The translations under genes and the position numbers were made by a program. Below, piece after piece: positions 1-46,433 of a stretch of DNA of 46,433 bases. The stretch is from the NCBI GenBank assembly GCA_007693325.1, contig REDW01000055.1, positions 1 through 46,433 on the forward strand. The letters run 5' to 3'. Positions within the stretch are counted from its first letter, which is position 1. Each line of letters starts with the position of its first letter. The stretch is from Spirochaetaceae bacterium (lineage in GTDB: Bacteria > Spirochaetota > Spirochaetia > DSM-27196 > PWMO01). The notes under the pieces are model-generated. The model was not told where the DNA came from. It saw nothing but the letters and a program-made list of their open reading frames with translations, and made no database searches.

Positions 1-77
1 CGGGCGGCCGGGCGCTCGATTGCCTCGCGGTCAAAGTAGAAGCCGGTGGTGTAGAAAACATTGCTCACATAATCAAT
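1..77 (-). other. in-frame continuation of the U32 peptidase beyond a TAA codon
   Basis: Reading the same frame through the TAA at 78-80 gives a further open stretch to the window edge, beginning I-D-Y-V-S-N and containing YVSNVFYTTGFYF. A VS-x-R/V-x-YTTGFYF segment is what U32-family peptidases carry after the body seen at 78-941. The stretch therefore looks like the missing C-terminal part of the same gene, separated by one nonsense codon. The true end lies outside the window. Whether the stop is real or a sequence error cannot be told from here. Confidence 0.6.
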
Positions 78-941
78 TTAAGAACTGAACTCAAGTGCGC
101 GAGGATCGGGTGCGGATAACGCATCGAGCGCCGCGCGATAGGCGCGAGTGACTACCGCTGTATAGTAGACCGACTTCATGCGCCCTTCGATCTTGAGGCT
201 GTCGACACCGGCATCGCGAAGCGGAGCCAGGTGGTCGATCATGCAGAGGTCTCGCGAGGAGAGAATTTCGGTGAAGTCGTCGGCTTCGATAATCGGATAG
301 TACTCACCGGGACGCTGCTGTTCTTCCAGGACCAGCGGATCGACACCGAGCCGGTAATTCCAGCGGCACGAGTGCGCGCAGTCTCCCTGGTTGGCAGAGC
401 GGTCACTCATCCAGCGGCTCAGAAAGCAGCGTCCCGAGTAGGCCAGACACATCGCTCCGTGCGCAAACACCTCCAGTTGCAGATCCGGAACTGTGTTCTT
501 GATTGCGGCAATCTGTGCCAGCGACAGCTCCCGCCCGGGTACCACGCGTGAGAAACCCAGATCTCGATAGAAGCGCGCAGCCTCGCTGTTGACGCAGTTG
601 GCCTGGGTTGACAGGTGCAGTTCGGTATCCGGAAAGCGGCGCCGCAGCGTGGGGAGGATGCCGAGGTCACTGACAATAAACGCGTCAAAGATACCGTGGT
701 CCACCTGTTCCAGCGCACGCTCGAGCGCGGCGATATCGTGGTCAAAGAAATAGATGTTCAGCGCGCAGTAGAGCCGCCGCCCGGCCTTGATCCGCTTGAG
801 CTCGGCAAACTCCTGCAGGCCAAAGTTGTCGGCGCGCGAACGCAGTGAGAAGCCGTGCAGTCCGATATAGGCGGCATCGGCGCCCCAGAGGTAGGCCCAA
901 CGCAGTTTCTCGCTATTGCCGGCGGGTGACAGCAGTTCCAT
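78..941 (-). CDS. peptidase U32 family protein, truncated by an in-frame stop
   Basis: The protein opens MELLSPAGN, the standard U32 N-terminus, and carries the family signature EVFAHGAMCLAYSGRCFLS at residues 157-175 (E-x-F-x2-G-x2-C-x4-G-x-C-x2-S). U32 proteins are linked to collagen-type proteolysis, and some members to tRNA or ubiquinone hydroxylation; the substrate here is unknown. The start was set at the ATG at 941 because all upstream sequence in the longer frame lies inside the neighbouring carboxypeptidase gene. It begins 10 nt after that gene's stop, so it is the third gene of a lon operon. At 287 residues it is shorter than the usual 400 or more, and the same frame continues with U32-like sequence after the TAA at 78-80. 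It is either a pseudogene or an assembly error. Confidence 0.85.
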   Translation of the reverse strand: MELLSPAGNSEKLRWAYLWGADAAYIGLHGFSLRSRADNFGLQEFAELKRIKAGRRLYCALNIYFFDHDIAALERALEQVDHGIFDAFIVSDLGILPTLRRRFPDTELHLSTQANCVNSEAARFYRDLGFSRVVPGRELSLAQIAAIKNTVPDLQLEVFAHGAMCLAYSGRCFLSRWMSDRSANQGDCAHSCRWNYRLGVDPLVLEEQQRPGEYYPIIEADDFTEILSSRDLCMIDHLAPLRDAGVDSLKIEGRMKSVYYTAVVTRAYRAALDALSAPDPRALEFSS

Positions 942-951
942 AGCCGGGGCG

Positions 952-1833
952 CTAGTCGATCCGTGCGGCGCGCAGGGTATCTGCGTGGGTGTGCAGGAAC
1001 TCGAGCATATACTGCTGGATCCCGCCGAAGAACTCACGTTCGAGTTGGGTGGCATCACGGCCGATCCAGCGGTAGTGCCACGGCTCATAAATGTAGCCGG
1101 TGACCGCTTCCAGGCCGTCCGGATAGGAAAGCGAGAAACCAAAGCGCCAGGCGTTCTCGCGCAGCCAGAGGTCATCGTCCGTGCCGGTGAACTGGTGGCC
1201 AATCGGCGCAAAGTCAACCGCGGTGCCCAGCTGGTGCTGCGAGTGCCCCGGCCGGGCCGAGAAACGCTCGGCGGCTTCTTCGCCGTGCCGCGCCACGTAG
1301 TTGCTGAAGAGCGTCTGCTGATAGCTCCAGGAGCGATAGGCCGACTGAACCAGAAGGTGTACGCCGTCTTCGCGGGCCTCTTCGGCCATCGCCAGCAGAT
1401 CGTCCACAATTGCCTCGCGTACCGCACGGTCAGCTGCCGCGTAGCCGATGCGGCCGTGGTAGTCGCTCAACGACACCAGGTCTGCGGGCTGGTAGTCGGG
1501 CGGCAGCGGGTGCTGTTTATCGACCAGCAGGATGAAATCGTGCTCCAGATCGAGGACCGAATCAGCCAGTTCCAGGAAGCGTTGTGGTTGCTCGGCAACG
1601 CGTGCCGGCAGCGGATCAGGCTGTGATTGCACCATCTGCAGCAACTGCTCCTCGGTCAGACTGAATGATGAGTGGAGCACAGGGTCGTCTTCGGGCTCTT
1701 CTGCGTTGACGTCGCGGGCAGCGTTGCATCCGGCGAGTACCAGTGCGGCTGCAGCAGCCGCCGACACTATCTTGAACAGGCGCCCGGTCCCCCGGCGCGT
1801 GCCAGGTGACGGAGCTGATCGAACAACACTCAT
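952..1833 (-). CDS. D-alanyl-D-alanine carboxypeptidase lipoprotein, M15B/VanY family
   Basis: This is a 293-residue exported enzyme expected to trim the terminal D-Ala from peptidoglycan peptides. An Arg-rich N-terminus and an Ala-rich hydrophobic stretch lead to the lipobox LAGC with Cys36, so it is probably a lipoprotein. The M15 zinc site is visible: SAYRSWSYQQ, then GHSQHQLGTAVDF (His and Asp ligands) and EPWHYRWIG (third His). Start choice: the ATG at 1833 has AGGA about 8 nt upstream, overlapping the lon stop codon, which suggests translational coupling. A start at 1869 would overlap lon and put charged residues ahead of the signal peptide. The U32 gene follows after 10 nt. Confidence 0.85.
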   Translation of the reverse strand: MSVVRSAPSPGTRRGTGRLFKIVSAAAAAALVLAGCNAARDVNAEEPEDDPVLHSSFSLTEEQLLQMVQSQPDPLPARVAEQPQRFLELADSVLDLEHDFILLVDKQHPLPPDYQPADLVSLSDYHGRIGYAAADRAVREAIVDDLLAMAEEAREDGVHLLVQSAYRSWSYQQTLFSNYVARHGEEAAERFSARPGHSQHQLGTAVDFAPIGHQFTGTDDDLWLRENAWRFGFSLSYPDGLEAVTGYIYEPWHYRWIGRDATQLEREFFGGIQQYMLEFLHTHADTLRAARID

Positions 1834-1843
1834 GCGGGTAGTC

Positions 1844-4201
1844 CTACCGCGTTTGAAAGATCTTTTCAACGACCTCGTCCATGGTACGTACCGCGTGGAA
1901 CGTTATGCCGCGTTTGATATGCTGCGGAATGTCTTCAAGATCGCGCTCGTTCTCTTTGGGGATAATGAGCTCTTTGATCTTGTAGCGGCGCGCGGCAATG
2001 GTCTTTTCCTTGAGTCCGCCAACCGGCAGAACCGTACCCACCAATGAGAGCTCACCGGTCATCGCCAGACGGGTGCGCACGCGTTTGTCGGTTGCCAGTG
2101 ACAACAGGCTGGCCGCCATCGTGATTCCGGCCGACGGTCCGTCCTTGGGGGTAGCACCGGCGGGGATGTGCAGATGGATCTGGCGCTGTTCAAAGTATTC
2201 TGCCGGCACCTGGAAGCGCTCGGCTATATGGCGCACCCAGGTGTAGGCGATGCGCGCCGACTCCTGCATTACATCGCCCATCTGGCCGGTTATGTGAAAG
2301 CCTTCCTTGCCCGGATTGCTGACCGCTTCAATCACCAGCACGTCGCCGCCGTGTGGAGTCCACGCCAGGCCGGTGGCGGTACCGGCAACCGTGCTGCGCC
2401 TCTCCAGGTCATCTTTGAAGACACGCTTGCCCAGCAGGTCATCGAGTTGCTCGACCTCGATCGTAAACGGTGCCTGCGCTTGCTCCAGTACCACGCGGTG
2501 GGCGAGTTTGCGGTGGATGCGGTCCAGGGCTTTTTCGAGGTTACGGACTCCGGCCTCGCGCGCGTAACCGTTGGCAATCTGCAGCAGACACTTCTTGCTG
2601 TACTTGACGTCGCGTTTGCCGAGCCCGGCGCGCTGCAGCGATTTTGGAAGCAGATACTTGCGTGCGATGGCAACCTTTTCGTCGTCGATATAACCCGACA
2701 GGCGGATGATCTCCATGCGGTCACGCAGCGGCGCCGGGATGCTGTCCAGCGTGTTGGCGGTGGTGATGAAGAAGATGTTGGAGATGTCAAACGGCAGATC
2801 GAGGTAGTGATCGCGAAACGCCACGTTCTGCTCGGGATCGAGCACTTCGAGCAGCGCCGATGATGGGTCTCCCTGGAACGACGCCCCGAGCTTGTCGATT
2901 TCGTCGATCATGAATACCGGATCGTTGGTCTTGACCGCCTTCAGTCCCTGAATGATCTTGCCGGGCATTGCGCCGACGTAGGTGCGCCGGTGCCCCTTGA
3001 TCTCGGCTTCGTCGCGCATACCGCCCACCGAGAATCGGAAGAACTGCTTGCCGAGCGCCCGGGCAATCGACTTTCCCACCGATGTCTTACCAACTCCGGG
3101 AGGCCCAACCAGGCAGACTATCGACCCTTTGGCGTCCTGTTTCAGCTTGCGCACCGACAGGAACTCGAGTATGCGCTGCTTGACGTCCTCCAGCCCGTAG
3201 TGGTCGGCGTTCAGTATGCGTTCGGCGCGTCGGATGTCGATCTGTTCGGGTTTAGGATCGTTCCAGGGCAGATTGATGATGGTGTCGAGGTAGTTGCGTG
3301 TTACCTGAAACTCCGGCGAACTCGGCTCGGTCAAAGAGAACTTCTCGAGTTCGTGTTCGACCTGTTCGCGTACTTCGGTTGAGAGCTGCAGTTTTTCGAT
3401 TTCGTCGCGGAAGCGCTGGTGCTCAGAGCTCTTTGCGTCCACCGGCATGCCGAGTTCCTGCTTGATGGCCTTGAGTTCCTCTTTGAGAAAGTATTCGCGC
3501 TGGCTTTTCTCGATCTTCTCGTTGATCTGTTGCTGGATCTTCTTCTGCAGGCGCAAGAGCTCCTGTTCGCGCTTGATGTGAATCAACACCTGCTCCATTC
3601 GGCTCTTGACATCGGAGGTTTCCAGAATCCGCTGCTGGTCCTCACGATCGATGTTGAGAATTGAGCAGGAGAAGTCTGCAATCTTTCCCGGGTGGTCGAT
3701 GTTGACCATATTCAGCCGCATTTCTTCGGAAAACAGCGGATTGTTTTCGGAGACCTGCTTCATCTCGCCAATCAGCGAGCGCGTCAGCGCCTTGATTTCG
3801 TCTCCGCTTGCCGAATCGTAGTTGTCCTCGAGGTATTCAACGGCTACCGCGATTGGACCGCTGCGGTTCAGCACCTTCTTGATGCGGAAGCGCTTCAGCG
3901 TTGAGACAAATATGTTGAGGCCTCCGTCGGGCAGATTGATCTTCTTCATGATCTTGGCCACCGTTCCAACCTGATGCAGGTCGTCGCCGGTAGGCTCCTG
4001 GGTATCTTCATCGCGCAGCAGGGTAAGCCCGATCATGCTGTCGCCCGCGAGCGACTGCTCGATTACCGCAATATCCTCCTGTGAAGTGAGCATCATGGGG
4101 GTGAAGATCCCCGGAAAGATCGGCTTACTCGATAACGGGATAACAAGAAGCTTGGCCGGCAGAATCTGGTCAGCCGGAATGATTGCGTGTGGACTCGACA
4201 T
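1844..4201 (-). CDS. lon: ATP-dependent protease La (Lon)
   Basis: This is a 785-residue Lon, the normal length for bacterial LonA. Order of parts: N-terminal substrate-binding LON domain (about residues 15-215), a long helical segment, the AAA+ module with Walker A GPPGVGKTS at 366-374 and Walker B VFMIDEIDK, then the serine protease domain. The catalytic Ser lies in PKDGPSAGITMAA and the catalytic Lys in GGLKEKTIAARR. It degrades damaged and regulatory cytoplasmic proteins. Start: the ATG at 4201 has AAGGTGA a few bases upstream and matches the family start; the longer frame up to 4303 would run into recO. It is the first gene of an operon with the carboxypeptidase and U32 genes, and is divergent from recO. 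Confidence 0.97.
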   Translation of the reverse strand: MSSPHAIIPADQILPAKLLVIPLSSKPIFPGIFTPMMLTSQEDIAVIEQSLAGDSMIGLTLLRDEDTQEPTGDDLHQVGTVAKIMKKINLPDGGLNIFVSTLKRFRIKKVLNRSGPIAVAVEYLEDNYDSASGDEIKALTRSLIGEMKQVSENNPLFSEEMRLNMVNIDHPGKIADFSCSILNIDREDQQRILETSDVKSRMEQVLIHIKREQELLRLQKKIQQQINEKIEKSQREYFLKEELKAIKQELGMPVDAKSSEHQRFRDEIEKLQLSTEVREQVEHELEKFSLTEPSSPEFQVTRNYLDTIINLPWNDPKPEQIDIRRAERILNADHYGLEDVKQRILEFLSVRKLKQDAKGSIVCLVGPPGVGKTSVGKSIARALGKQFFRFSVGGMRDEAEIKGHRRTYVGAMPGKIIQGLKAVKTNDPVFMIDEIDKLGASFQGDPSSALLEVLDPEQNVAFRDHYLDLPFDISNIFFITTANTLDSIPAPLRDRMEIIRLSGYIDDEKVAIARKYLLPKSLQRAGLGKRDVKYSKKCLLQIANGYAREAGVRNLEKALDRIHRKLAHRVVLEQAQAPFTIEVEQLDDLLGKRVFKDDLERRSTVAGTATGLAWTPHGGDVLVIEAVSNPGKEGFHITGQMGDVMQESARIAYTWVRHIAERFQVPAEYFEQRQIHLHIPAGATPKDGPSAGITMAASLLSLATDKRVRTRLAMTGELSLVGTVLPVGGLKEKTIAARRYKIKELIIPKENERDLEDIPQHIKRGITFHAVRTMDEVVEKIFQTR

Positions 4202-4237
4202 TGTTTCACCTTGTGAGTTAGATAGCTGTGTACTTGG

Positions 4238-4270
4238 TATAATATGTCTATGGCCTGTGAGTGCAGTCAA
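4238..4270. promoter_or_regulatory. divergent lon / recO promoter region
   Basis: On the plus strand TATAAT at 4238-4243 is preceded by TGG, giving an extended -10 (TGnTATAAT) that could drive recO without a good -35. On the minus strand TTGACT (complement of 4265-4270) and CATATT (complement of 4241-4246) are 18 bp apart and could drive lon, so the two promoters overlap. No CIRCE-type HrcA operator was found. Confidence 0.5.
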
Positions 4271-4284
4271 GCGGCAAACCGACA

Positions 4285-5037
4285 ATGAACCGTAACAGTG
4301 CAACCGACGTCATTATTCTGAAGAACTCGCGTATCGGAGATATCCACAAGGGCGTGACCATGCTGACACCGCAGCAGGGGCTGCTGTCCGCAATCGCGCA
4401 CGGGGCCTACTCCCGGAAGGGAAAACTGCGCGGCGTCACCAATCCGTTCTGCTACGGACACTGTTATCTCTACACTGATCCGGTCAAGAAGAGCATCAAG
4501 ATCACCGATCTCAGCGTGAATGACTTCTTTTCCGGGCTGCGTGAATCGGTAACGCGGTTCTACAGCGCGTCATTGTGGGCCGAGCTGGTGCTCAAGACCT
4601 TTGGCGGAGGAGCTGAGAGCGACCGACTGTTTGCGCTGCTGTTGGACGCGCTGCGGGCTCTCGATAGCGCTACCGATTTCCGCCCGGTCAGCATCCAGTT
4701 TTTGTGGCGTTACCTGGAGACCGCCGGACTACAGCCGGAACTCGATGCGTGCGCCAACTGCGGAGCCGGGTTGGCGGCAGATTCAAGGCGCTACTACGAC
4801 CCGCGGCAGACCGGTTTTGTCTGCGTCAACTGCGCCCAGCCCGGCGCCGCCGCTGCGCTGGGCCGAGCAGCGGCGGACTACCTGCAGTACAGCGGGAGGC
4901 TGGAGTTCTCAGCGGCGCTGAAGATCGGACTCGAAGATGCGGCGCTGCAGAACGCCCGAACCGTACTCTACCGGTTGATCCAGGACGTGGCCGAGACGCC
5001 GCTTAATTCGCTGCGTATCGGCGGTGGGATACTGTGA
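4285..5037 (+). CDS. recO: DNA repair protein RecO
   Basis: This 250-residue protein fits RecO, which loads RecA onto SSB-coated single-stranded DNA together with RecR (RecFOR pathway). The N-terminal OB-fold part begins near DVIILKNSRIGDIHKGVTMLT, followed by a helical domain. A zinc-ribbon pair is visible in the C-terminal half: CANCG and, about 25 residues later, CVNCA, as in many RecO proteins. The start was placed at the ATG at 4285; an in-frame GTG at 4261 would add eight residues with no family support, and neither start has a strong ribosome binding site. It converges on the RNase D gene, with 10 nt between the two stops. Confidence 0.85.
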   Translation: MNRNSATDVIILKNSRIGDIHKGVTMLTPQQGLLSAIAHGAYSRKGKLRGVTNPFCYGHCYLYTDPVKKSIKITDLSVNDFFSGLRESVTRFYSASLWAELVLKTFGGGAESDRLFALLLDALRALDSATDFRPVSIQFLWRYLETAGLQPELDACANCGAGLAADSRRYYDPRQTGFVCVNCAQPGAAAALGRAAADYLQYSGRLEFSAALKIGLEDAALQNARTVLYRLIQDVAETPLNSLRIGGGIL

Positions 5038-5047
5038 TGACGCGGTT

Positions 5048-5911
5048 TTACTCATCCAACAGCGCTTCGATATCGGCAACCATCTTGCGGTGGATGGATT
5101 GTGGTACTCGCGGGTTGACCTCCAGCGCAGCGGCCTGCATCCGATTGGCGGCAATCTGAAACAGATGTCGCTTGGCAAGCAGCGTATCCGGCGGCAGGTC
5201 GGCCTCGCGCGCGTATCCGTCGCGGATCTCGTAGATGCGCTCAAAGCGCTGCCTGGCTGATGCTGAGAGATTGCGGAATTCTCCCGATCGGAACAGCCGC
5301 GGCCTGCGATTGATATCGGGGGGCTTGTTCTGCAGCATCAGATTCTTCAACAGGTAGGCGTCGATGAGTCCTGCGGCGCTGAGCTCGGCCAGCAGGTGAT
5401 CCTTGAGGGCAAAAAGATGCGCCACGTCGGACATGGCGTACTCAACCGCGTCGGCTGCCAGGGGGCGGGTGGTCCAGTTGTAACGCTGAAAGCGCGACTT
5501 CTTCTCGATAGTGATGCCCAACGCGTGGTTGAGTACCGAACCCAGATCGCGCCTGGCGTACTGCAGCAGATCAACCGCGGGCTTCAGATCGACAATTGAA
5601 TGAATCCGCGTTTCGAGCGTTTTGAACAGCAGCGACTGGTCGCTCAGCGAGTCGTACATGATCTTGAGTACGCCGCGATCCTCAAAAAAGGCTTTGAGCA
5701 GCGGACGGTCGATCTCCAGCGGATCAACTGCGGTAAGCTGTTCTCCGTCATAGAGTTGAATCAGGCAGAGCCGCTCCCCGTAGACGTGCAGGTTGAACTC
5801 GCCTTCGATATCGAGTGCAATCACCGCGACATCACGCTGGGAAAGCGATTGCTGCAGCGCCTGCAGCTGCGTATTGCCAGTGATCATACGGTAGTTCATG
5901 GGCTGCATCAT
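5048..5911 (-). CDS. rnd: ribonuclease D (DEDDy 3'-5' exonuclease with HRDC domain)
   Basis: RNase D trims 3' ends of tRNA precursors and other small RNAs. The exonuclease domain shows motif I ALDIEGE (Asp, Glu), motif II around IMYDSLSD (Asp) and motif III YAMSDVAHLFAL (Tyr-x3-Asp), which places it in the DEDDy group. The C-terminal third (RQRFERIYEIRDGYARE onwards) fits an HRDC nucleic-acid-binding domain. At 287 residues it is shorter than E. coli RNase D (about 375), probably with one HRDC domain rather than two. The ATG at 5911 has GGGAGG 11 nt upstream; ATGs at 5908 and 5899 are alternatives. It is divergent from the pyrimidine phosphorylase gene. Confidence 0.88.
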   Translation of the reverse strand: MMQPMNYRMITGNTQLQALQQSLSQRDVAVIALDIEGEFNLHVYGERLCLIQLYDGEQLTAVDPLEIDRPLLKAFFEDRGVLKIMYDSLSDQSLLFKTLETRIHSIVDLKPAVDLLQYARRDLGSVLNHALGITIEKKSRFQRYNWTTRPLAADAVEYAMSDVAHLFALKDHLLAELSAAGLIDAYLLKNLMLQNKPPDINRRPRLFRSGEFRNLSASARQRFERIYEIRDGYAREADLPPDTLLAKRHLFQIAANRMQAAALEVNPRVPQSIHRKMVADIEALLDE

Positions 5912-6002
5912 ATGCGGTTCGCCCTCCCGCAACAAGGGCAGCCTTGCTTGAGCGGTTCTCACGGTGCGGCATTCATGGTAGTCTCTGGACCCGGGAGAGA
6001 GA

Positions 6003-7343
6003 ATGCGTGCAGTGGATCTGGTAGTCAAGAAACGGAATAAAGAGGTACTCAGCCGGGATGAGATCGCTTATCTGATTAACGGCTACGTTGACGGTTCGAT
6101 TCCGGAGTATCAGATCTCCGCCTGGCTGATGGCGGTGTTCTTCTGCGGGATGTCGCGTGAGGAGACCGGTCATCTTACCGATGTCATGATACAATCCGGC
6201 ACCGTCTTCGACCTCTCGGGTATTGCCGGACCGTTTGTCGACAAGCATTCCACCGGCGGTGTGGGGGACAAGGTATCGCTGATTCTGGCCCCGCTGGTGG
6301 CTGCCTGCGGAGTGCCGGTGCCGATGATGAGCGGCCGGGCACTTGGGCACACCGGGGGTACCCTCGACAAGCTCGAGTCAATTGAGGGTTACACTACCGC
6401 TCTGTCGATGGACCGCTTTCGTGACGTTCTGAGCGAGGCGGGCTACGCGATGACCGGCCAGAGTGCGGATGTAGTGCCGGCAGACCGGCTGCTCTACGCG
6501 CTGCGCGACGTCACCGGAACGGTTGAATCCGTTCCCCTCATTACCGCCAGCATCCTGTCGAAGAAATTTGCCGAAGGCTCGGACGCGCTTGTGTTTGACG
6601 TCAAGTGCGGTTCGGGAGCGTTTATGAAGACCAACGCGCAGGCGCGAGAGCTCGCCGAGTCTCTGGTGGAAACCGGCGATGCGTTGGGAAAACGGGTCGT
6701 TGCGGTGCTTAGCGCAATGGAACAGCCTTTGGGGCACATGGTCGGCAACTTCCTGGAAGTTGAAGAATCGATAGCCTGCCTGCATGGCAGCGTGGGTTCG
6801 CGTAGTCTGCAGCCCGATGCGCGCTCGGCGGATCTGATGGAAGTGACGCTGCGACTCGCCGCCTGGATGCTGGTGCTCGGCGGCAAGTGCTCATCGGTTG
6901 AGCAGGGGTGTGAGCTTGCCGGGCAGAAACTCGATGACCGTAGCGCGTGGCGCCGTTTTGTGCACAACGTTGAACTGCAGGGGGGCGATCCAGCGGTTCT
7001 CGAGCGGCGCTATCAGAACTGGCGCGCCCCCGAAAGTCATACGATCACGGCCGCGGACGCCGGTTATGTAGAGCACATCGACGCCTACAAGGTCGGAATG
7101 GCGGGGGTCTACCTGGGAGTGGGCCGCAACAAGGCCGACGATGATGTTCTGCCGCATGTTGGTATTGAAATCCACACTAAGCGCGGCAGCCGCGTTGGCT
7201 GCGGTGATGCTCTGTGCACCATCTACGCTGCCGGCGAACAGGCGTTGCAAAACGCGCTGCCGTTGCTGGAGCAGGCCTTTCGTGTAGGACCCGGCCCGGT
7301 GCAGCAGTTACCGATTATTTTGCAAGAGATAAGCAATCTTTGA
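6003..7343 (+). CDS. pyrimidine-nucleoside / thymidine phosphorylase
   Basis: This 446-residue enzyme phosphorolyses thymidine, deoxyuridine or uridine to the free base and (deoxy)ribose 1-phosphate, for nucleoside salvage. The phosphate-binding KHSTGGVGDK is at residues 81-90. The family signature SGRALGHTGGTLDKLE is at 110-125. DVKCGSGAFMK lies further on. The length matches the family (430-450). By sequence alone it could be DeoA or Pdp, so no symbol is given. The ATG at 6003 has GGGAGAGAG directly upstream. Its stop codon overlaps the recJ start (TGATG), so it heads a six-gene operon. Confidence 0.93.
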   Translation: MRAVDLVVKKRNKEVLSRDEIAYLINGYVDGSIPEYQISAWLMAVFFCGMSREETGHLTDVMIQSGTVFDLSGIAGPFVDKHSTGGVGDKVSLILAPLVAACGVPVPMMSGRALGHTGGTLDKLESIEGYTTALSMDRFRDVLSEAGYAMTGQSADVVPADRLLYALRDVTGTVESVPLITASILSKKFAEGSDALVFDVKCGSGAFMKTNAQARELAESLVETGDALGKRVVAVLSAMEQPLGHMVGNFLEVEESIACLHGSVGSRSLQPDARSADLMEVTLRLAAWMLVLGGKCSSVEQGCELAGQKLDDRSAWRRFVHNVELQGGDPAVLERRYQNWRAPESHTITAADAGYVEHIDAYKVGMAGVYLGVGRNKADDDVLPHVGIEIHTKRGSRVGCGDALCTIYAAGEQALQNALPLLEQAFRVGPGPVQQLPIILQEISNL

Positions 7344-9490
7344 TGAATTTAATGAAGTGGACAAAGACGCCGGTTGACGCAGATCTGGTACGCGAATTGT
7401 CTCAGACTCACCGTCTGGAGTTGCTGCCCGCCGCCATCCTGGTGCGTCGTGGATTGACCGAGCCGCAGGATCTGCTCTACTTCCTGGAGAAAGATCCGCA
7501 GTACCTGCACAATCCTTTCCTGTTTGAAGAGATGGAGGACGCAGTTGACCGCATCCTGACCGCCAAAGCCGAAGGTGAGAAAGTGCTGGTATTCGGAGAC
7601 CGCGATGCCGACGGGATTACCAGCATATCGATTCTGGTGCAGACTTTGCGCGAGTTGGCTATTGAGGTCAGCTGGGCCCTGCCGCTGGGTGACGAGCCCT
7701 ACGGGCTGACCGTGGAGACCGTCGAACGCTTTGCTGCCGCTGACGGCAGCTTGATAGTGGCTGTTGACTGCGGAATCACCAACACCATCGAGATCGCACG
7801 CGCTGCAGAGCTGGGGATCGATGTAATCGTGGTTGACCATCACAACCCTCAACCGGAGATCCCCGCCGCGGTGGCAATCATCAATCCCAAGATGTCGGAT
7901 AGCGGTTATCCGTTTGCCGGCCTGTGCGGCTGCGCGCTGGCCGCCAAGCTGCGCTGGGCGCTGCAGCTGGCACAGACCGAGCTCTACAAGCAGACCGTCT
8001 GCCTGCTCAACGTCAGACCGGGAAACGACACCGTCATCATCGACGCCGTGAAGCTCGAGAACCTGGTAGAAATCGAGCGCATATCCGAGACGGTTGTACC
8101 GGGCATGGTAGGGATTGAAGACACGCGAATTGGCGCATTTCTGCACGGGCACGAAGTCATCGCCTACGATGCCGCGGCGCAGGAGCGCATGATTCGGCGG
8201 GTCTTCGGCAATCGCGTGGACGTGGCGTTGCTCGATGCCGCCCCGGAGGTGTGGAAGGTCTTCCCGGCGCTCGAAGGGCGCAGCTTGCTCAAGATGCTGG
8301 AAAGCTCCAAGCTGCCGCGCTACCGCAGTCGCCGGCCGGAAGAGATCGACGTGTTCGTAGCGCTGTTTTCGCTCTATATGCAGAAACGTGTACCCGCTCT
8401 GGAGACCGCCTACAGCGCAGTCAGTGACCTGATCGCTCTGGGAACAATCGCCGATATGATGCCGCTGCGTGACGAAAACCGCATCCTGGTGCGCATGGGG
8501 CTCAGTGCAATGCGAGAAGCGCCGCGGCCGGGGCTGTTGGCGCTCATTGAGCGCCAGGGGCTGCTGGGCAAAACTATTACCTGTCAGGACATCGGCTACC
8601 AGCTGGCGCCGGTGATCAACGCGTCGGGGCGCATGGGAGAGCCGGACAAGGCAGTCCGGCTTTTCCTGTCGCAGGACAGCGCCGAGATTGCAGCGCTTGT
8701 GGAGCTGGTTGTAGAGCTCAACGTGCGCCGTCGCGAAATAGGTGACCAGGCATGGAACCGTATCCAGCCCGAGGCGCGCGCCAGTCTGGAGACGTTTGGT
8801 GGAAAGCTGGTAGTGGTACGCGACGACGAGCTACACCGTGGCATAACCGGAATCCTCGCCGGCCGGCTCTGCCGTCAGTTTCGCGCACCGGCGATTGTGA
8901 TGACAAGTGCAAACGGCAAGACCGTTGGATCTGTTCGCAGCGTGCGCGGATTCCTGGCTACCGAGTTCCTGCGGCAGTTCGAAGACTTGCTCGACGAGTG
9001 GGGCGGTCACGATCCGGCCGCCGGTTTTGCACTGCCCTCGGAACGGGTGCCGGGCTTTCTGGAGCGCGCCGCCGGCGTTGCCGGCTCAATTCAGCTGCAC
9101 GATGAGGATCAGGACGTGCTGATCGACGCCGAGATCCCGCACTCGCACATGACACCGGCGCTGCACGATATCGTTGACTCGCTGTCGCCGTACGGTCAGG
9201 AGAATGCGCCACTGGTATTCCTGGTGCGCCGCGCCCGGCTGGCACGGCTTGACTTCATGGGGCGCGAAGAACAGCATCTGCGCATGACCCTGTCGGTTGG
9301 CAGCTTCAAGTGGCCGGCGGTATTCTGGAATGCGGCGGAGCGTGTCAACGTTGATTTCAGCCTCGATGACGTTGTGGATGTGGTATTCCGTCTGGAAAAG
9401 AACTATTTTCAGAATAGAGAGAACACGCAGCTGAGCGTGGTCGATATTGCCCGAACCGGTAGCAATACCGGAACCGAGAATGCAGAGTAG
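7343..9490 (+). CDS. recJ: single-stranded-DNA-specific exonuclease RecJ
   Basis: RecJ degrades single-stranded DNA 5' to 3' in RecF-pathway recombination and mismatch repair. The DHH-family motifs are present: DRDADG at residues 86-91, DCG at 142-144, DHH at 165-167 and GTIADMMPL at 367-375. DHHA1-type sequence follows (INASGRMGEPDKA and GGHDPAAGFAL), then a C-terminal OB-like part. Between about residues 205 and 355 lies some 120-130 residues more than a standard RecJ has, so this 715-residue protein is longer than the usual 560-580. The start ATG at 7343 overlaps the upstream stop; starts further 5' would lie inside the phosphorylase gene. recO, recJ and mutL are all in this window but in separate units. 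Confidence 0.92.
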   Translation: MNLMKWTKTPVDADLVRELSQTHRLELLPAAILVRRGLTEPQDLLYFLEKDPQYLHNPFLFEEMEDAVDRILTAKAEGEKVLVFGDRDADGITSISILVQTLRELAIEVSWALPLGDEPYGLTVETVERFAAADGSLIVAVDCGITNTIEIARAAELGIDVIVVDHHNPQPEIPAAVAIINPKMSDSGYPFAGLCGCALAAKLRWALQLAQTELYKQTVCLLNVRPGNDTVIIDAVKLENLVEIERISETVVPGMVGIEDTRIGAFLHGHEVIAYDAAAQERMIRRVFGNRVDVALLDAAPEVWKVFPALEGRSLLKMLESSKLPRYRSRRPEEIDVFVALFSLYMQKRVPALETAYSAVSDLIALGTIADMMPLRDENRILVRMGLSAMREAPRPGLLALIERQGLLGKTITCQDIGYQLAPVINASGRMGEPDKAVRLFLSQDSAEIAALVELVVELNVRRREIGDQAWNRIQPEARASLETFGGKLVVVRDDELHRGITGILAGRLCRQFRAPAIVMTSANGKTVGSVRSVRGFLATEFLRQFEDLLDEWGGHDPAAGFALPSERVPGFLERAAGVAGSIQLHDEDQDVLIDAEIPHSHMTPALHDIVDSLSPYGQENAPLVFLVRRARLARLDFMGREEQHLRMTLSVGSFKWPAVFWNAAERVNVDFSLDDVVDVVFRLEKNYFQNRENTQLSVVDIARTGSNTGTENAE

Positions 9491-9520
9491 CGCGATATTT
9501 TCGCGTAGCGAGAGGAGTTT

Positions 9521-10492
9521 GTGTTCCGAAATACCGTCAGGAATCTAGTGTTTAGCGGTGTGGCACTGTTGTGTGCGCAACCGGCAGCAGCGATACAGAT
9601 ACACGTGCCGAGTGAGGTCGAGCGCGGTGAGCCGTTGGTTGTCCACCTGCAAGCCGGAGTAGAGGTAGTACAATTGCGAGCGGCGCTCTACCGTGCCAAC
9701 GGCGACCGCGTAACGGCTGCCGGAGGATACCGCACCACCACGGTTCGTGACGTTGAGGTCTGGGTATCGTTGCTCGGTATTCCGTCTACACTGGCTCCCG
9801 ATGAGTACCTGCTGGAAGTTGTTGCGTCCACCGAACACGGTGAGGAAATAACGCGTACACGCAGCATCACGGTCAGACCGCGGCAGTTTGCCTCGATGCG
9901 CATCGCCCTCAACCGCGCTATGAGCGATCTTCGTGAAACACCTGATCCGCGCCGCATCGAGCAGGCGCGGCAGATCATTGCGCTGGTGGCCACTCACAAC
10001 CCGCAGCGCGTTTACAACGAGGGTGAATTCATCGTTCCGGTGGAGAATGCCCGCGTCAGCGCCGACTACGGTGACCGCCGGATCTTCGATTACGCTGACG
10101 GCAACGAGGCACAATCGATCCACTTCGGCATCGACCTTGCCGCGCCAACGGGAACAACGGTAGTGGCCTCCGGGGCGGGAAGGGTGGTGTTTGCCGCTGA
10201 CCGCATAATTACCGGAAAGTCGGTGGTTATCGAGCACCTTCCGGGTGTATTTGGGCTGTACTATCACCTGGACCGGCTTGACGTTGAGGAGGGTGAACTG
10301 GTTCGGCGCGGGCAGCCGATCGGCACCGTCGGTATGACCGGGTTGGCAACCGGTCCGCATCTGCACTGGGAGTTCCGCATTGCCGGGGTCCCCGTTGACC
10401 CGCAAGCCTTCCTGGAGCGACCTCTGGTTGACAAACGCGCGATCTTCCGTAAAATACTCCACAGTACTACCGCAGATACGGAAAGGGGGTGA
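9521..10492 (+). CDS. exported M23 (LytM-type) metallopeptidase
   Basis: The 323-residue protein starts at a GTG with AGAGGAG just upstream and has a signal peptide (FRNTVRN, a hydrophobic run, then PAAA). After a region that looks like a beta-sandwich comes a complete M23 domain: [12 protein letters not shown] holds the first His and Asp zinc ligands, and [12 protein letters not shown] holds the HxH motif. [22 protein letters not shown] between them is typical of the family. All catalytic residues are present, so it is likely an active periplasmic peptidoglycan endopeptidase rather than a regulatory dLytM. Its stop overlaps the rpsU start, an unusual pairing of a cell-wall enzyme with a ribosomal protein. 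Confidence 0.9.
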
Positions 10493-10707
10493 TGTTAATC
10501 GCCTATATACGAGTTGATGACAGCGAACCGCTTGAGAAAGCCATCAAACGCTTCAAGCGTATGGTAGAGAAGGAAGGAATCATTCGCGAGTGGAAGAAGC
10601 GCGAGTATTTCGAGAAACCTTCGACTATCAAGAACAGGAAGCGCAAGTCGATGGAGCGTAAGCTCCTGAAGAAGCAGCGTAAGCTGCAAGCGATGAAGAA
10701 CTACTGA
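10492..10707 (+). CDS. rpsU: 30S ribosomal protein S21
   Basis: This is a 71-residue, very basic protein with the S21 pattern: [24 protein letters not shown], an acidic/basic helical middle ([13 protein letters not shown]), and a Lys/Arg-rich tail. S21 sits at the anti-Shine-Dalgarno end of 16S rRNA in the small subunit and helps initiation. The ATG at 10492 overlaps the TGA of the M23 gene and has AAGGGGG directly upstream; the GTG at 10489 is less likely. A small hairpin follows the stop at 10710-10723. Confidence 0.93.
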
Positions 10708-10709
10708 CA

Positions 10710-10723
10710 CGGGATTCTTCCCG
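10710..10723 (+). terminator. short hairpin after rpsU
   Basis: CGGGA and TCCCG form a five-base-pair stem with the loop TTCT just after the rpsU stop. No T-run follows, so it is at best a weak terminator or RNA-processing site that could lower expression of the two genes downstream relative to rpsU. Confidence 0.3.
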
Positions 10724-10730
10724 CGCACCA

Positions 10731-12074
10731 TTGATACAAGACTGGTCCCTCACAAACCAATCCAACTCACCGTACGTGGCGCCGCCACTATGGTGGGTTG
10801 AATCGTCTGAAGTCGAGGCCCCGATTCCCGGCAGGGGGGTTGCGCTGCGCCTCGGCGCAACGGTAGCCGGTGAATCCCCTCCTGCAGCGTTGCTGCTCTA
10901 TCCGGGAAAACGCGCGTTGAGTGTCCGCGGACGCGGCAACAGCGGTAAGGAGAGCAGTTCCCGCTTCTTCGAGGTGGTTCTCAAGGGCGCCGCGCGGCGC
11001 GAACTGAAACCCGGAGGGCTTCTGTTTGCCGCGGCACACGAACAGTACAACACCACAACGGCGTTGGTTTCCTGCGAGAATCTCCAATACAGCGCTACGG
11101 GAAGCGCCTGCAGCGTCAGGATTCCCGACGTTCCACCTGAGGTGGCCGACACGCTGCAGGTTGCGCTGAGCGCGGTTCGACCGTGGGACGATAGACACGC
11201 GCTGCTGCAGCTTACGCGCGCGTTGCCGCTGATACCGGGCTGTGACTATGAACTGCATCAGGGCCGCCGGTGCGGCCGTCTAACGGTTGTGCTGGCGCTG
11301 CCGGCGCACGGTGACGTCAACGCCGCAACGTCGGCTGCTGCCGGGCTGCTGGCAGGCGGTCTGCCGATTGAGCAGGTGACCTACCGCGTATGGGGTATTG
11401 TCGGGCACCTCCCGGCGCAGGAACGCAGCAGCTGGCTGGAGCAGCAGGAGCCGGCGCCGATCGACATCGGTGGCTGGTGGACCGCTCCATCGTTGCTCGA
11501 TCGCTGTGTGGCTGCGCTGCAGCGCGCCGCCAGGCGCCACGAGGGCATCGGTAGCCGTGATGCGGTACGTGTAGTCAGCGAGGTATCGGGTGTGGGCGGT
11601 CCCGCGTTTTCGATGGCGCTTGTCAGCTGGGCTGCCGCCGACGGTACGCTGCTTGTCAAGCGTGACGGGCGATATTTTCCCGCCGATGTAGCCAGAGATC
11701 AGGTCCTGCCGCCGGCCGCACGGCAGTTGCGTCAAGAAATCGAACGCTGTGGGCGCACCGGTTACGACGCGGCTCGCAACCGCCATCCCAACACGCGCGC
11801 GCTGGTTGAATCGCTGCAGCGGCTGGGTTTTGCGGTAGTTCTCGATAACGCGCGTGTGGTTTCTGCGCATGCACTGCAGACGCTTGCCCAGGAGGCTCAG
11901 ACGCATCTATCCGGTTCAGATCGTGAGCTACACCAACGTCAGTTGGCTCAATTGTGGGGGCTTCCGCGCAACAGTGCCCGGGCGGTCACCGCCCGCCTGG
12001 TTGCCGACGGGCTGCTCGAGCGCGCCTCATCGGTACACGTACGGCTGCCGCGTCGCGCGCGGAGGAAGCGGTGA
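10731..12074 (+). CDS. SelB-like protein lacking the GTPase domain (putative)
   Basis: I recognise this only by domain pattern. Residues about 30-180 resemble the beta-barrel domains II and III of selenocysteine elongation factor SelB: a PGRGVALRLG-like entry, PAALLLYPGKRALSVRG, and VVLKGAARRELKPGGLL. The C-terminal 150 residues resemble the SelB winged helices that bind the SECIS hairpin (LPPAARQLRQEIERCGRTGYDAARNR, then QLAQLWGLPRNSARAVTARLVADGLLER). No P-loop or other G motif exists, and the rpsU gene ends 23 nt upstream, leaving no room for one. The start is unclear: the TTG at 10731 is the first usable codon, and a GTG at 10776 is an alternative; neither has a clear ribosome binding site. 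It overlaps the next gene by TGATG. It could be an inactive paralogue or an unrelated winged-helix protein. Confidence 0.55.
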   Translation: MIQDWSLTNQSNSPYVAPPLWWVESSEVEAPIPGRGVALRLGATVAGESPPAALLLYPGKRALSVRGRGNSGKESSSRFFEVVLKGAARRELKPGGLLFAAAHEQYNTTTALVSCENLQYSATGSACSVRIPDVPPEVADTLQVALSAVRPWDDRHALLQLTRALPLIPGCDYELHQGRRCGRLTVVLALPAHGDVNAATSAAAGLLAGGLPIEQVTYRVWGIVGHLPAQERSSWLEQQEPAPIDIGGWWTAPSLLDRCVAALQRAARRHEGIGSRDAVRVVSEVSGVGGPAFSMALVSWAAADGTLLVKRDGRYFPADVARDQVLPPAARQLRQEIERCGRTGYDAARNRHPNTRALVESLQRLGFAVVLDNARVVSAHALQTLAQEAQTHLSGSDRELHQRQLAQLWGLPRNSARAVTARLVADGLLERASSVHVRLPRRARRKR

Positions 12075-12745
12075 TGAGTGGCCGGCGGGCAGCAACGCTG
12101 CTGGTTGCCGCCGCGGTCAGCGCACTGCTGATTGCGTGCACCGGCGCACCGCCGCAGATCGTCAGCGTTGAGGTCAGTTTGGAGTACGTCGACGATCTGG
12201 ATCTCAACCGGCGCTACGAGCAGCTGACGCTGTTTGCGCTGGTGCGCGACGAGGACGGTTTTGGCGACATAAGCGAGTTCTACCTGATTCACGATGAGGC
12301 TGAACTCTACTGGCGCTTTGACGCGCAGAGCTGGACGCATCGTCGTGTAGCGGGGGAAAACTGGGTCGGGTTTTCCGGCCTCAGCATGGCCGGCTGGGAC
12401 GAATTGCCGCGCGGGCAGTACCGCACCGTGGTGATTGACCGCGCCGGGGAACACGATGAGCGCAGCGTATTGATCGATGCGCCGCGGCTATCCAGCGTGC
12501 ACGATCAGCTGCCGCAAATTGACCTCGATGAGCGGAGCATCACAGTGCCCGAGGCCGGTGGTTCGCTGCTGGTTGTGTCCGATGATGAGGACTCCGGCGA
12601 GACCTCTGTAACCCCCGAGCGAACGCTGGCGGGCGGACGGTACCCGCTCGACGGGCTGGCTCATAGCGACTCCGCCGGCAGAAGCTACCTCTACGTGCCG
12701 CTGGGTTCGTACTACGGTTCGTTAACCGGACCCATTCGACGCTGA
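12074..12745 (+). CDS. putative lipoprotein of unknown function
   Basis: The 223-residue protein has an Arg-Arg N-terminus, a hydrophobic stretch and a lipobox ending LLIAC, so it is probably lipid-anchored. The mature part is rich in beta-type sequence and acidic residues (for example VVSDDEDSGE) with no motif I recognise. The start ATG overlaps the upstream TGA and has GGAGGAAG a few bases earlier; the longer frame lies inside the upstream gene. It is the last gene of the operon that begins at 6003. Its end overlaps the end of the convergent ParB-like gene by 34 bp. Confidence 0.75.
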   Translation: MSGRRAATLLVAAAVSALLIACTGAPPQIVSVEVSLEYVDDLDLNRRYEQLTLFALVRDEDGFGDISEFYLIHDEAELYWRFDAQSWTHRRVAGENWVGFSGLSMAGWDELPRGQYRTVVIDRAGEHDERSVLIDAPRLSSVHDQLPQIDLDERSITVPEAGGSLLVVSDDEDSGETSVTPERTLAGGRYPLDGLAHSDSAGRSYLYVPLGSYYGSLTGPIRR

Positions 12746-13644
12746 CTGTTGTCCTTGCCGAAGAATGAGCGGATACGTTGCCACAGCGTCGTACCGTAGC
12801 GCAATGAAAACTGACGTGTGACTTCGCTTACCGGATAGTCGGCCCCAAACCGATCCTTTAGAAGATGCCAGCGCTTCACAATCCACATGTACAGATCAGC
12901 GTGGGTGCGGCCGGGGAATCGAGTCATGATTCGTTCGGCCTCTATTGTATCGACTACCGGGCGGAATACGTTGAGATACCACGACACCAGCGCCTTGTCG
13001 AACGGGATCTCCTCGCTGATTCCCTGGTTGATGAAGTACTTGTGACCGTGGATATGCTGCAGTACTTCGTCGTAACGGCCGGTTGCAGTGAAGACGAGGG
13101 TATAGTCAGGAACCAACCGCGCGAAGCGTGTCTGCTCGTAGAACATCGACTTCTCGTAGGCGATGACAGCGCGGGTGAGCTCTTCGCGCGACATACTCGG
13201 GTCCAGCGTGATTGCCGATGAAAGCGATGTGACCTCGGCGTCGACGGCGCCGACGCCCTGCGCCTTGGCTACCGATACGCGGTGGTTTCCGTCGCGTACA
13301 AAGTAGAGTCCGCCGATTTCGTAGAGGCGCACCGGCGGCAGGATCACGTCCTGCAGGTGGGCCTTGTCGATACTGACCCAGCGGTGTTTTAGGTAGTCGT
13401 GGCGCGGTAGAAAGCTCTTGCTGAAATCGCGGTAGCGCCCTTCGCTGCCAACTATCTGCGATATTTCGATAGTCTGCATGCCGCGGTAGGTCTCGCCGCG
13501 CGGACGGAGCACCTGCTTGACTTCGTTCAGTGACAGCAGTTCCTGATTCTGCGCCGAGAGTGCGTTCATGATGCGGTGCAGAGTCTCGTGCAGGCGCGCC
13601 CGGTTGAAATCCTCGCGAGCTTCGTGGTCAACGATACTGCTCAT
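12712..13644 (-). CDS. ParB-like nuclease-fold protein
   Basis: The 310-residue protein carries the ParB/sulfiredoxin-type core: VRLYEIGGLYFVRDGNHRVSVAKAQG, where DGNHR is the signature, followed by an alpha-helical region. The N-terminus (ALSAQNQELLSLNEVKQVL) looks helical. It lacks the partner ParA and obvious DNA-binding repeats of a true chromosome partition ParB, so a regulatory role is more likely; the function is unknown. The ATG at 13644 has AGGAG 8 nt upstream and lies inside the end of the metallophosphoesterase gene (17-nt overlap), so the two are co-translated. Confidence 0.7.
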   Translation of the reverse strand: MSSIVDHEAREDFNRARLHETLHRIMNALSAQNQELLSLNEVKQVLRPRGETYRGMQTIEISQIVGSEGRYRDFSKSFLPRHDYLKHRWVSIDKAHLQDVILPPVRLYEIGGLYFVRDGNHRVSVAKAQGVGAVDAEVTSLSSAITLDPSMSREELTRAVIAYEKSMFYEQTRFARLVPDYTLVFTATGRYDEVLQHIHGHKYFINQGISEEIPFDKALVSWYLNVFRPVVDTIEAERIMTRFPGRTHADLYMWIVKRWHLLKDRFGADYPVSEVTRQFSLRYGTTLWQRIRSFFGKDNSQRRMGPVNEP

Positions 13645-14326
13645 TGCATGGCTCCTGTGGCGGGCTGGCGGTGTCCAGAACAAAGTGGCTGTAGACGTTT
13701 ATTACCGTGGTGCCGTCTACCACCGTGACGCGCCTGGCGTTCAGATCGTACAGATGCACGTGCCCGTGCAGCAGGTAGCACGGCTGGAAGCGCCTGATGA
13801 ACCAGCGGAACGCGCGGAAACCAGTATGGCAGCGGTCTGGCTTATCGTGAACACCGTATGGTGAGGCGTGCGTCAGCAGGATGTCCAGATAGCGTCCGTG
13901 AACCAGGCGGTTCCACAGCAGGCGTGGCACCATGGCAAGAATCTGGCGGTACATCTCGCGTTCACTGAACTGATTTTTCCCCGCATTATAGCGTAGACTG
14001 CCGCCGAGACCCGCAATCAGCATGCCCTTTGTCCGCACTACTCTGCGGTGAACGTGGGTTGATCCAAAGGTGTTGCAAAGACGGAAATTGATATCCCCGG
14101 AATCGCGTATATGGGCGGATTGACGGCGGAAGTTCTCCAGCTGCGACAGGTTATGATTGCCGAACACAAACAGGACTGGAGTATTGAAGCTGCTGGCAAG
14201 AAAGCCGAGGTAATCCATCGGCAGGTCGCCGGCGCTGAGGACCAGGTCAACGTCGCTGAAGTGTTTGCGAACGTTGGTGCTATAGACAAGTGGATCTACG
14301 TGATCTGACACGCACAGGATCTTCAT
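13628..14326 (-). CDS. calcineurin-like metallophosphoesterase
   Basis: A 232-residue single-domain phosphoesterase. The metal-binding motifs are in order: SDHVDP (residues 7-12), GDLP (33-36), GNHN (57-60), LTHASPYG and HGHVH. The SD-x-x-D first motif instead of the commoner D-x-H matches a known subgroup of bacterial calcineurin-like proteins. No signal peptide is seen, so it is cytoplasmic; its substrate (nucleotide, phosphodiester or protein) cannot be predicted. It lies between the TPR/Mrr-like gene, whose stop is 12 nt upstream of its ATG, and the overlapping ParB-like gene. Confidence 0.87.
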   Translation of the reverse strand: MKILCVSDHVDPLVYSTNVRKHFSDVDLVLSAGDLPMDYLGFLASSFNTPVLFVFGNHNLSQLENFRRQSAHIRDSGDINFRLCNTFGSTHVHRRVVRTKGMLIAGLGGSLRYNAGKNQFSEREMYRQILAMVPRLLWNRLVHGRYLDILLTHASPYGVHDKPDRCHTGFRAFRWFIRRFQPCYLLHGHVHLYDLNARRVTVVDGTTVINVYSHFVLDTASPPQEPCNEQYR

Positions 14327-14338
14327 CTCAGAGCAGTC

Positions 14339-15694
14339 TCACAGTTCAATGTGCGCCAGGAACTCCTGCAGTCTGTCCTTATTGTAGAGATCTATAGGAC
14401 GCGACTCAGCAAAACCGTGCGCGGTACGCGAGAACGTGGAGCTGCACACCAGCGCACCGCGGTTGACCGACTGCTTTTTCATCTCCTCGTGTAATACGCG
14501 GACCGTGCCCTCGTCGATAACCTCGGTTCCGCGCAGGAAGCGAATCAGAATCGGAAGGTTGCGGGTATTGCGCCACTTTGACTGCGGCTCCATAGCCACG
14601 ATCTCGCAACCGTTGTCTATGTTGGACACGTCGCGTGCGGTAAGCCCCATTGTCGCGGTGAGCTTGCGGCAGATTTCGCAGAACTCCGCGGCACTGCTGG
14701 TGAGGTAATCCTTGATGCGGTCATCGTGGCGCATTTCCTGGTACTGGCTGAGCTTCTCGGCCACATCGCGAAACCCGGGCTTCTTCTGGTAGACCTTCTC
14801 CCATTGTTCAATCGCCGGCTCGATACGGCGGGTCTTCTCGTAAGCAACGGCCAGAAAATAGCGCGCAAACAGTGTCTCGGGCGCCGAGTCATTTTCGGAG
14901 TGCTTGATTGCGCGTTCGAGCTCCGCGCCGGCGCGATCGTAGTCTCCCAGCGCCAGTAACGAACTGCCGCGTTCAACCAGCGCTTTGAGTTTAAGCTCGG
15001 GATCTTTGGATGCCTTCTCAAACGCCGACATCGCCGCGGTATGGTCCTTGAACTCTTTGTGGATCTTGCCTATGTAGAACCAGGCGCGGTAGTTCTCTGC
15101 GTCCAGCCGCACCGCGGAGTCGAGGTAGCCTTTGGCCTCTGCATGGCGCTTGGCGCGAAACAGCAGCGATCCGAGGCCGGAGTACGCCTGTGAGTGGCGT
15201 GAATCCAGCTCAACGGCCTTTTTGTAGAGCTGTGCGGCTTTCTCTGAGCGGTTGCGATCCTCGAACAGCCGGCCGGCACGATAGTAGTACTCGGCGTTGT
15301 GCGGATCTTTGCGGATCAGAACCAGGTATTCCTTGAGCGCTTCTTCGGGTTGATTGAATTTTGCGTAAAGATCTGCTATCTTCTCCCTGAAGGGTACTTC
15401 ATTGACAACGCCCTCGAACTGGCCGATATCATTGACAGTCTTGAACTCCATCAGAGCCAGTTCGGCTTTGTTTTCGGCCTGGTAGGCCAGCCCTAACAGA
15501 TAGTGAGCACCGGGGTCGCGCGGGTCCCTGGCTAGAATCGCTTTGGCAATCCGGATTGCCTGGGTGGTTTTTCCCTGTTTTATCAGGTTCTGCAGGGCGG
15601 CTACTTTCTTCGGAGCCAGGATGGACTTGACTACAAAAAAGGTAATCAAACCCACGGCCGCACCGAGGATTATAATGAGGACAATTATGCCCAT
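14339..15694 (-). CDS. membrane-anchored TPR protein with possible Mrr-type endonuclease-like domain
   Basis: The 451-residue protein has one N-terminal transmembrane segment (MGIIVLIIILGAAVG onwards). Six or more TPR repeats follow from about residue 40 to 330 (for example AEYYYRAGRLFEDRNRSEKA). The C-terminal 110 residues include LPILIRFLRGTEVIDEGTVR and NRGALVCSSTFSRTAHGFAE, then a short leucine-rich end. That resembles the Mrr/restriction-endonuclease fold, where G-x-LV-x-S-x-x-F-x-x-x-A is common, but the catalytic D-QxK pattern is not clear. The ATG at 15694 was chosen over a TTG at 15736 because it starts at the membrane helix; neither has a strong ribosome binding site. Only 30 nt separate it from the divergent TPR gene. 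Confidence 0.7.
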   Translation of the reverse strand: MGIIVLIIILGAAVGLITFFVVKSILAPKKVAALQNLIKQGKTTQAIRIAKAILARDPRDPGAHYLLGLAYQAENKAELALMEFKTVNDIGQFEGVVNEVPFREKIADLYAKFNQPEEALKEYLVLIRKDPHNAEYYYRAGRLFEDRNRSEKAAQLYKKAVELDSRHSQAYSGLGSLLFRAKRHAEAKGYLDSAVRLDAENYRAWFYIGKIHKEFKDHTAAMSAFEKASKDPELKLKALVERGSSLLALGDYDRAGAELERAIKHSENDSAPETLFARYFLAVAYEKTRRIEPAIEQWEKVYQKKPGFRDVAEKLSQYQEMRHDDRIKDYLTSSAAEFCEICRKLTATMGLTARDVSNIDNGCEIVAMEPQSKWRNTRNLPILIRFLRGTEVIDEGTVRVLHEEMKKQSVNRGALVCSSTFSRTAHGFAESRPIDLYNKDRLQEFLAHIEL

Positions 15695-15724
15695 GGCAAT
15701 ACCGTAGGTGTAAGAGAGTAGAAC

Positions 15725-16552
15725 ATGCCAGAGCAAGAATACGGGGTTTCCAGACTACTGTCAAACCGGCACGCGTGCCGGCGTCTGCGGCGATACGTCT
15801 GCGGCGCTATTCTGCTGCTGCTCGTGTCCGCAACGGTTTCCGCTTCGCCGCTTCTGGAACGCGGTGAAGAACTCTACATGCAGAACAGACCCGATGAGGC
15901 TGCCGCGGTTCTGGAGGCGGCGCTCGAGCAGCAGCCGCGGAATGAGCGCATCTACCTCTATCTCGGTATTGTCTACGAGCAACTCGGACGTCACGAACGC
16001 GCTGCCGAGATTCTGCGCAAGGGCCTCGAGGTGGCCCGGTCCCACCGTGGACTGATCTATTTCAACCTGGGCAACAACTACCTTGCCGCGGGCAGCCCGG
16101 ATCTCGCTGATGAAATGTACACTCAGGCCATCCGCAGTGACGATAGTCCGGCAGAAGCGTACCTCAATCGGGCAAACCTGCGCGTGCGTACCGAGCAGTA
16201 CAGCGGTGCGGTTGACGACTACACCGTCTACCTGACGCTTGCACCATCCACGCCGCAAAGAGACGAAATTCGCCGGATGATATCGCTGCTGCGCGATATA
16301 ATGGAACAGGAGCGGGTACGGATCGAGGAGCAGGAACGGCGCGCGCGCGAAGAAGCCGAGCAGCAGCGAGTTGCCGAAGAGCGGCGCAGGGCAGAGGAGC
16401 AGCGTCGGCGCGAGGAAGAGGAACAGCGTCGGCGTGCTCTGCTGGACTCGGTGCTCGAATCGCTGGGTGGTTCCAGCGGTCAAACGCGCAGTCTTGGCGG
16501 TGGAGCCGAAGACATCGATGAATATGAAGACGAGTTCGATATAGCGGACTGA
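15725..16552 (+). CDS. exported TPR / coiled-coil protein
   Basis: A 275-residue protein. An Arg-rich N-terminus and a hydrophobic segment (about residues 25-42, ending VSATVSASP) indicate export, probably to the periplasm. Three to four TPR repeats (about 45-175) carry the typical W/L-G-Y-A/F-P spacing, for example IYLYLGIVYEQLGRHERAAEIL. They are followed by a Glu/Arg-rich coiled coil at about 190-240 and an acidic tail. It probably acts as a scaffold; no enzyme motif is visible. The ATG at 15725 has AAGAGAG upstream. The next TPR gene starts 31 nt after its stop. Confidence 0.75.
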   Translation: MPEQEYGVSRLLSNRHACRRLRRYVCGAILLLLVSATVSASPLLERGEELYMQNRPDEAAAVLEAALEQQPRNERIYLYLGIVYEQLGRHERAAEILRKGLEVARSHRGLIYFNLGNNYLAAGSPDLADEMYTQAIRSDDSPAEAYLNRANLRVRTEQYSGAVDDYTVYLTLAPSTPQRDEIRRMISLLRDIMEQERVRIEEQERRAREEAEQQRVAEERRRAEEQRRREEEEQRRRALLDSVLESLGGSSGQTRSLGGGAEDIDEYEDEFDIAD

Positions 16553-16582
16553 TCACAGCGCGAGTAACCGGAGAGTTAACGA

Positions 16583-18544
16583 GTGTTTTACGATAAACGC
16601 AAACTGATAATCGCCGGCGGAGTTCTGGCGTTGGCATTGGGGATAACAGCCTTCTTCCTGTTGCGTGGCGGTGCTGCGGTGCCGGAACTGAGTGAGGCCG
16701 AGCGGCTGCGCGCCAACCGGCTGCAGTTGGCACGCGGCTATTACGACAGCGGTGAGTATCAGCGCGCGCTGGACATCATCGATCAGCTGCTGATTGCTGA
16801 CGCTGATGATTCAGAGGCGCACGAGCTCAAGGAAGCGGTTCTGGTGGCGCGGCGCGAAGAACAGCGGCGCATTGCCGAGGAGGAAGCCGCCCGGCGGCGC
16901 CAGCTCGAAGAGGAACTGGCGGCGCGGCCCGATGACTCGCGGTTGCGCGAGCTGCAGGCGCAGCAGGCAGAAGCCGAGCGGCGCGCGCGCGAGGCCGAGC
17001 AGCGCATAACGCAGGAGCTGGAGCAGCAGCGGCGCGCCGATGAACAGCGGCGACAGGCCGAAGAAGAGGCGCGCCGGAAGGCCGAGGAAGAGCGGCTTGC
17101 GCGACTGTCGGCCGAGGAACGCGAACGCGAGCAGCGGATTCAGAGGCTTCTCAGTGAAGGGGACGAGTTTCTGCAGCGGCGTAACTTCAATGAGGCGCGC
17201 AGTGCCTTCGGCGAGGTGCTCGAGATCGATCTGCAGGATAATACGGCAACCGATCGCTACCACGCCAAGGCGCTGGCCCGCACCGCCAGGGCGCTCTACG
17301 AGCAGAACCCCGGGGATGCCGGCAGCCGTCGCCAGGCGATACAGTACGCCAACCGCGCTATCCAACGCGACCGGGAACTGTGGGAACCGCATTTCACGCT
17401 GGGGAGAATCTACCACGACACCGAGCTGTTTGACGATGCAATCAGCAGTTTTCGCTCCGCGGCGCGGCTCAATCCCGATGATGCTTCGGTGTTTTTTGCC
17501 CTCGGCAACGCGCAGTTTCGCGCGCGGCAGTTCCGCGACGCGCGTCAATCCTACGATGCCGCAGTACGCATAGACCCCTACTACGAGAACGCCTATCATA
17601 ATCTCGGAATTACCAACCTGCAGCTGGGCGACAACAGCCGCGCACTCGAGGCGTTTCGTTTTGCCGCGCAGACGCACCCTGAGGACGCGCGCGCGCACTA
17701 TCGCATCGGCAGTATTCAGGTTGATCAGGGTGAGATCGCGCGTGCTATCGCTCCGCTGCAGAAGGCGGTTGAACTCGATCCGACCACCGCGGTGTACCAT
17801 TCCCGACTGGCAACTGCCTTCTTCCGTCAGGAGCGCTTCGAGGACGCCGAACGCCACTTTGCACGTGCCGACGAACTGCAGCCCAACAACGCCACCAACA
17901 ACTATAATCTGGCGCTGGTGCGCTTTGACCTCGGTAAGACCGATCAGGCCTACCGCAACATCCAGCGTGCCATAGAGCTGAACTCGGAGCGAGCCGAGTA
18001 TTACTATACGCTGGGACAGATCCAGGAAAAGCGCGGCAACATCACCGAAGCAATCCAGGCGCATACGGCGGCAATTTCGCGCAACCGCGAGTACGTGCGC
18101 GCGATGGTGGAGTTGGGGCGCATTCTGGACGAGCAGGAGATGCACGATCAGGCGCTCGATTTCCTGCTGGCGGCGCACAGAGTTGAGCCCAACAGCGTCG
18201 AGGTCAATAACAACCTCGGTAACGTCTACCTCAATAAGGAGATGTTTGACGACAGCATTACTCACTACCGCCGCGCTATCCAGCAGCGTCCCAACGATAC
18301 CCTGATGCGCTACAATCTGGCGTTGGCCTACATCGGCTCACGCCGCTTTTCCGAGGCGCAATCGGCGCTCAACGAGGTGATCAAGATCGATGCATCGTAC
18401 TGGCCGGCGTATCAGAAGCTCGGCGAGGTATTGATTGCCAGGGAAGAGCAGGACGATGCACGACGCATCCTGCGCCAGCTGCTCGATCGCAACCCGCAGT
18501 ACACCGCGCGCGCCGAGGTTGAAGCACTGCTGGCCGGACTGTAA
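16583..18544 (+). CDS. large membrane-anchored TPR / coiled-coil protein
   Basis: The 653-residue protein begins at a GTG with GGAG 10 nt upstream. It has a single transmembrane segment (about residues 8-27) and a short TPR-like unit. A long Glu/Arg/Ala/Gln-rich coiled coil spans about residues 75-190. At least ten TPR repeats run to the C-terminus (PNNATNNYNLALVRFDLGKTDQA and so on). It likely presents a protein-binding solenoid outside the membrane. The coiled coil is built from the same GC-rich codon motifs as that of the preceding gene, suggesting the pair arose by duplication. No enzyme motif is visible. Confidence 0.78.
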   Translation: MFYDKRKLIIAGGVLALALGITAFFLLRGGAAVPELSEAERLRANRLQLARGYYDSGEYQRALDIIDQLLIADADDSEAHELKEAVLVARREEQRRIAEEEAARRRQLEEELAARPDDSRLRELQAQQAEAERRAREAEQRITQELEQQRRADEQRRQAEEEARRKAEEERLARLSAEEREREQRIQRLLSEGDEFLQRRNFNEARSAFGEVLEIDLQDNTATDRYHAKALARTARALYEQNPGDAGSRRQAIQYANRAIQRDRELWEPHFTLGRIYHDTELFDDAISSFRSAARLNPDDASVFFALGNAQFRARQFRDARQSYDAAVRIDPYYENAYHNLGITNLQLGDNSRALEAFRFAAQTHPEDARAHYRIGSIQVDQGEIARAIAPLQKAVELDPTTAVYHSRLATAFFRQERFEDAERHFARADELQPNNATNNYNLALVRFDLGKTDQAYRNIQRAIELNSERAEYYYTLGQIQEKRGNITEAIQAHTAAISRNREYVRAMVELGRILDEQEMHDQALDFLLAAHRVEPNSVEVNNNLGNVYLNKEMFDDSITHYRRAIQQRPNDTLMRYNLALAYIGSRRFSEAQSALNEVIKIDASYWPAYQKLGEVLIAREEQDDARRILRQLLDRNPQYTARAEVEALLAGL

Positions 18545-18554
18545 CTGCCCGCGG

Positions 18555-18583
18555 TTGACGAACTCGGCGCGGCTGCGTACCTT
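18555..18583 (+). promoter_or_regulatory. trxB promoter
   Basis: TTGACG at 18555-18560 and TACCTT at 18578-18583 are 17 bp apart, 38 nt upstream of the trxB ATG. Confidence 0.45.
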
Positions 18584-18621
18584 TCAGCAGAAGTCTGACT
18601 TCCGTTCAACCGAGGAGCATT

Positions 18622-19572
18622 ATGTCCGATTCAACTGAAAGACTGATTATCATTGGCTCGGGGCCCGCCGCTCACACTGCGGCTATCTACGCCGGCCGAG
18701 CCGAACTGAAACCTCTTCTGTTTGAAGGCTTCATGGCCGCCGGTGTGGCTGCCGGTGGACAGCTGACCACAACCACCGATGTAGAGAACTATCCCGGCTT
18801 TGCCGATGGTATCGGCGGGCCGGAACTGATGGATCGCATGCGGCAGCAGTCACTGAACTACGGCTGCAGTATCAAGACCGAGACCATTGCCTCGGTAGCG
18901 CTCGCCCAGCGTCCCTTTGTAGTCACAACCGAAGGCGGGAGCGAGTATCGCGCTCAGGCGCTGATTATTGCCACCGGCGCAACCGCCAGGCGCCTGGGAT
19001 TGGACGGCGAAGAGACCTACTGGCAGCGCGGTATGTCGGCGTGCGCGGTCTGTGACGGAGCGTTGCCGATATTCCGTAACCAGCCGCTGGTGGTAATCGG
19101 GGGTGGCGACAGTGCCTGCGAGGAAGCCGGCTTCCTGACGAAGTTTGGCAGCAGCGTTACCATGCTGGTACGCCGCGATGAGCTGCGCGCTTCCAAAACG
19201 ATGCAGAAGCGCGTGTTCGATAACGCGAAGATCGAGATTCGCTGGAACACCAACGCTGTAGAGGTGCTTGGCGACGACAAGGCGATGAACGCCGTCCGAA
19301 TCAAGAACAACAAAACCGGCGAGGAAGAGACGCTGGAAGCAAAGGGGCTCTTTTACGCAATCGGACACCTTCCCAACACGGACTTTCTCGCAGGCCAGCT
19401 GATGACCGACGAGACCGGATACGTGATAACAGAAGGTAAGTCTACGGAGACCAGCGTTGCCGGCGTTTTTGCCGCCGGAGACGTGCAGGACAAGCGCTAT
19501 CGTCAGGCGGTTACCGCTGCAGGCAGCGGCTGCATGGCGGCGCTGGAAGCCGAAGAGTTTCTCAACACCTGA
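18622..19572 (+). CDS. trxB: thioredoxin reductase (NADPH, FAD-dependent)
   Basis: A 316-residue reductase that passes electrons from NADPH through FAD and a redox disulfide to thioredoxin. FAD binding [13 protein letters not shown] is at residues 12-24. The active-site pair is Cys141 and Cys144 in CAVCDGA. The NADPH-binding motif [10 protein letters not shown] follows, and the C-terminal FAD motif is [24 protein letters not shown]. Length and domain order are standard. The ATG at 18622 has GAGGAG 7 nt upstream. It stands alone and converges on mutL with 16 nt between stops and no terminator visible. Confidence 0.95.
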
Positions 19573-19588
19573 GCTGCGCCGGCGTATC

Positions 19589-21301
19589 TCAGGTGCGACC
19601 AACCAGTGAGTAAAGCTGCTCGCGCGAAAGCTCGGCCCACAGCGGGCGGCCGTGGGGGCAGCGCGGTTCAGGCAGGGCAAAGATCTGCTGCAGCAGGTCA
19701 GTGGCAGCCTGCGGATCGAGGGCGTTGCCCTGTTTGACCGCAGCCTTACACGCCATCTGCGCGTAGAACCGGTGGCTGATCTCCTGGGGGTGGCGTGCGA
19801 TTTCCCGAATAGTTTCGACCACCTCCTCCTGGTGCTCAAGAAAGGCCGTTGCGGCAGCGGTTACGCTCCATTGGCCGGGCCCCGCACGTTCCAGTCTGAC
19901 CCCCAGGTCGGCGATCTGCTCAAGCCGCGCCAGCAACACCTGCTCCTCTTCGTCGCTTACCTCCATAACCAGTGGCACAAGTAACTCCTGGCGGCTGCGG
20001 TCGCTGCGGAAGCGGTCGTAGAGAATCCGCTCATGGCCGGCGTGTTGGTCCACGATGTAGAGGCGATCTTTCCGACTTGCCAGCAGAAACAGGTCGAAAA
20101 GCTGTCCTACGTAGTGGAACTGGTCGGCGGCGCCTGCGGCGGAAAATGAGCTCTGGTGCGCTGCAGTATCGTTGAACAATGGCGCGGACTCTGCTACGCG
20201 GTTACCACCGAACAAATGCTCTGCGAGATAGGGCGTCTGAGGCGGCACCTCCTGGCTGCGCTGCGCCGGTCCGCTCTGCTGGATGATTGCGGCGCGCAGA
20301 AAGCCCGAAAGTGTCTCCACGCTGCGGCGGTGAATCTGGGCCAGATTGCGAAAACGCACCTCGCGTTTTGCCGGGTGAATGTTGAAGTCAACCAACCGCG
20401 GCTCGCAGCGCACAAACAGAAAACAGATCGGATAGCTGCCTCCGGGGGCAACCGCTTCAAAGGCGTACTGCATCGCCTGTACCAGAGCGTACTCCCAGAC
20501 GCGCCGCCGGTTGACAAATACCTGCATCAGCTTGCGGTCGCGGCGCAGCATCGAGCTGCCGGTGGTTACGGCCTCGATGGAGAAACCGTCGCCGCTGCCT
20601 TTGACGGTAGACAGCAGTTTGCGGTCGCCGATCTCCGGATAGCACGAGAGCACGCGCTGCTCGCTCTCCTGCGGTGGCAGAAACAGCTTGAGCTCTCCGT
20701 CGACGAATAGCCGAAATGCAACTTCCGGGAAGGCTACCGCCTTGTCGATCAGAACGTTGCGGCACATGATAGTTTCAGCGGACGCTCGCTTCAAGAACTT
20801 GCGCCGCGCCGGCAGAGAATAGAACAGGTCCTCCACGGTGACCGAGGTTCCGCGTACCGGCTGGCACGGCTCCAGGCTGATGACTTCACCGCTGTGTACT
20901 ACCAGCTGCCGCCCAAGCTCGGCAGCAGAACGGCTGCTCCTGATCTCCAGGCGCGCCACCGTGGCGATACTCGAAAGTGCTTCCCCGCGAAACCCCAGGC
21001 TGGAGACGTTTTCGAGGTCGGTCTCGTTTTCGATCTTGCTGGTTGCGTGAGGCCGGCAGCACAGCTCTACATCCGCGGCGTCCATGCCGACCCCGTTGTC
21101 GACTACCTGCAGCCGGCTGCGTCCTCCATCCTCGAGCCAGATGTCAACCGAGTCCGCCTGCGCATCGAGCGCGTTGTCAATAAGCTCCCGCACCACCGAG
21201 TATGGCCGGTCGATCACCTCGCCGGCGGCGATCTTGCGCGCGACCTGTTCGCTCAGCACGCGCACCGGCGGTTGGGTGTGCTGGGCAGCTGATGATTCCA
21301 T
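19589..21301 (-). CDS. mutL: DNA mismatch repair protein MutL
   Basis: The 570-residue protein has the GHKL ATPase motifs ELIDNALDA (39-47), DNGVGMD (68-74) and SLGFRGEAL (101-109), then FNIHPAKREVRF. The C-terminal dimerisation domain keeps the metal-site motifs of endonuclease-type MutL: DQHAGHERILYD, ACKAAVKQG and CPHGRP. In DQHA-x2-E-x4-E the last Glu is Asp here. Nicking-type MutL is usual in bacteria without MutH. The linker is short (about 60 residues). The ATG at 21301 has GGGAGGA upstream, overlapping the stop of the amidotransferase gene, so the two are coupled. Confidence 0.95.
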   Translation of the reverse strand: MESSAAQHTQPPVRVLSEQVARKIAAGEVIDRPYSVVRELIDNALDAQADSVDIWLEDGGRSRLQVVDNGVGMDAADVELCCRPHATSKIENETDLENVSSLGFRGEALSSIATVARLEIRSSRSAAELGRQLVVHSGEVISLEPCQPVRGTSVTVEDLFYSLPARRKFLKRASAETIMCRNVLIDKAVAFPEVAFRLFVDGELKLFLPPQESEQRVLSCYPEIGDRKLLSTVKGSGDGFSIEAVTTGSSMLRRDRKLMQVFVNRRRVWEYALVQAMQYAFEAVAPGGSYPICFLFVRCEPRLVDFNIHPAKREVRFRNLAQIHRRSVETLSGFLRAAIIQQSGPAQRSQEVPPQTPYLAEHLFGGNRVAESAPLFNDTAAHQSSFSAAGAADQFHYVGQLFDLFLLASRKDRLYIVDQHAGHERILYDRFRSDRSRQELLVPLVMEVSDEEEQVLLARLEQIADLGVRLERAGPGQWSVTAAATAFLEHQEEVVETIREIARHPQEISHRFYAQMACKAAVKQGNALDPQAATDLLQQIFALPEPRCPHGRPLWAELSREQLYSLVGRT

Positions 21302-21308
21302 GGCTTTG

Positions 21309-22043
21309 CTATCCTCCCGCCGGGCGGTGCGAGGGTGACGCAGCGTTGCCGGTGAGAAACCTCAGCACGTGCTCCATTGCCGCGTTGATGCTTCGGTAGC
21401 GCTCGGCAGGAGCCGCCAGGATAGCCTCGGCCGACTGGACGTAGCGGGCATTGACAAGGTCATTGCCGCAGTTGTCCAGCAGCGCTTGTGCCGACTGCGG
21501 TGTAGTCTCGAGATGGAACTGCAGTCCCACAACCGAGCGTCCGATCTGGAACGCCTGATTGGTGCAGGCGTTGCTTCTTGCCAGCAGGATTGCCTTTGGC
21601 GGCAGGTCAAAGGTTTCTGCGTGCCAATGAAATACCTGCATAGCATCAGGCAACTGCAGCAGGTCGGTCGGATTGTCACAGACCGCCTGCAGCGCAAACC
21701 AACCGATTTCTCTTTGGGCGTTGGGATAGACGCGCGCACCCAGAGCTGCCGCTATCAGCTGCGCTCCCAGGCAGATGCCCAGCACCGGGATGCCGGCGTG
21801 GATGCAGTCACGGATGAAGCGCTTCTCGGTAGCCAGCCAGCTAAACGCCTGCTCATCATTAGCGCTCATCGGACCACCCAGTACCAACAGCAGATCAATA
21901 TCGGCGGGGCTCGGCAGAGGATTGCGCAGCTCGTGCGGCTGAAAGAAGGCGGTGTTGCTGATAGAGTATCCGGCGTTGAGCAGCCAGGATTCAATCGAAC
22001 CGAGACCCTCAAAGTCAACGTGCTGCAGGTAGTGGGCTCGCAT
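21309..22043 (-). CDS. class I glutamine amidotransferase-like protein
   Basis: A stand-alone 244-residue GATase1 domain. The nucleophile elbow GICLGAQ holds Cys91. His177 and Glu179 in LQFHLETT complete the triad, and LLVLGGPMSAND provides the oxyanion region. Members of this group are often annotated as GMP synthase-like; some act on gamma-glutamyl compounds, and the substrate here is unknown. The ATG at 22043 was chosen because the family N-terminus (MRAHYLQH) starts there; the longer frame runs across the divergent gene. It lies 7 nt upstream of mutL. Confidence 0.85.
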   Translation of the reverse strand: MRAHYLQHVDFEGLGSIESWLLNAGYSISNTAFFQPHELRNPLPSPADIDLLLVLGGPMSANDEQAFSWLATEKRFIRDCIHAGIPVLGICLGAQLIAAALGARVYPNAQREIGWFALQAVCDNPTDLLQLPDAMQVFHWHAETFDLPPKAILLARSNACTNQAFQIGRSVVGLQFHLETTPQSAQALLDNCGNDLVNARYVQSAEAILAAPAERYRSINAAMEHVLRFLTGNAASPSHRPAGG

Positions 22044-22170
22044 CGGTCTATGATACTCAGCGACGCAGCAGTACCGCAACCCGTTGCCGTGAAACTGCGC
22101 CGGATTGCGGTGGCGCTGCAGTGCTGCTATGATTGCGTCTGTTGCGCTACACACTTCATGGAGGCCGGTG

Positions 22171-24408
22171 GTGAAAACCCGTCCACATACTATCTTCTCG
22201 GGCTTGCCCGGCGCCCGCTTGCCGGCAGCCGCTGTGTTTCTGTTCAGTTCCATTGCAGTACTGGCGGTAGCGGTCTGGAAGGTAAGGGGAGTCGATCCGA
22301 TCGGTAGCGTTCCGGTTGGGTTGTTGGTTGCCCCGCTGGCGATAGCCGCATTGCTGATCTGCGCGGCCGTGCTTCTGCTGTTAGGCTTTGTGGTGCAGCT
22401 TATTCCACGCAGCTTCTGCTACGCTGTCGCAACCGGTGTGCTGGCGCTGACCGCGCTGCTGGCCTTGCAGGGCACCTTTGTCCCAATGGCGCTGTTGATG
22501 GCCCTGATAGTTGTACCGGTGCATGCGCTGCTGGGTGGCGGCTTTGGCGCGGTCATCAAGGCGCTTCGAAGTCGTAACGACCCCAGCGGCCGGGCAACGC
22601 TGCGGCGCGCTGCGCTTGCCGGATTTGCTTTGGTCTCAGCTGGAACCTACGCCGCATGGTTGGTCTGGTTCCTTGGGGCTGGAAGCGAGGCGCATCTGGC
22701 CGCAGCCCCGCTTCCCGTGGCAGCCGCGGAGGCAGCGAACGCCGCGGATCCTGCCGCGCTACAGCTGCTCGCTCTGGGCGATCCGGGGCCGTACCAGGTA
22801 GAGCGCAGCAGCTACGGTCTGCAGACAGACTCGGTGGATATTTCCTCGCTGCTGCCAGCCGCCAAGGGGCTCGACGGCCGGGTCCGCCGGCGCTACTGGG
22901 GCTTTGATGAAACCGAGGTACCGCTCGCCGGCGTGGTTTGGGCGCCACAGATCAGCAACCGTGTCGGCGCTGAAACCTATCCCCTGGTAGTGATGGTTCA
23001 CGGCAACCACCCGATGCATCGGCGGGCCGAGCTGGGCTATGACTACCTGGGAGAGCAGCTGGCTTCCCACGGCTACATCGCGGTATCGGTTGAGCAGAAC
23101 TTCCTCAATTTTTCGTGGCTCGGAGAGGGTTACCAGCGTCAGGAGATTCCGGCGCGCGCCTGGCTGCTGCTTGAACACCTTCGGTTGTGGCGCGGATGGA
23201 GCGCAGACCCGGCATCGCCGTGGTTCGATCGCGTCGATATGTCACAGATCGCGTTAGTAGGCCATTCGCGTGGCGGCGAAGCGGCGGCTGCAGCAGCGTT
23301 ATTCAACGGTTTGTCGGCGCACCCGGACCGGCCCGAGATCAAATTCGACTTTGGATTCAATATCTCCGGCGTGGTTGCGCTGGCACCGAGCGAAGGATTT
23401 TATCGGCCCGGCGGCGCCGCTATTGATCTGGAGGCGGTTGACTATCTGCTGCTGCATGGAGGGCACGACGGAGATGTGGCGTTATTCATGGGCCTTGCGC
23501 AGTACGAGCGGGTCTCTCCAGGAGCTGACGGTTTCAAAGCGCTGGCGTATCTGTATCGCGGCAGCCACAGCGGATTCAGCACAACGCCGGCTCACGCGGA
23601 CATGTCTTTTCCGTTCGGCCAGCTGGTGAACCGCGCGGCGCAGCTCGAGCCGGCCGCGCAGCAGCGGCTGACGCGGCTGTATGTCACCGCGTTTGTGGAG
23701 GCCTCGCTGCGCGGGCGGCGGCAAGCGCGGGCTGTCCTGCAGCGGCCGTGGATAGCAGGGCAACTCATGCCCGATGAGTGGGTGTTGCAGCGCTACCGCG
23801 ATGGCGGCCGCAGCGTGATAGCTGATTTTGATTCAGACGCGGACCCAACGCTGGGTAGCGAAACCGGCGTGGTCTTCGAGGGCGCAGGACTTGACAGCTG
23901 GGCTAATCAGGAGGTAACGCTGCGCGCGCTTGGCAGGCAGAGCGGCAACCGCGCCCGCGCTATCAGCTGGAGTGCTGCAGCAACCGAGGCGCATTTCTCG
24001 GTAAAGCTGCCCGCACCAGTGAGCTCTATGCTCACAAGCGACGGTGAACTGCTGTTCTCTCTGGCCGACACACGCCGGCCGTTAGCGGGGCAACGGCTGG
24101 AACCTCTGAGTATAGCGCTGCAGTTGACCGACCGCAGCGGCAAGACCGGTCGCGTTGCGCTGGACTCCCTACAGCCGCTGCCGCCGCCGCTGGTGATCCA
24201 GTACTCAAAGCTGGGCGCGGTTGAGCGCGCACTGATGCATCCGCAAGAGGCCGTATTGCACAGTTTTCGCGTACCGCTGGAGCCAGCCGCCGCTGCAGGG
24301 CTGCAGCTTGACGCAATTGCCGAGATTCGGTTTGTCTTTGATCCTGAGCAGGCGGGCAGCATTCTGCTCGATGAGATCGGCTACGCACCACGGTCGAGCG
24401 CGCGTTGA
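22171..24408 (+). CDS. membrane-anchored alpha/beta hydrolase
   Basis: The 745-residue protein starts at a GTG with GGAGG 6 nt upstream. The N-terminal 170 residues hold about four or five hydrophobic segments. An alpha/beta-hydrolase domain follows: YPLVVMVHGNHPM (oxyanion strand), the nucleophile elbow VGHSRGGEAA with Ser366, and likely His and Asp residues in LLLHGGHDGD and YRGSHSGFS. The last 200 residues look like a beta-sandwich (STADFDSD-type sequence, then LVIQYSKLGAVERALMHPQE). A catalytic domain facing the periplasm is likely, acting on an unknown ester or lipid. Its stop lies 36 nt before the CNNM-type gene. Confidence 0.75.
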   Translation: MKTRPHTIFSGLPGARLPAAAVFLFSSIAVLAVAVWKVRGVDPIGSVPVGLLVAPLAIAALLICAAVLLLLGFVVQLIPRSFCYAVATGVLALTALLALQGTFVPMALLMALIVVPVHALLGGGFGAVIKALRSRNDPSGRATLRRAALAGFALVSAGTYAAWLVWFLGAGSEAHLAAAPLPVAAAEAANAADPAALQLLALGDPGPYQVERSSYGLQTDSVDISSLLPAAKGLDGRVRRRYWGFDETEVPLAGVVWAPQISNRVGAETYPLVVMVHGNHPMHRRAELGYDYLGEQLASHGYIAVSVEQNFLNFSWLGEGYQRQEIPARAWLLLEHLRLWRGWSADPASPWFDRVDMSQIALVGHSRGGEAAAAAALFNGLSAHPDRPEIKFDFGFNISGVVALAPSEGFYRPGGAAIDLEAVDYLLLHGGHDGDVALFMGLAQYERVSPGADGFKALAYLYRGSHSGFSTTPAHADMSFPFGQLVNRAAQLEPAAQQRLTRLYVTAFVEASLRGRRQARAVLQRPWIAGQLMPDEWVLQRYRDGGRSVIADFDSDADPTLGSETGVVFEGAGLDSWANQEVTLRALGRQSGNRARAISWSAAATEAHFSVKLPAPVSSMLTSDGELLFSLADTRRPLAGQRLEPLSIALQLTDRSGKTGRVALDSLQPLPPPLVIQYSKLGAVERALMHPQEAVLHSFRVPLEPAAAAGLQLDAIAEIRFVFDPEQAGSILLDEIGYAPRSSAR

Positions 24409-24444
24409 CACCGGGTGTGTCAACGGCTTCAAGCGAGGCACCCA

Positions 24445-25485
24445 TTGAGAACAATCATCTGGATCGGCATTGTGCTCTGTATTTCGCAGTCCGCTACGCT
24501 GTCGGGCTTGAATCTGGCGTTCTTCAGTGTCAGCCGGCTACGGCTGGAGGTTGAGTCACAGCGCAACAACCGCTACGCCGAGCGGGTGCTGGCGCTGCGC
24601 CAGAACGCCAACTTCCTGCTGGTCACCATTCTATGGGCAAACGTGGCGGTCAACGTCCTGCTGGCGCTGCTGGCCGAATCGGTGCTTGCCGGCATAGCGG
24701 CGTTTCTGTTTTCTACGGTGCTGATCACAGTTGTGGGCGAGATCATCCCGCAGGCCTATTTCTCGCGCCACGCGCTCCAGATTTCCGCAGCGTTGTCCCC
24801 GGTGATCCGCTTCTACCAGCTGCTGCTGTTTCCGGTAGCGTGGCCTACCGCCCGGCTGTTAGACCGGCTGCTTGGCCCCGAGGGTATCCAATATTTCAAG
24901 GAGGCAGATCTACAGGAGCTCATCCGGCTGCACTCTTTAGCCCCCGAAAGCGATATAGGCAGGGTTGAGGGCACCGGCAGTCTCAACTTCCTGGCTATCG
25001 ACGATGTACCGGTGTGCGAAGTGGGCGAGCGTATCGATCCGGACAGCATCATCGAGCTCGAGTTTCGCGATGGAAACCCTCTGTTCCCCACGCTGAGTTT
25101 GTCTCCAGCGGACAATTTCCTGCGGCGGCTGGATGCCTCGAAGAAGAAATGGGTTATCGTGGTTGACAGTGCCGGTCAGCCGCACCTGACGCTCAACGCA
25201 GCAAGCTTTCTCCGCGAGGCGCTGTTCTCGCCTGAACGCTTCGTGGCGCTGCGCCACTGTCACCGTCCAATCATGGTCAGTGATCCCCGAACACGCCTCG
25301 GTGAGTTGCTGCCGCGGTTGAAAGTTCACCCCAAACGCGCTGACGACGACGTAGTCGATCAGGATATCATTCTCTACTGGGGCGCAGAAAAACGGGTAAT
25401 CACCGGTTCCGATATTCTGGGCCGCCTGCTGCGGGGAATTGTTCGGCGTGAAGGCGGCCCACAGCATTCAGGACTGCAGCCGTAG
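24445..25485 (+). CDS. CNNM/DUF21-type membrane protein
   Basis: The 346-residue protein has an N-terminal DUF21 (CNNM) transmembrane domain. It starts IIWIGIVLCISQSATLSGLNLAFFSVS, where the SG-x-N/E-x-A-x-F/L-S pattern is the family mark, and continues through three further membrane segments with GEIIPQAYFSRHAL. The C-terminal part occupies the place of the CBS pair but is divergent. CNNM/CorC proteins are associated with Mg2+ or Na+ efflux. The TTG at 24445 has GAGG 6 nt upstream and fits the family; a GTG at 24415 would add ten residues. Its end overlaps the convergent MFS gene by 18 bp. Confidence 0.78.
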   Translation: MRTIIWIGIVLCISQSATLSGLNLAFFSVSRLRLEVESQRNNRYAERVLALRQNANFLLVTILWANVAVNVLLALLAESVLAGIAAFLFSTVLITVVGEIIPQAYFSRHALQISAALSPVIRFYQLLLFPVAWPTARLLDRLLGPEGIQYFKEADLQELIRLHSLAPESDIGRVEGTGSLNFLAIDDVPVCEVGERIDPDSIIELEFRDGNPLFPTLSLSPADNFLRRLDASKKKWVIVVDSAGQPHLTLNAASFLREALFSPERFVALRHCHRPIMVSDPRTRLGELLPRLKVHPKRADDDVVDQDIILYWGAEKRVITGSDILGRLLRGIVRREGGPQHSGLQP

Positions 25486-26691
25486 ACGTGCGCGGTCCTG
25501 GCGTGAAAGTCCAAGCAGTACAACGCAGCCACAGACAATGATCAGCGTCAGCAGAATACCAACCGAGGCGTAACCACGGCGGAAACCATAGACGTCAATG
25601 AGCCAACCGAGAACGGGTGTAATGACGCCGCTGGCCTCCATACCGGCAAAGAAATAGATACCCAGTACGGTGGAGCGGTTGCGCTTGCGTACCGAGGAGA
25701 CCAGGTAGGTCTCGGAGACCGGCATCCGTACGAAGAGCGTGATCCCAACGCCGAGCATCACCAGGGCTGCCACTACCCAGCTGCCGGCCACAGCCAGTAG
25801 AACGATCAGCGGCCCGACAGCAAGTGCGAGTATCAGGAACACCGTTAGTGGTCCAAAACGGTCCGAGGCGGCGCCTCCCAGAGGCGAGGCCCAGATTCCG
25901 GTTGCGTAGAAAGCTGAGAGGAACACCGCAGCGCCCTGTTCTGACACGCCGAAAATGTCTACCAGATAGAGCGGCAGAAAGGCGATGCTGGACCCGGTGA
26001 ACGCGCCAACCGATGCGGTCATGATCAGGAAGACCGCAATCAGCGCCGGCCGTGCAGGAGTTTCGGCTTCCTCGTTGATCGATGCGTCGCTGCGTGCAGC
26101 GTGTCCGGCCCGGGCGCGGATCTCGTGGTGAGTCAATATTGCAAAGAGGGCTGCACCAAACAGCAGTACCGGCAGTGAAAGTATCAGGAACGATGCTCGC
26201 CAGCCGAGCCAGCCGGCGATCAGAACTCCCGCAAGCGGCGCGGCCAGGTGACTGGCGCTTCCGCCGATCAGGTGCAGCCCCAAAGCGCGTCCGCGCTGCG
26301 CCGGCGGGACAGCAGCCGAGATCAGCGGCGCCGCCGCCGGATGATAGCCGCCACCGGCTATGCCCATGCAGATCAAAAAGATAATCAGGGTTTCCCAGCG
26401 CATGGAGATCCCAACCGCCGCACCGGCGAGTGCCACACCGGCTACGCCTACGGTCAACACGTAGCGCGGTCCGATGCGGTCCGCCAGCCATCCTGCCGGC
26501 AGCTGTCCAATTCCGTAAGCCAGTGTGAAGGCGGACACTACCAACCCGGATTGGGCGTAACTCAAGCCGAAGCCGTTGCGGATAAACGGCAGCAGCGGTA
26601 CCACCAGCGCGGTCATGAGATGGTGAAAGAAGTGCGCCAGGATGAACAAGAGGATGTAGAGTAGCGGTGAGTGCTTCTTTATCGCTGCCAT
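25468..26691 (-). CDS. MFS transporter
   Basis: A 407-residue major-facilitator protein with about twelve hydrophobic segments. The first cytoplasmic loop shows the MFS signature GWLADRIGPRYVL, and a matching motif, GGAASDRFGP, opens the second half. The substrate is unknown; the pattern resembles sugar-phosphate or drug/organic-anion antiporters only broadly. The start at 26691 precedes a normal first membrane helix but has only a weak ribosome binding site. It lies 34 nt after the membrane-anchored paralogue at 26726, so it may be the last gene of the cstA operon. Confidence 0.85.
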   Translation of the reverse strand: MAAIKKHSPLLYILLFILAHFFHHLMTALVVPLLPFIRNGFGLSYAQSGLVVSAFTLAYGIGQLPAGWLADRIGPRYVLTVGVAGVALAGAAVGISMRWETLIIFLICMGIAGGGYHPAAAPLISAAVPPAQRGRALGLHLIGGSASHLAAPLAGVLIAGWLGWRASFLILSLPVLLFGAALFAILTHHEIRARAGHAARSDASINEEAETPARPALIAVFLIMTASVGAFTGSSIAFLPLYLVDIFGVSEQGAAVFLSAFYATGIWASPLGGAASDRFGPLTVFLILALAVGPLIVLLAVAGSWVVAALVMLGVGITLFVRMPVSETYLVSSVRKRNRSTVLGIYFFAGMEASGVITPVLGWLIDVYGFRRGYASVGILLTLIIVCGCVVLLGLSRQDRARLRLQS

Positions 26692-26725
26692 ACTACCACG
26701 TAAGCATGCTCAATAATTCTGTGCG

Positions 26726-27418
26726 TTAGTGGCGCTCCTGCCGCGACGGTAAACGTGATTCCACCAGTTCGGTGAACCAGTGTGTCACCGTAGCAATGAC
26801 GTGTTCTACCTGGCCGATGCGTGGAATCATAAAAACAAACAATCGGTCCTGTTCGGGTACCAGCGCCACGTGGCGCAACGGGCCGGGTTCACCCATCTGT
26901 TCGCGCAACTGCTCCAACCGAGCCCGGATCTGTTGATCCTGGTAATAGAAAAAAAAGGTCAAGCCGCCCCAGTCGATGGTCTCACGGGTCAGGATGTCTT
27001 CATTTTCAATGCTGGCACCGGCAAACCGTGAGTAGCCCTTTTCTATCAGGTGGCCCTCCTTGAGCACTCCGGCGGCTTTTGGAGAAAGGTGATACGCCAG
27101 AAAGAGCCGGTCGAACCTGCGGATCAGTCGAGATACCGGATAATAGAGCCACGACTGCCGCGGCAGCATAGTGATGGTAGCGTCCAGTCGTCTGATGTAA
27201 CGGTTTTTGTGCGGTACGAAGTTGGCGTGGTATCCGGTGAGACCGCCGATGTTGGTGAACTGCTGATCCTTAGGCTGTATTACGCGGGTTATGGCGTCGA
27301 ACGCGGAGAGATAGATACGGCGGTTACGTCGCTTGCCCCACGAGTAGCCCAGCGAGATCAGAATTGTGACGGCGATAAAAAGGTAGAATAGCGGTTGCTG
27401 TACTATGTCGGTCTGCAT
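26726..27418 (-). CDS. membrane-anchored protein of unknown function, NIGGL paralogue A
   Basis: A 230-residue protein with one N-terminal membrane helix (PLFYLFIAVTILISLGYSWG) followed by basic residues, so the bulk is probably cytoplasmic. The soluble part shares a clear signature with the gene at 30563-31204: QPKDQQFTNIGGLTGYHANF against QPTDTSYTNIGGLVGYNFAY, RLDATITMLPRQSWLYYP against RLDGTITTLPRQSLLYYP, and SLxP followed by GH. I do not recognise a named family. It starts 29 nt after the ArsA-type ATPase gene (AGAGGA upstream of the ATG at 27418). Since both copies flank the cstA-ATPase genes, a shared membrane function is likely. Confidence 0.8.
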   Translation of the reverse strand: MQTDIVQQPLFYLFIAVTILISLGYSWGKRRNRRIYLSAFDAITRVIQPKDQQFTNIGGLTGYHANFVPHKNRYIRRLDATITMLPRQSWLYYPVSRLIRRFDRLFLAYHLSPKAAGVLKEGHLIEKGYSRFAGASIENEDILTRETIDWGGLTFFFYYQDQQIRARLEQLREQMGEPGPLRHVALVPEQDRLFVFMIPRIGQVEHVIATVTHWFTELVESRLPSRQERH

Positions 27419-27446
27419 CGGTGAGTGGTTCCTCTTGGTTGATCGA

Positions 27447-28364
27447 TCAGCGGAAGGGCGCAGTTACGTCAAAATCAAACGCGTAGGCGCTCTCACGCAC
27501 GTAATCATGCATAGGAACACGTACAAGATCAACTCCCGTGGTTCCGTTGAGCAATCGCTGCTCGACCTCCTGGGCAACATCGGAGAGGCTATCCTGATAC
27601 TTGTTGTTGTAGGCCACGTGCAGGCCGAGTTGCAGATCCTTGAATCCGGTAATGATGCGTTGAGACTCGCGCAACGAAAGGTAATCGGGGTTGAAGACTA
27701 CGCATAGCTTGGTGTTATCGCTCTTGAGAATCTTGTAAACCCCGGCATAGCGTTTCCACAGTTCATCCAGCTTCTTGATGACCCGGTCGTCTTCTTCCTG
27801 GTACGCCAGACGCACTCCCTTTTCTATGTACTGTCCACTGATATTGTGAATCGTATAGCGCTTCTCGAGAATCTGTTTCCTGATTCGGCGCAGTCGATCA
27901 ATCCAGGTAACGGTGATATTGGGTAGCGCCAGTATGCGCAGCGTGAGCCCGGTTGGAGGCGTGTCGAAGACCAGGTAATCGAAGCCGGTTTCGCTGCGGA
28001 AGATCTCTTCCATAATCGTCAGCGAGGCGTACTCCTCTACACCCGGTGAGTAGCGCAACACTTTGAAGTAGAGGTCCATATTGAAGGCGCGGGTGTAACT
28101 GTAGACCTCGTTCAGAATATCGATATTCTGCGCGATATACGCCGAGGCAGCCTTGTCCAGGTCGGCTTCCTGCAGGTAGAGATTCTTGGTGAATTTCTTC
28201 TTCTTATGGCCCAGCTGCAAGTTGTATATGTCACCAAGATTGTGCGCTGGATCAAACGAGACCGCCAGAACCTTGAAACCCCGTTCGGAGAGTTGCCAGG
28301 CTGCCGCAGCCGCGAGGGTGGATTTGCCCACTCCGCCTTTACCTGTGAAAAAAAGTGCTTTCAT
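27447..28364 (-). CDS. ArsA/Get3-family ATPase
   Basis: A 305-residue soluble ATPase of the deviant-Walker SIMIBI type. GKGGVGKST at residues 8-16 carries the signature Lys. FDPAHNLGD at 37-45 matches switch I of ArsA/Get3, and DTPPTG at 134-139 is switch II. It has a single domain, like Get3 and unlike the tandem ArsA of arsenic plasmids, and no arsR, arsB or arsC is near. The CxxC zinc site of eukaryotic Get3 is absent. Get3 relatives handle tail-anchored membrane proteins or act as chaperones. The ATG at 28364 has AAGGAT upstream, overlapping the stop of the small gene before it. Confidence 0.9.
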   Translation of the reverse strand: MKALFFTGKGGVGKSTLAAAAAWQLSERGFKVLAVSFDPAHNLGDIYNLQLGHKKKKFTKNLYLQEADLDKAASAYIAQNIDILNEVYSYTRAFNMDLYFKVLRYSPGVEEYASLTIMEEIFRSETGFDYLVFDTPPTGLTLRILALPNITVTWIDRLRRIRKQILEKRYTIHNISGQYIEKGVRLAYQEEDDRVIKKLDELWKRYAGVYKILKSDNTKLCVVFNPDYLSLRESQRIITGFKDLQLGLHVAYNNKYQDSLSDVAQEVEQRLLNGTTGVDLVRVPMHDYVRESAYAFDFDVTAPFR

Positions 28365-28374
28365 GAGGGTATCC

Positions 28375-28710
28375 TTAGGTTACGTCGAAGCAACCGGCGA
28401 TTTCCGCCAACGCATCGTCGGCGTTTTCAGCGCGGCGGTTTGCGACCTTGAGCTCGTGCTCCATGAGCGGCAGCAGCTCGGCCGAGATGAACGAGGGCGG
28501 CGCCGGCAACCCGGTAAACGAGCCCATCAGCAACAGGACAAACATATTCTCAAGCTCTCTGACCTCGCACTCGGTAAGCCCGACCGCCTTATTGCGGTGC
28601 GCCTGGTCGGTACTGGAGAAGAACGCCCTGAGGAAGCCGCGGGTCGATGCAACAAGGCGCCCGAAGGCGCCTTGTTGTTGATTGTGTCCTGATCGGTCCT
28701 GACCGCTCAC
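28375..28710 (-). CDS. small helical protein linked to CstA and the ArsA-type ATPase
   Basis: A 111-residue protein beginning at a GTG that overlaps the cstA stop (GTGA). The core ENMFVLLLMGSFTGLPAPPSF followed by ISAELLPLMEHELKVANRRAE resembles, from memory, small proteins annotated as cory-CC-star in actinobacteria. Those also sit beside cstA and an ArsA-type ATPase and end in Cys-Cys. Here the C-terminus has a single Cys (AGCFDVT). That family name is unverified. No signal peptide is present. The first 35 codons include a perfect hairpin at 28650-28677. No in-frame start codon exists between the hairpin and Met55, so the GTG start is the best choice. Confidence 0.7.
   Translation of the reverse strand: MSGQDRSGHNQQQGAFGRLVASTRGFLRAFFSSTDQAHRNKAVGLTECEVRELENMFVLLLMGSFTGLPAPPSFISAELLPLMEHELKVANRRAENADDALAEIAGCFDVT
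28650..28677 (-). repeat. perfect 12-bp stem with C(UUCG)G tetraloop at the cstA / small-gene junction
   Basis: On the minus-strand transcript CAACAAGGCGCC pairs fully with GGCGCCTTGTTG around the loop TTCG, an exceptionally stable tetraloop. It lies 30 nt after the cstA stop and inside the first codons of the next gene. The end of the stem is T-rich (TTGTTG) but no longer T-run follows, so it could be a partial terminator or an RNase-stop that sets a higher cstA level than the genes downstream. Confidence 0.7.
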
Positions 28711-30431
28711 GACTGTATTTCTGCCGAAGCGGGCAGGTCCTTGGTCTTGAAGAAGTCAAAGATGAACAGGAAGTTCATCAGCAGCATGATCACAACGATG
28801 ACCATAACCGTCCAGCCGGTTGCCGGTGCGGAAGCAATAGTTGCCGGCAGTGGCACTGCAGCGTACCAGATCATAGCCGCAGTCACGGTAATCCAGAGCC
28901 CCATAGCCGGTATATAGGCCACGGTGGCCTTGGCTTTGAGCCGCTTGGTGACCCACGCGGTTCCGGTCAGAAGCGCAATTGACGCGATCAGCTGGTTGGC
29001 ACTGCCGAACGAGGGCCAGAGCATCGCAAATGTGCCGCTGTAACCCAGCCAGATTCCAAGCGCCGCGGGAATCAGCGAGGCAACCCAGCGGTTGGTAAAG
29101 AACCTGTAGACGCCTTCCGCCTTGTCCTTGATCGGCAGGAACATCTCTGCCAGGCAGTAGCGTGCCAGGCGGTTGGTGGTATCCAGCGTAGTCATGGCAA
29201 ACGATGAGACCCACATGCCGGCGATGATCGCCAGGAATTGCCGTGGAATGAAGCCGAGCCAGGTTACCGAGACCATCTCGGCCCAGGTTTCAGAGAACAT
29301 CGGCGCACCGCCGAGGCCGGCGGCTTCCGCCTGCGGATTATAGCTGGTTCCCCACTCGGCAAAGGCCACCGGATGACCGGCCTCGGCCAGAACGGTCATG
29401 CCGAAACCGGCTACCGCGATAACAACGATTGTAGAGAGAAAGCCCTCAACCAGCATGACGCCGTAGCCGATCGGCAGACCGGACTTCTCGTTGGTGAGCT
29501 GCTTGGAGGTGGTCCCCGAGGCTACCAGCGAGTGGAATCCCGACAGCGAGCCGCAGGCAATCACCAACGGAACCACCGGCCAGAACGGGGTGGGTTTGCC
29601 GCCAACCACAACCGCAGAGAACGAGGTGAACGCCGGCGCGGTGAAGCCGCCGAAGGCGAAAAGCGCTGCAAGACCGCCCACGATCAGACCAGCGTAGAGC
29701 AGAAACGCGTTCAGATAATCACGCGGCTGCAGCAGTACGTTGACCGGAATGGCGGCGGCCAGGATGATGTAGAAGAACATGGCCAGGAACCAGGTGCCGC
29801 GTCCCAGCGTAAGAGGAACCGCTCCGCCGAGGTAGATCACCAGGATCAGCATGGCAACACCAATAAGCGACGATACGACAAACGGCAGCTTGGTGCGGTA
29901 CATCAGAATGCCGAGAATGACCGCTGCTACAAGCAGGTAGGCGGTTGCCGCCGGGACCGCGGGATTGGCCATGAACATGCCACCGAGCACCGCGCTGAAG
30001 GCTGCCACTACCAGGACCAGCAGAAAGAACACCAGGAAGTAAAACGCCTTGCCGGTGCGCTTGGTCAGCAGGTCCGCGGCAACAAACTGGATCGACTTGC
30101 CGTCGTAACGCACCGACGCCATAACGGCCAGGTAGTCGTGCACCGCGCCGATGAAGATATTGCCAAACCACACCCAGAGAAGCGCCGGTACCCATCCCCA
30201 GGCCATCGCCAGAACCGGTCCGATGATGGGTGCCGCCCCTGCTACAGATGCAAAGTGATGCCCAAACAGAACACTGTTACGCGCGGGTACAAAGTCCACC
30301 CCGTCGTACAGTCTGTGCGCGGGCGTCTGGATGCTGTTATCGGCCTTGACCGTCGCCTCCAGCTTTCGCCCGTAGGTGAGGTACAGTACCACGTACAGTA
30401 TACCTCCAACGATTGCGACAATTGCTGTCAT
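28707..30431 (-). CDS. cstA: CstA-type (carbon starvation) transporter
   Basis: A 574-residue polytopic membrane protein with about 14-16 hydrophobic segments. The CstA N-terminal pattern is clear: YGRKLEATVKAD, then DGVDFVPARNSVLFGHHFASVAGAAPIIGP, whose central FGHHF and GAAPIIGP are highly conserved. CstA proteins and the related BtsT import pyruvate or small peptides during starvation. It is shorter than E. coli CstA (about 700). The ATG at 30431 has GGGAGGAG upstream. A sigma70-like promoter lies 50-80 nt before it. The small gene, the ArsA-type ATPase and paralogue A follow in the same operon. Confidence 0.93.
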   Translation of the reverse strand: MTAIVAIVGGILYVVLYLTYGRKLEATVKADNSIQTPAHRLYDGVDFVPARNSVLFGHHFASVAGAAPIIGPVLAMAWGWVPALLWVWFGNIFIGAVHDYLAVMASVRYDGKSIQFVAADLLTKRTGKAFYFLVFFLLVLVVAAFSAVLGGMFMANPAVPAATAYLLVAAVILGILMYRTKLPFVVSSLIGVAMLILVIYLGGAVPLTLGRGTWFLAMFFYIILAAAIPVNVLLQPRDYLNAFLLYAGLIVGGLAALFAFGGFTAPAFTSFSAVVVGGKPTPFWPVVPLVIACGSLSGFHSLVASGTTSKQLTNEKSGLPIGYGVMLVEGFLSTIVVIAVAGFGMTVLAEAGHPVAFAEWGTSYNPQAEAAGLGGAPMFSETWAEMVSVTWLGFIPRQFLAIIAGMWVSSFAMTTLDTTNRLARYCLAEMFLPIKDKAEGVYRFFTNRWVASLIPAALGIWLGYSGTFAMLWPSFGSANQLIASIALLTGTAWVTKRLKAKATVAYIPAMGLWITVTAAMIWYAAVPLPATIASAPATGWTVMVIVVIMLLMNFLFIFDFFKTKDLPASAEIQS

Positions 30432-30479
30432 AGTTCACTCCTCCCGTTGAGAATAACTAAACAAATATCGATTCGCCCT

Positions 30480-30508
30480 AGCGTACCCCTGAATTCGGCT
30501 GCTGTCAA
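30480..30508 (-). promoter_or_regulatory. candidate cstA promoter
   Basis: The minus strand reads TTGACA (complement of 30503-30508), a 17-bp spacer, then TACGCT (complement of 30480-30485). The -35 is perfect and the -10 is weak, as expected for a promoter that needs an activator; no CRP-type site was identified. Confidence 0.4.
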
Positions 30509-30562
30509 ACAAAAGTTGCGTACGGCGCTCATGTTCTCTCTCCCCGGCGCCGGCGGCAGAAG

Positions 30563-31204
30563 TTAGAGCCGTGAGGCCACACAGTCGGCGAGTACACCAT
30601 GCAGCTCGTTGATTTGCGTCTCGAGTTCCGCGCTTCCCGGGCAGAAGCGCAGCGATATATATCCATTACTTCCGTAGTAGCCGATATAGCGCAGGCTGGG
30701 ACCGCCCGACAGTCGCGCTAGAATTGAAAGCAGCAGGCTGCGCACCAGCGGGTTGTAGCTGAAAAGTAGAAACCGGAGCTCTCCGTGCTCGACGGTCTCG
30801 GACCGCATCGACGTGTCATCGTCGATCGGGATCCAGCCGCGACCAAACTGACGTTCTTCGACGATATGCCCCTCTCCGGGCGCCAGAGAATAGCAGAACA
30901 GCGTCAGTATGAGGTTGTCTTCACGGCCCATGAAACGGGCTATGGGATAGTAGAGCAAAGACTGACGTGGAAGGGTGGTGATTGTGCCGTCGAGGCGGTG
31001 GAACGCAGCCGAATCGAGTTGATAGGCAAAGTTGTACCCTACCAGACCGCCAATGTTGGTATACGAGGTGTCTGTTGGCTGAAAAACGCGCTCAGTGGCG
31101 GCGCACGTTTCTAACAGCAACTGCTGATTTGTGCGCACGCCACGCCGCCAGCCAAGCATCATCGCTGCAGCAAGCCCGAAGATGAGGTAGGCCAGCAGAC
31201 TCAT
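30563..31204 (-). CDS. membrane-anchored protein of unknown function, NIGGL paralogue B
   Basis: A 213-residue protein with one N-terminal membrane helix (LLAYLIFGLAAAMMLGW) and a basic stop-transfer sequence, then a soluble domain. It matches paralogue A (26726-27418) in TNIGGLVGYNF, RLDGTITTLPRQSLLYYP, LAPGEGHIVEE, a Gly-Pro-Ser-Leu-Arg segment and the final D-x-V-x-SRL. It follows the small MIP18/NifU-like gene by 3 nt and precedes cstA by 131 nt. There is no signal peptidase site, so it is membrane-tethered facing the cytoplasm. The function is unknown. Confidence 0.8.
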   Translation of the reverse strand: MSLLAYLIFGLAAAMMLGWRRGVRTNQQLLLETCAATERVFQPTDTSYTNIGGLVGYNFAYQLDSAAFHRLDGTITTLPRQSLLYYPIARFMGREDNLILTLFCYSLAPGEGHIVEERQFGRGWIPIDDDTSMRSETVEHGELRFLLFSYNPLVRSLLLSILARLSGGPSLRYIGYYGSNGYISLRFCPGSAELETQINELHGVLADCVASRL

Positions 31205-31207
31205 GCG

Positions 31208-31492
31208 CTATACCAGCTCTATCCTAAGTTCGGGGAACTCCGCTTCAAATTCTTCTACCAGCCGGCGGCGGATGCCGGAAATCACCACCGAGGCGATGCC
31301 GACGCACGCCATACACGATGGCTGGTGCGACAGGAAGTCGGCAAACACGTAGAGCTCCTGCTTCTCCGCGTTGTAGCGCACGCGTTCCACCACGCCCAGC
31401 CGCGCAATTGGTAGTCCACTCTCGGGATCCTTGACCCGCTGCAGCACATCTTCGATCTTCTGTTGCATTTCCTGATCCATGATGAGGATCAT
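31208..31492 (-). CDS. small MIP18/DUF59-like protein with NifU-like CxxC
   Basis: A 94-residue protein. The first half (VLQRVKDPESGLPIARLGVV) matches the start of MIP18/DUF59 proteins that help deliver Fe-S clusters. The second half carries PSCMACVGIASVVISGIRRRL, where a CxxC followed by a helix recalls the NifU C-terminal scaffold. A role in Fe-S or metal handling for the neighbouring cstA/ATPase genes is inference. The ATG at 31492 has AAGGGG 6 nt upstream. A second ATG at 31480 is possible if the promoter overlapping the first ATG is used. The paralogue B gene begins 3 nt after its stop. Confidence 0.7.
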   Translation of the reverse strand: MILIMDQEMQQKIEDVLQRVKDPESGLPIARLGVVERVRYNAEKQELYVFADFLSHQPSCMACVGIASVVISGIRRRLVEEFEAEFPELRIELV

Positions 31493-31520
31493 TATGTGCC
31501 CCTTGAATCGAAGCTGTCAA
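31491..31520 (-). promoter_or_regulatory. promoter overlapping the start of the MIP18-like gene
   Basis: The minus strand reads TTGACA (complement of 31515-31520), 18 bp, then CATAAT (complement of 31491-31496). The last two bases of the -10 are the first two of the ATG at 31492, so transcripts from here would begin inside that codon region and favour the ATG at 31480. Confidence 0.4.
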
Positions 31521-31545
31521 TTGCGAGATCAACCTTTGTGCCCGA

Positions 31546-32049
31546 TCAGTCTGCTGCCTGCTTTGCGTGCGAAACCAGCGAGGCGAGTTCGTCCTGCTGC
31601 AGCAGCTTCTGCGAGTCAAGGATAATGATAAAAGCGTCGTCGCGCTTGCCGATACCGCTGATGAACGCTGCATCAATCTGGGTGCCGATCGTAGGAGGCT
31701 CTTCAATGGCGCCAGCATCGATATCGATGACCTCGTTGACCGCGTCTGCGGTTGCGCCAACCGCCACACGTCCATCTTCAAACGGTATTTCGAGTACGAT
31801 GATCATCGGAGCGGTGTTGGAATCTGCAGCACTCAGACCGAGCCGTTTGCGCAGATCGATAACCGGGAGCACGTTACCACGGAAATTGACAACCCCCAGC
31901 ATGAAGTCCGGCATCCGTGGAATGCGGGTAATATCGGCGTACTCCACCACCGTCTGCGCGTGGGTTACTTCAACGGCGTACTGTACGTTTTCCAGGATGA
32001 AGGTAAGATACTGGCCACCGGCGACCGCGGTTGCCTCGGTTTCTGTCAT
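31546..32049 (-). CDS. cheW: chemotaxis adaptor protein CheW
   Basis: A 167-residue CheW that links chemoreceptors to the CheA kinase at the inner face of the membrane. The typical sequence is present: QYLTFILENVQYAVEV, then RIPRMPDFMLGVVNFRGNVLPVIDL (the receptor/CheA-binding core), and a final IIILDSQKLL. No cheA, cheY, cheB or receptor gene is in the window, so this is an orphan copy. The ATG at 32049 has AAGGAG 7 nt upstream and a strong promoter 52 nt before it. Confidence 0.94.
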   Translation of the reverse strand: MTETEATAVAGGQYLTFILENVQYAVEVTHAQTVVEYADITRIPRMPDFMLGVVNFRGNVLPVIDLRKRLGLSAADSNTAPMIIVLEIPFEDGRVAVGATADAVNEVIDIDAGAIEEPPTIGTQIDAAFISGIGKRDDAFIIILDSQKLLQQDELASLVSHAKQAAD

Positions 32050-32084
32050 GACGTTTCTCCTTCAGAACTCAAACAGGACTCAAA

Positions 32085-32129
32085 TAACACTATTACGTGT
32101 ATTATAGACTAAGAAGCAATTTTATGCAA
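32085..32129 (-). promoter_or_regulatory. cheW promoter with possible operator
   Basis: The minus strand has TTGCAT (complement of 32124-32129), a 17-bp spacer and a perfect TATAAT (complement of 32101-32106). The -35 lies inside the end of the srkA gene. Directly after the -10 is an imperfect palindrome, AATACAC-GTAATA-GTGTTATT, spanning the expected start site, which could be a repressor site. Confidence 0.6.
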
Positions 32130-33171
32130 GGCTTTTATTCCAGAATTGGGGATCACCCTGTGCGATAACGCGCGCCTGCGTTTTCAGGTCTTCGATCTCC
32201 TTTATCCAGAACGCTTCGCTCCCCCAGTCGGGCAGGGCACGGCGGAACCAGTGGTCATGCATCTGTGACGCGCGCCAGGCGAGAAAGTAGATCATGCGCA
32301 TGAATCGTAGCGGCTCTATCAAGGCCAGCGTGGATCGGTCAAACGCGGTGAACTGCTGGTAGCCGTCGAGCAGTAGTGTCAGCTCGCGGGTAGAGTGCTG
32401 CGCGTAGTCGGGCAGCAGTAGCCAGAGGTCCTGCACGGCGGGACCGCTCATCATGTCATCGAAGTCAAATAACACAAGCCCGGAATCCGGACGGTCCAGG
32501 ATATTGCCGCGGTGGCAATCACCGTGAATGCGGATCAGCGCGACGTCGTCGAACCGTGGCTCGATCAATTGCAGTGTGTCGCCGCAGATCTGTTGAAACT
32601 CATCGCGCGCCTGTGGGACTACCACGCCTTCACTCAGCAAATGGTCTACAAAATCACGCGTCAGACTGCGCGGCGTACAGATCAGGCGGTGCGGTGCACG
32701 GCGCTGCAAACCGACGGCGTGGCAGCGTCCGATCAGCGAACCGAGTCGATGCCACTGTTGGTCTGTTTCGGCGTCAAAATTGCGCCCGCCGCGCTTGGGA
32801 AAGAGCGCGAAGAAGAAGGTCTGGGAATCACGCCGCGGAGCGTCCGGCTGCTGCGGGTCACCGCTATCTTCCACGGCCACAGTGTGCAGCGTGTGGCCCT
32901 GCGCGTCGCACAGCGGTGTTACAACCGGGATCTCTGCTGCAGCACAGTCCGACAGGAACTGGTGCTCCTCGGCGATTGCCGCTTGAGTCCAGCGCCCCGG
33001 ACGGTAGAACTTGACGATCAGATCACGGTTTTCATCGTCGCGCAGCCCGTAGACGCGGTTGACGTAACTCGGATACGGCTGCACAGACCCGTCGAGGATC
33101 AGGTCGAGGCAGCGCTCTACCGCGGTTATCACCGCATCAGGTGTCAGCAGGTCAAACAGTCCAACGCGCAT
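32122..33171 (-). CDS. srkA: stress response serine/threonine kinase SrkA (YihE) family
   Basis: A 349-residue kinase-fold protein matching SrkA. The nucleotide-binding region begins PSYVNRVYGLRDDENRDLIV with Lys in VKFYRPGRW. The catalytic loop is IHGDCHRGNIL and the metal-binding motif is LFDFDDMMSGPAVQDLW. EPLRFMRMIYFLAWRA is typical of the C-lobe. SrkA counteracts cell death after stress by phosphorylating unknown targets. An insertion of polar residues occurs after LHTVAVEDSG. The ATG at 33171 is 8 nt after the stop of the 605-residue protein, so the two are likely co-transcribed. Confidence 0.88.
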   Translation of the reverse strand: MRVGLFDLLTPDAVITAVERCLDLILDGSVQPYPSYVNRVYGLRDDENRDLIVKFYRPGRWTQAAIAEEHQFLSDCAAAEIPVVTPLCDAQGHTLHTVAVEDSGDPQQPDAPRRDSQTFFFALFPKRGGRNFDAETDQQWHRLGSLIGRCHAVGLQRRAPHRLICTPRSLTRDFVDHLLSEGVVVPQARDEFQQICGDTLQLIEPRFDDVALIRIHGDCHRGNILDRPDSGLVLFDFDDMMSGPAVQDLWLLLPDYAQHSTRELTLLLDGYQQFTAFDRSTLALIEPLRFMRMIYFLAWRASQMHDHWFRRALPDWGSEAFWIKEIEDLKTQARVIAQGDPQFWNKSLA

Positions 33172-33179
33172 GTTGCCGG

Positions 33180-34997
33180 CTACGCGTCGGCCGGCGTATT
33201 CAGGTCCGGATAGGCTGTAGACAGCTCATCGAGTTGATGTTTGGCGGCGGCAACTTCTGCCATCAGGGCTGTCTTCCAGTGTTCATAGTCGCGGTCGAGG
33301 CTGTTGATAAGGCTGCGGTAGTACTCGATGCCCTGAAGAAGGTTGTCCCGGTAGCTGCGAAACTCTTGCACGCTTCTGGCACCGGTATCGCGCATCGTTT
33401 TCAGCAATTGGCGCGCAAGATCGGATACGTAGAGCTTCAGCTCGTTGACAAACATATGCGGCCGCCTGGCTCCGTTGATCAGGCTCATGCGGCCGTAGAT
33501 GTGATCGACCATCTCGCGCAGCGAGGCTACCTTTGTGAAGAATGCCAGGTTGGGCCCGGGGCAAACCGCCGGAGTTGGCTTTTCGCCGTGCGCGTTGGTC
33601 TTGTAGTTGACGGCAACCGACCCGGAGAGATCGCGGCAGAGACAGACCCGCTCGATGATTTCAAAGTGGCGCAGTTGATACTGATCGGCCGGTAGATTCT
33701 GGGCGTCGAGCTCGGCGATCTTCTTGCGCTGATAGGTGCGCGAGGCGGTGCATATGGGAAGCTCGGTGAACTCAGTGTTGAATTTCAGTAGCCCCTTCGG
33801 GCACGGACTGCCGGGATTGCCGCGGCGCGCCAGCTCGTGTTTGTGGATTTCGGAGGCGGAGTTCGTCAAGTTGCTGAACGGCACGCCGAGCGGCGAAGCG
33901 CCGCTGGAAACAATCTGCTCGCCACCAGCCGCGGCGAGTCTCTGCAGTGTATCCGGGTCGACGTTGATGCACTCGGGTACCAGTAGAAACGGAGAGCCCC
34001 ATCCAACGCTGTCCACCGCGTAGTGCTCAAGCAGGAAGTCATGCTCGCTGGCGGTGCCAACACCGCCCTGTGCGGTGATCCGGAACGCCGGCCGTGGCGG
34101 CACGGCGGAACCGCGCTTGACAAGCGCATCGGTATAGATCGCGTACAGGGTATCGAGCAGCTCTGTGCGGCGGGTCTTGAACTCTTCGAGAACCGGTCCC
34201 AGAAGGTAGCCGTCAGTGGCAAAGGTGTGGCCGCCGCAGTTCAGTCCGGATTCAATGCGAAACTCGGAAATCCACAGGCCGCTGCGAGCAAACATTCGCG
34301 CCTGTGTCAGCGCCGATCGGAAATCGCTGACCTTCAGCACGATTTTCTTGCGCAGGTTCCCCGCAGCGTCGGGCTGGAAAGCGGCAAAGCTCTCCATGTA
34401 CCTGGCAAGTCGGCGGTTGAAGCCTGCCGAGAGCACCACCGACGAGTCGAGCTCACTGCGGGCGTAGCCGCGCAGTGCCGCCATGGCGTCGGCATATTCG
34501 GCAGGCAACTTTTCCCCGTTGCGGTAGTTGTCCTTGTCTACCTTGACCATGATGTTGACGTCAATATCCCCGGGCTCGATAGCTGCGCGCAGTTCCTGCT
34601 GAAGCTGTGCGCGCCGGGCTGCATCGGTACACGCGAGCATGGCGTTGTATCTTGTGTGCAGTTCCGACTGCTCGGGAAGCAGCTCGAAGTAGGTTGTAAT
34701 CTCCGAGCCGGGCTCGAACGCGGCGCTCTGCAGCGCCGCCGATCTCTCGCGGACAATAGTCCCGATCAGGTTGAGATAGGCCGTGATGCGATTTGCGCGC
34801 GGATCGGGGTCCTCGTCGGTGATTGGTACGTATTCCTCGTTTCGTTGGCGGCAGTAGTACGCGCGTACCTCTTCGGCAATCCGATCATCGACGATTGACA
34901 TGACCGACGAGATTCCGTACTTGGCTACCTTGGCCGGGGCATCGAGCGAGAAACCGATTCCGAGAACCGGTATGTGAAATGTATGAGAATTCTGCAC
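33180..34997 (-). CDS. conserved protein of unknown function, TIM-barrel-like, Cys-rich C-terminus
   Basis: A 605-residue soluble protein. The GTG at 34997 with GGAGGA 9 nt upstream is preferred over the TTG at 35033. The opening HIPVLGIGFSLDAPAKVAKYG resembles the first strand of nitronate-monooxygenase-like FMN barrels. Later GLNCGGHTFATDG and RITAQGGVGTASEHDFLL, then SVGWGSPFLLVPE, would suit cofactor-binding loops. The second half has Cys residues in SPCPKG, PICTAS, VCLCRDL and VCPGPN that could bind a metal or Fe-S cluster. It ends in a long helical tail. I recall similar proteins with no assigned role. It precedes the srkA gene by 8 nt, so a stress or redox role is possible. Confidence 0.6.
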   Translation of the reverse strand: MQNSHTFHIPVLGIGFSLDAPAKVAKYGISSVMSIVDDRIAEEVRAYYCRQRNEEYVPITDEDPDPRANRITAYLNLIGTIVRERSAALQSAAFEPGSEITTYFELLPEQSELHTRYNAMLACTDAARRAQLQQELRAAIEPGDIDVNIMVKVDKDNYRNGEKLPAEYADAMAALRGYARSELDSSVVLSAGFNRRLARYMESFAAFQPDAAGNLRKKIVLKVSDFRSALTQARMFARSGLWISEFRIESGLNCGGHTFATDGYLLGPVLEEFKTRRTELLDTLYAIYTDALVKRGSAVPPRPAFRITAQGGVGTASEHDFLLEHYAVDSVGWGSPFLLVPECINVDPDTLQRLAAAGGEQIVSSGASPLGVPFSNLTNSASEIHKHELARRGNPGSPCPKGLLKFNTEFTELPICTASRTYQRKKIAELDAQNLPADQYQLRHFEIIERVCLCRDLSGSVAVNYKTNAHGEKPTPAVCPGPNLAFFTKVASLREMVDHIYGRMSLINGARRPHMFVNELKLYVSDLARQLLKTMRDTGARSVQEFRSYRDNLLQGIEYYRSLINSLDRDYEHWKTALMAEVAAAKHQLDELSTAYPDLNTPADA

Positions 34998-35116
34998 CGT
35001 GTATATCCTCCAGGATTGGTGGCTGGATGGCAACTACACGGTAGCACGCAATAGCCTCTGGAGGCAATCGCCGCCACGGTAAGCCGGTGGGCTGACAAGC
35101 CGCTTGAAGCAGGAAG

Positions 35117-35139
35117 GCGCCCCGGTGATACCGGGGCGC
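35117..35139 (-). terminator. terminator after the osmoprotectant operon
   Basis: GCGCCCCGGT and ACCGGGGCGC form a perfect 10-bp stem with a 3-nt loop, 15 nt past the stop of the substrate-binding protein on the minus strand. The sequence after the stem is only partly T-rich (CCTTCCTGCTTC), so efficiency is uncertain. Confidence 0.6.
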
Positions 35140-35153
35140 TGCAAGGCAGTGGT

Positions 35154-36083
35154 TCAGAATTCAATCAGACCCTGCTCGCGCAAGAAGGCAAGCGCAACGT
35201 CTTCGGGTTCCTCTTCATCGATATCAACGCGCTGATTGAGGCCCGCAAGGGTTTCGCCGTCGAGCAGCGCAGAGATCTCTTCGATCAAGTCCGATAGTTC
35301 CGGGTAGGCCTGTACGACTTCCATACGTACTACCGGTGCCGGGTTGTAGACCGGGAAGTACTGCTTGTCGTCCTCCAGAGTGACAAAATCAAATGCCGGG
35401 ATACGGCCATCGGTGCCAAATCCGACTGCAGCATCGACCTGGCCTTCGCGCAGCGCGCCGTAGGTCAGCCCGGTGGTCATGAACCGCACGCCGTCGGGAT
35501 CAAATTCGAAGCCGTACAGTTCCTCGAGTCCGCGGATGCCGTCCTGGCGTTCGTAGAACTCGTCGTTGGTTCCAAACGAGATTGCTTCGGGATTCTGGTT
35601 GATGTAGTCGGCCAGGTCCGAGATAGTCTCGAGGCCCAGCTGATCGGCGTCCTCCTGGCGCATCATTATGACGTAGGTGTTGTTGGCCGGTGCGTAGTCG
35701 AGCCAGGTTACGTTGTTGGTCTCTTCATCCCAGGCCTTTACCAGGTCAAACGCTTCATCGGGATCGCCAACCGGATCGTGTTCCATCAGCGTCAACAGCG
35801 TGGTGCCGGTGTACTCCCAGTACATGTCCACCTGGCCCGCGTGCAGAGCCGGCCGAATGACATCTGATTCGCCGAGGCCGGTTCGGTCTTCCACCGGATA
35901 GCCTTCGGCGCGCAGGATTTCAAGCAGCATATTGCCGAGAATCAGCTGCTCAGTCCACGCTTTGGACGCTACAGTAATCGTTGGTCCTTCGCGGGTGACC
36001 TCGGCAGTGCCTCCGGCACTGGCCGCCGCAGCCACGAGCAGCAGAAGTGCCGCAATTGTCAGCAGTAGTTTGTTCGTTCTCAT
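35154..36083 (-). CDS. osmoprotectant ABC transporter, substrate-binding protein (OpuCC/OsmF type)
   Basis: A 309-residue exported binding protein. The signal peptide (MRTNKLLLTIAALLLLVAAAASAGG) lacks a lipobox Cys, so it is probably a free periplasmic protein. The mature part shows the OpuAC/QAT-type fold: ASKAWTEQLILGNMLLEILR, then RPALHAGQVDMYWEYTGT, and YAPANNTYVIMM. Aromatic residues such as WEYTG would form the cage for a quaternary ammonium group (glycine betaine, choline or carnitine). It is the last gene of a four-gene importer operon and is followed by a hairpin terminator. Confidence 0.88.
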   Translation of the reverse strand: MRTNKLLLTIAALLLLVAAAASAGGTAEVTREGPTITVASKAWTEQLILGNMLLEILRAEGYPVEDRTGLGESDVIRPALHAGQVDMYWEYTGTTLLTLMEHDPVGDPDEAFDLVKAWDEETNNVTWLDYAPANNTYVIMMRQEDADQLGLETISDLADYINQNPEAISFGTNDEFYERQDGIRGLEELYGFEFDPDGVRFMTTGLTYGALREGQVDAAVGFGTDGRIPAFDFVTLEDDKQYFPVYNPAPVVRMEVVQAYPELSDLIEEISALLDGETLAGLNQRVDIDEEEPEDVALAFLREQGLIEF

Positions 36084-36108
36084 AAAAGACCTCCATTTGT
36101 GTGTGACT

Positions 36109-36747
36109 TCACCCCGAATATCTAGCTGAAATCCAGCGGTGAATCAGGCCAATGACCTGGTCAATCAGAATTGCGAGCGCTGCAGTCATCAGCGATCCGG
36201 CGATAATATAGTCAGGACGATGCATCGAAATACCGGAGAAGATCAGTCTGCCAAGGCCTCCTCCGGCTATCAGGTGAGCCAGGGTGGCGGTGCCGACGGT
36301 CAGGACTGCCGACGTCTGTACGCCGGCAATGATCACGGGCAGGGCCAGCGGCAGTTCAATGCGCGTCAGAACCCGCCCGCGGGACATTCCCATGCCGCGT
36401 GCAGCTTCGAGCACGTCCGGGTCAACGCCTTCGATACCGGCGATCACGTTGCGCGCAATCGGGAGCAGCGCGTAGATGGTCAGTGCAAAAAGGCTCGGAA
36501 CGCGGCCGATACCCATGATCGGCAGGAAGATTGCTACTACCGCCAGACTGGGAACGCCCTGCGCGGTGTTCAGGAACGCGAGTATCTGCAGTGACCACTT
36601 GTTGAACGGTGGCCGCGTGACAAGAATCCCGACTGGAATCGCAACGGCAATCGCAATTGAGAGTGAGATCCCAACCAGCTCCAGGTGCTGGGCGGTCAGC
36701 TGCAGACCTTCCAGGCGTACCACCTCTATTAGTCGGTGCCAGTTCAT
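36109..36747 (-). CDS. osmoprotectant ABC transporter permease
   Basis: A 212-residue permease with five to six membrane helices and the ABC coupling motif near EAARGMGMSRGRVLTRIELPLALPVIIAGVQ. It pairs with the permease encoded at 36744-37394: the two share that same segment (ARGMGMSxxRxLxRxxLPLAxPVIxAGVx) and form the importer channel. The ATG at 36747 overlaps the upstream stop by ATGA and has GGGGAGAAG upstream. The binding-protein gene starts 26 nt downstream. Confidence 0.9.
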   Translation of the reverse strand: MNWHRLIEVVRLEGLQLTAQHLELVGISLSIAIAVAIPVGILVTRPPFNKWSLQILAFLNTAQGVPSLAVVAIFLPIMGIGRVPSLFALTIYALLPIARNVIAGIEGVDPDVLEAARGMGMSRGRVLTRIELPLALPVIIAGVQTSAVLTVGTATLAHLIAGGGLGRLIFSGISMHRPDYIIAGSLMTAALAILIDQVIGLIHRWISARYSG

Positions 36748-37394
36748 GCCGCTTCTCCCCGGATGCCCGGTGACACCAGCAGGTGCTCCAGCTTGGAGAA
36801 CAGGTAGTCGATTCCGATAGCAAACGCCGATACCAGTACCGCGCCCACGATGATCATGTCCGAGCGCGTTCTGACCAGCCCCTGCTGGATCAGCACGCCG
36901 AGATTACGCTCTCCAATAAATACCGCCAACGTTGCGATTCCTACCATCATCACAACCGAGACTCGTACCCCGGCCAGGATAACAGGTGTGGCAAGCGGCA
37001 ACTGCACGCGGAAGAGAATCCGGCGTGCCGACATGCCCATGCCGCGGGCGTTTTCCATGATTGCGGCATCCACTCCGTTGAGTGCAACGTAGACGTTACG
37101 TATAATCGGCAGCATGGCGTAGAGCACCAGCGCCAGTACGGCGCTCTGTCTACTCAGTCCCAGACCGGGAATTGTCACCAGGATGCCGTAGAGCGCAACG
37201 CTCGGTACAGACATGATCAGACTGGCGATTCCCAGAACTCCGCGTGCCATACGCCGGTTGTTGCGAATAAGGATACCCACGCTTACCCACACGAGTACCG
37301 CCATCACAACCGCCATCAGAATGAGAACGGCGTGTTCCCCCGCGTATCCGAGAATCCGGTCGGTATTGTTGACAAAGTAACGCAGCGATCTCAC
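36744..37394 (-). CDS. osmoprotectant ABC transporter permease
   Basis: A 216-residue permease of the OpuCB/OpuCD type with about six membrane helices and the coupling loop ENARGMGMSARRILFRVQLPLATPVILAGV. It starts at a GTG that overlaps the stop of the ATPase gene (GTGA), with GAAGGGGC upstream. It is a likely partner of the next permease in a heterodimeric channel. Both permeases lack an extra binding domain, so the separate periplasmic protein does the recognition. Confidence 0.9.
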   Translation of the reverse strand: MRSLRYFVNNTDRILGYAGEHAVLILMAVVMAVLVWVSVGILIRNNRRMARGVLGIASLIMSVPSVALYGILVTIPGLGLSRQSAVLALVLYAMLPIIRNVYVALNGVDAAIMENARGMGMSARRILFRVQLPLATPVILAGVRVSVVMMVGIATLAVFIGERNLGVLIQQGLVRTRSDMIIVGAVLVSAFAIGIDYLFSKLEHLLVSPGIRGEAA

Positions 37395-38542
37395 GACGGT
37401 GCCCCTTCGCCGGCCGGTTCGGGCTCGCTCTCCTGGTAGGCCTCGCCGACGTAGGAGCGGATGTCGTCGAGGTAGACCATACCGAGAAACTTGCGCGTGT
37501 GCTCCATTACCGGAATGGCGCCTACGTCGTGCTGCAGCATCACCGCCAGCGCATCGCGCAGTGTTGCTTCCGGCGGCAGGGTGGTGGGGAACGGCTTGAT
37601 AAAACGGTTCCAGCCGCGCGCACTGCTGGCTTTCCCGGCATCGCCGCGGGTTACGTAGCCCACCACGTTGGAGTTCTCGTCTTCGATCACCAGACGGTTA
37701 CGCTCGGTAGCATCGAAGGACGCGCGCACGGTCTCCAGTTCTGCGGTCTCTTTGACGACGCGGAACTGCCGTTTGAGTACCTTGGGTACCGGTAACAGGC
37801 TCAAGACCTTCAGCGAACGGTCACTGCCGATGAACTCGGCCACAAAATCATCGGCAGGCGCCAGCAGCAGTTTCTCGGGGGTATCGTACTGTACCAGCCG
37901 GCCGTTATTCATGATGGCAATCCGATTGCCCATCTTGATCGCCTCGTCGATGTCGTGAGTTACAAAGCAGATCGTCTTGCGGACCTTCTGCTGCAGTGTC
38001 AGAAACTCGTTTTGCAGCTGCGTGCGCGTTATCGGATCAACTGCGCCAAACGGTTCATCCATCAGCATGACCGGCGGGTCGGCGGCCAGGGCTCGCGCAA
38101 CGCCGACGCGCTGGCTCTGGCCCCCGGAGAGCTCGCGCGGGTACTTGTGGGCGTTCTCGTCGGGATCGAGGCCAACCAACCGCAGCAACTCGTGCACCCG
38201 GCTGTTGATGCGCTGGTGGTCCCAGCCCAGAAGGCGTGGTACGGTGGCCACGTTCTCAAAAACCGTGTAGTGAGGAAACAGTCCGGTTTTCTGGATTACG
38301 TAACCGATCCCCTGGCGCAGCGTGTCCTGATCTTGCGAGAGGATGTTTTCGCCGTTAACGAGGATCTCGCCCGACGTTGGCTCGAAGATGCGGTTGACCA
38401 TCTTCAGCGTGGTTGTCTTTCCACAACCGGACGGTCCAACAAAGACGCAGGTCTCGCCCTGGTTGACTTCCAGACTGAGCCCGTCAACCGCAGAGCGGAC
38501 CATTCCAGGATAGCGCTTGGTTACATTTTTGAATCGGATCAT
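37391..38542 (-). CDS. osmoprotectant ABC transporter ATPase with CBS domains (OpuCA type)
   Basis: A 383-residue ATPase. Walker A GPSGCGKTT is at residues 36-44, signature LSGGQSQRVGVARAL starts at 138, Walker B VMLMDEPFGAVDP is next, and the switch His is in THDIDEA. The C-terminal 130 residues are a CBS pair (LVIEDENSNVVGYVTRGD and AIPVMEHTRKFLGMVYLDDI) of the kind that senses ionic strength or cyclic di-AMP in OpuA/OpuC. The ATG at 38542 has AAGGGG 7 nt upstream. The frame stays open further 5' through the leader, with a GTG at 38668, but that extension has no family support. Confidence 0.93.
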   Translation of the reverse strand: MIRFKNVTKRYPGMVRSAVDGLSLEVNQGETCVFVGPSGCGKTTTLKMVNRIFEPTSGEILVNGENILSQDQDTLRQGIGYVIQKTGLFPHYTVFENVATVPRLLGWDHQRINSRVHELLRLVGLDPDENAHKYPRELSGGQSQRVGVARALAADPPVMLMDEPFGAVDPITRTQLQNEFLTLQQKVRKTICFVTHDIDEAIKMGNRIAIMNNGRLVQYDTPEKLLLAPADDFVAEFIGSDRSLKVLSLLPVPKVLKRQFRVVKETAELETVRASFDATERNRLVIEDENSNVVGYVTRGDAGKASSARGWNRFIKPFPTTLPPEATLRDALAVMLQHDVGAIPVMEHTRKFLGMVYLDDIRSYVGEAYQESEPEPAGEGAPS

Positions 38543-38734
38543 CGATACCCCTTCTTCGGCCGCGTGCCAGACGCCCTGCTTGCACCGCTGCGAGTGTTGA
38601 GTACCGATTCTTGCTGCGACCACTCGGCCGCTCAAACCAGTCCCGCAGTGGTGCCCTGGCAGGATCACGTCCTCCAGTAGACGCACAACTTTGCGACGAT
38701 GGGTCATTATAGCACATAGCGGCAGCAGCCGCAA
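38543..38734 (-). promoter_or_regulatory. promoter and about 155-nt leader of the osmoprotectant operon
   Basis: The minus strand reads TTGCGG (complement of 38729-38734), 17 bp, then a perfect extended TATAAT (complement of 38706-38711, preceded by TGC). Transcription should start near 38698, leaving a leader of about 155 nt before the ATG at 38542. The leader has no stop in the ATPase frame and holds GGAGG just before a GTG at 38668. No known riboswitch fold was recognised. Confidence 0.65.
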
Positions 38735-38752
38735 ACGCGCTGCGCTTTGCGG

Positions 38753-39481
38753 TTACGCGTTGGTTCGAAGCGTCGAGCGGCCGCCGTCAACTCCGAAAAT
38801 CTGTCCGGTTATCCAGTCGGCCTGCGGCGAGAGCAGAAACGCGCTGAGCGCCGCTACGTCGTCTGCGGTTCCCAGACGCTGCAGCGCGTGCATTTTGGCG
38901 ATCGAGTCAGCCATCTGCTGGTTGGACAGCAGCCCTTCGGCCAGAGGTGTGCGCATCAATGACGGAGCGATGGCGTTGACGCGTACCCGCGGCGCCAGTT
39001 CTGCGGCCAACGAAAGGGTTAGCCCGTTTACCGCGGCCTTTGCCATCGCGGTAGACGCGTGAAAGGTGAAGCCCTGGGAAGCCGCAACGGTGGAATAGAG
39101 CAGAACCGAAGCGGTAGCGCTATTCTTCTTCAGCGCTGGAAGCGCTGCCTGAATCGCCAGTGCCGCGCCGGCCGCGTTAACCTTGAAGTCATCGATGAAG
39201 TCCTGCTCGCTGAACCGCTGCAGGCTGCGAAGGGTGATAGTGCCAACCGCGTAAACCAACCCGGCCAGCGGGGAGCCGGCCTGTTCGGCTACCCGTGCAA
39301 ACGCGTTACCGTCGCTAACGTCGGCAACCGTGTAGCCGGCTTCGAGTTCACGGGCAACGGCTTCAATCCGTTCCTGATTGCGGCCAACCAGGTGCAGTTC
39401 GTATCCCTGCTCGCTCAGAAGCCGCGCCGTAGCCGCTCCCACGGCCCCCGCTGCTCCGTAAATCAGGACTTTTTGTGTCAT
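38753..39481 (-). CDS. short-chain dehydrogenase/reductase family protein, catalytic Tyr absent
   Basis: A 242-residue Rossmann-fold SDR. The N-terminal GAAGAVGAATA is the cofactor loop, and a DVSD acidic site and YAVGTITL region follow. At the active site the Y-x3-K motif reads T-A-M-A-K (in HASTAMAKAAVNGL), so the Tyr is replaced by Thr while the Lys is kept. RVRVNAIAPSLMRTPLAEG follows, and the end, GQIFGVDGG, is typical of FabG-like SDRs. It may be catalytically altered or may bind rather than reduce. The ATG at 39481 begins the Rossmann strand; the longer frame has no support. A promoter lies 22-51 nt upstream. Confidence 0.85.
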   Translation of the reverse strand: MTQKVLIYGAAGAVGAATARLLSEQGYELHLVGRNQERIEAVARELEAGYTVADVSDGNAFARVAEQAGSPLAGLVYAVGTITLRSLQRFSEQDFIDDFKVNAAGAALAIQAALPALKKNSATASVLLYSTVAASQGFTFHASTAMAKAAVNGLTLSLAAELAPRVRVNAIAPSLMRTPLAEGLLSNQQMADSIAKMHALQRLGTADDVAALSAFLLSPQADWITGQIFGVDGGRSTLRTNA

Positions 39482-39502
39482 AGTGGAACCCCGCTTGCAC
39501 GC

Positions 39503-39532
39503 AATATACCCATCAGCGCTGCGGCAGAGCAA
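39503..39532 (-). promoter_or_regulatory. promoter of the SDR gene
   Basis: The minus strand has TTGCTC (complement of 39527-39532), 18 bp, then TATATT (complement of 39503-39508). It overlaps the 3' end of the MFS gene upstream, so the SDR gene can be transcribed on its own. Confidence 0.45.
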
Positions 39533-40691
39533 GCGCGATGGCGCCAACCAGCCCCAGGGCCGCGATCGGCAGCGTGAATCCGATATCAAAGCTGGACAAC
39601 TCGGTGACCACAGCTATCAGCCACGGCGAAACCATGTGCCCGACCGAGGCCATCAGAAACAGCATCGATGATGCCGTGGCGGTATTGTCGGCAAACCATC
39701 CGCAACAGAGAGTCACCAGGTTGGGGATCACCCCGCCGCTTGCAACGCCTGCAAGCAGAGCCCCGGCGGTCAGAAACTGCGGGTTTCGCGTAGCGAAGGT
39801 CAGCAGCAGTACCAGACCGCCGGCCAATCCGCCGGTCCACAGCTGGCGCTTGATGCTGACCCGAGCGGCAAGCCGAGCTGCCAGCAGGCGGCCGACGATG
39901 ATGCCGAACCAGTACAGCGACACCGCGGCGGCGCCCATGCGCACCGGCGCCCCCAGGCTGGTCTGCAGGTACATCGGCAGCCAGACCGAGAAACCGGCCT
40001 GGTGCCCCACATAGAACAGCATAACCGCGCAGGCAATCCACATCCGCGGCGCGCGCAGAACCGCTGCAACGCTGCCTGCCTTGACGGCCGCGGTTGCCGA
40101 AATCTTGCGCCGGAAGTGGCTGCGGGTAACGTAGACTGCAACCGCCAGCGCCGCGGCTGCTCCTAGTCCGAGAAATGCTGCGCGCCACTGCAGCCCGGCT
40201 TCAACCAGTGTACTGACGTAGAGCGGACCCACCAGCGCGCCCACCGCAAAGCTGGTGTGCAGCAGGCTGACATGCAGCGCGCTGCGGCGGGGGTTCCACT
40301 GAGCGGTGTCGGCATTGGCTACGGCGTCAAACAGCCTGCTGCTGGCACCGATGGCAAAGAAGGATCCGGCCAGAATAATGTAGTTCAATGCTACGCCGGC
40401 CGAGAAGAGGCTGACGCTGTAGACCAGGAAGCCGCCGGCAATCAGCAGCGGCTTGCGCGTGCGGTCGGCAAACAGCGCGCTGGCTACAATCGCCATGATC
40501 CCACCGAGCTGCTGAAATGAAACCAGCAGCCCGGCTACCGACAGGCGCAGCTCGAAGCTGTCGATGATCAGGGGCATCAGCGGTCCGATCATGGTCACCG
40601 AAAGGGCGTAGAGAAAGGTCATGGCAAAAACGCTCAGCTGAGCGCGTTGGCCGGATGACATATCAGGAGTGTGCTCGCTGCCGCTATGCAT
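39513..40691 (-). CDS. MFS transporter
   Basis: A 392-residue major-facilitator protein with about twelve hydrophobic segments. A loop motif ALFADRTRKPLLIAGG follows the second helix, and GRLLAARLAARVSIKRQLW opens the matching loop of the second half. The pattern broadly recalls fucose/glucose permease-like or fosmidomycin-type families, but the substrate is unknown. The start is uncertain: ATGs at 40715, 40691 and 40661 are possible, none with a good ribosome binding site; 40691 was chosen as a compromise. The SDR gene follows 31 nt after its stop. Confidence 0.83.
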   Translation of the reverse strand: MHSGSEHTPDMSSGQRAQLSVFAMTFLYALSVTMIGPLMPLIIDSFELRLSVAGLLVSFQQLGGIMAIVASALFADRTRKPLLIAGGFLVYSVSLFSAGVALNYIILAGSFFAIGASSRLFDAVANADTAQWNPRRSALHVSLLHTSFAVGALVGPLYVSTLVEAGLQWRAAFLGLGAAAALAVAVYVTRSHFRRKISATAAVKAGSVAAVLRAPRMWIACAVMLFYVGHQAGFSVWLPMYLQTSLGAPVRMGAAAVSLYWFGIIVGRLLAARLAARVSIKRQLWTGGLAGGLVLLLTFATRNPQFLTAGALLAGVASGGVIPNLVTLCCGWFADNTATASSMLFLMASVGHMVSPWLIAVVTELSSFDIGFTLPIAALGLVGAIALALPQR

Positions 40692-40832
40692 CACGGGAGG
40701 ATAACAGGTAATCATACCACCGGGAAGCAGTCGGGTGCCGGCCCTTGCCAATCGGTGCAAAAACGCGCTATCAGGATAAGCCGAGTAGCGCCGTATCAAG
40801 GCCGGAGCGATACGGTGAGTGAGACGTTATCG

Positions 40833-41270
40833 ATGAGCAAACGTGAACATCGCAGTATCCGCGGGTTTCTCATAGTCTGGCTGCTCTGCCCACCGACATC
40901 ACTAATCCGTTCTGCGCTGTGCTGATTGCCAACGCAATCACGCTGACACCCGGCACCGTTACAATCGATTATCACCCGGGTAACTTCAAGGTGGTGTGGA
41001 TCGAATGCCTGACCTCCGATCCCCACGAGGCGGCCGAAATAATCAAGGGATGGTTCGAACGCGTCTTCACCGGCCATCTGGGATCGACTGCTGGGCATCG
41101 GGCTGGGAGCCAGCAAGATTACGCTCTGCGTAGTGATGGTCTCACTCTCGATCTCCGAAAGCTACATTCTCGACCTGGCGCTGTTGTTTGCTATCCTGGG
41201 ATTTCTGGTGACGCTGCTGCTGACGCTCTTTTTTGTCGGCCTGATGGGTTACACATGGTGGACGGTGTAA
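40833..41270 (+). pseudogene. remnant of Mrp antiporter genes mnhE and mnhF
   Basis: Three pieces in different frames recall subunits E and F of a multi-subunit Na+/H+ (Mrp/Mnh) antiporter. An N-terminal piece starts at ATG 40833 (MSKREHRSIRGFLIVWLLC). After a shift near 40890 another frame reads CAVLIANAITLTPGTVTIDY, followed by WIECLTSDPHEAAEIIKGWFE; that is the conserved MnhE C-terminal half. The original frame then resumes near 41088 with SESYILDLALLFAILGFLVT, matching the MnhF end, and stops at 41268-41270. The middle of mnhE and the start of mnhF are missing. No other mnh subunit is nearby. The rest of 40692-40832 shows no gene. Confidence 0.7.
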
Positions 41271-41272
41271 GC

Positions 41273-41301
41273 TTGACAGGCCGATGCGCGGTGCCTATTC
41301 T
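41273..41301 (+). promoter_or_regulatory. ptsN-like gene promoter, probably leaderless
   Basis: TTGACA at 41273-41278, a 17-bp spacer and TATTCT at 41296-41301 make a good sigma70-type promoter. Only six bases (GGCGCC) separate the -10 from the ATG at 41308, so the transcript should begin at or within a base or two of the start codon. No ribosome binding site is present. Confidence 0.6.
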
Positions 41302-41307
41302 GGCGCC

Positions 41308-41751
41308 ATGCTGAAAGAAACGCTCACCATCGACGTGGTTACAACTGAACTGCCCGGTCGAGACAAGAACGAGATCATTGCCGCCATGCTGGATCTGCTG
41401 TGCAATTCCGGTAAGGTCAAAGACCGCGAGCTGGCGCTGCGTGATCTGCTGGATCACGAGGCCGCTATGTCCACTGGAATGGAGAACGGGATTGCCATAC
41501 CGCACGCCAAGACCGAGGCTGTTGACGAGATGATTGCCGCAGTGGGTGTATCCAGGCGTAAGATCGACTTTGAGAATCTGGATCGTAAACCTTCACGGAT
41601 TTTTATCATGACACTCTCGCCGCCGCGGGGTACAGGTCCCCACGTGCAGTTTCTGGCCGACATCAGCCGGTTACTCAAAGAGGCCGACACTCGCAAGAAA
41701 ATCCTCAAGGCCAGCGATGACGCCGAGCTGTTGCAGATTCTGGTCGGTTAG
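41308..41751 (+). CDS. PTS EIIA-type (PtsN-like) regulatory protein
   Basis: A 147-residue EIIA domain of the fructose/nitrogen PTS type. The phosphorylated His is His66 in GIAIPHAKTE, followed by the usual ISRLLKEAD and the C-terminal helix ILKASDDAELLQILVG. No membrane or EIIB domain is attached and no other PTS gene is near, so a regulatory (PtsN) role is more likely than sugar transport. The ATG at 41308 fits the family start; an ATG at 41284 would lie within the promoter spacer. It overlaps the convergent diguanylate cyclase gene by four bases. Confidence 0.87.
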   Translation: MLKETLTIDVVTTELPGRDKNEIIAAMLDLLCNSGKVKDRELALRDLLDHEAAMSTGMENGIAIPHAKTEAVDEMIAAVGVSRRKIDFENLDRKPSRIFIMTLSPPRGTGPHVQFLADISRLLKEADTRKKILKASDDAELLQILVG

Positions 41752-43055
41752 TCTTGCGCCGGGGCTACCCGGTCTCGACCGCCGCGTTTTGCCCGGTAGA
41801 GTCCATTATCGGCCGCAGCAAGCATGTCATTAACCGGGCAACGCTGCTGCGCCGGAACGGTTACAACCCCAATACTCAGCGTTACCGGCCGCTCGGTGGT
41901 AGCGGCGTGCTGTGCTGTGCTGCGCAGCCGCTCGGCGATTGCACGCGCCTCAGCAGCACCGGTACCGGGAAGGAGAACGGCAAACTCGTCGCCGCCGTAA
42001 CGGCAGGCAAGGTCGCTTTCACGGAGGCTGGCGCACAGAGCGGTGCCAAGCTGATTGAGTACGCGGTCTCCGGCGGCGTGTCCAGAGCTGTCGTTCAGCT
42101 GCTTGAAATGATCGATGTCAATCATCAGCGCGGATATGTGTTTGTCCGTCCGCGCAGCCAGCGCAATCCGCTGTGGGGCCTGCAGTTCAAAGGCTCTGCG
42201 GGTTGGAAGTCCGGTAAGCGAGTCGGTCATGGCCAGCTGACGGGTCTGCTCGAGCAGCAGAGCAGCGTGCAATGCCACGGCTAACTGGTCAGCGAACGCA
42301 CGCAACACCACCATCTGTTGCTGGTTCAAAGGATGCTCATCGGTGGCGTGCACGGATAACAGGCCGATTTCTTCGCCGTGGGTTATCAAAGGGATAGAGA
42401 TGTCCGCAGGCTGGTCATTTCCTGCCACCAGTTTGGTCTCTCCGTCGCGTACGACAAAGACCGCGGCGCTGCGATGCGGGATTACGCGTTGTGCCCGTTC
42501 CAGTGCGGTAGCAACGGCCTGCTGCGGGTCGGTTGTAGAAGACAAAATGACACCGATCTGGCGCAGGGTTTCGGATTCGCGTGCCCGCTGCTTGGCATCT
42601 TCGGTTGCGTTTGCCAGCGCAATCTCCAGTTCTTTGCGCTGGGTGATGTCCAGCTCACGGCCAACATAGAGTGCCAGCCGTCCATCGCAGTCGCGTTCTA
42701 CCACGGCAATGGCACAGTGTACCCAGCGCCAGCTGCCGTCTTTGGCGCGAAAGCGAAACTCGGCGCTGTTGCCCTCATCTTCACCGCGGCAGGTCAGTTG
42801 ATAAAGGTGTCTCACTGTTGGCAGGTCATCAGGGTGCACCAGCGTCATCCAGTCCTCACCGCGAAGCTCATCATCGCTGTAGCCGAGATCGCGCCATAAT
42901 CTATTGGCTGCGCTGGAACCGCCGGACATATCTCGAACAAAGACGCCCAGACTGTGGAGCGCCGGGATGCACTTCACGGCGACAGCGGGATCAAGCCGTA
43001 CTTCCGCTTCAGGAGATCTCGGTTGTTGCGTGTCCGTTTGCCGTTGCTGCCGCAT
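41748..43055 (-). CDS. PAS-GAF-GGDEF diguanylate cyclase
   Basis: A 435-residue cytoplasmic enzyme that should make cyclic di-GMP. A PAS domain (about residues 35-145, with a PAC end RELDITQRKELE) and a GAF domain (about 165-270) sense an unknown signal. The GGDEF domain follows: DSLTGLPTRRAF, ALMIDIDHFKQLNDSSGHAAGD and YGGDEFAVLLPG, all catalytic residues intact. RESD, five residues before GGDEF, is the product-inhibition I-site RxxD. There are no membrane segments. The ATG at 43055 has no strong ribosome binding site. Confidence 0.95.
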   Translation of the reverse strand: MRQQRQTDTQQPRSPEAEVRLDPAVAVKCIPALHSLGVFVRDMSGGSSAANRLWRDLGYSDDELRGEDWMTLVHPDDLPTVRHLYQLTCRGEDEGNSAEFRFRAKDGSWRWVHCAIAVVERDCDGRLALYVGRELDITQRKELEIALANATEDAKQRARESETLRQIGVILSSTTDPQQAVATALERAQRVIPHRSAAVFVVRDGETKLVAGNDQPADISIPLITHGEEIGLLSVHATDEHPLNQQQMVVLRAFADQLAVALHAALLLEQTRQLAMTDSLTGLPTRRAFELQAPQRIALAARTDKHISALMIDIDHFKQLNDSSGHAAGDRVLNQLGTALCASLRESDLACRYGGDEFAVLLPGTGAAEARAIAERLRSTAQHAATTERPVTLSIGVVTVPAQQRCPVNDMLAAADNGLYRAKRGGRDRVAPAQD

Positions 43056-43084
43056 GACTCATTCTGATACAGGTTCTACCGAGC

Positions 43085-43113
43085 AGGATACTCTAACTCT
43101 GTGCGAAACGCAA
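43085..43113 (-). promoter_or_regulatory. diguanylate cyclase gene promoter
   Basis: The minus strand has TTGCGT (complement of 43108-43113), 17 bp, then TATCCT (complement of 43085-43090), placing the transcript start about 20-25 nt before the ATG. Confidence 0.45.
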
Positions 43114-43125
43114 AGGATAGTTGCG

Positions 43126-43746
43126 CTATTGTCGCGGCGACAGGGCCAATGCAAGGTCGAAAGGAGTGTTGATATTCTCAAAGCTCGCCAGCCCTGGATC
43201 AATAGCACGGAGTTCTGCAGCCGTGACGCGCCGGACGCGAACAGAGTCAAAGAAGCTGGTTACTTTGCGGCGTCCGCTATTCAGAGCCTCAGTGCCGGGT
43301 GCAAGGCAGGTCCGGCGGTAGACCGCGTGCAGGCATTCCGGGCGGTCGCTTTCGATAATCGGCAGCACAACGTCGAAACCGTCGGCCAGCTGCGCCAGAT
43401 GACGCAACAGTTCAGCGTTCAGAAACGGCATATCGACCGCTACTGCAACGCAGAGGTTGTGGCGCGCGGCGGCCAGCGCGCCCATGATGCCTGACAAAGG
43501 CCCCTGCGGTACGCCGCGGTGGTCGGGAACGAAGCGCAGCCGCTGGTGTTCGAACGGGTATTCATTCGGGCGGCAGGTTACGCAGATCAAGTCTTGACTG
43601 ATCACGCTCAAGGTATCGACCACCCTCGTAAGCAGCGGCCTCCCGGCGATCTCGAGCAGCCCCTTGGGGCTACCCATGCGCGAGTTGGCCCCGCCGGCAA
43701 TTACCGCGGCGCTGAAGGGTACGCTGCGAGGTGACGACGGCGTCAC
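43126..43746 (-). CDS. mobA: molybdenum cofactor guanylyltransferase MobA
   Basis: A 206-residue protein that attaches GMP to molybdopterin to make the MGD form of the cofactor used by formate dehydrogenases. The nucleotidyltransferase signature AAVIAGGANSRMGSPKGLLEI is the family hallmark (GG-x-S-x-RMG-x-PK). AVDMPFLN supplies the metal-binding Asp, and FENINTPFDL is the usual end. The GTG at 43746 overlaps the fdhD stop (GTGA) and has GAGG upstream; an ATG at 43776 is an alternative. It lies in one operon with fdhD. Confidence 0.93.
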   Translation of the reverse strand: MTPSSPRSVPFSAAVIAGGANSRMGSPKGLLEIAGRPLLTRVVDTLSVISQDLICVTCRPNEYPFEHQRLRFVPDHRGVPQGPLSGIMGALAAARHNLCVAVAVDMPFLNAELLRHLAQLADGFDVVLPIIESDRPECLHAVYRRTCLAPGTEALNSGRRKVTSFFDSVRVRRVTAAELRAIDPGLASFENINTPFDLALALSPRQ

Positions 43747-44582
43747 GATCCGGCCTCGTGCTGGTCTGATGAACACAAGTCAAAGCGCTCGACAGCGGCG
43801 TATATGTTCATGCGGCGCCCCCTGACAAAACCCGCCAGCCCCACGTTGAGCGAGCGGGCAATCTCGACCGCACGCCCGGTGGGCGCCGAGCGCGAGGCCA
43901 CAACCGGAATGCCGTGGATGGCGGCCTTGGTGATAAGGTCGGTGGAGATTCGTCCCGAGCAGAGCAGGGCGCATTGGCTGCGTATCACGCTGTTGAGCAC
44001 CGCCTCTCCGGCCACCTTATCCACCGCGTTGTGACGTCCGACGTCCTCACGGAAGAACAGTATTTCAGAGTCGCGGCAGAGTGCCGCACTGTGCACGCCG
44101 CCGGTCTTCTCGAAAAGCTGAGACCGCTGATGTAACTGCTGCATTGCCCGCGACAGCGACGTAACGCGAATCGGGGTGCTGGCCGGCAGGGCGCGCGAGC
44201 GCAGTGAATCCAGGGTTCGGGGAAACAGCGGTGGACTGTCGCAGCCGGTATTGATTGTACGCCGGCCGTAGAGCTGCAGCGGCAGGTCCGAGCTCTGGTT
44301 GAGGGTAACCGAGGCTTCGCCGTTGGCCTGTGAGATCTCGACAGCGTCGATGTCCTCGAGGCGGCGCACCAGCCCCTCAGAAACCAGAAACCCGACAATC
44401 AGTTCGTGCAGCGCTTCCGGCAGGCACATAAGAGTGGCAAGAGCCTGTCCATTGACGCTGAGGTGCAACGCGTATTCGGGTACCACGACGTCGATCCTGG
44501 TCTGCGAGCCGTTGGGGCCTACCTTGGTTATTTCGATTTCCTGCAGCAGGTCAACAGCGGCAACTGGCTTGTTCTGGCTCAT
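43743..44582 (-). CDS. fdhD: formate dehydrogenase sulfur-transfer protein FdhD
   Basis: A 279-residue protein that passes sulfur from IscS to the molybdenum cofactor of formate dehydrogenase. The expected sequence is present: LMCLPEALHELIVGFLVSEGLV near residues 51-72, the loop INTGCDSPP with a single Cys114 in place of the E. coli C-x2-C pair, FEKTGGVHSAALC and FREDVGRHNAVDKVAGEAVL, where GRHNA is strongly conserved. The ATG at 44582 fits the family. It is coupled to mobA. The presence of both implies a molybdenum or tungsten formate dehydrogenase elsewhere in the genome. Confidence 0.93.
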   Translation of the reverse strand: MSQNKPVAAVDLLQEIEITKVGPNGSQTRIDVVVPEYALHLSVNGQALATLMCLPEALHELIVGFLVSEGLVRRLEDIDAVEISQANGEASVTLNQSSDLPLQLYGRRTINTGCDSPPLFPRTLDSLRSRALPASTPIRVTSLSRAMQQLHQRSQLFEKTGGVHSAALCRDSEILFFREDVGRHNAVDKVAGEAVLNSVIRSQCALLCSGRISTDLITKAAIHGIPVVASRSAPTGRAVEIARSLNVGLAGFVRGRRMNIYAAVERFDLCSSDQHEAGS

Positions 44583-44620
44583 TCGCAAAGTACCGGGTTT
44601 ATGTAAAGCATTTCAGTGAG

Positions 44621-44650
44621 ATAATAGCTGCAACAGGCTGCCGGCTTCAA
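44621..44650 (-). promoter_or_regulatory. fdhD-mobA promoter
   Basis: The minus strand has TTGAAG (complement of 44645-44650), 18 bp, then TATTAT (complement of 44621-44626), about 40 nt before the fdhD ATG. Confidence 0.45.
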
Positions 44651-44692
44651 GCACCGTAAACCGTGCGTTGCGCTGCAATCCTGTCATTTTTC

Positions 44693-44721
44693 TTGCGCGG
44701 TCTCTGTTTTGGCAATAGAAT
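44693..44721 (+). promoter_or_regulatory. promoter of the dihydroorotate-dehydrogenase-like gene, probably leaderless
   Basis: TTGCGC at 44693-44698, 17 bp, TAGAAT at 44716-44721. Six bases (CGAGAT) then lead to the ATG at 44728, so the RNA probably starts at the codon itself. It is the same geometry as the ptsN-like promoter. The -10 region is back to back with the fdhD control region. Confidence 0.6.
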
Positions 44722-44727
44722 CGAGAT

Positions 44728-45723
44728 ATGACACCAAACATCCGCACGTCGTATATGGGTTTTGACCTGGTTTCGCCGGTGATCGCGTCGAGCTCTGGAA
44801 TAACCGACAGTGTCGATAACCTCAAGCAACTCGAACAGTGTGGCGCGGGTGCCGTGGTTCTCAAGTCGCTGTTTGAAGAAGAGATTATCGCAGAGATGCA
44901 GCGCACCGAGACGCAGATGCAGCGCCCCGGCTTCACGTTTCCGGATATGGCCGACATGTTCGACTACGTTGACGCCGACAACGGGGTGGCCAACTACCTC
45001 GACCTGATCGGACGCGCCAAACAGGCAGTAGCGCTGCCGGTAATCGCTTCGGTCAACTGCATCTCGGCGCAGAAATGGACCTACTTTGCCCGCGAGATCG
45101 AGCAGCAGGGAGCTGATGGACTGGAGCTGAATGTCTTTCTGATGCCGTCTGATTTTGACGCTGCTGATGCCCTGAGCTTCCAGCGCAGCTACTTCGAGAT
45201 TATTCAGATGGTGCTGGAACAGGTGAGCATCCCGGTTTCGGTTAAACTGAGTCACTACTTCACCCTGCTCGGCAAGACACTGCAGGAGATCTCACAGTGT
45301 GGCATTCGCGGACTGGTGCTCTTCAACCGCTTCTTCAGCCCGGACTTTGACTTGCAGCAAGTGGGCATCGTACCTAGCAACGTGTTCAGTTCGCCGGCCG
45401 AGCTGGCGCTCTCGTTACGCTGGATCGCGATCATGAGCGGACGGGTAGGCTGCGACCTGGCTGCTTCAACCGGCGTGCACGACGGAGACGGTGTGATCAA
45501 GCAGATCCTGGCGGGCGCCAACGCGGTCCAGGTTGCCTCGGTACTCTACCAGCAGGGGATTGAAACGGTGCAGCAGATGAATCAGCGCCTTAGCGGCTGG
45601 ATGGCAGAACAGGGCTACAGCTCGCTGGTAGATTTCCGCGGTGTTCTCAGCCAGGCCAGGGTCAAGAATCCGGCGGCCTACGATCGCGTGCAGTTTGTCA
45701 AGAATTTCCGCGCTATGCAGTAG
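44728..45723 (+). CDS. dihydroorotate dehydrogenase-like FMN protein
   Basis: A 331-residue TIM-barrel protein of the PyrD-like group. It opens with TSYMGFDLVSPVIASSSGITD (FMN and substrate region), then GAGAVVLKSLFEEE, LPVIASVNCISAQKW and VKLSHYFT; DLAASTGVHDGDGV and GANAVQVASVLYQQG form the FMN phosphate site. The active-site loop differs from classic PyrD, and proteins of this type are often annotated dihydroorotate dehydrogenase-like without being required for pyrimidine synthesis. No other pyr gene is near, so a different flavin oxidoreductase role is likely. Its neighbours are fdhD/mobA and the NuoE-like gene. Confidence 0.85.
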   Translation: MTPNIRTSYMGFDLVSPVIASSSGITDSVDNLKQLEQCGAGAVVLKSLFEEEIIAEMQRTETQMQRPGFTFPDMADMFDYVDADNGVANYLDLIGRAKQAVALPVIASVNCISAQKWTYFAREIEQQGADGLELNVFLMPSDFDAADALSFQRSYFEIIQMVLEQVSIPVSVKLSHYFTLLGKTLQEISQCGIRGLVLFNRFFSPDFDLQQVGIVPSNVFSSPAELALSLRWIAIMSGRVGCDLAASTGVHDGDGVIKQILAGANAVQVASVLYQQGIETVQQMNQRLSGWMAEQGYSSLVDFRGVLSQARVKNPAAYDRVQFVKNFRAMQ

Positions 45724-45769
45724 TGGCCGACTGCAGCGTCCTGACCCTGAAAAAACCTTCGAATAGGGA

Positions 45770-45798
45770 TTGATATATCGATATTTTTGAGATAGAAT
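45770..45798 (+). promoter_or_regulatory. promoter of the NuoE-like operon
   Basis: TTGATA at 45770-45775, 17 bp, TAGAAT at 45793-45798, giving an expected transcript start near 45805, about 138 nt before the first ATG. Confidence 0.6.
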
Positions 45799-45942
45799 CC
45801 GGGGCAATCACACATCGTTTGTTCAACCGTTCTCATCAGGAGCGGCGAGCATCCAGGATGTGCCGGACGGCGTACCCACTCGCGTTAGCGCGCCTTGCGC
45901 CCGCGGGGTGGCTAACGCAGCATGGTACAATAGGGAGGAGTT
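45799..45942 (+). promoter_or_regulatory. structured leader of the NuoE-like gene
   Basis: The untranslated leader holds an inverted repeat GCGTTAGC (45882-45889) and GCTAACGC (45911-45918), enclosing GCGC-CTT-GCGC. A second, smaller self-complementary stretch (GCATCC and GGATGTGC) lies near 45849. No T-run follows the large hairpin. The ribosome binding site GGGAGGAG comes about 20 nt later. It may be an attenuator or protein-binding leader; no known riboswitch consensus was recognised. Confidence 0.4.
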
Positions 45943-46433
45943 ATGGCGGTCGCAGTACCCGAAAAAGCCGAGCTCAGCGATGAACTGAAGACGTTCATTG
46001 AGAAGTGGAAGGATAAACCCGGCAACCTGATTATGGTCCTGCACAGGACACAGCTGGAGTACGGCTATCTGTCCGAGCCGGTTGTGATGGAGGTCGCCAG
46101 GCAGTTGGGACAACCGGCTGCCAAAGTCTTCGGCGTAGTGACGTTCTACAACTACTTCAAGCTGACACCTCCGGGACGCAACCGGGTTGCAATCTGTCTT
46201 GGCACCGCGTGCTACCTGAAGGGGGCTGACGCGTTAACTGAAACGTTCTGCGAAACCCTAGGCGTAGAGCTCAACGGTGTAACCGAAGACAAAGAGTTTT
46301 CTATCGAGGGCGTCCGTTGCGTCGGCTGTTGTGGGCTGGCACCGGTGGTGATGGTCAACGGCGAGGTACACGGTAAGCTTGACCCCGAGGGCGTGCACAA
46401 GGTGATCGATAAATATCGCAATGGAAGCCAGGA
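45943..46433 (+). CDS. NuoE/HndA-type [2Fe-2S] subunit, cut by the window end
   Basis: 163 residues are visible and the frame is still open at the window end. It matches the 24-kDa thioredoxin-like [2Fe-2S] subunit of NADH dehydrogenase, NADP-reducing hydrogenase or NAD-linked formate dehydrogenase. The motif GVVTFYNYFKLTPPGRN is typical. The cluster ligands are Cys85, Cys90, Cys126 and Cys130 (CLGTACYLKG and CVGCCGLAP). The ATG at 45943 has GGGAGGAG just upstream. The next genes, outside the window, are probably a NuoF-type flavoprotein and a hydrogenase or formate dehydrogenase; fdhD and mobA nearby favour either. Confidence 0.92.
   Translation, partial: MAVAVPEKAELSDELKTFIEKWKDKPGNLIMVLHRTQLEYGYLSEPVVMEVARQLGQPAAKVFGVVTFYNYFKLTPPGRNRVAICLGTACYLKGADALTETFCETLGVELNGVTEDKEFSIEGVRCVGCCGLAPVVMVNGEVHGKLDPEGVHKVIDKYRNGSQ

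Follow-up and report, generated by a model that had tools for sequence, protein, structure and literature searches.

The window analyzed in this study was a 46,433-nucleotide stretch of DNA from a Spirochaetaceae bacterium (contig REDW01000055.1), in which an initial annotation had described six genes on one strand with overlaps or short gaps. All six open reading frames are present at the coordinates given here, and all lie on the minus strand. Beginning with the first gene, they encode a small MIP18/DUF59-like protein (FeS_assembly_P, PF01883; 31208-31492); NIGGL-A, which has one N-terminal transmembrane (TM) helix and a cytosolic alpha/beta domain and belongs to the same family as NIGGL-B (30563-31204); the multi-span transporter CstA of 574 amino acids (28707-30431; PF02554, E 3.9e-124); the small helical protein CstX, or cory-CC-star, of 111 amino acids (28375-28710; NF041419); a single-domain Get3/ArsA-family ATPase of 305 amino acids (27447-28364; TIGR00345 and PF02374); and NIGGL-B, with one N-terminal TM helix and a cytosolic domain of predicted CCDC47 fold (26726-27418; AlphaFold, Foldseek, and VIA-align). 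The start of cstX overlaps the stop of cstA by 4 bases, and the intergenic gaps measured 131 bases between NIGGL-A and cstA and 3, 10, and 28 bases elsewhere, in agreement with the annotated arrangement. A sigma-70-like promoter match (TTGACA-18-CATAAT; 31491-31520, minus strand) sits just before the MIP18-like gene; it is a consensus match only (11/12), and such matches across the whole region occurred at the level of shuffled sequence. The likely start of the MIP18-like protein is an internal ATG at 31480, which matches the starts of its relatives.

Part of this gene set was already known. Castillo and Saier (2010, PMC2963123) described cstA, cstX, and arsA together with an archaeal cstY, found that CstA, CstX, and ArsA had coevolved, and proposed their coupling. 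The proposal that the locus represents an undescribed system consequently does not hold for the cstA-cstX-arsA core, and the NIGGL pair is the new part. The locus shares with the 2010 set a cstA that adjoins cstX and arsA in the same orientation, as well as a single-domain ArsA homologue of approximately 300 amino acids with no ars genes beside it. The two sets differ in that the 2010 study reports CstY from archaea only, whereas the Spirochaetota unit includes a MIP18-like CxxC gene along with NIGGL in one or two copies. Archaeal CstY (about 210 amino acids, one TM; PMC2963123) resembles NIGGL in size and anatomy, and the two may be the same protein, the agreement consisting of size and the single TM only.

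The results of the neighborhood analysis revealed that the set of six genes is conserved as a unit, as had been suggested. Among 35 genomes whose loci were fetched with NIGGL alone, the order cstA-cstX-arsA-NIGGL was kept in 32, and the gene set in the remaining three was interrupted by contig ends; the initial annotation would have been contradicted by genes that were not neighbors in related genomes, and they are neighbors. An order that repeats in tens of genomes is far beyond chance. Of 79 cases of NIGGL, 67 lay less than 5 kb from cstA, and 67 lay less than 5 kb from arsA. In two distant genomes, NIGGL adjoins cstA without arsA or cstX, which suggests that NIGGL is tied to CstA itself. 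CstA was identified in 166 of 296 Spirochaetota genomes and CstX in only 13, indicating that most CstA proteins manage without CstX. Beyond the one metagenome-assembled genome (MAG) that carries the cluster, none of 246 Acidobacteriota genomes contained it, and the contig of that MAG thus reflects either a lone transfer event or misbinning. A plasmid search with NIGGL returned no matches.

The initial annotation had likened the tiny helical protein to one encoded beside cstA and an ArsA-type ATPase elsewhere, and this likeness was borne out. The cory-CC-star profile NF041419 matched the window protein (E 2.4e-5) and all 12 aligned members of the small-protein family (best 2e-7), in each case below the family cut-off of 80 bits, and the order CstA-hypothetical-cory-CC-star-ArsA also occurs in Cytobacillus. 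On the basis of position and neighbors, we take cory-CC-star to be the CstX of 2010. Its members share the invariant core E-x-x-E-x-E-N-x-F...G-x-P. The structure model of CstX was of low confidence (pLDDT 70.5) and gave no fold match, and a Pfam search of the protein identified no family and no Asterix. For the transporter, E. coli CstA is listed in NCBIfam as a pyruvate/proton symporter. The MIP18-like protein scored 23.4 bits against PF01883 (E 7e-5; gathering cut-off, 23.5), and its CxxC motif was kept in 40 of 41 relatives from the cluster.

The ATPase matched TIGR00345 with 169.6 bits (cut-off, 135) and PF02374 with an E value of 1e-50, and it carries the P-loop GKGGVGKS and the motifs DPAHN and DTPPTG. 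In an alignment that included archaeal Get3, the SPGVEE of the window ATPase aligned with SPCTEE of E. coli ArsA. The form PG(T/V/I/N)EE was found in 59 of 60 relatives, compared with PCTEE in E. coli ArsA and PG(I/T)DE in archaeal Get3. The window protein contains a single cysteine, Cys221; its relatives contain zero to four, and a CxxC occurred in 1 of 60. Judged from these residues, the ATPase is Get3-like at the position where arsenical ArsA has a metal cysteine. It resembles Get3/TRC40 and archaeal Get3 in the P-loop, DPAHN, DTPPTG, and the PG-x-EE that replaces the metal cysteine; unlike Get3 sensu stricto, it lacks the zinc-binding CxxC, and its gene stands with cstA, with no tail-anchored client identified. 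It differs from the ArsA of the arsenical pump in lacking the metal-site cysteines and in having one domain instead of two, and the arsenical-pump profile TIGR04291 gave 99 of 650 bits. No ars genes adjoin the six-gene cluster, as originally reported; an ars-type cluster with a two-domain ArsA (625 amino acids) lies on a different contig of the same genome. We rejected an arsenic role for the window ATPase on the basis of its metal-site residues and this separate cluster.

We further analyzed the two NIGGL proteins, which had been annotated as two copies of an unknown domain. The two share 31% identity (E 2e-26), so the notion of two copies stands, and they are true homologues of one another; NIGGL-A falls in an old paralogue clade of its own (support 99/97). 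Profile searches of NIGGL identified no family above threshold. The domain does, however, have a recognizable fold in prediction. An AlphaFold model of NIGGL-B, built from an alignment of bacterial rows only and without templates, reached a pLDDT of 91.5 and a pTM of 0.86. Its only confident PDB matches were three chains, all of them CCDC47 in ER translocons, with chain names confirmed by sequence: 7tm3_4, 9i78_4, and 6w6l_7 (Foldseek E 2.1e-8, 1.4e-7, and 1.5e-3; VIA-align Z 17.3, 15.6, and 11.9, respectively). The alignments covered about 190-215 residues, which comprise the entire domain together with the TM helix. The next structural match was TtfA, with a Z of 9.7, which is 7.6 below the best CCDC47 row, and type III secretion chaperones and YbjN matched at Z 4-7. 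These findings indicate that the NIGGL domain, as modeled for NIGGL-B, has a predicted CCDC47 fold.

The sequence evidence for this likeness was fainter. Applied genome-wide to 61 relatives, the Pfam CCDC47 profile PF07946 picked NIGGL-B in 15 of the 16 genomes carrying that gene, each match beginning at profile position 7 and each falling below the gathering cut-off of 27.7 bits (best score, 18.9; window protein, 14.6). Among single-copy NIGGL proteins, only 3 of 34 matched (best 0.018), so the sequence signal comes chiefly from the NIGGL-B type. Where the TM helix emerges on the cytosolic side, 73 of 75 NIGGL proteins have a GxxxN motif, which the CCDC47 proteins of human and of Chaetomium have as well. 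Searching PDB sequences with profiles of NIGGL gave no match, and hhalign of NIGGL against human CCDC47 was not significant (probability 0.4-2%); the case for homology therefore rests on the fold, the Pfam ranking, and the GxxxN motif. NIGGL begins with its own TM and ends at about residue 371 of Chaetomium CCDC47 or 401 of the mammalian protein. CCDC47 belongs to the PAT complex of the ER multipass translocon, with which human and fungal cells build multi-span membrane proteins, and its latch helices place it between the ribosome and Sec61. The latch spans residues 371-447 (PMC12572126). Unlike CCDC47, NIGGL lacks the luminal N-terminal domain, the C-terminal latch helices with the ribosome-binding tail, and the coiled coil, is bacterial, and is encoded in an operon with CstA; Pfam searches found no Asterix. 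The missing latch and luminal domain and the sub-threshold similarity are the reasons that NIGGL is not filed here as a PAT subunit. TtfA (PDB 6t84), a mycobacterial MmpL3 accessory protein, likewise has one N-terminal TM followed by a cytosolic domain of related fold, binds MmpL3, and is required for its transport (PMC6593404); its partner is an MmpL transporter and not CstA. A literature search found no paper linking CCDC47 with TtfA, and among the papers listed none that ties it to CstA or to homologues in bacteria.

The module most likely serves CstA as a dedicated assembly or chaperone system or as a stable accessory complex, and the earlier suggestion that these genes insert, assemble, or regulate CstA names the most plausible class of function. 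Within it, we tentatively favor, at somewhat less than even likelihood, a dedicated biogenesis module. NIGGL-A and NIGGL-B would be neighbors of CstA in the membrane, where they would hold or steer its helices while the transporter is inserted or assembled, a role modeled on that of CCDC47, which does so within the multipass translocon of the ER. The Get3-like ATPase, reached through CstX as a small adaptor, would serve as a chaperone and not as the motor of an arsenite pump and would provide an ATP-driven capture-and-release step, and the CxxC protein may add a metal, Fe-S, or thiol-dependent step. What the data show directly is the gene set with its order and conservation, the predicted fold of NIGGL-B, and the Get3-like residues of the ATPase; the binding of CstA, the chaperone role, the ATP-driven release, and the part played by the CxxC protein are inferred. 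It is conceivable, although we regard it as doubtful, that NIGGL proteins are bacterial CCDC47 homologues that form with the Get3-type ATPase and CstX a one-client chaperone, a prokaryotic relative and perhaps an ancestor of the PAT part of the ER multipass translocon, and that CstY is the same protein. In the ER, the PAT complex is a central chaperone for proteins that span the membrane several times. Prokaryotes have been stated to lack its components (PMC9630114), and obvious bacterial homologues were said to be missing as recently as 2026 (PMC13261788). If true, a bacterial CCDC47-fold protein tied to one transporter and a Get3-like ATPase would be a prokaryotic relative of the PAT machinery, would offer a small defined system for direct tests of how a CCDC47 domain acts on a multi-span protein, and would provide a concrete hypothesis for the 15-year-old CstA-CstX-ArsA puzzle.

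Other explanations were weighed against this biogenesis model. One is a metal or Fe-S module, in which a cofactor would be delivered, or the redox state sensed, by the P-loop ATPase together with the MIP18-like CxxC protein, and CstA activity tuned accordingly. It would fit the near-invariant CxxC of the MIP18-like neighbors and the membership of the Nbp35/ApbC-type carriers, likewise P-loop ATPases, in the same superfamily; nevertheless, the near absence of CxxC among the ATPases leaves them without the motif by which ApbC/Nbp35 bind a cluster, HMM searches find no MIP18-like gene in some of the gene clusters, and we consider this reading very improbable. The CCDC47 likeness could also be a convergent or very generic fold, common to TtfA, type III secretion chaperones, and YbjN, that says nothing about function, the cluster being an ordinary transporter operon. 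The lower-scoring matches to type III chaperones and YbjN and the lack of a significant NIGGL-CCDC47 sequence match would agree with this, but it seems unlikely given that the CCDC47 match extends over the entire domain as well as the TM helix, stands well clear of the first non-CCDC47 row, and coincides with the gene that the Pfam profile singles out genome-wide.

A more serious possibility, although one we would not expect to prevail, is that these proteins are stable subunits, with the ATPase energizing or gating CstA uptake through CstX and NIGGL serving as an accessory, as TtfA does for MmpL3. CstA-family transporters elsewhere are described as ion-coupled symporters and lack the ATPase, and the NIGGL-B fold is much nearer CCDC47 than TtfA (Z 17.3 versus 9.7), both of which argue against stable subunits. 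The coevolution and coupling proposal of 2010 (PMC2963123) supports them, as does TtfA, the next-best fold, through its anatomy and its need by MmpL3 (PMC6593404); the stable-subunit reading is in effect the proposal of Castillo and Saier extended by NIGGL. The biogenesis model also has observations against it, namely the weak sequence similarity to CCDC47 and the absence of latch helices, the nature of TtfA as a lasting transporter subunit that is not known as an insertion factor, the majority of CstA proteins, which have no such module, and four genomes with an orphan NIGGL remote from cstA. Some relatives appear to hold two cstA genes, each with one NIGGL type beside it, a pairing that would also suit stable subunits.

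An ORF check confirmed that the six clustered genes reported in the initial annotation were all real and located at 26726-31492 on the - strand of the window, which is contig C115 of a 3.47 Mb genome. The Pfam search identified CstA beyond doubt (PF02554, E 4e-124), and the single-domain ATPase (ArsA, 305 aa) scored over the cut-off of TIGR00345 (TRC40/GET3/ArsA family). The sole curated family matching the small protein CstX was cory-CC-star (NF041419), weakly so in the window member and in all 12 relatives. The first gene of the cluster exhibited a marginal match to MIP18/FeS_assembly_P in Pfam, and curated-family profile searches returned no family above the cut-off for the two homologous membrane-anchored proteins, NIGGL-A and NIGGL-B.

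The relatives recovered with a NIGGL query belonged to Spirochaetota (Gracilinema, Rectinema, Treponema-labelled MAGs, and others). With NIGGL-B as the sole query, the gene was present in 19 of 61 relatives, whose neighbourhoods repeatedly contained cstA-cstX-arsA-NIGGL-B, with NIGGL-A and the MIP18-like gene 5' of cstA or 3' of NIGGL-B. A broader survey of the genomes of 84,980 species, using NIGGL as the sole query, yielded 35 loci; cstA, cstX, arsA, and NIGGL occurred in that order on the same strand in 32 of them, and the remaining 3 were truncated by contig ends. The MIP18-like gene came next in 32/35. Of 79 NIGGL genes, 67 were located at most 5 kb from cstA, and 67 at most 5 kb from arsA. 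Among 296 Spirochaetota genomes, CstX was found in 13, NIGGL in 17, and both in 10 (Fisher p 4e-12, uncorrected for kinship; six families). Because CstA was found in 166 of these genomes, we regard the module as an extra serving a minority of CstA proteins. NIGGL-A and NIGGL-B formed two supported clades in the tree (99/97 and 100/100), the paralogue adjoining arsA being NIGGL-B; they are ancient paralogues within this order, with some long branches leaving the deep branching unsure.

Hydropathy analysis revealed one N-terminal membrane helix in NIGGL followed by a KRRNRR stretch, and by the positive-inside rule the domain should therefore face the cytosol. The structure of NIGGL-B, modelled from 34 bacterial sequences with no templates, was of excellent quality (pLDDT 91.5, pTM 0.86); NIGGL-A belongs to the same family profile, and the fold data concern the NIGGL-B model alone. 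A Foldseek search of 350,542 PDB chains returned three confident matches, 7tm3_4 (E 2.1e-8), 9i78_4 (1.4e-7), and 6w6l_7 (1.5e-3), followed by a gap to 0.085. A sequence search identified all three chains as CCDC47, and VIA-align gave them Z scores of 17.3, 15.6, and 11.9 across 190-215 residues, followed by TtfA (Z 9.7) and type III secretion chaperones (Z 7). The model thus predicts the same fold for NIGGL and CCDC47.

When the Pfam CCDC47 profile was searched against 61 genomes, every match was below the cut-off. It nevertheless matched the NIGGL-B gene in 15 of the 16 NIGGL-B-bearing genomes, always from profile position 7, whereas only four of the 45 genomes without NIGGL-B gave matches, at other parts of the profile. 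A GxxxN motif at the helix exit was found in 73 of 75 NIGGL proteins and also in human (IIGKNKNSR) and Chaetomium (IGASLNRR) CCDC47. Using hhalign against human CCDC47 alone, no significant match to NIGGL was obtained. The sequence link is weak but specific, and homology is probable rather than proven. Chaetomium CCDC47 has been docked in segments 76-370, 371-417, and 417-447 (PMC12572126); NIGGL aligns to its residues 76-371, ending where the latch begins. Lacking the latch, NIGGL is not expected to occlude Sec61 as CCDC47 does at the ribosome, and is not classed as a PAT subunit. No source in the literature searched claims that bacteria have a CCDC47 homologue, and reviews say the opposite (PMC9630114; PMC13261788). 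This structural link is the finding that merits a specialist's time.

The window ATPase could be aligned with archaeal Get3 and ArsA. At the metal-cysteine site it carries SPGVEE, in contrast to SPCTEE in E. coli ArsA and SPGIDE or SPGTDE in archaeal Get3; 59 of 60 relatives carry PG(T/V/I/N)EE. It contains one cysteine. By eye, a gene cluster on contig C110 of the same genome (L157:2217-9359) looks like an ars operon and provides an internal contrast to the window ATPase: besides Acr3-like and ArsP-like permeases it encodes ArsC-like and ArsD-like products, two that resemble ArsR, and its own two-domain ArsA of 625 aa with SPCTTE and SPCTEE. The metal-site sequence, the lone cysteine, and this separate cluster rule out an arsenic role for the window ATPase. 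Haloarchaeal plasmids offer a further ATPase-transporter pair, in which a single-domain ArsA-family ATPase accompanies an MFS transporter (L132:5001-7353, L133:5001-7339).

The core of CstX (E-x-x-E-x-E-N-x-F, G, G-x-P-x-P) is invariant, and the protein also contains a stretch of moderate hydrophobicity; its low-confidence model comprised two helices and gave no fold match. A Cytobacillus spongiae plasmid carries CstA, a 95-aa hypothetical protein, cory-CC-star, and the ArsA ATPase in that order (L131:2459-5900), and it is this gene position that connects the family named by NCBI with the CstX of the literature. The CxxC motif was kept by 40 of 41 MIP18-like neighbours.

Castillo and Saier (2010) described 26 CstA-ArsA associations, 24 with CstX, coevolution within this set, and CstY, a protein of approximately 210 aa with one TM in five archaea (PMC2963123). 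NIGGL resembles CstY in size and anatomy, as judged from the published description alone. The core gene set was therefore already known; what is new is its extension in Spirochaetota by CCDC47-fold proteins and a MIP18-like protein. Our best reading, which falls just short of an even chance, is that the cluster serves as a module for the biogenesis or assembly of CstA. NIGGL, as a CCDC47-like membrane protein, would be placed beside its client CstA, the Get3-like ATPase would provide timed capture and release, CstX may act as an adaptor, and the CxxC MIP18-like protein may contribute a metal or thiol step. The main competing reading, which we consider somewhat less likely, is that the proteins form a permanent transporter complex: the ATPase would energise or gate CstA, as Castillo and Saier proposed in 2010, with NIGGL serving as a TtfA-like accessory. 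TtfA, the MmpL3 accessory (PDB 6t84), is the closest non-CCDC47 fold to the NIGGL-B model; the literature searched apparently contains no mention of a CCDC47-TtfA relation. Both readings predict physical contact; under the assembly reading the partners alter the amount and fold of CstA, whereas in a transporter complex they alter transport only.

Variant loci were also examined. In two genomes, NIGGL is divergent to cstA without arsA or cstX (L081:1390-2031, L082:7699-8340), which links NIGGL to CstA even where the ATPase is missing. In both genomes, the two genes flank a small ORF of approximately 100 aa. Orphan NIGGL genes away from cstA occur in four spirochaete genomes of one family (L083:7998-8639, L085:8165-8788, L093:8113-8739, L094:7713-8333), with folK and mcsA-mcsB-clpC as neighbours in the two loci read closely, which suggests another client or a general role for NIGGL. 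Two genomes carry cstA-cstX-arsA without an adjoining NIGGL. The whole cluster was observed in one MAG labelled Acidobacteria (L127); because NIGGL was absent from 246 other genomes of that phylum, this represents an isolated transfer or a misbinned contig. A second ArsA-family gene was located upstream of cstA, in divergent orientation, in two genomes (L048:2485-3465, L049:4227-5156), in which the ATPase may be a heterodimer. In some relatives the region apparently includes two cstA genes: locus L052 (8975-12949) contains cstA-cstX-arsA-NIGGL-B and then, where the contig ends, the beginning of another cstA, whereas L051 (1-2633), on a separate contig, contains cstA-MIP18-like-NIGGL-A.
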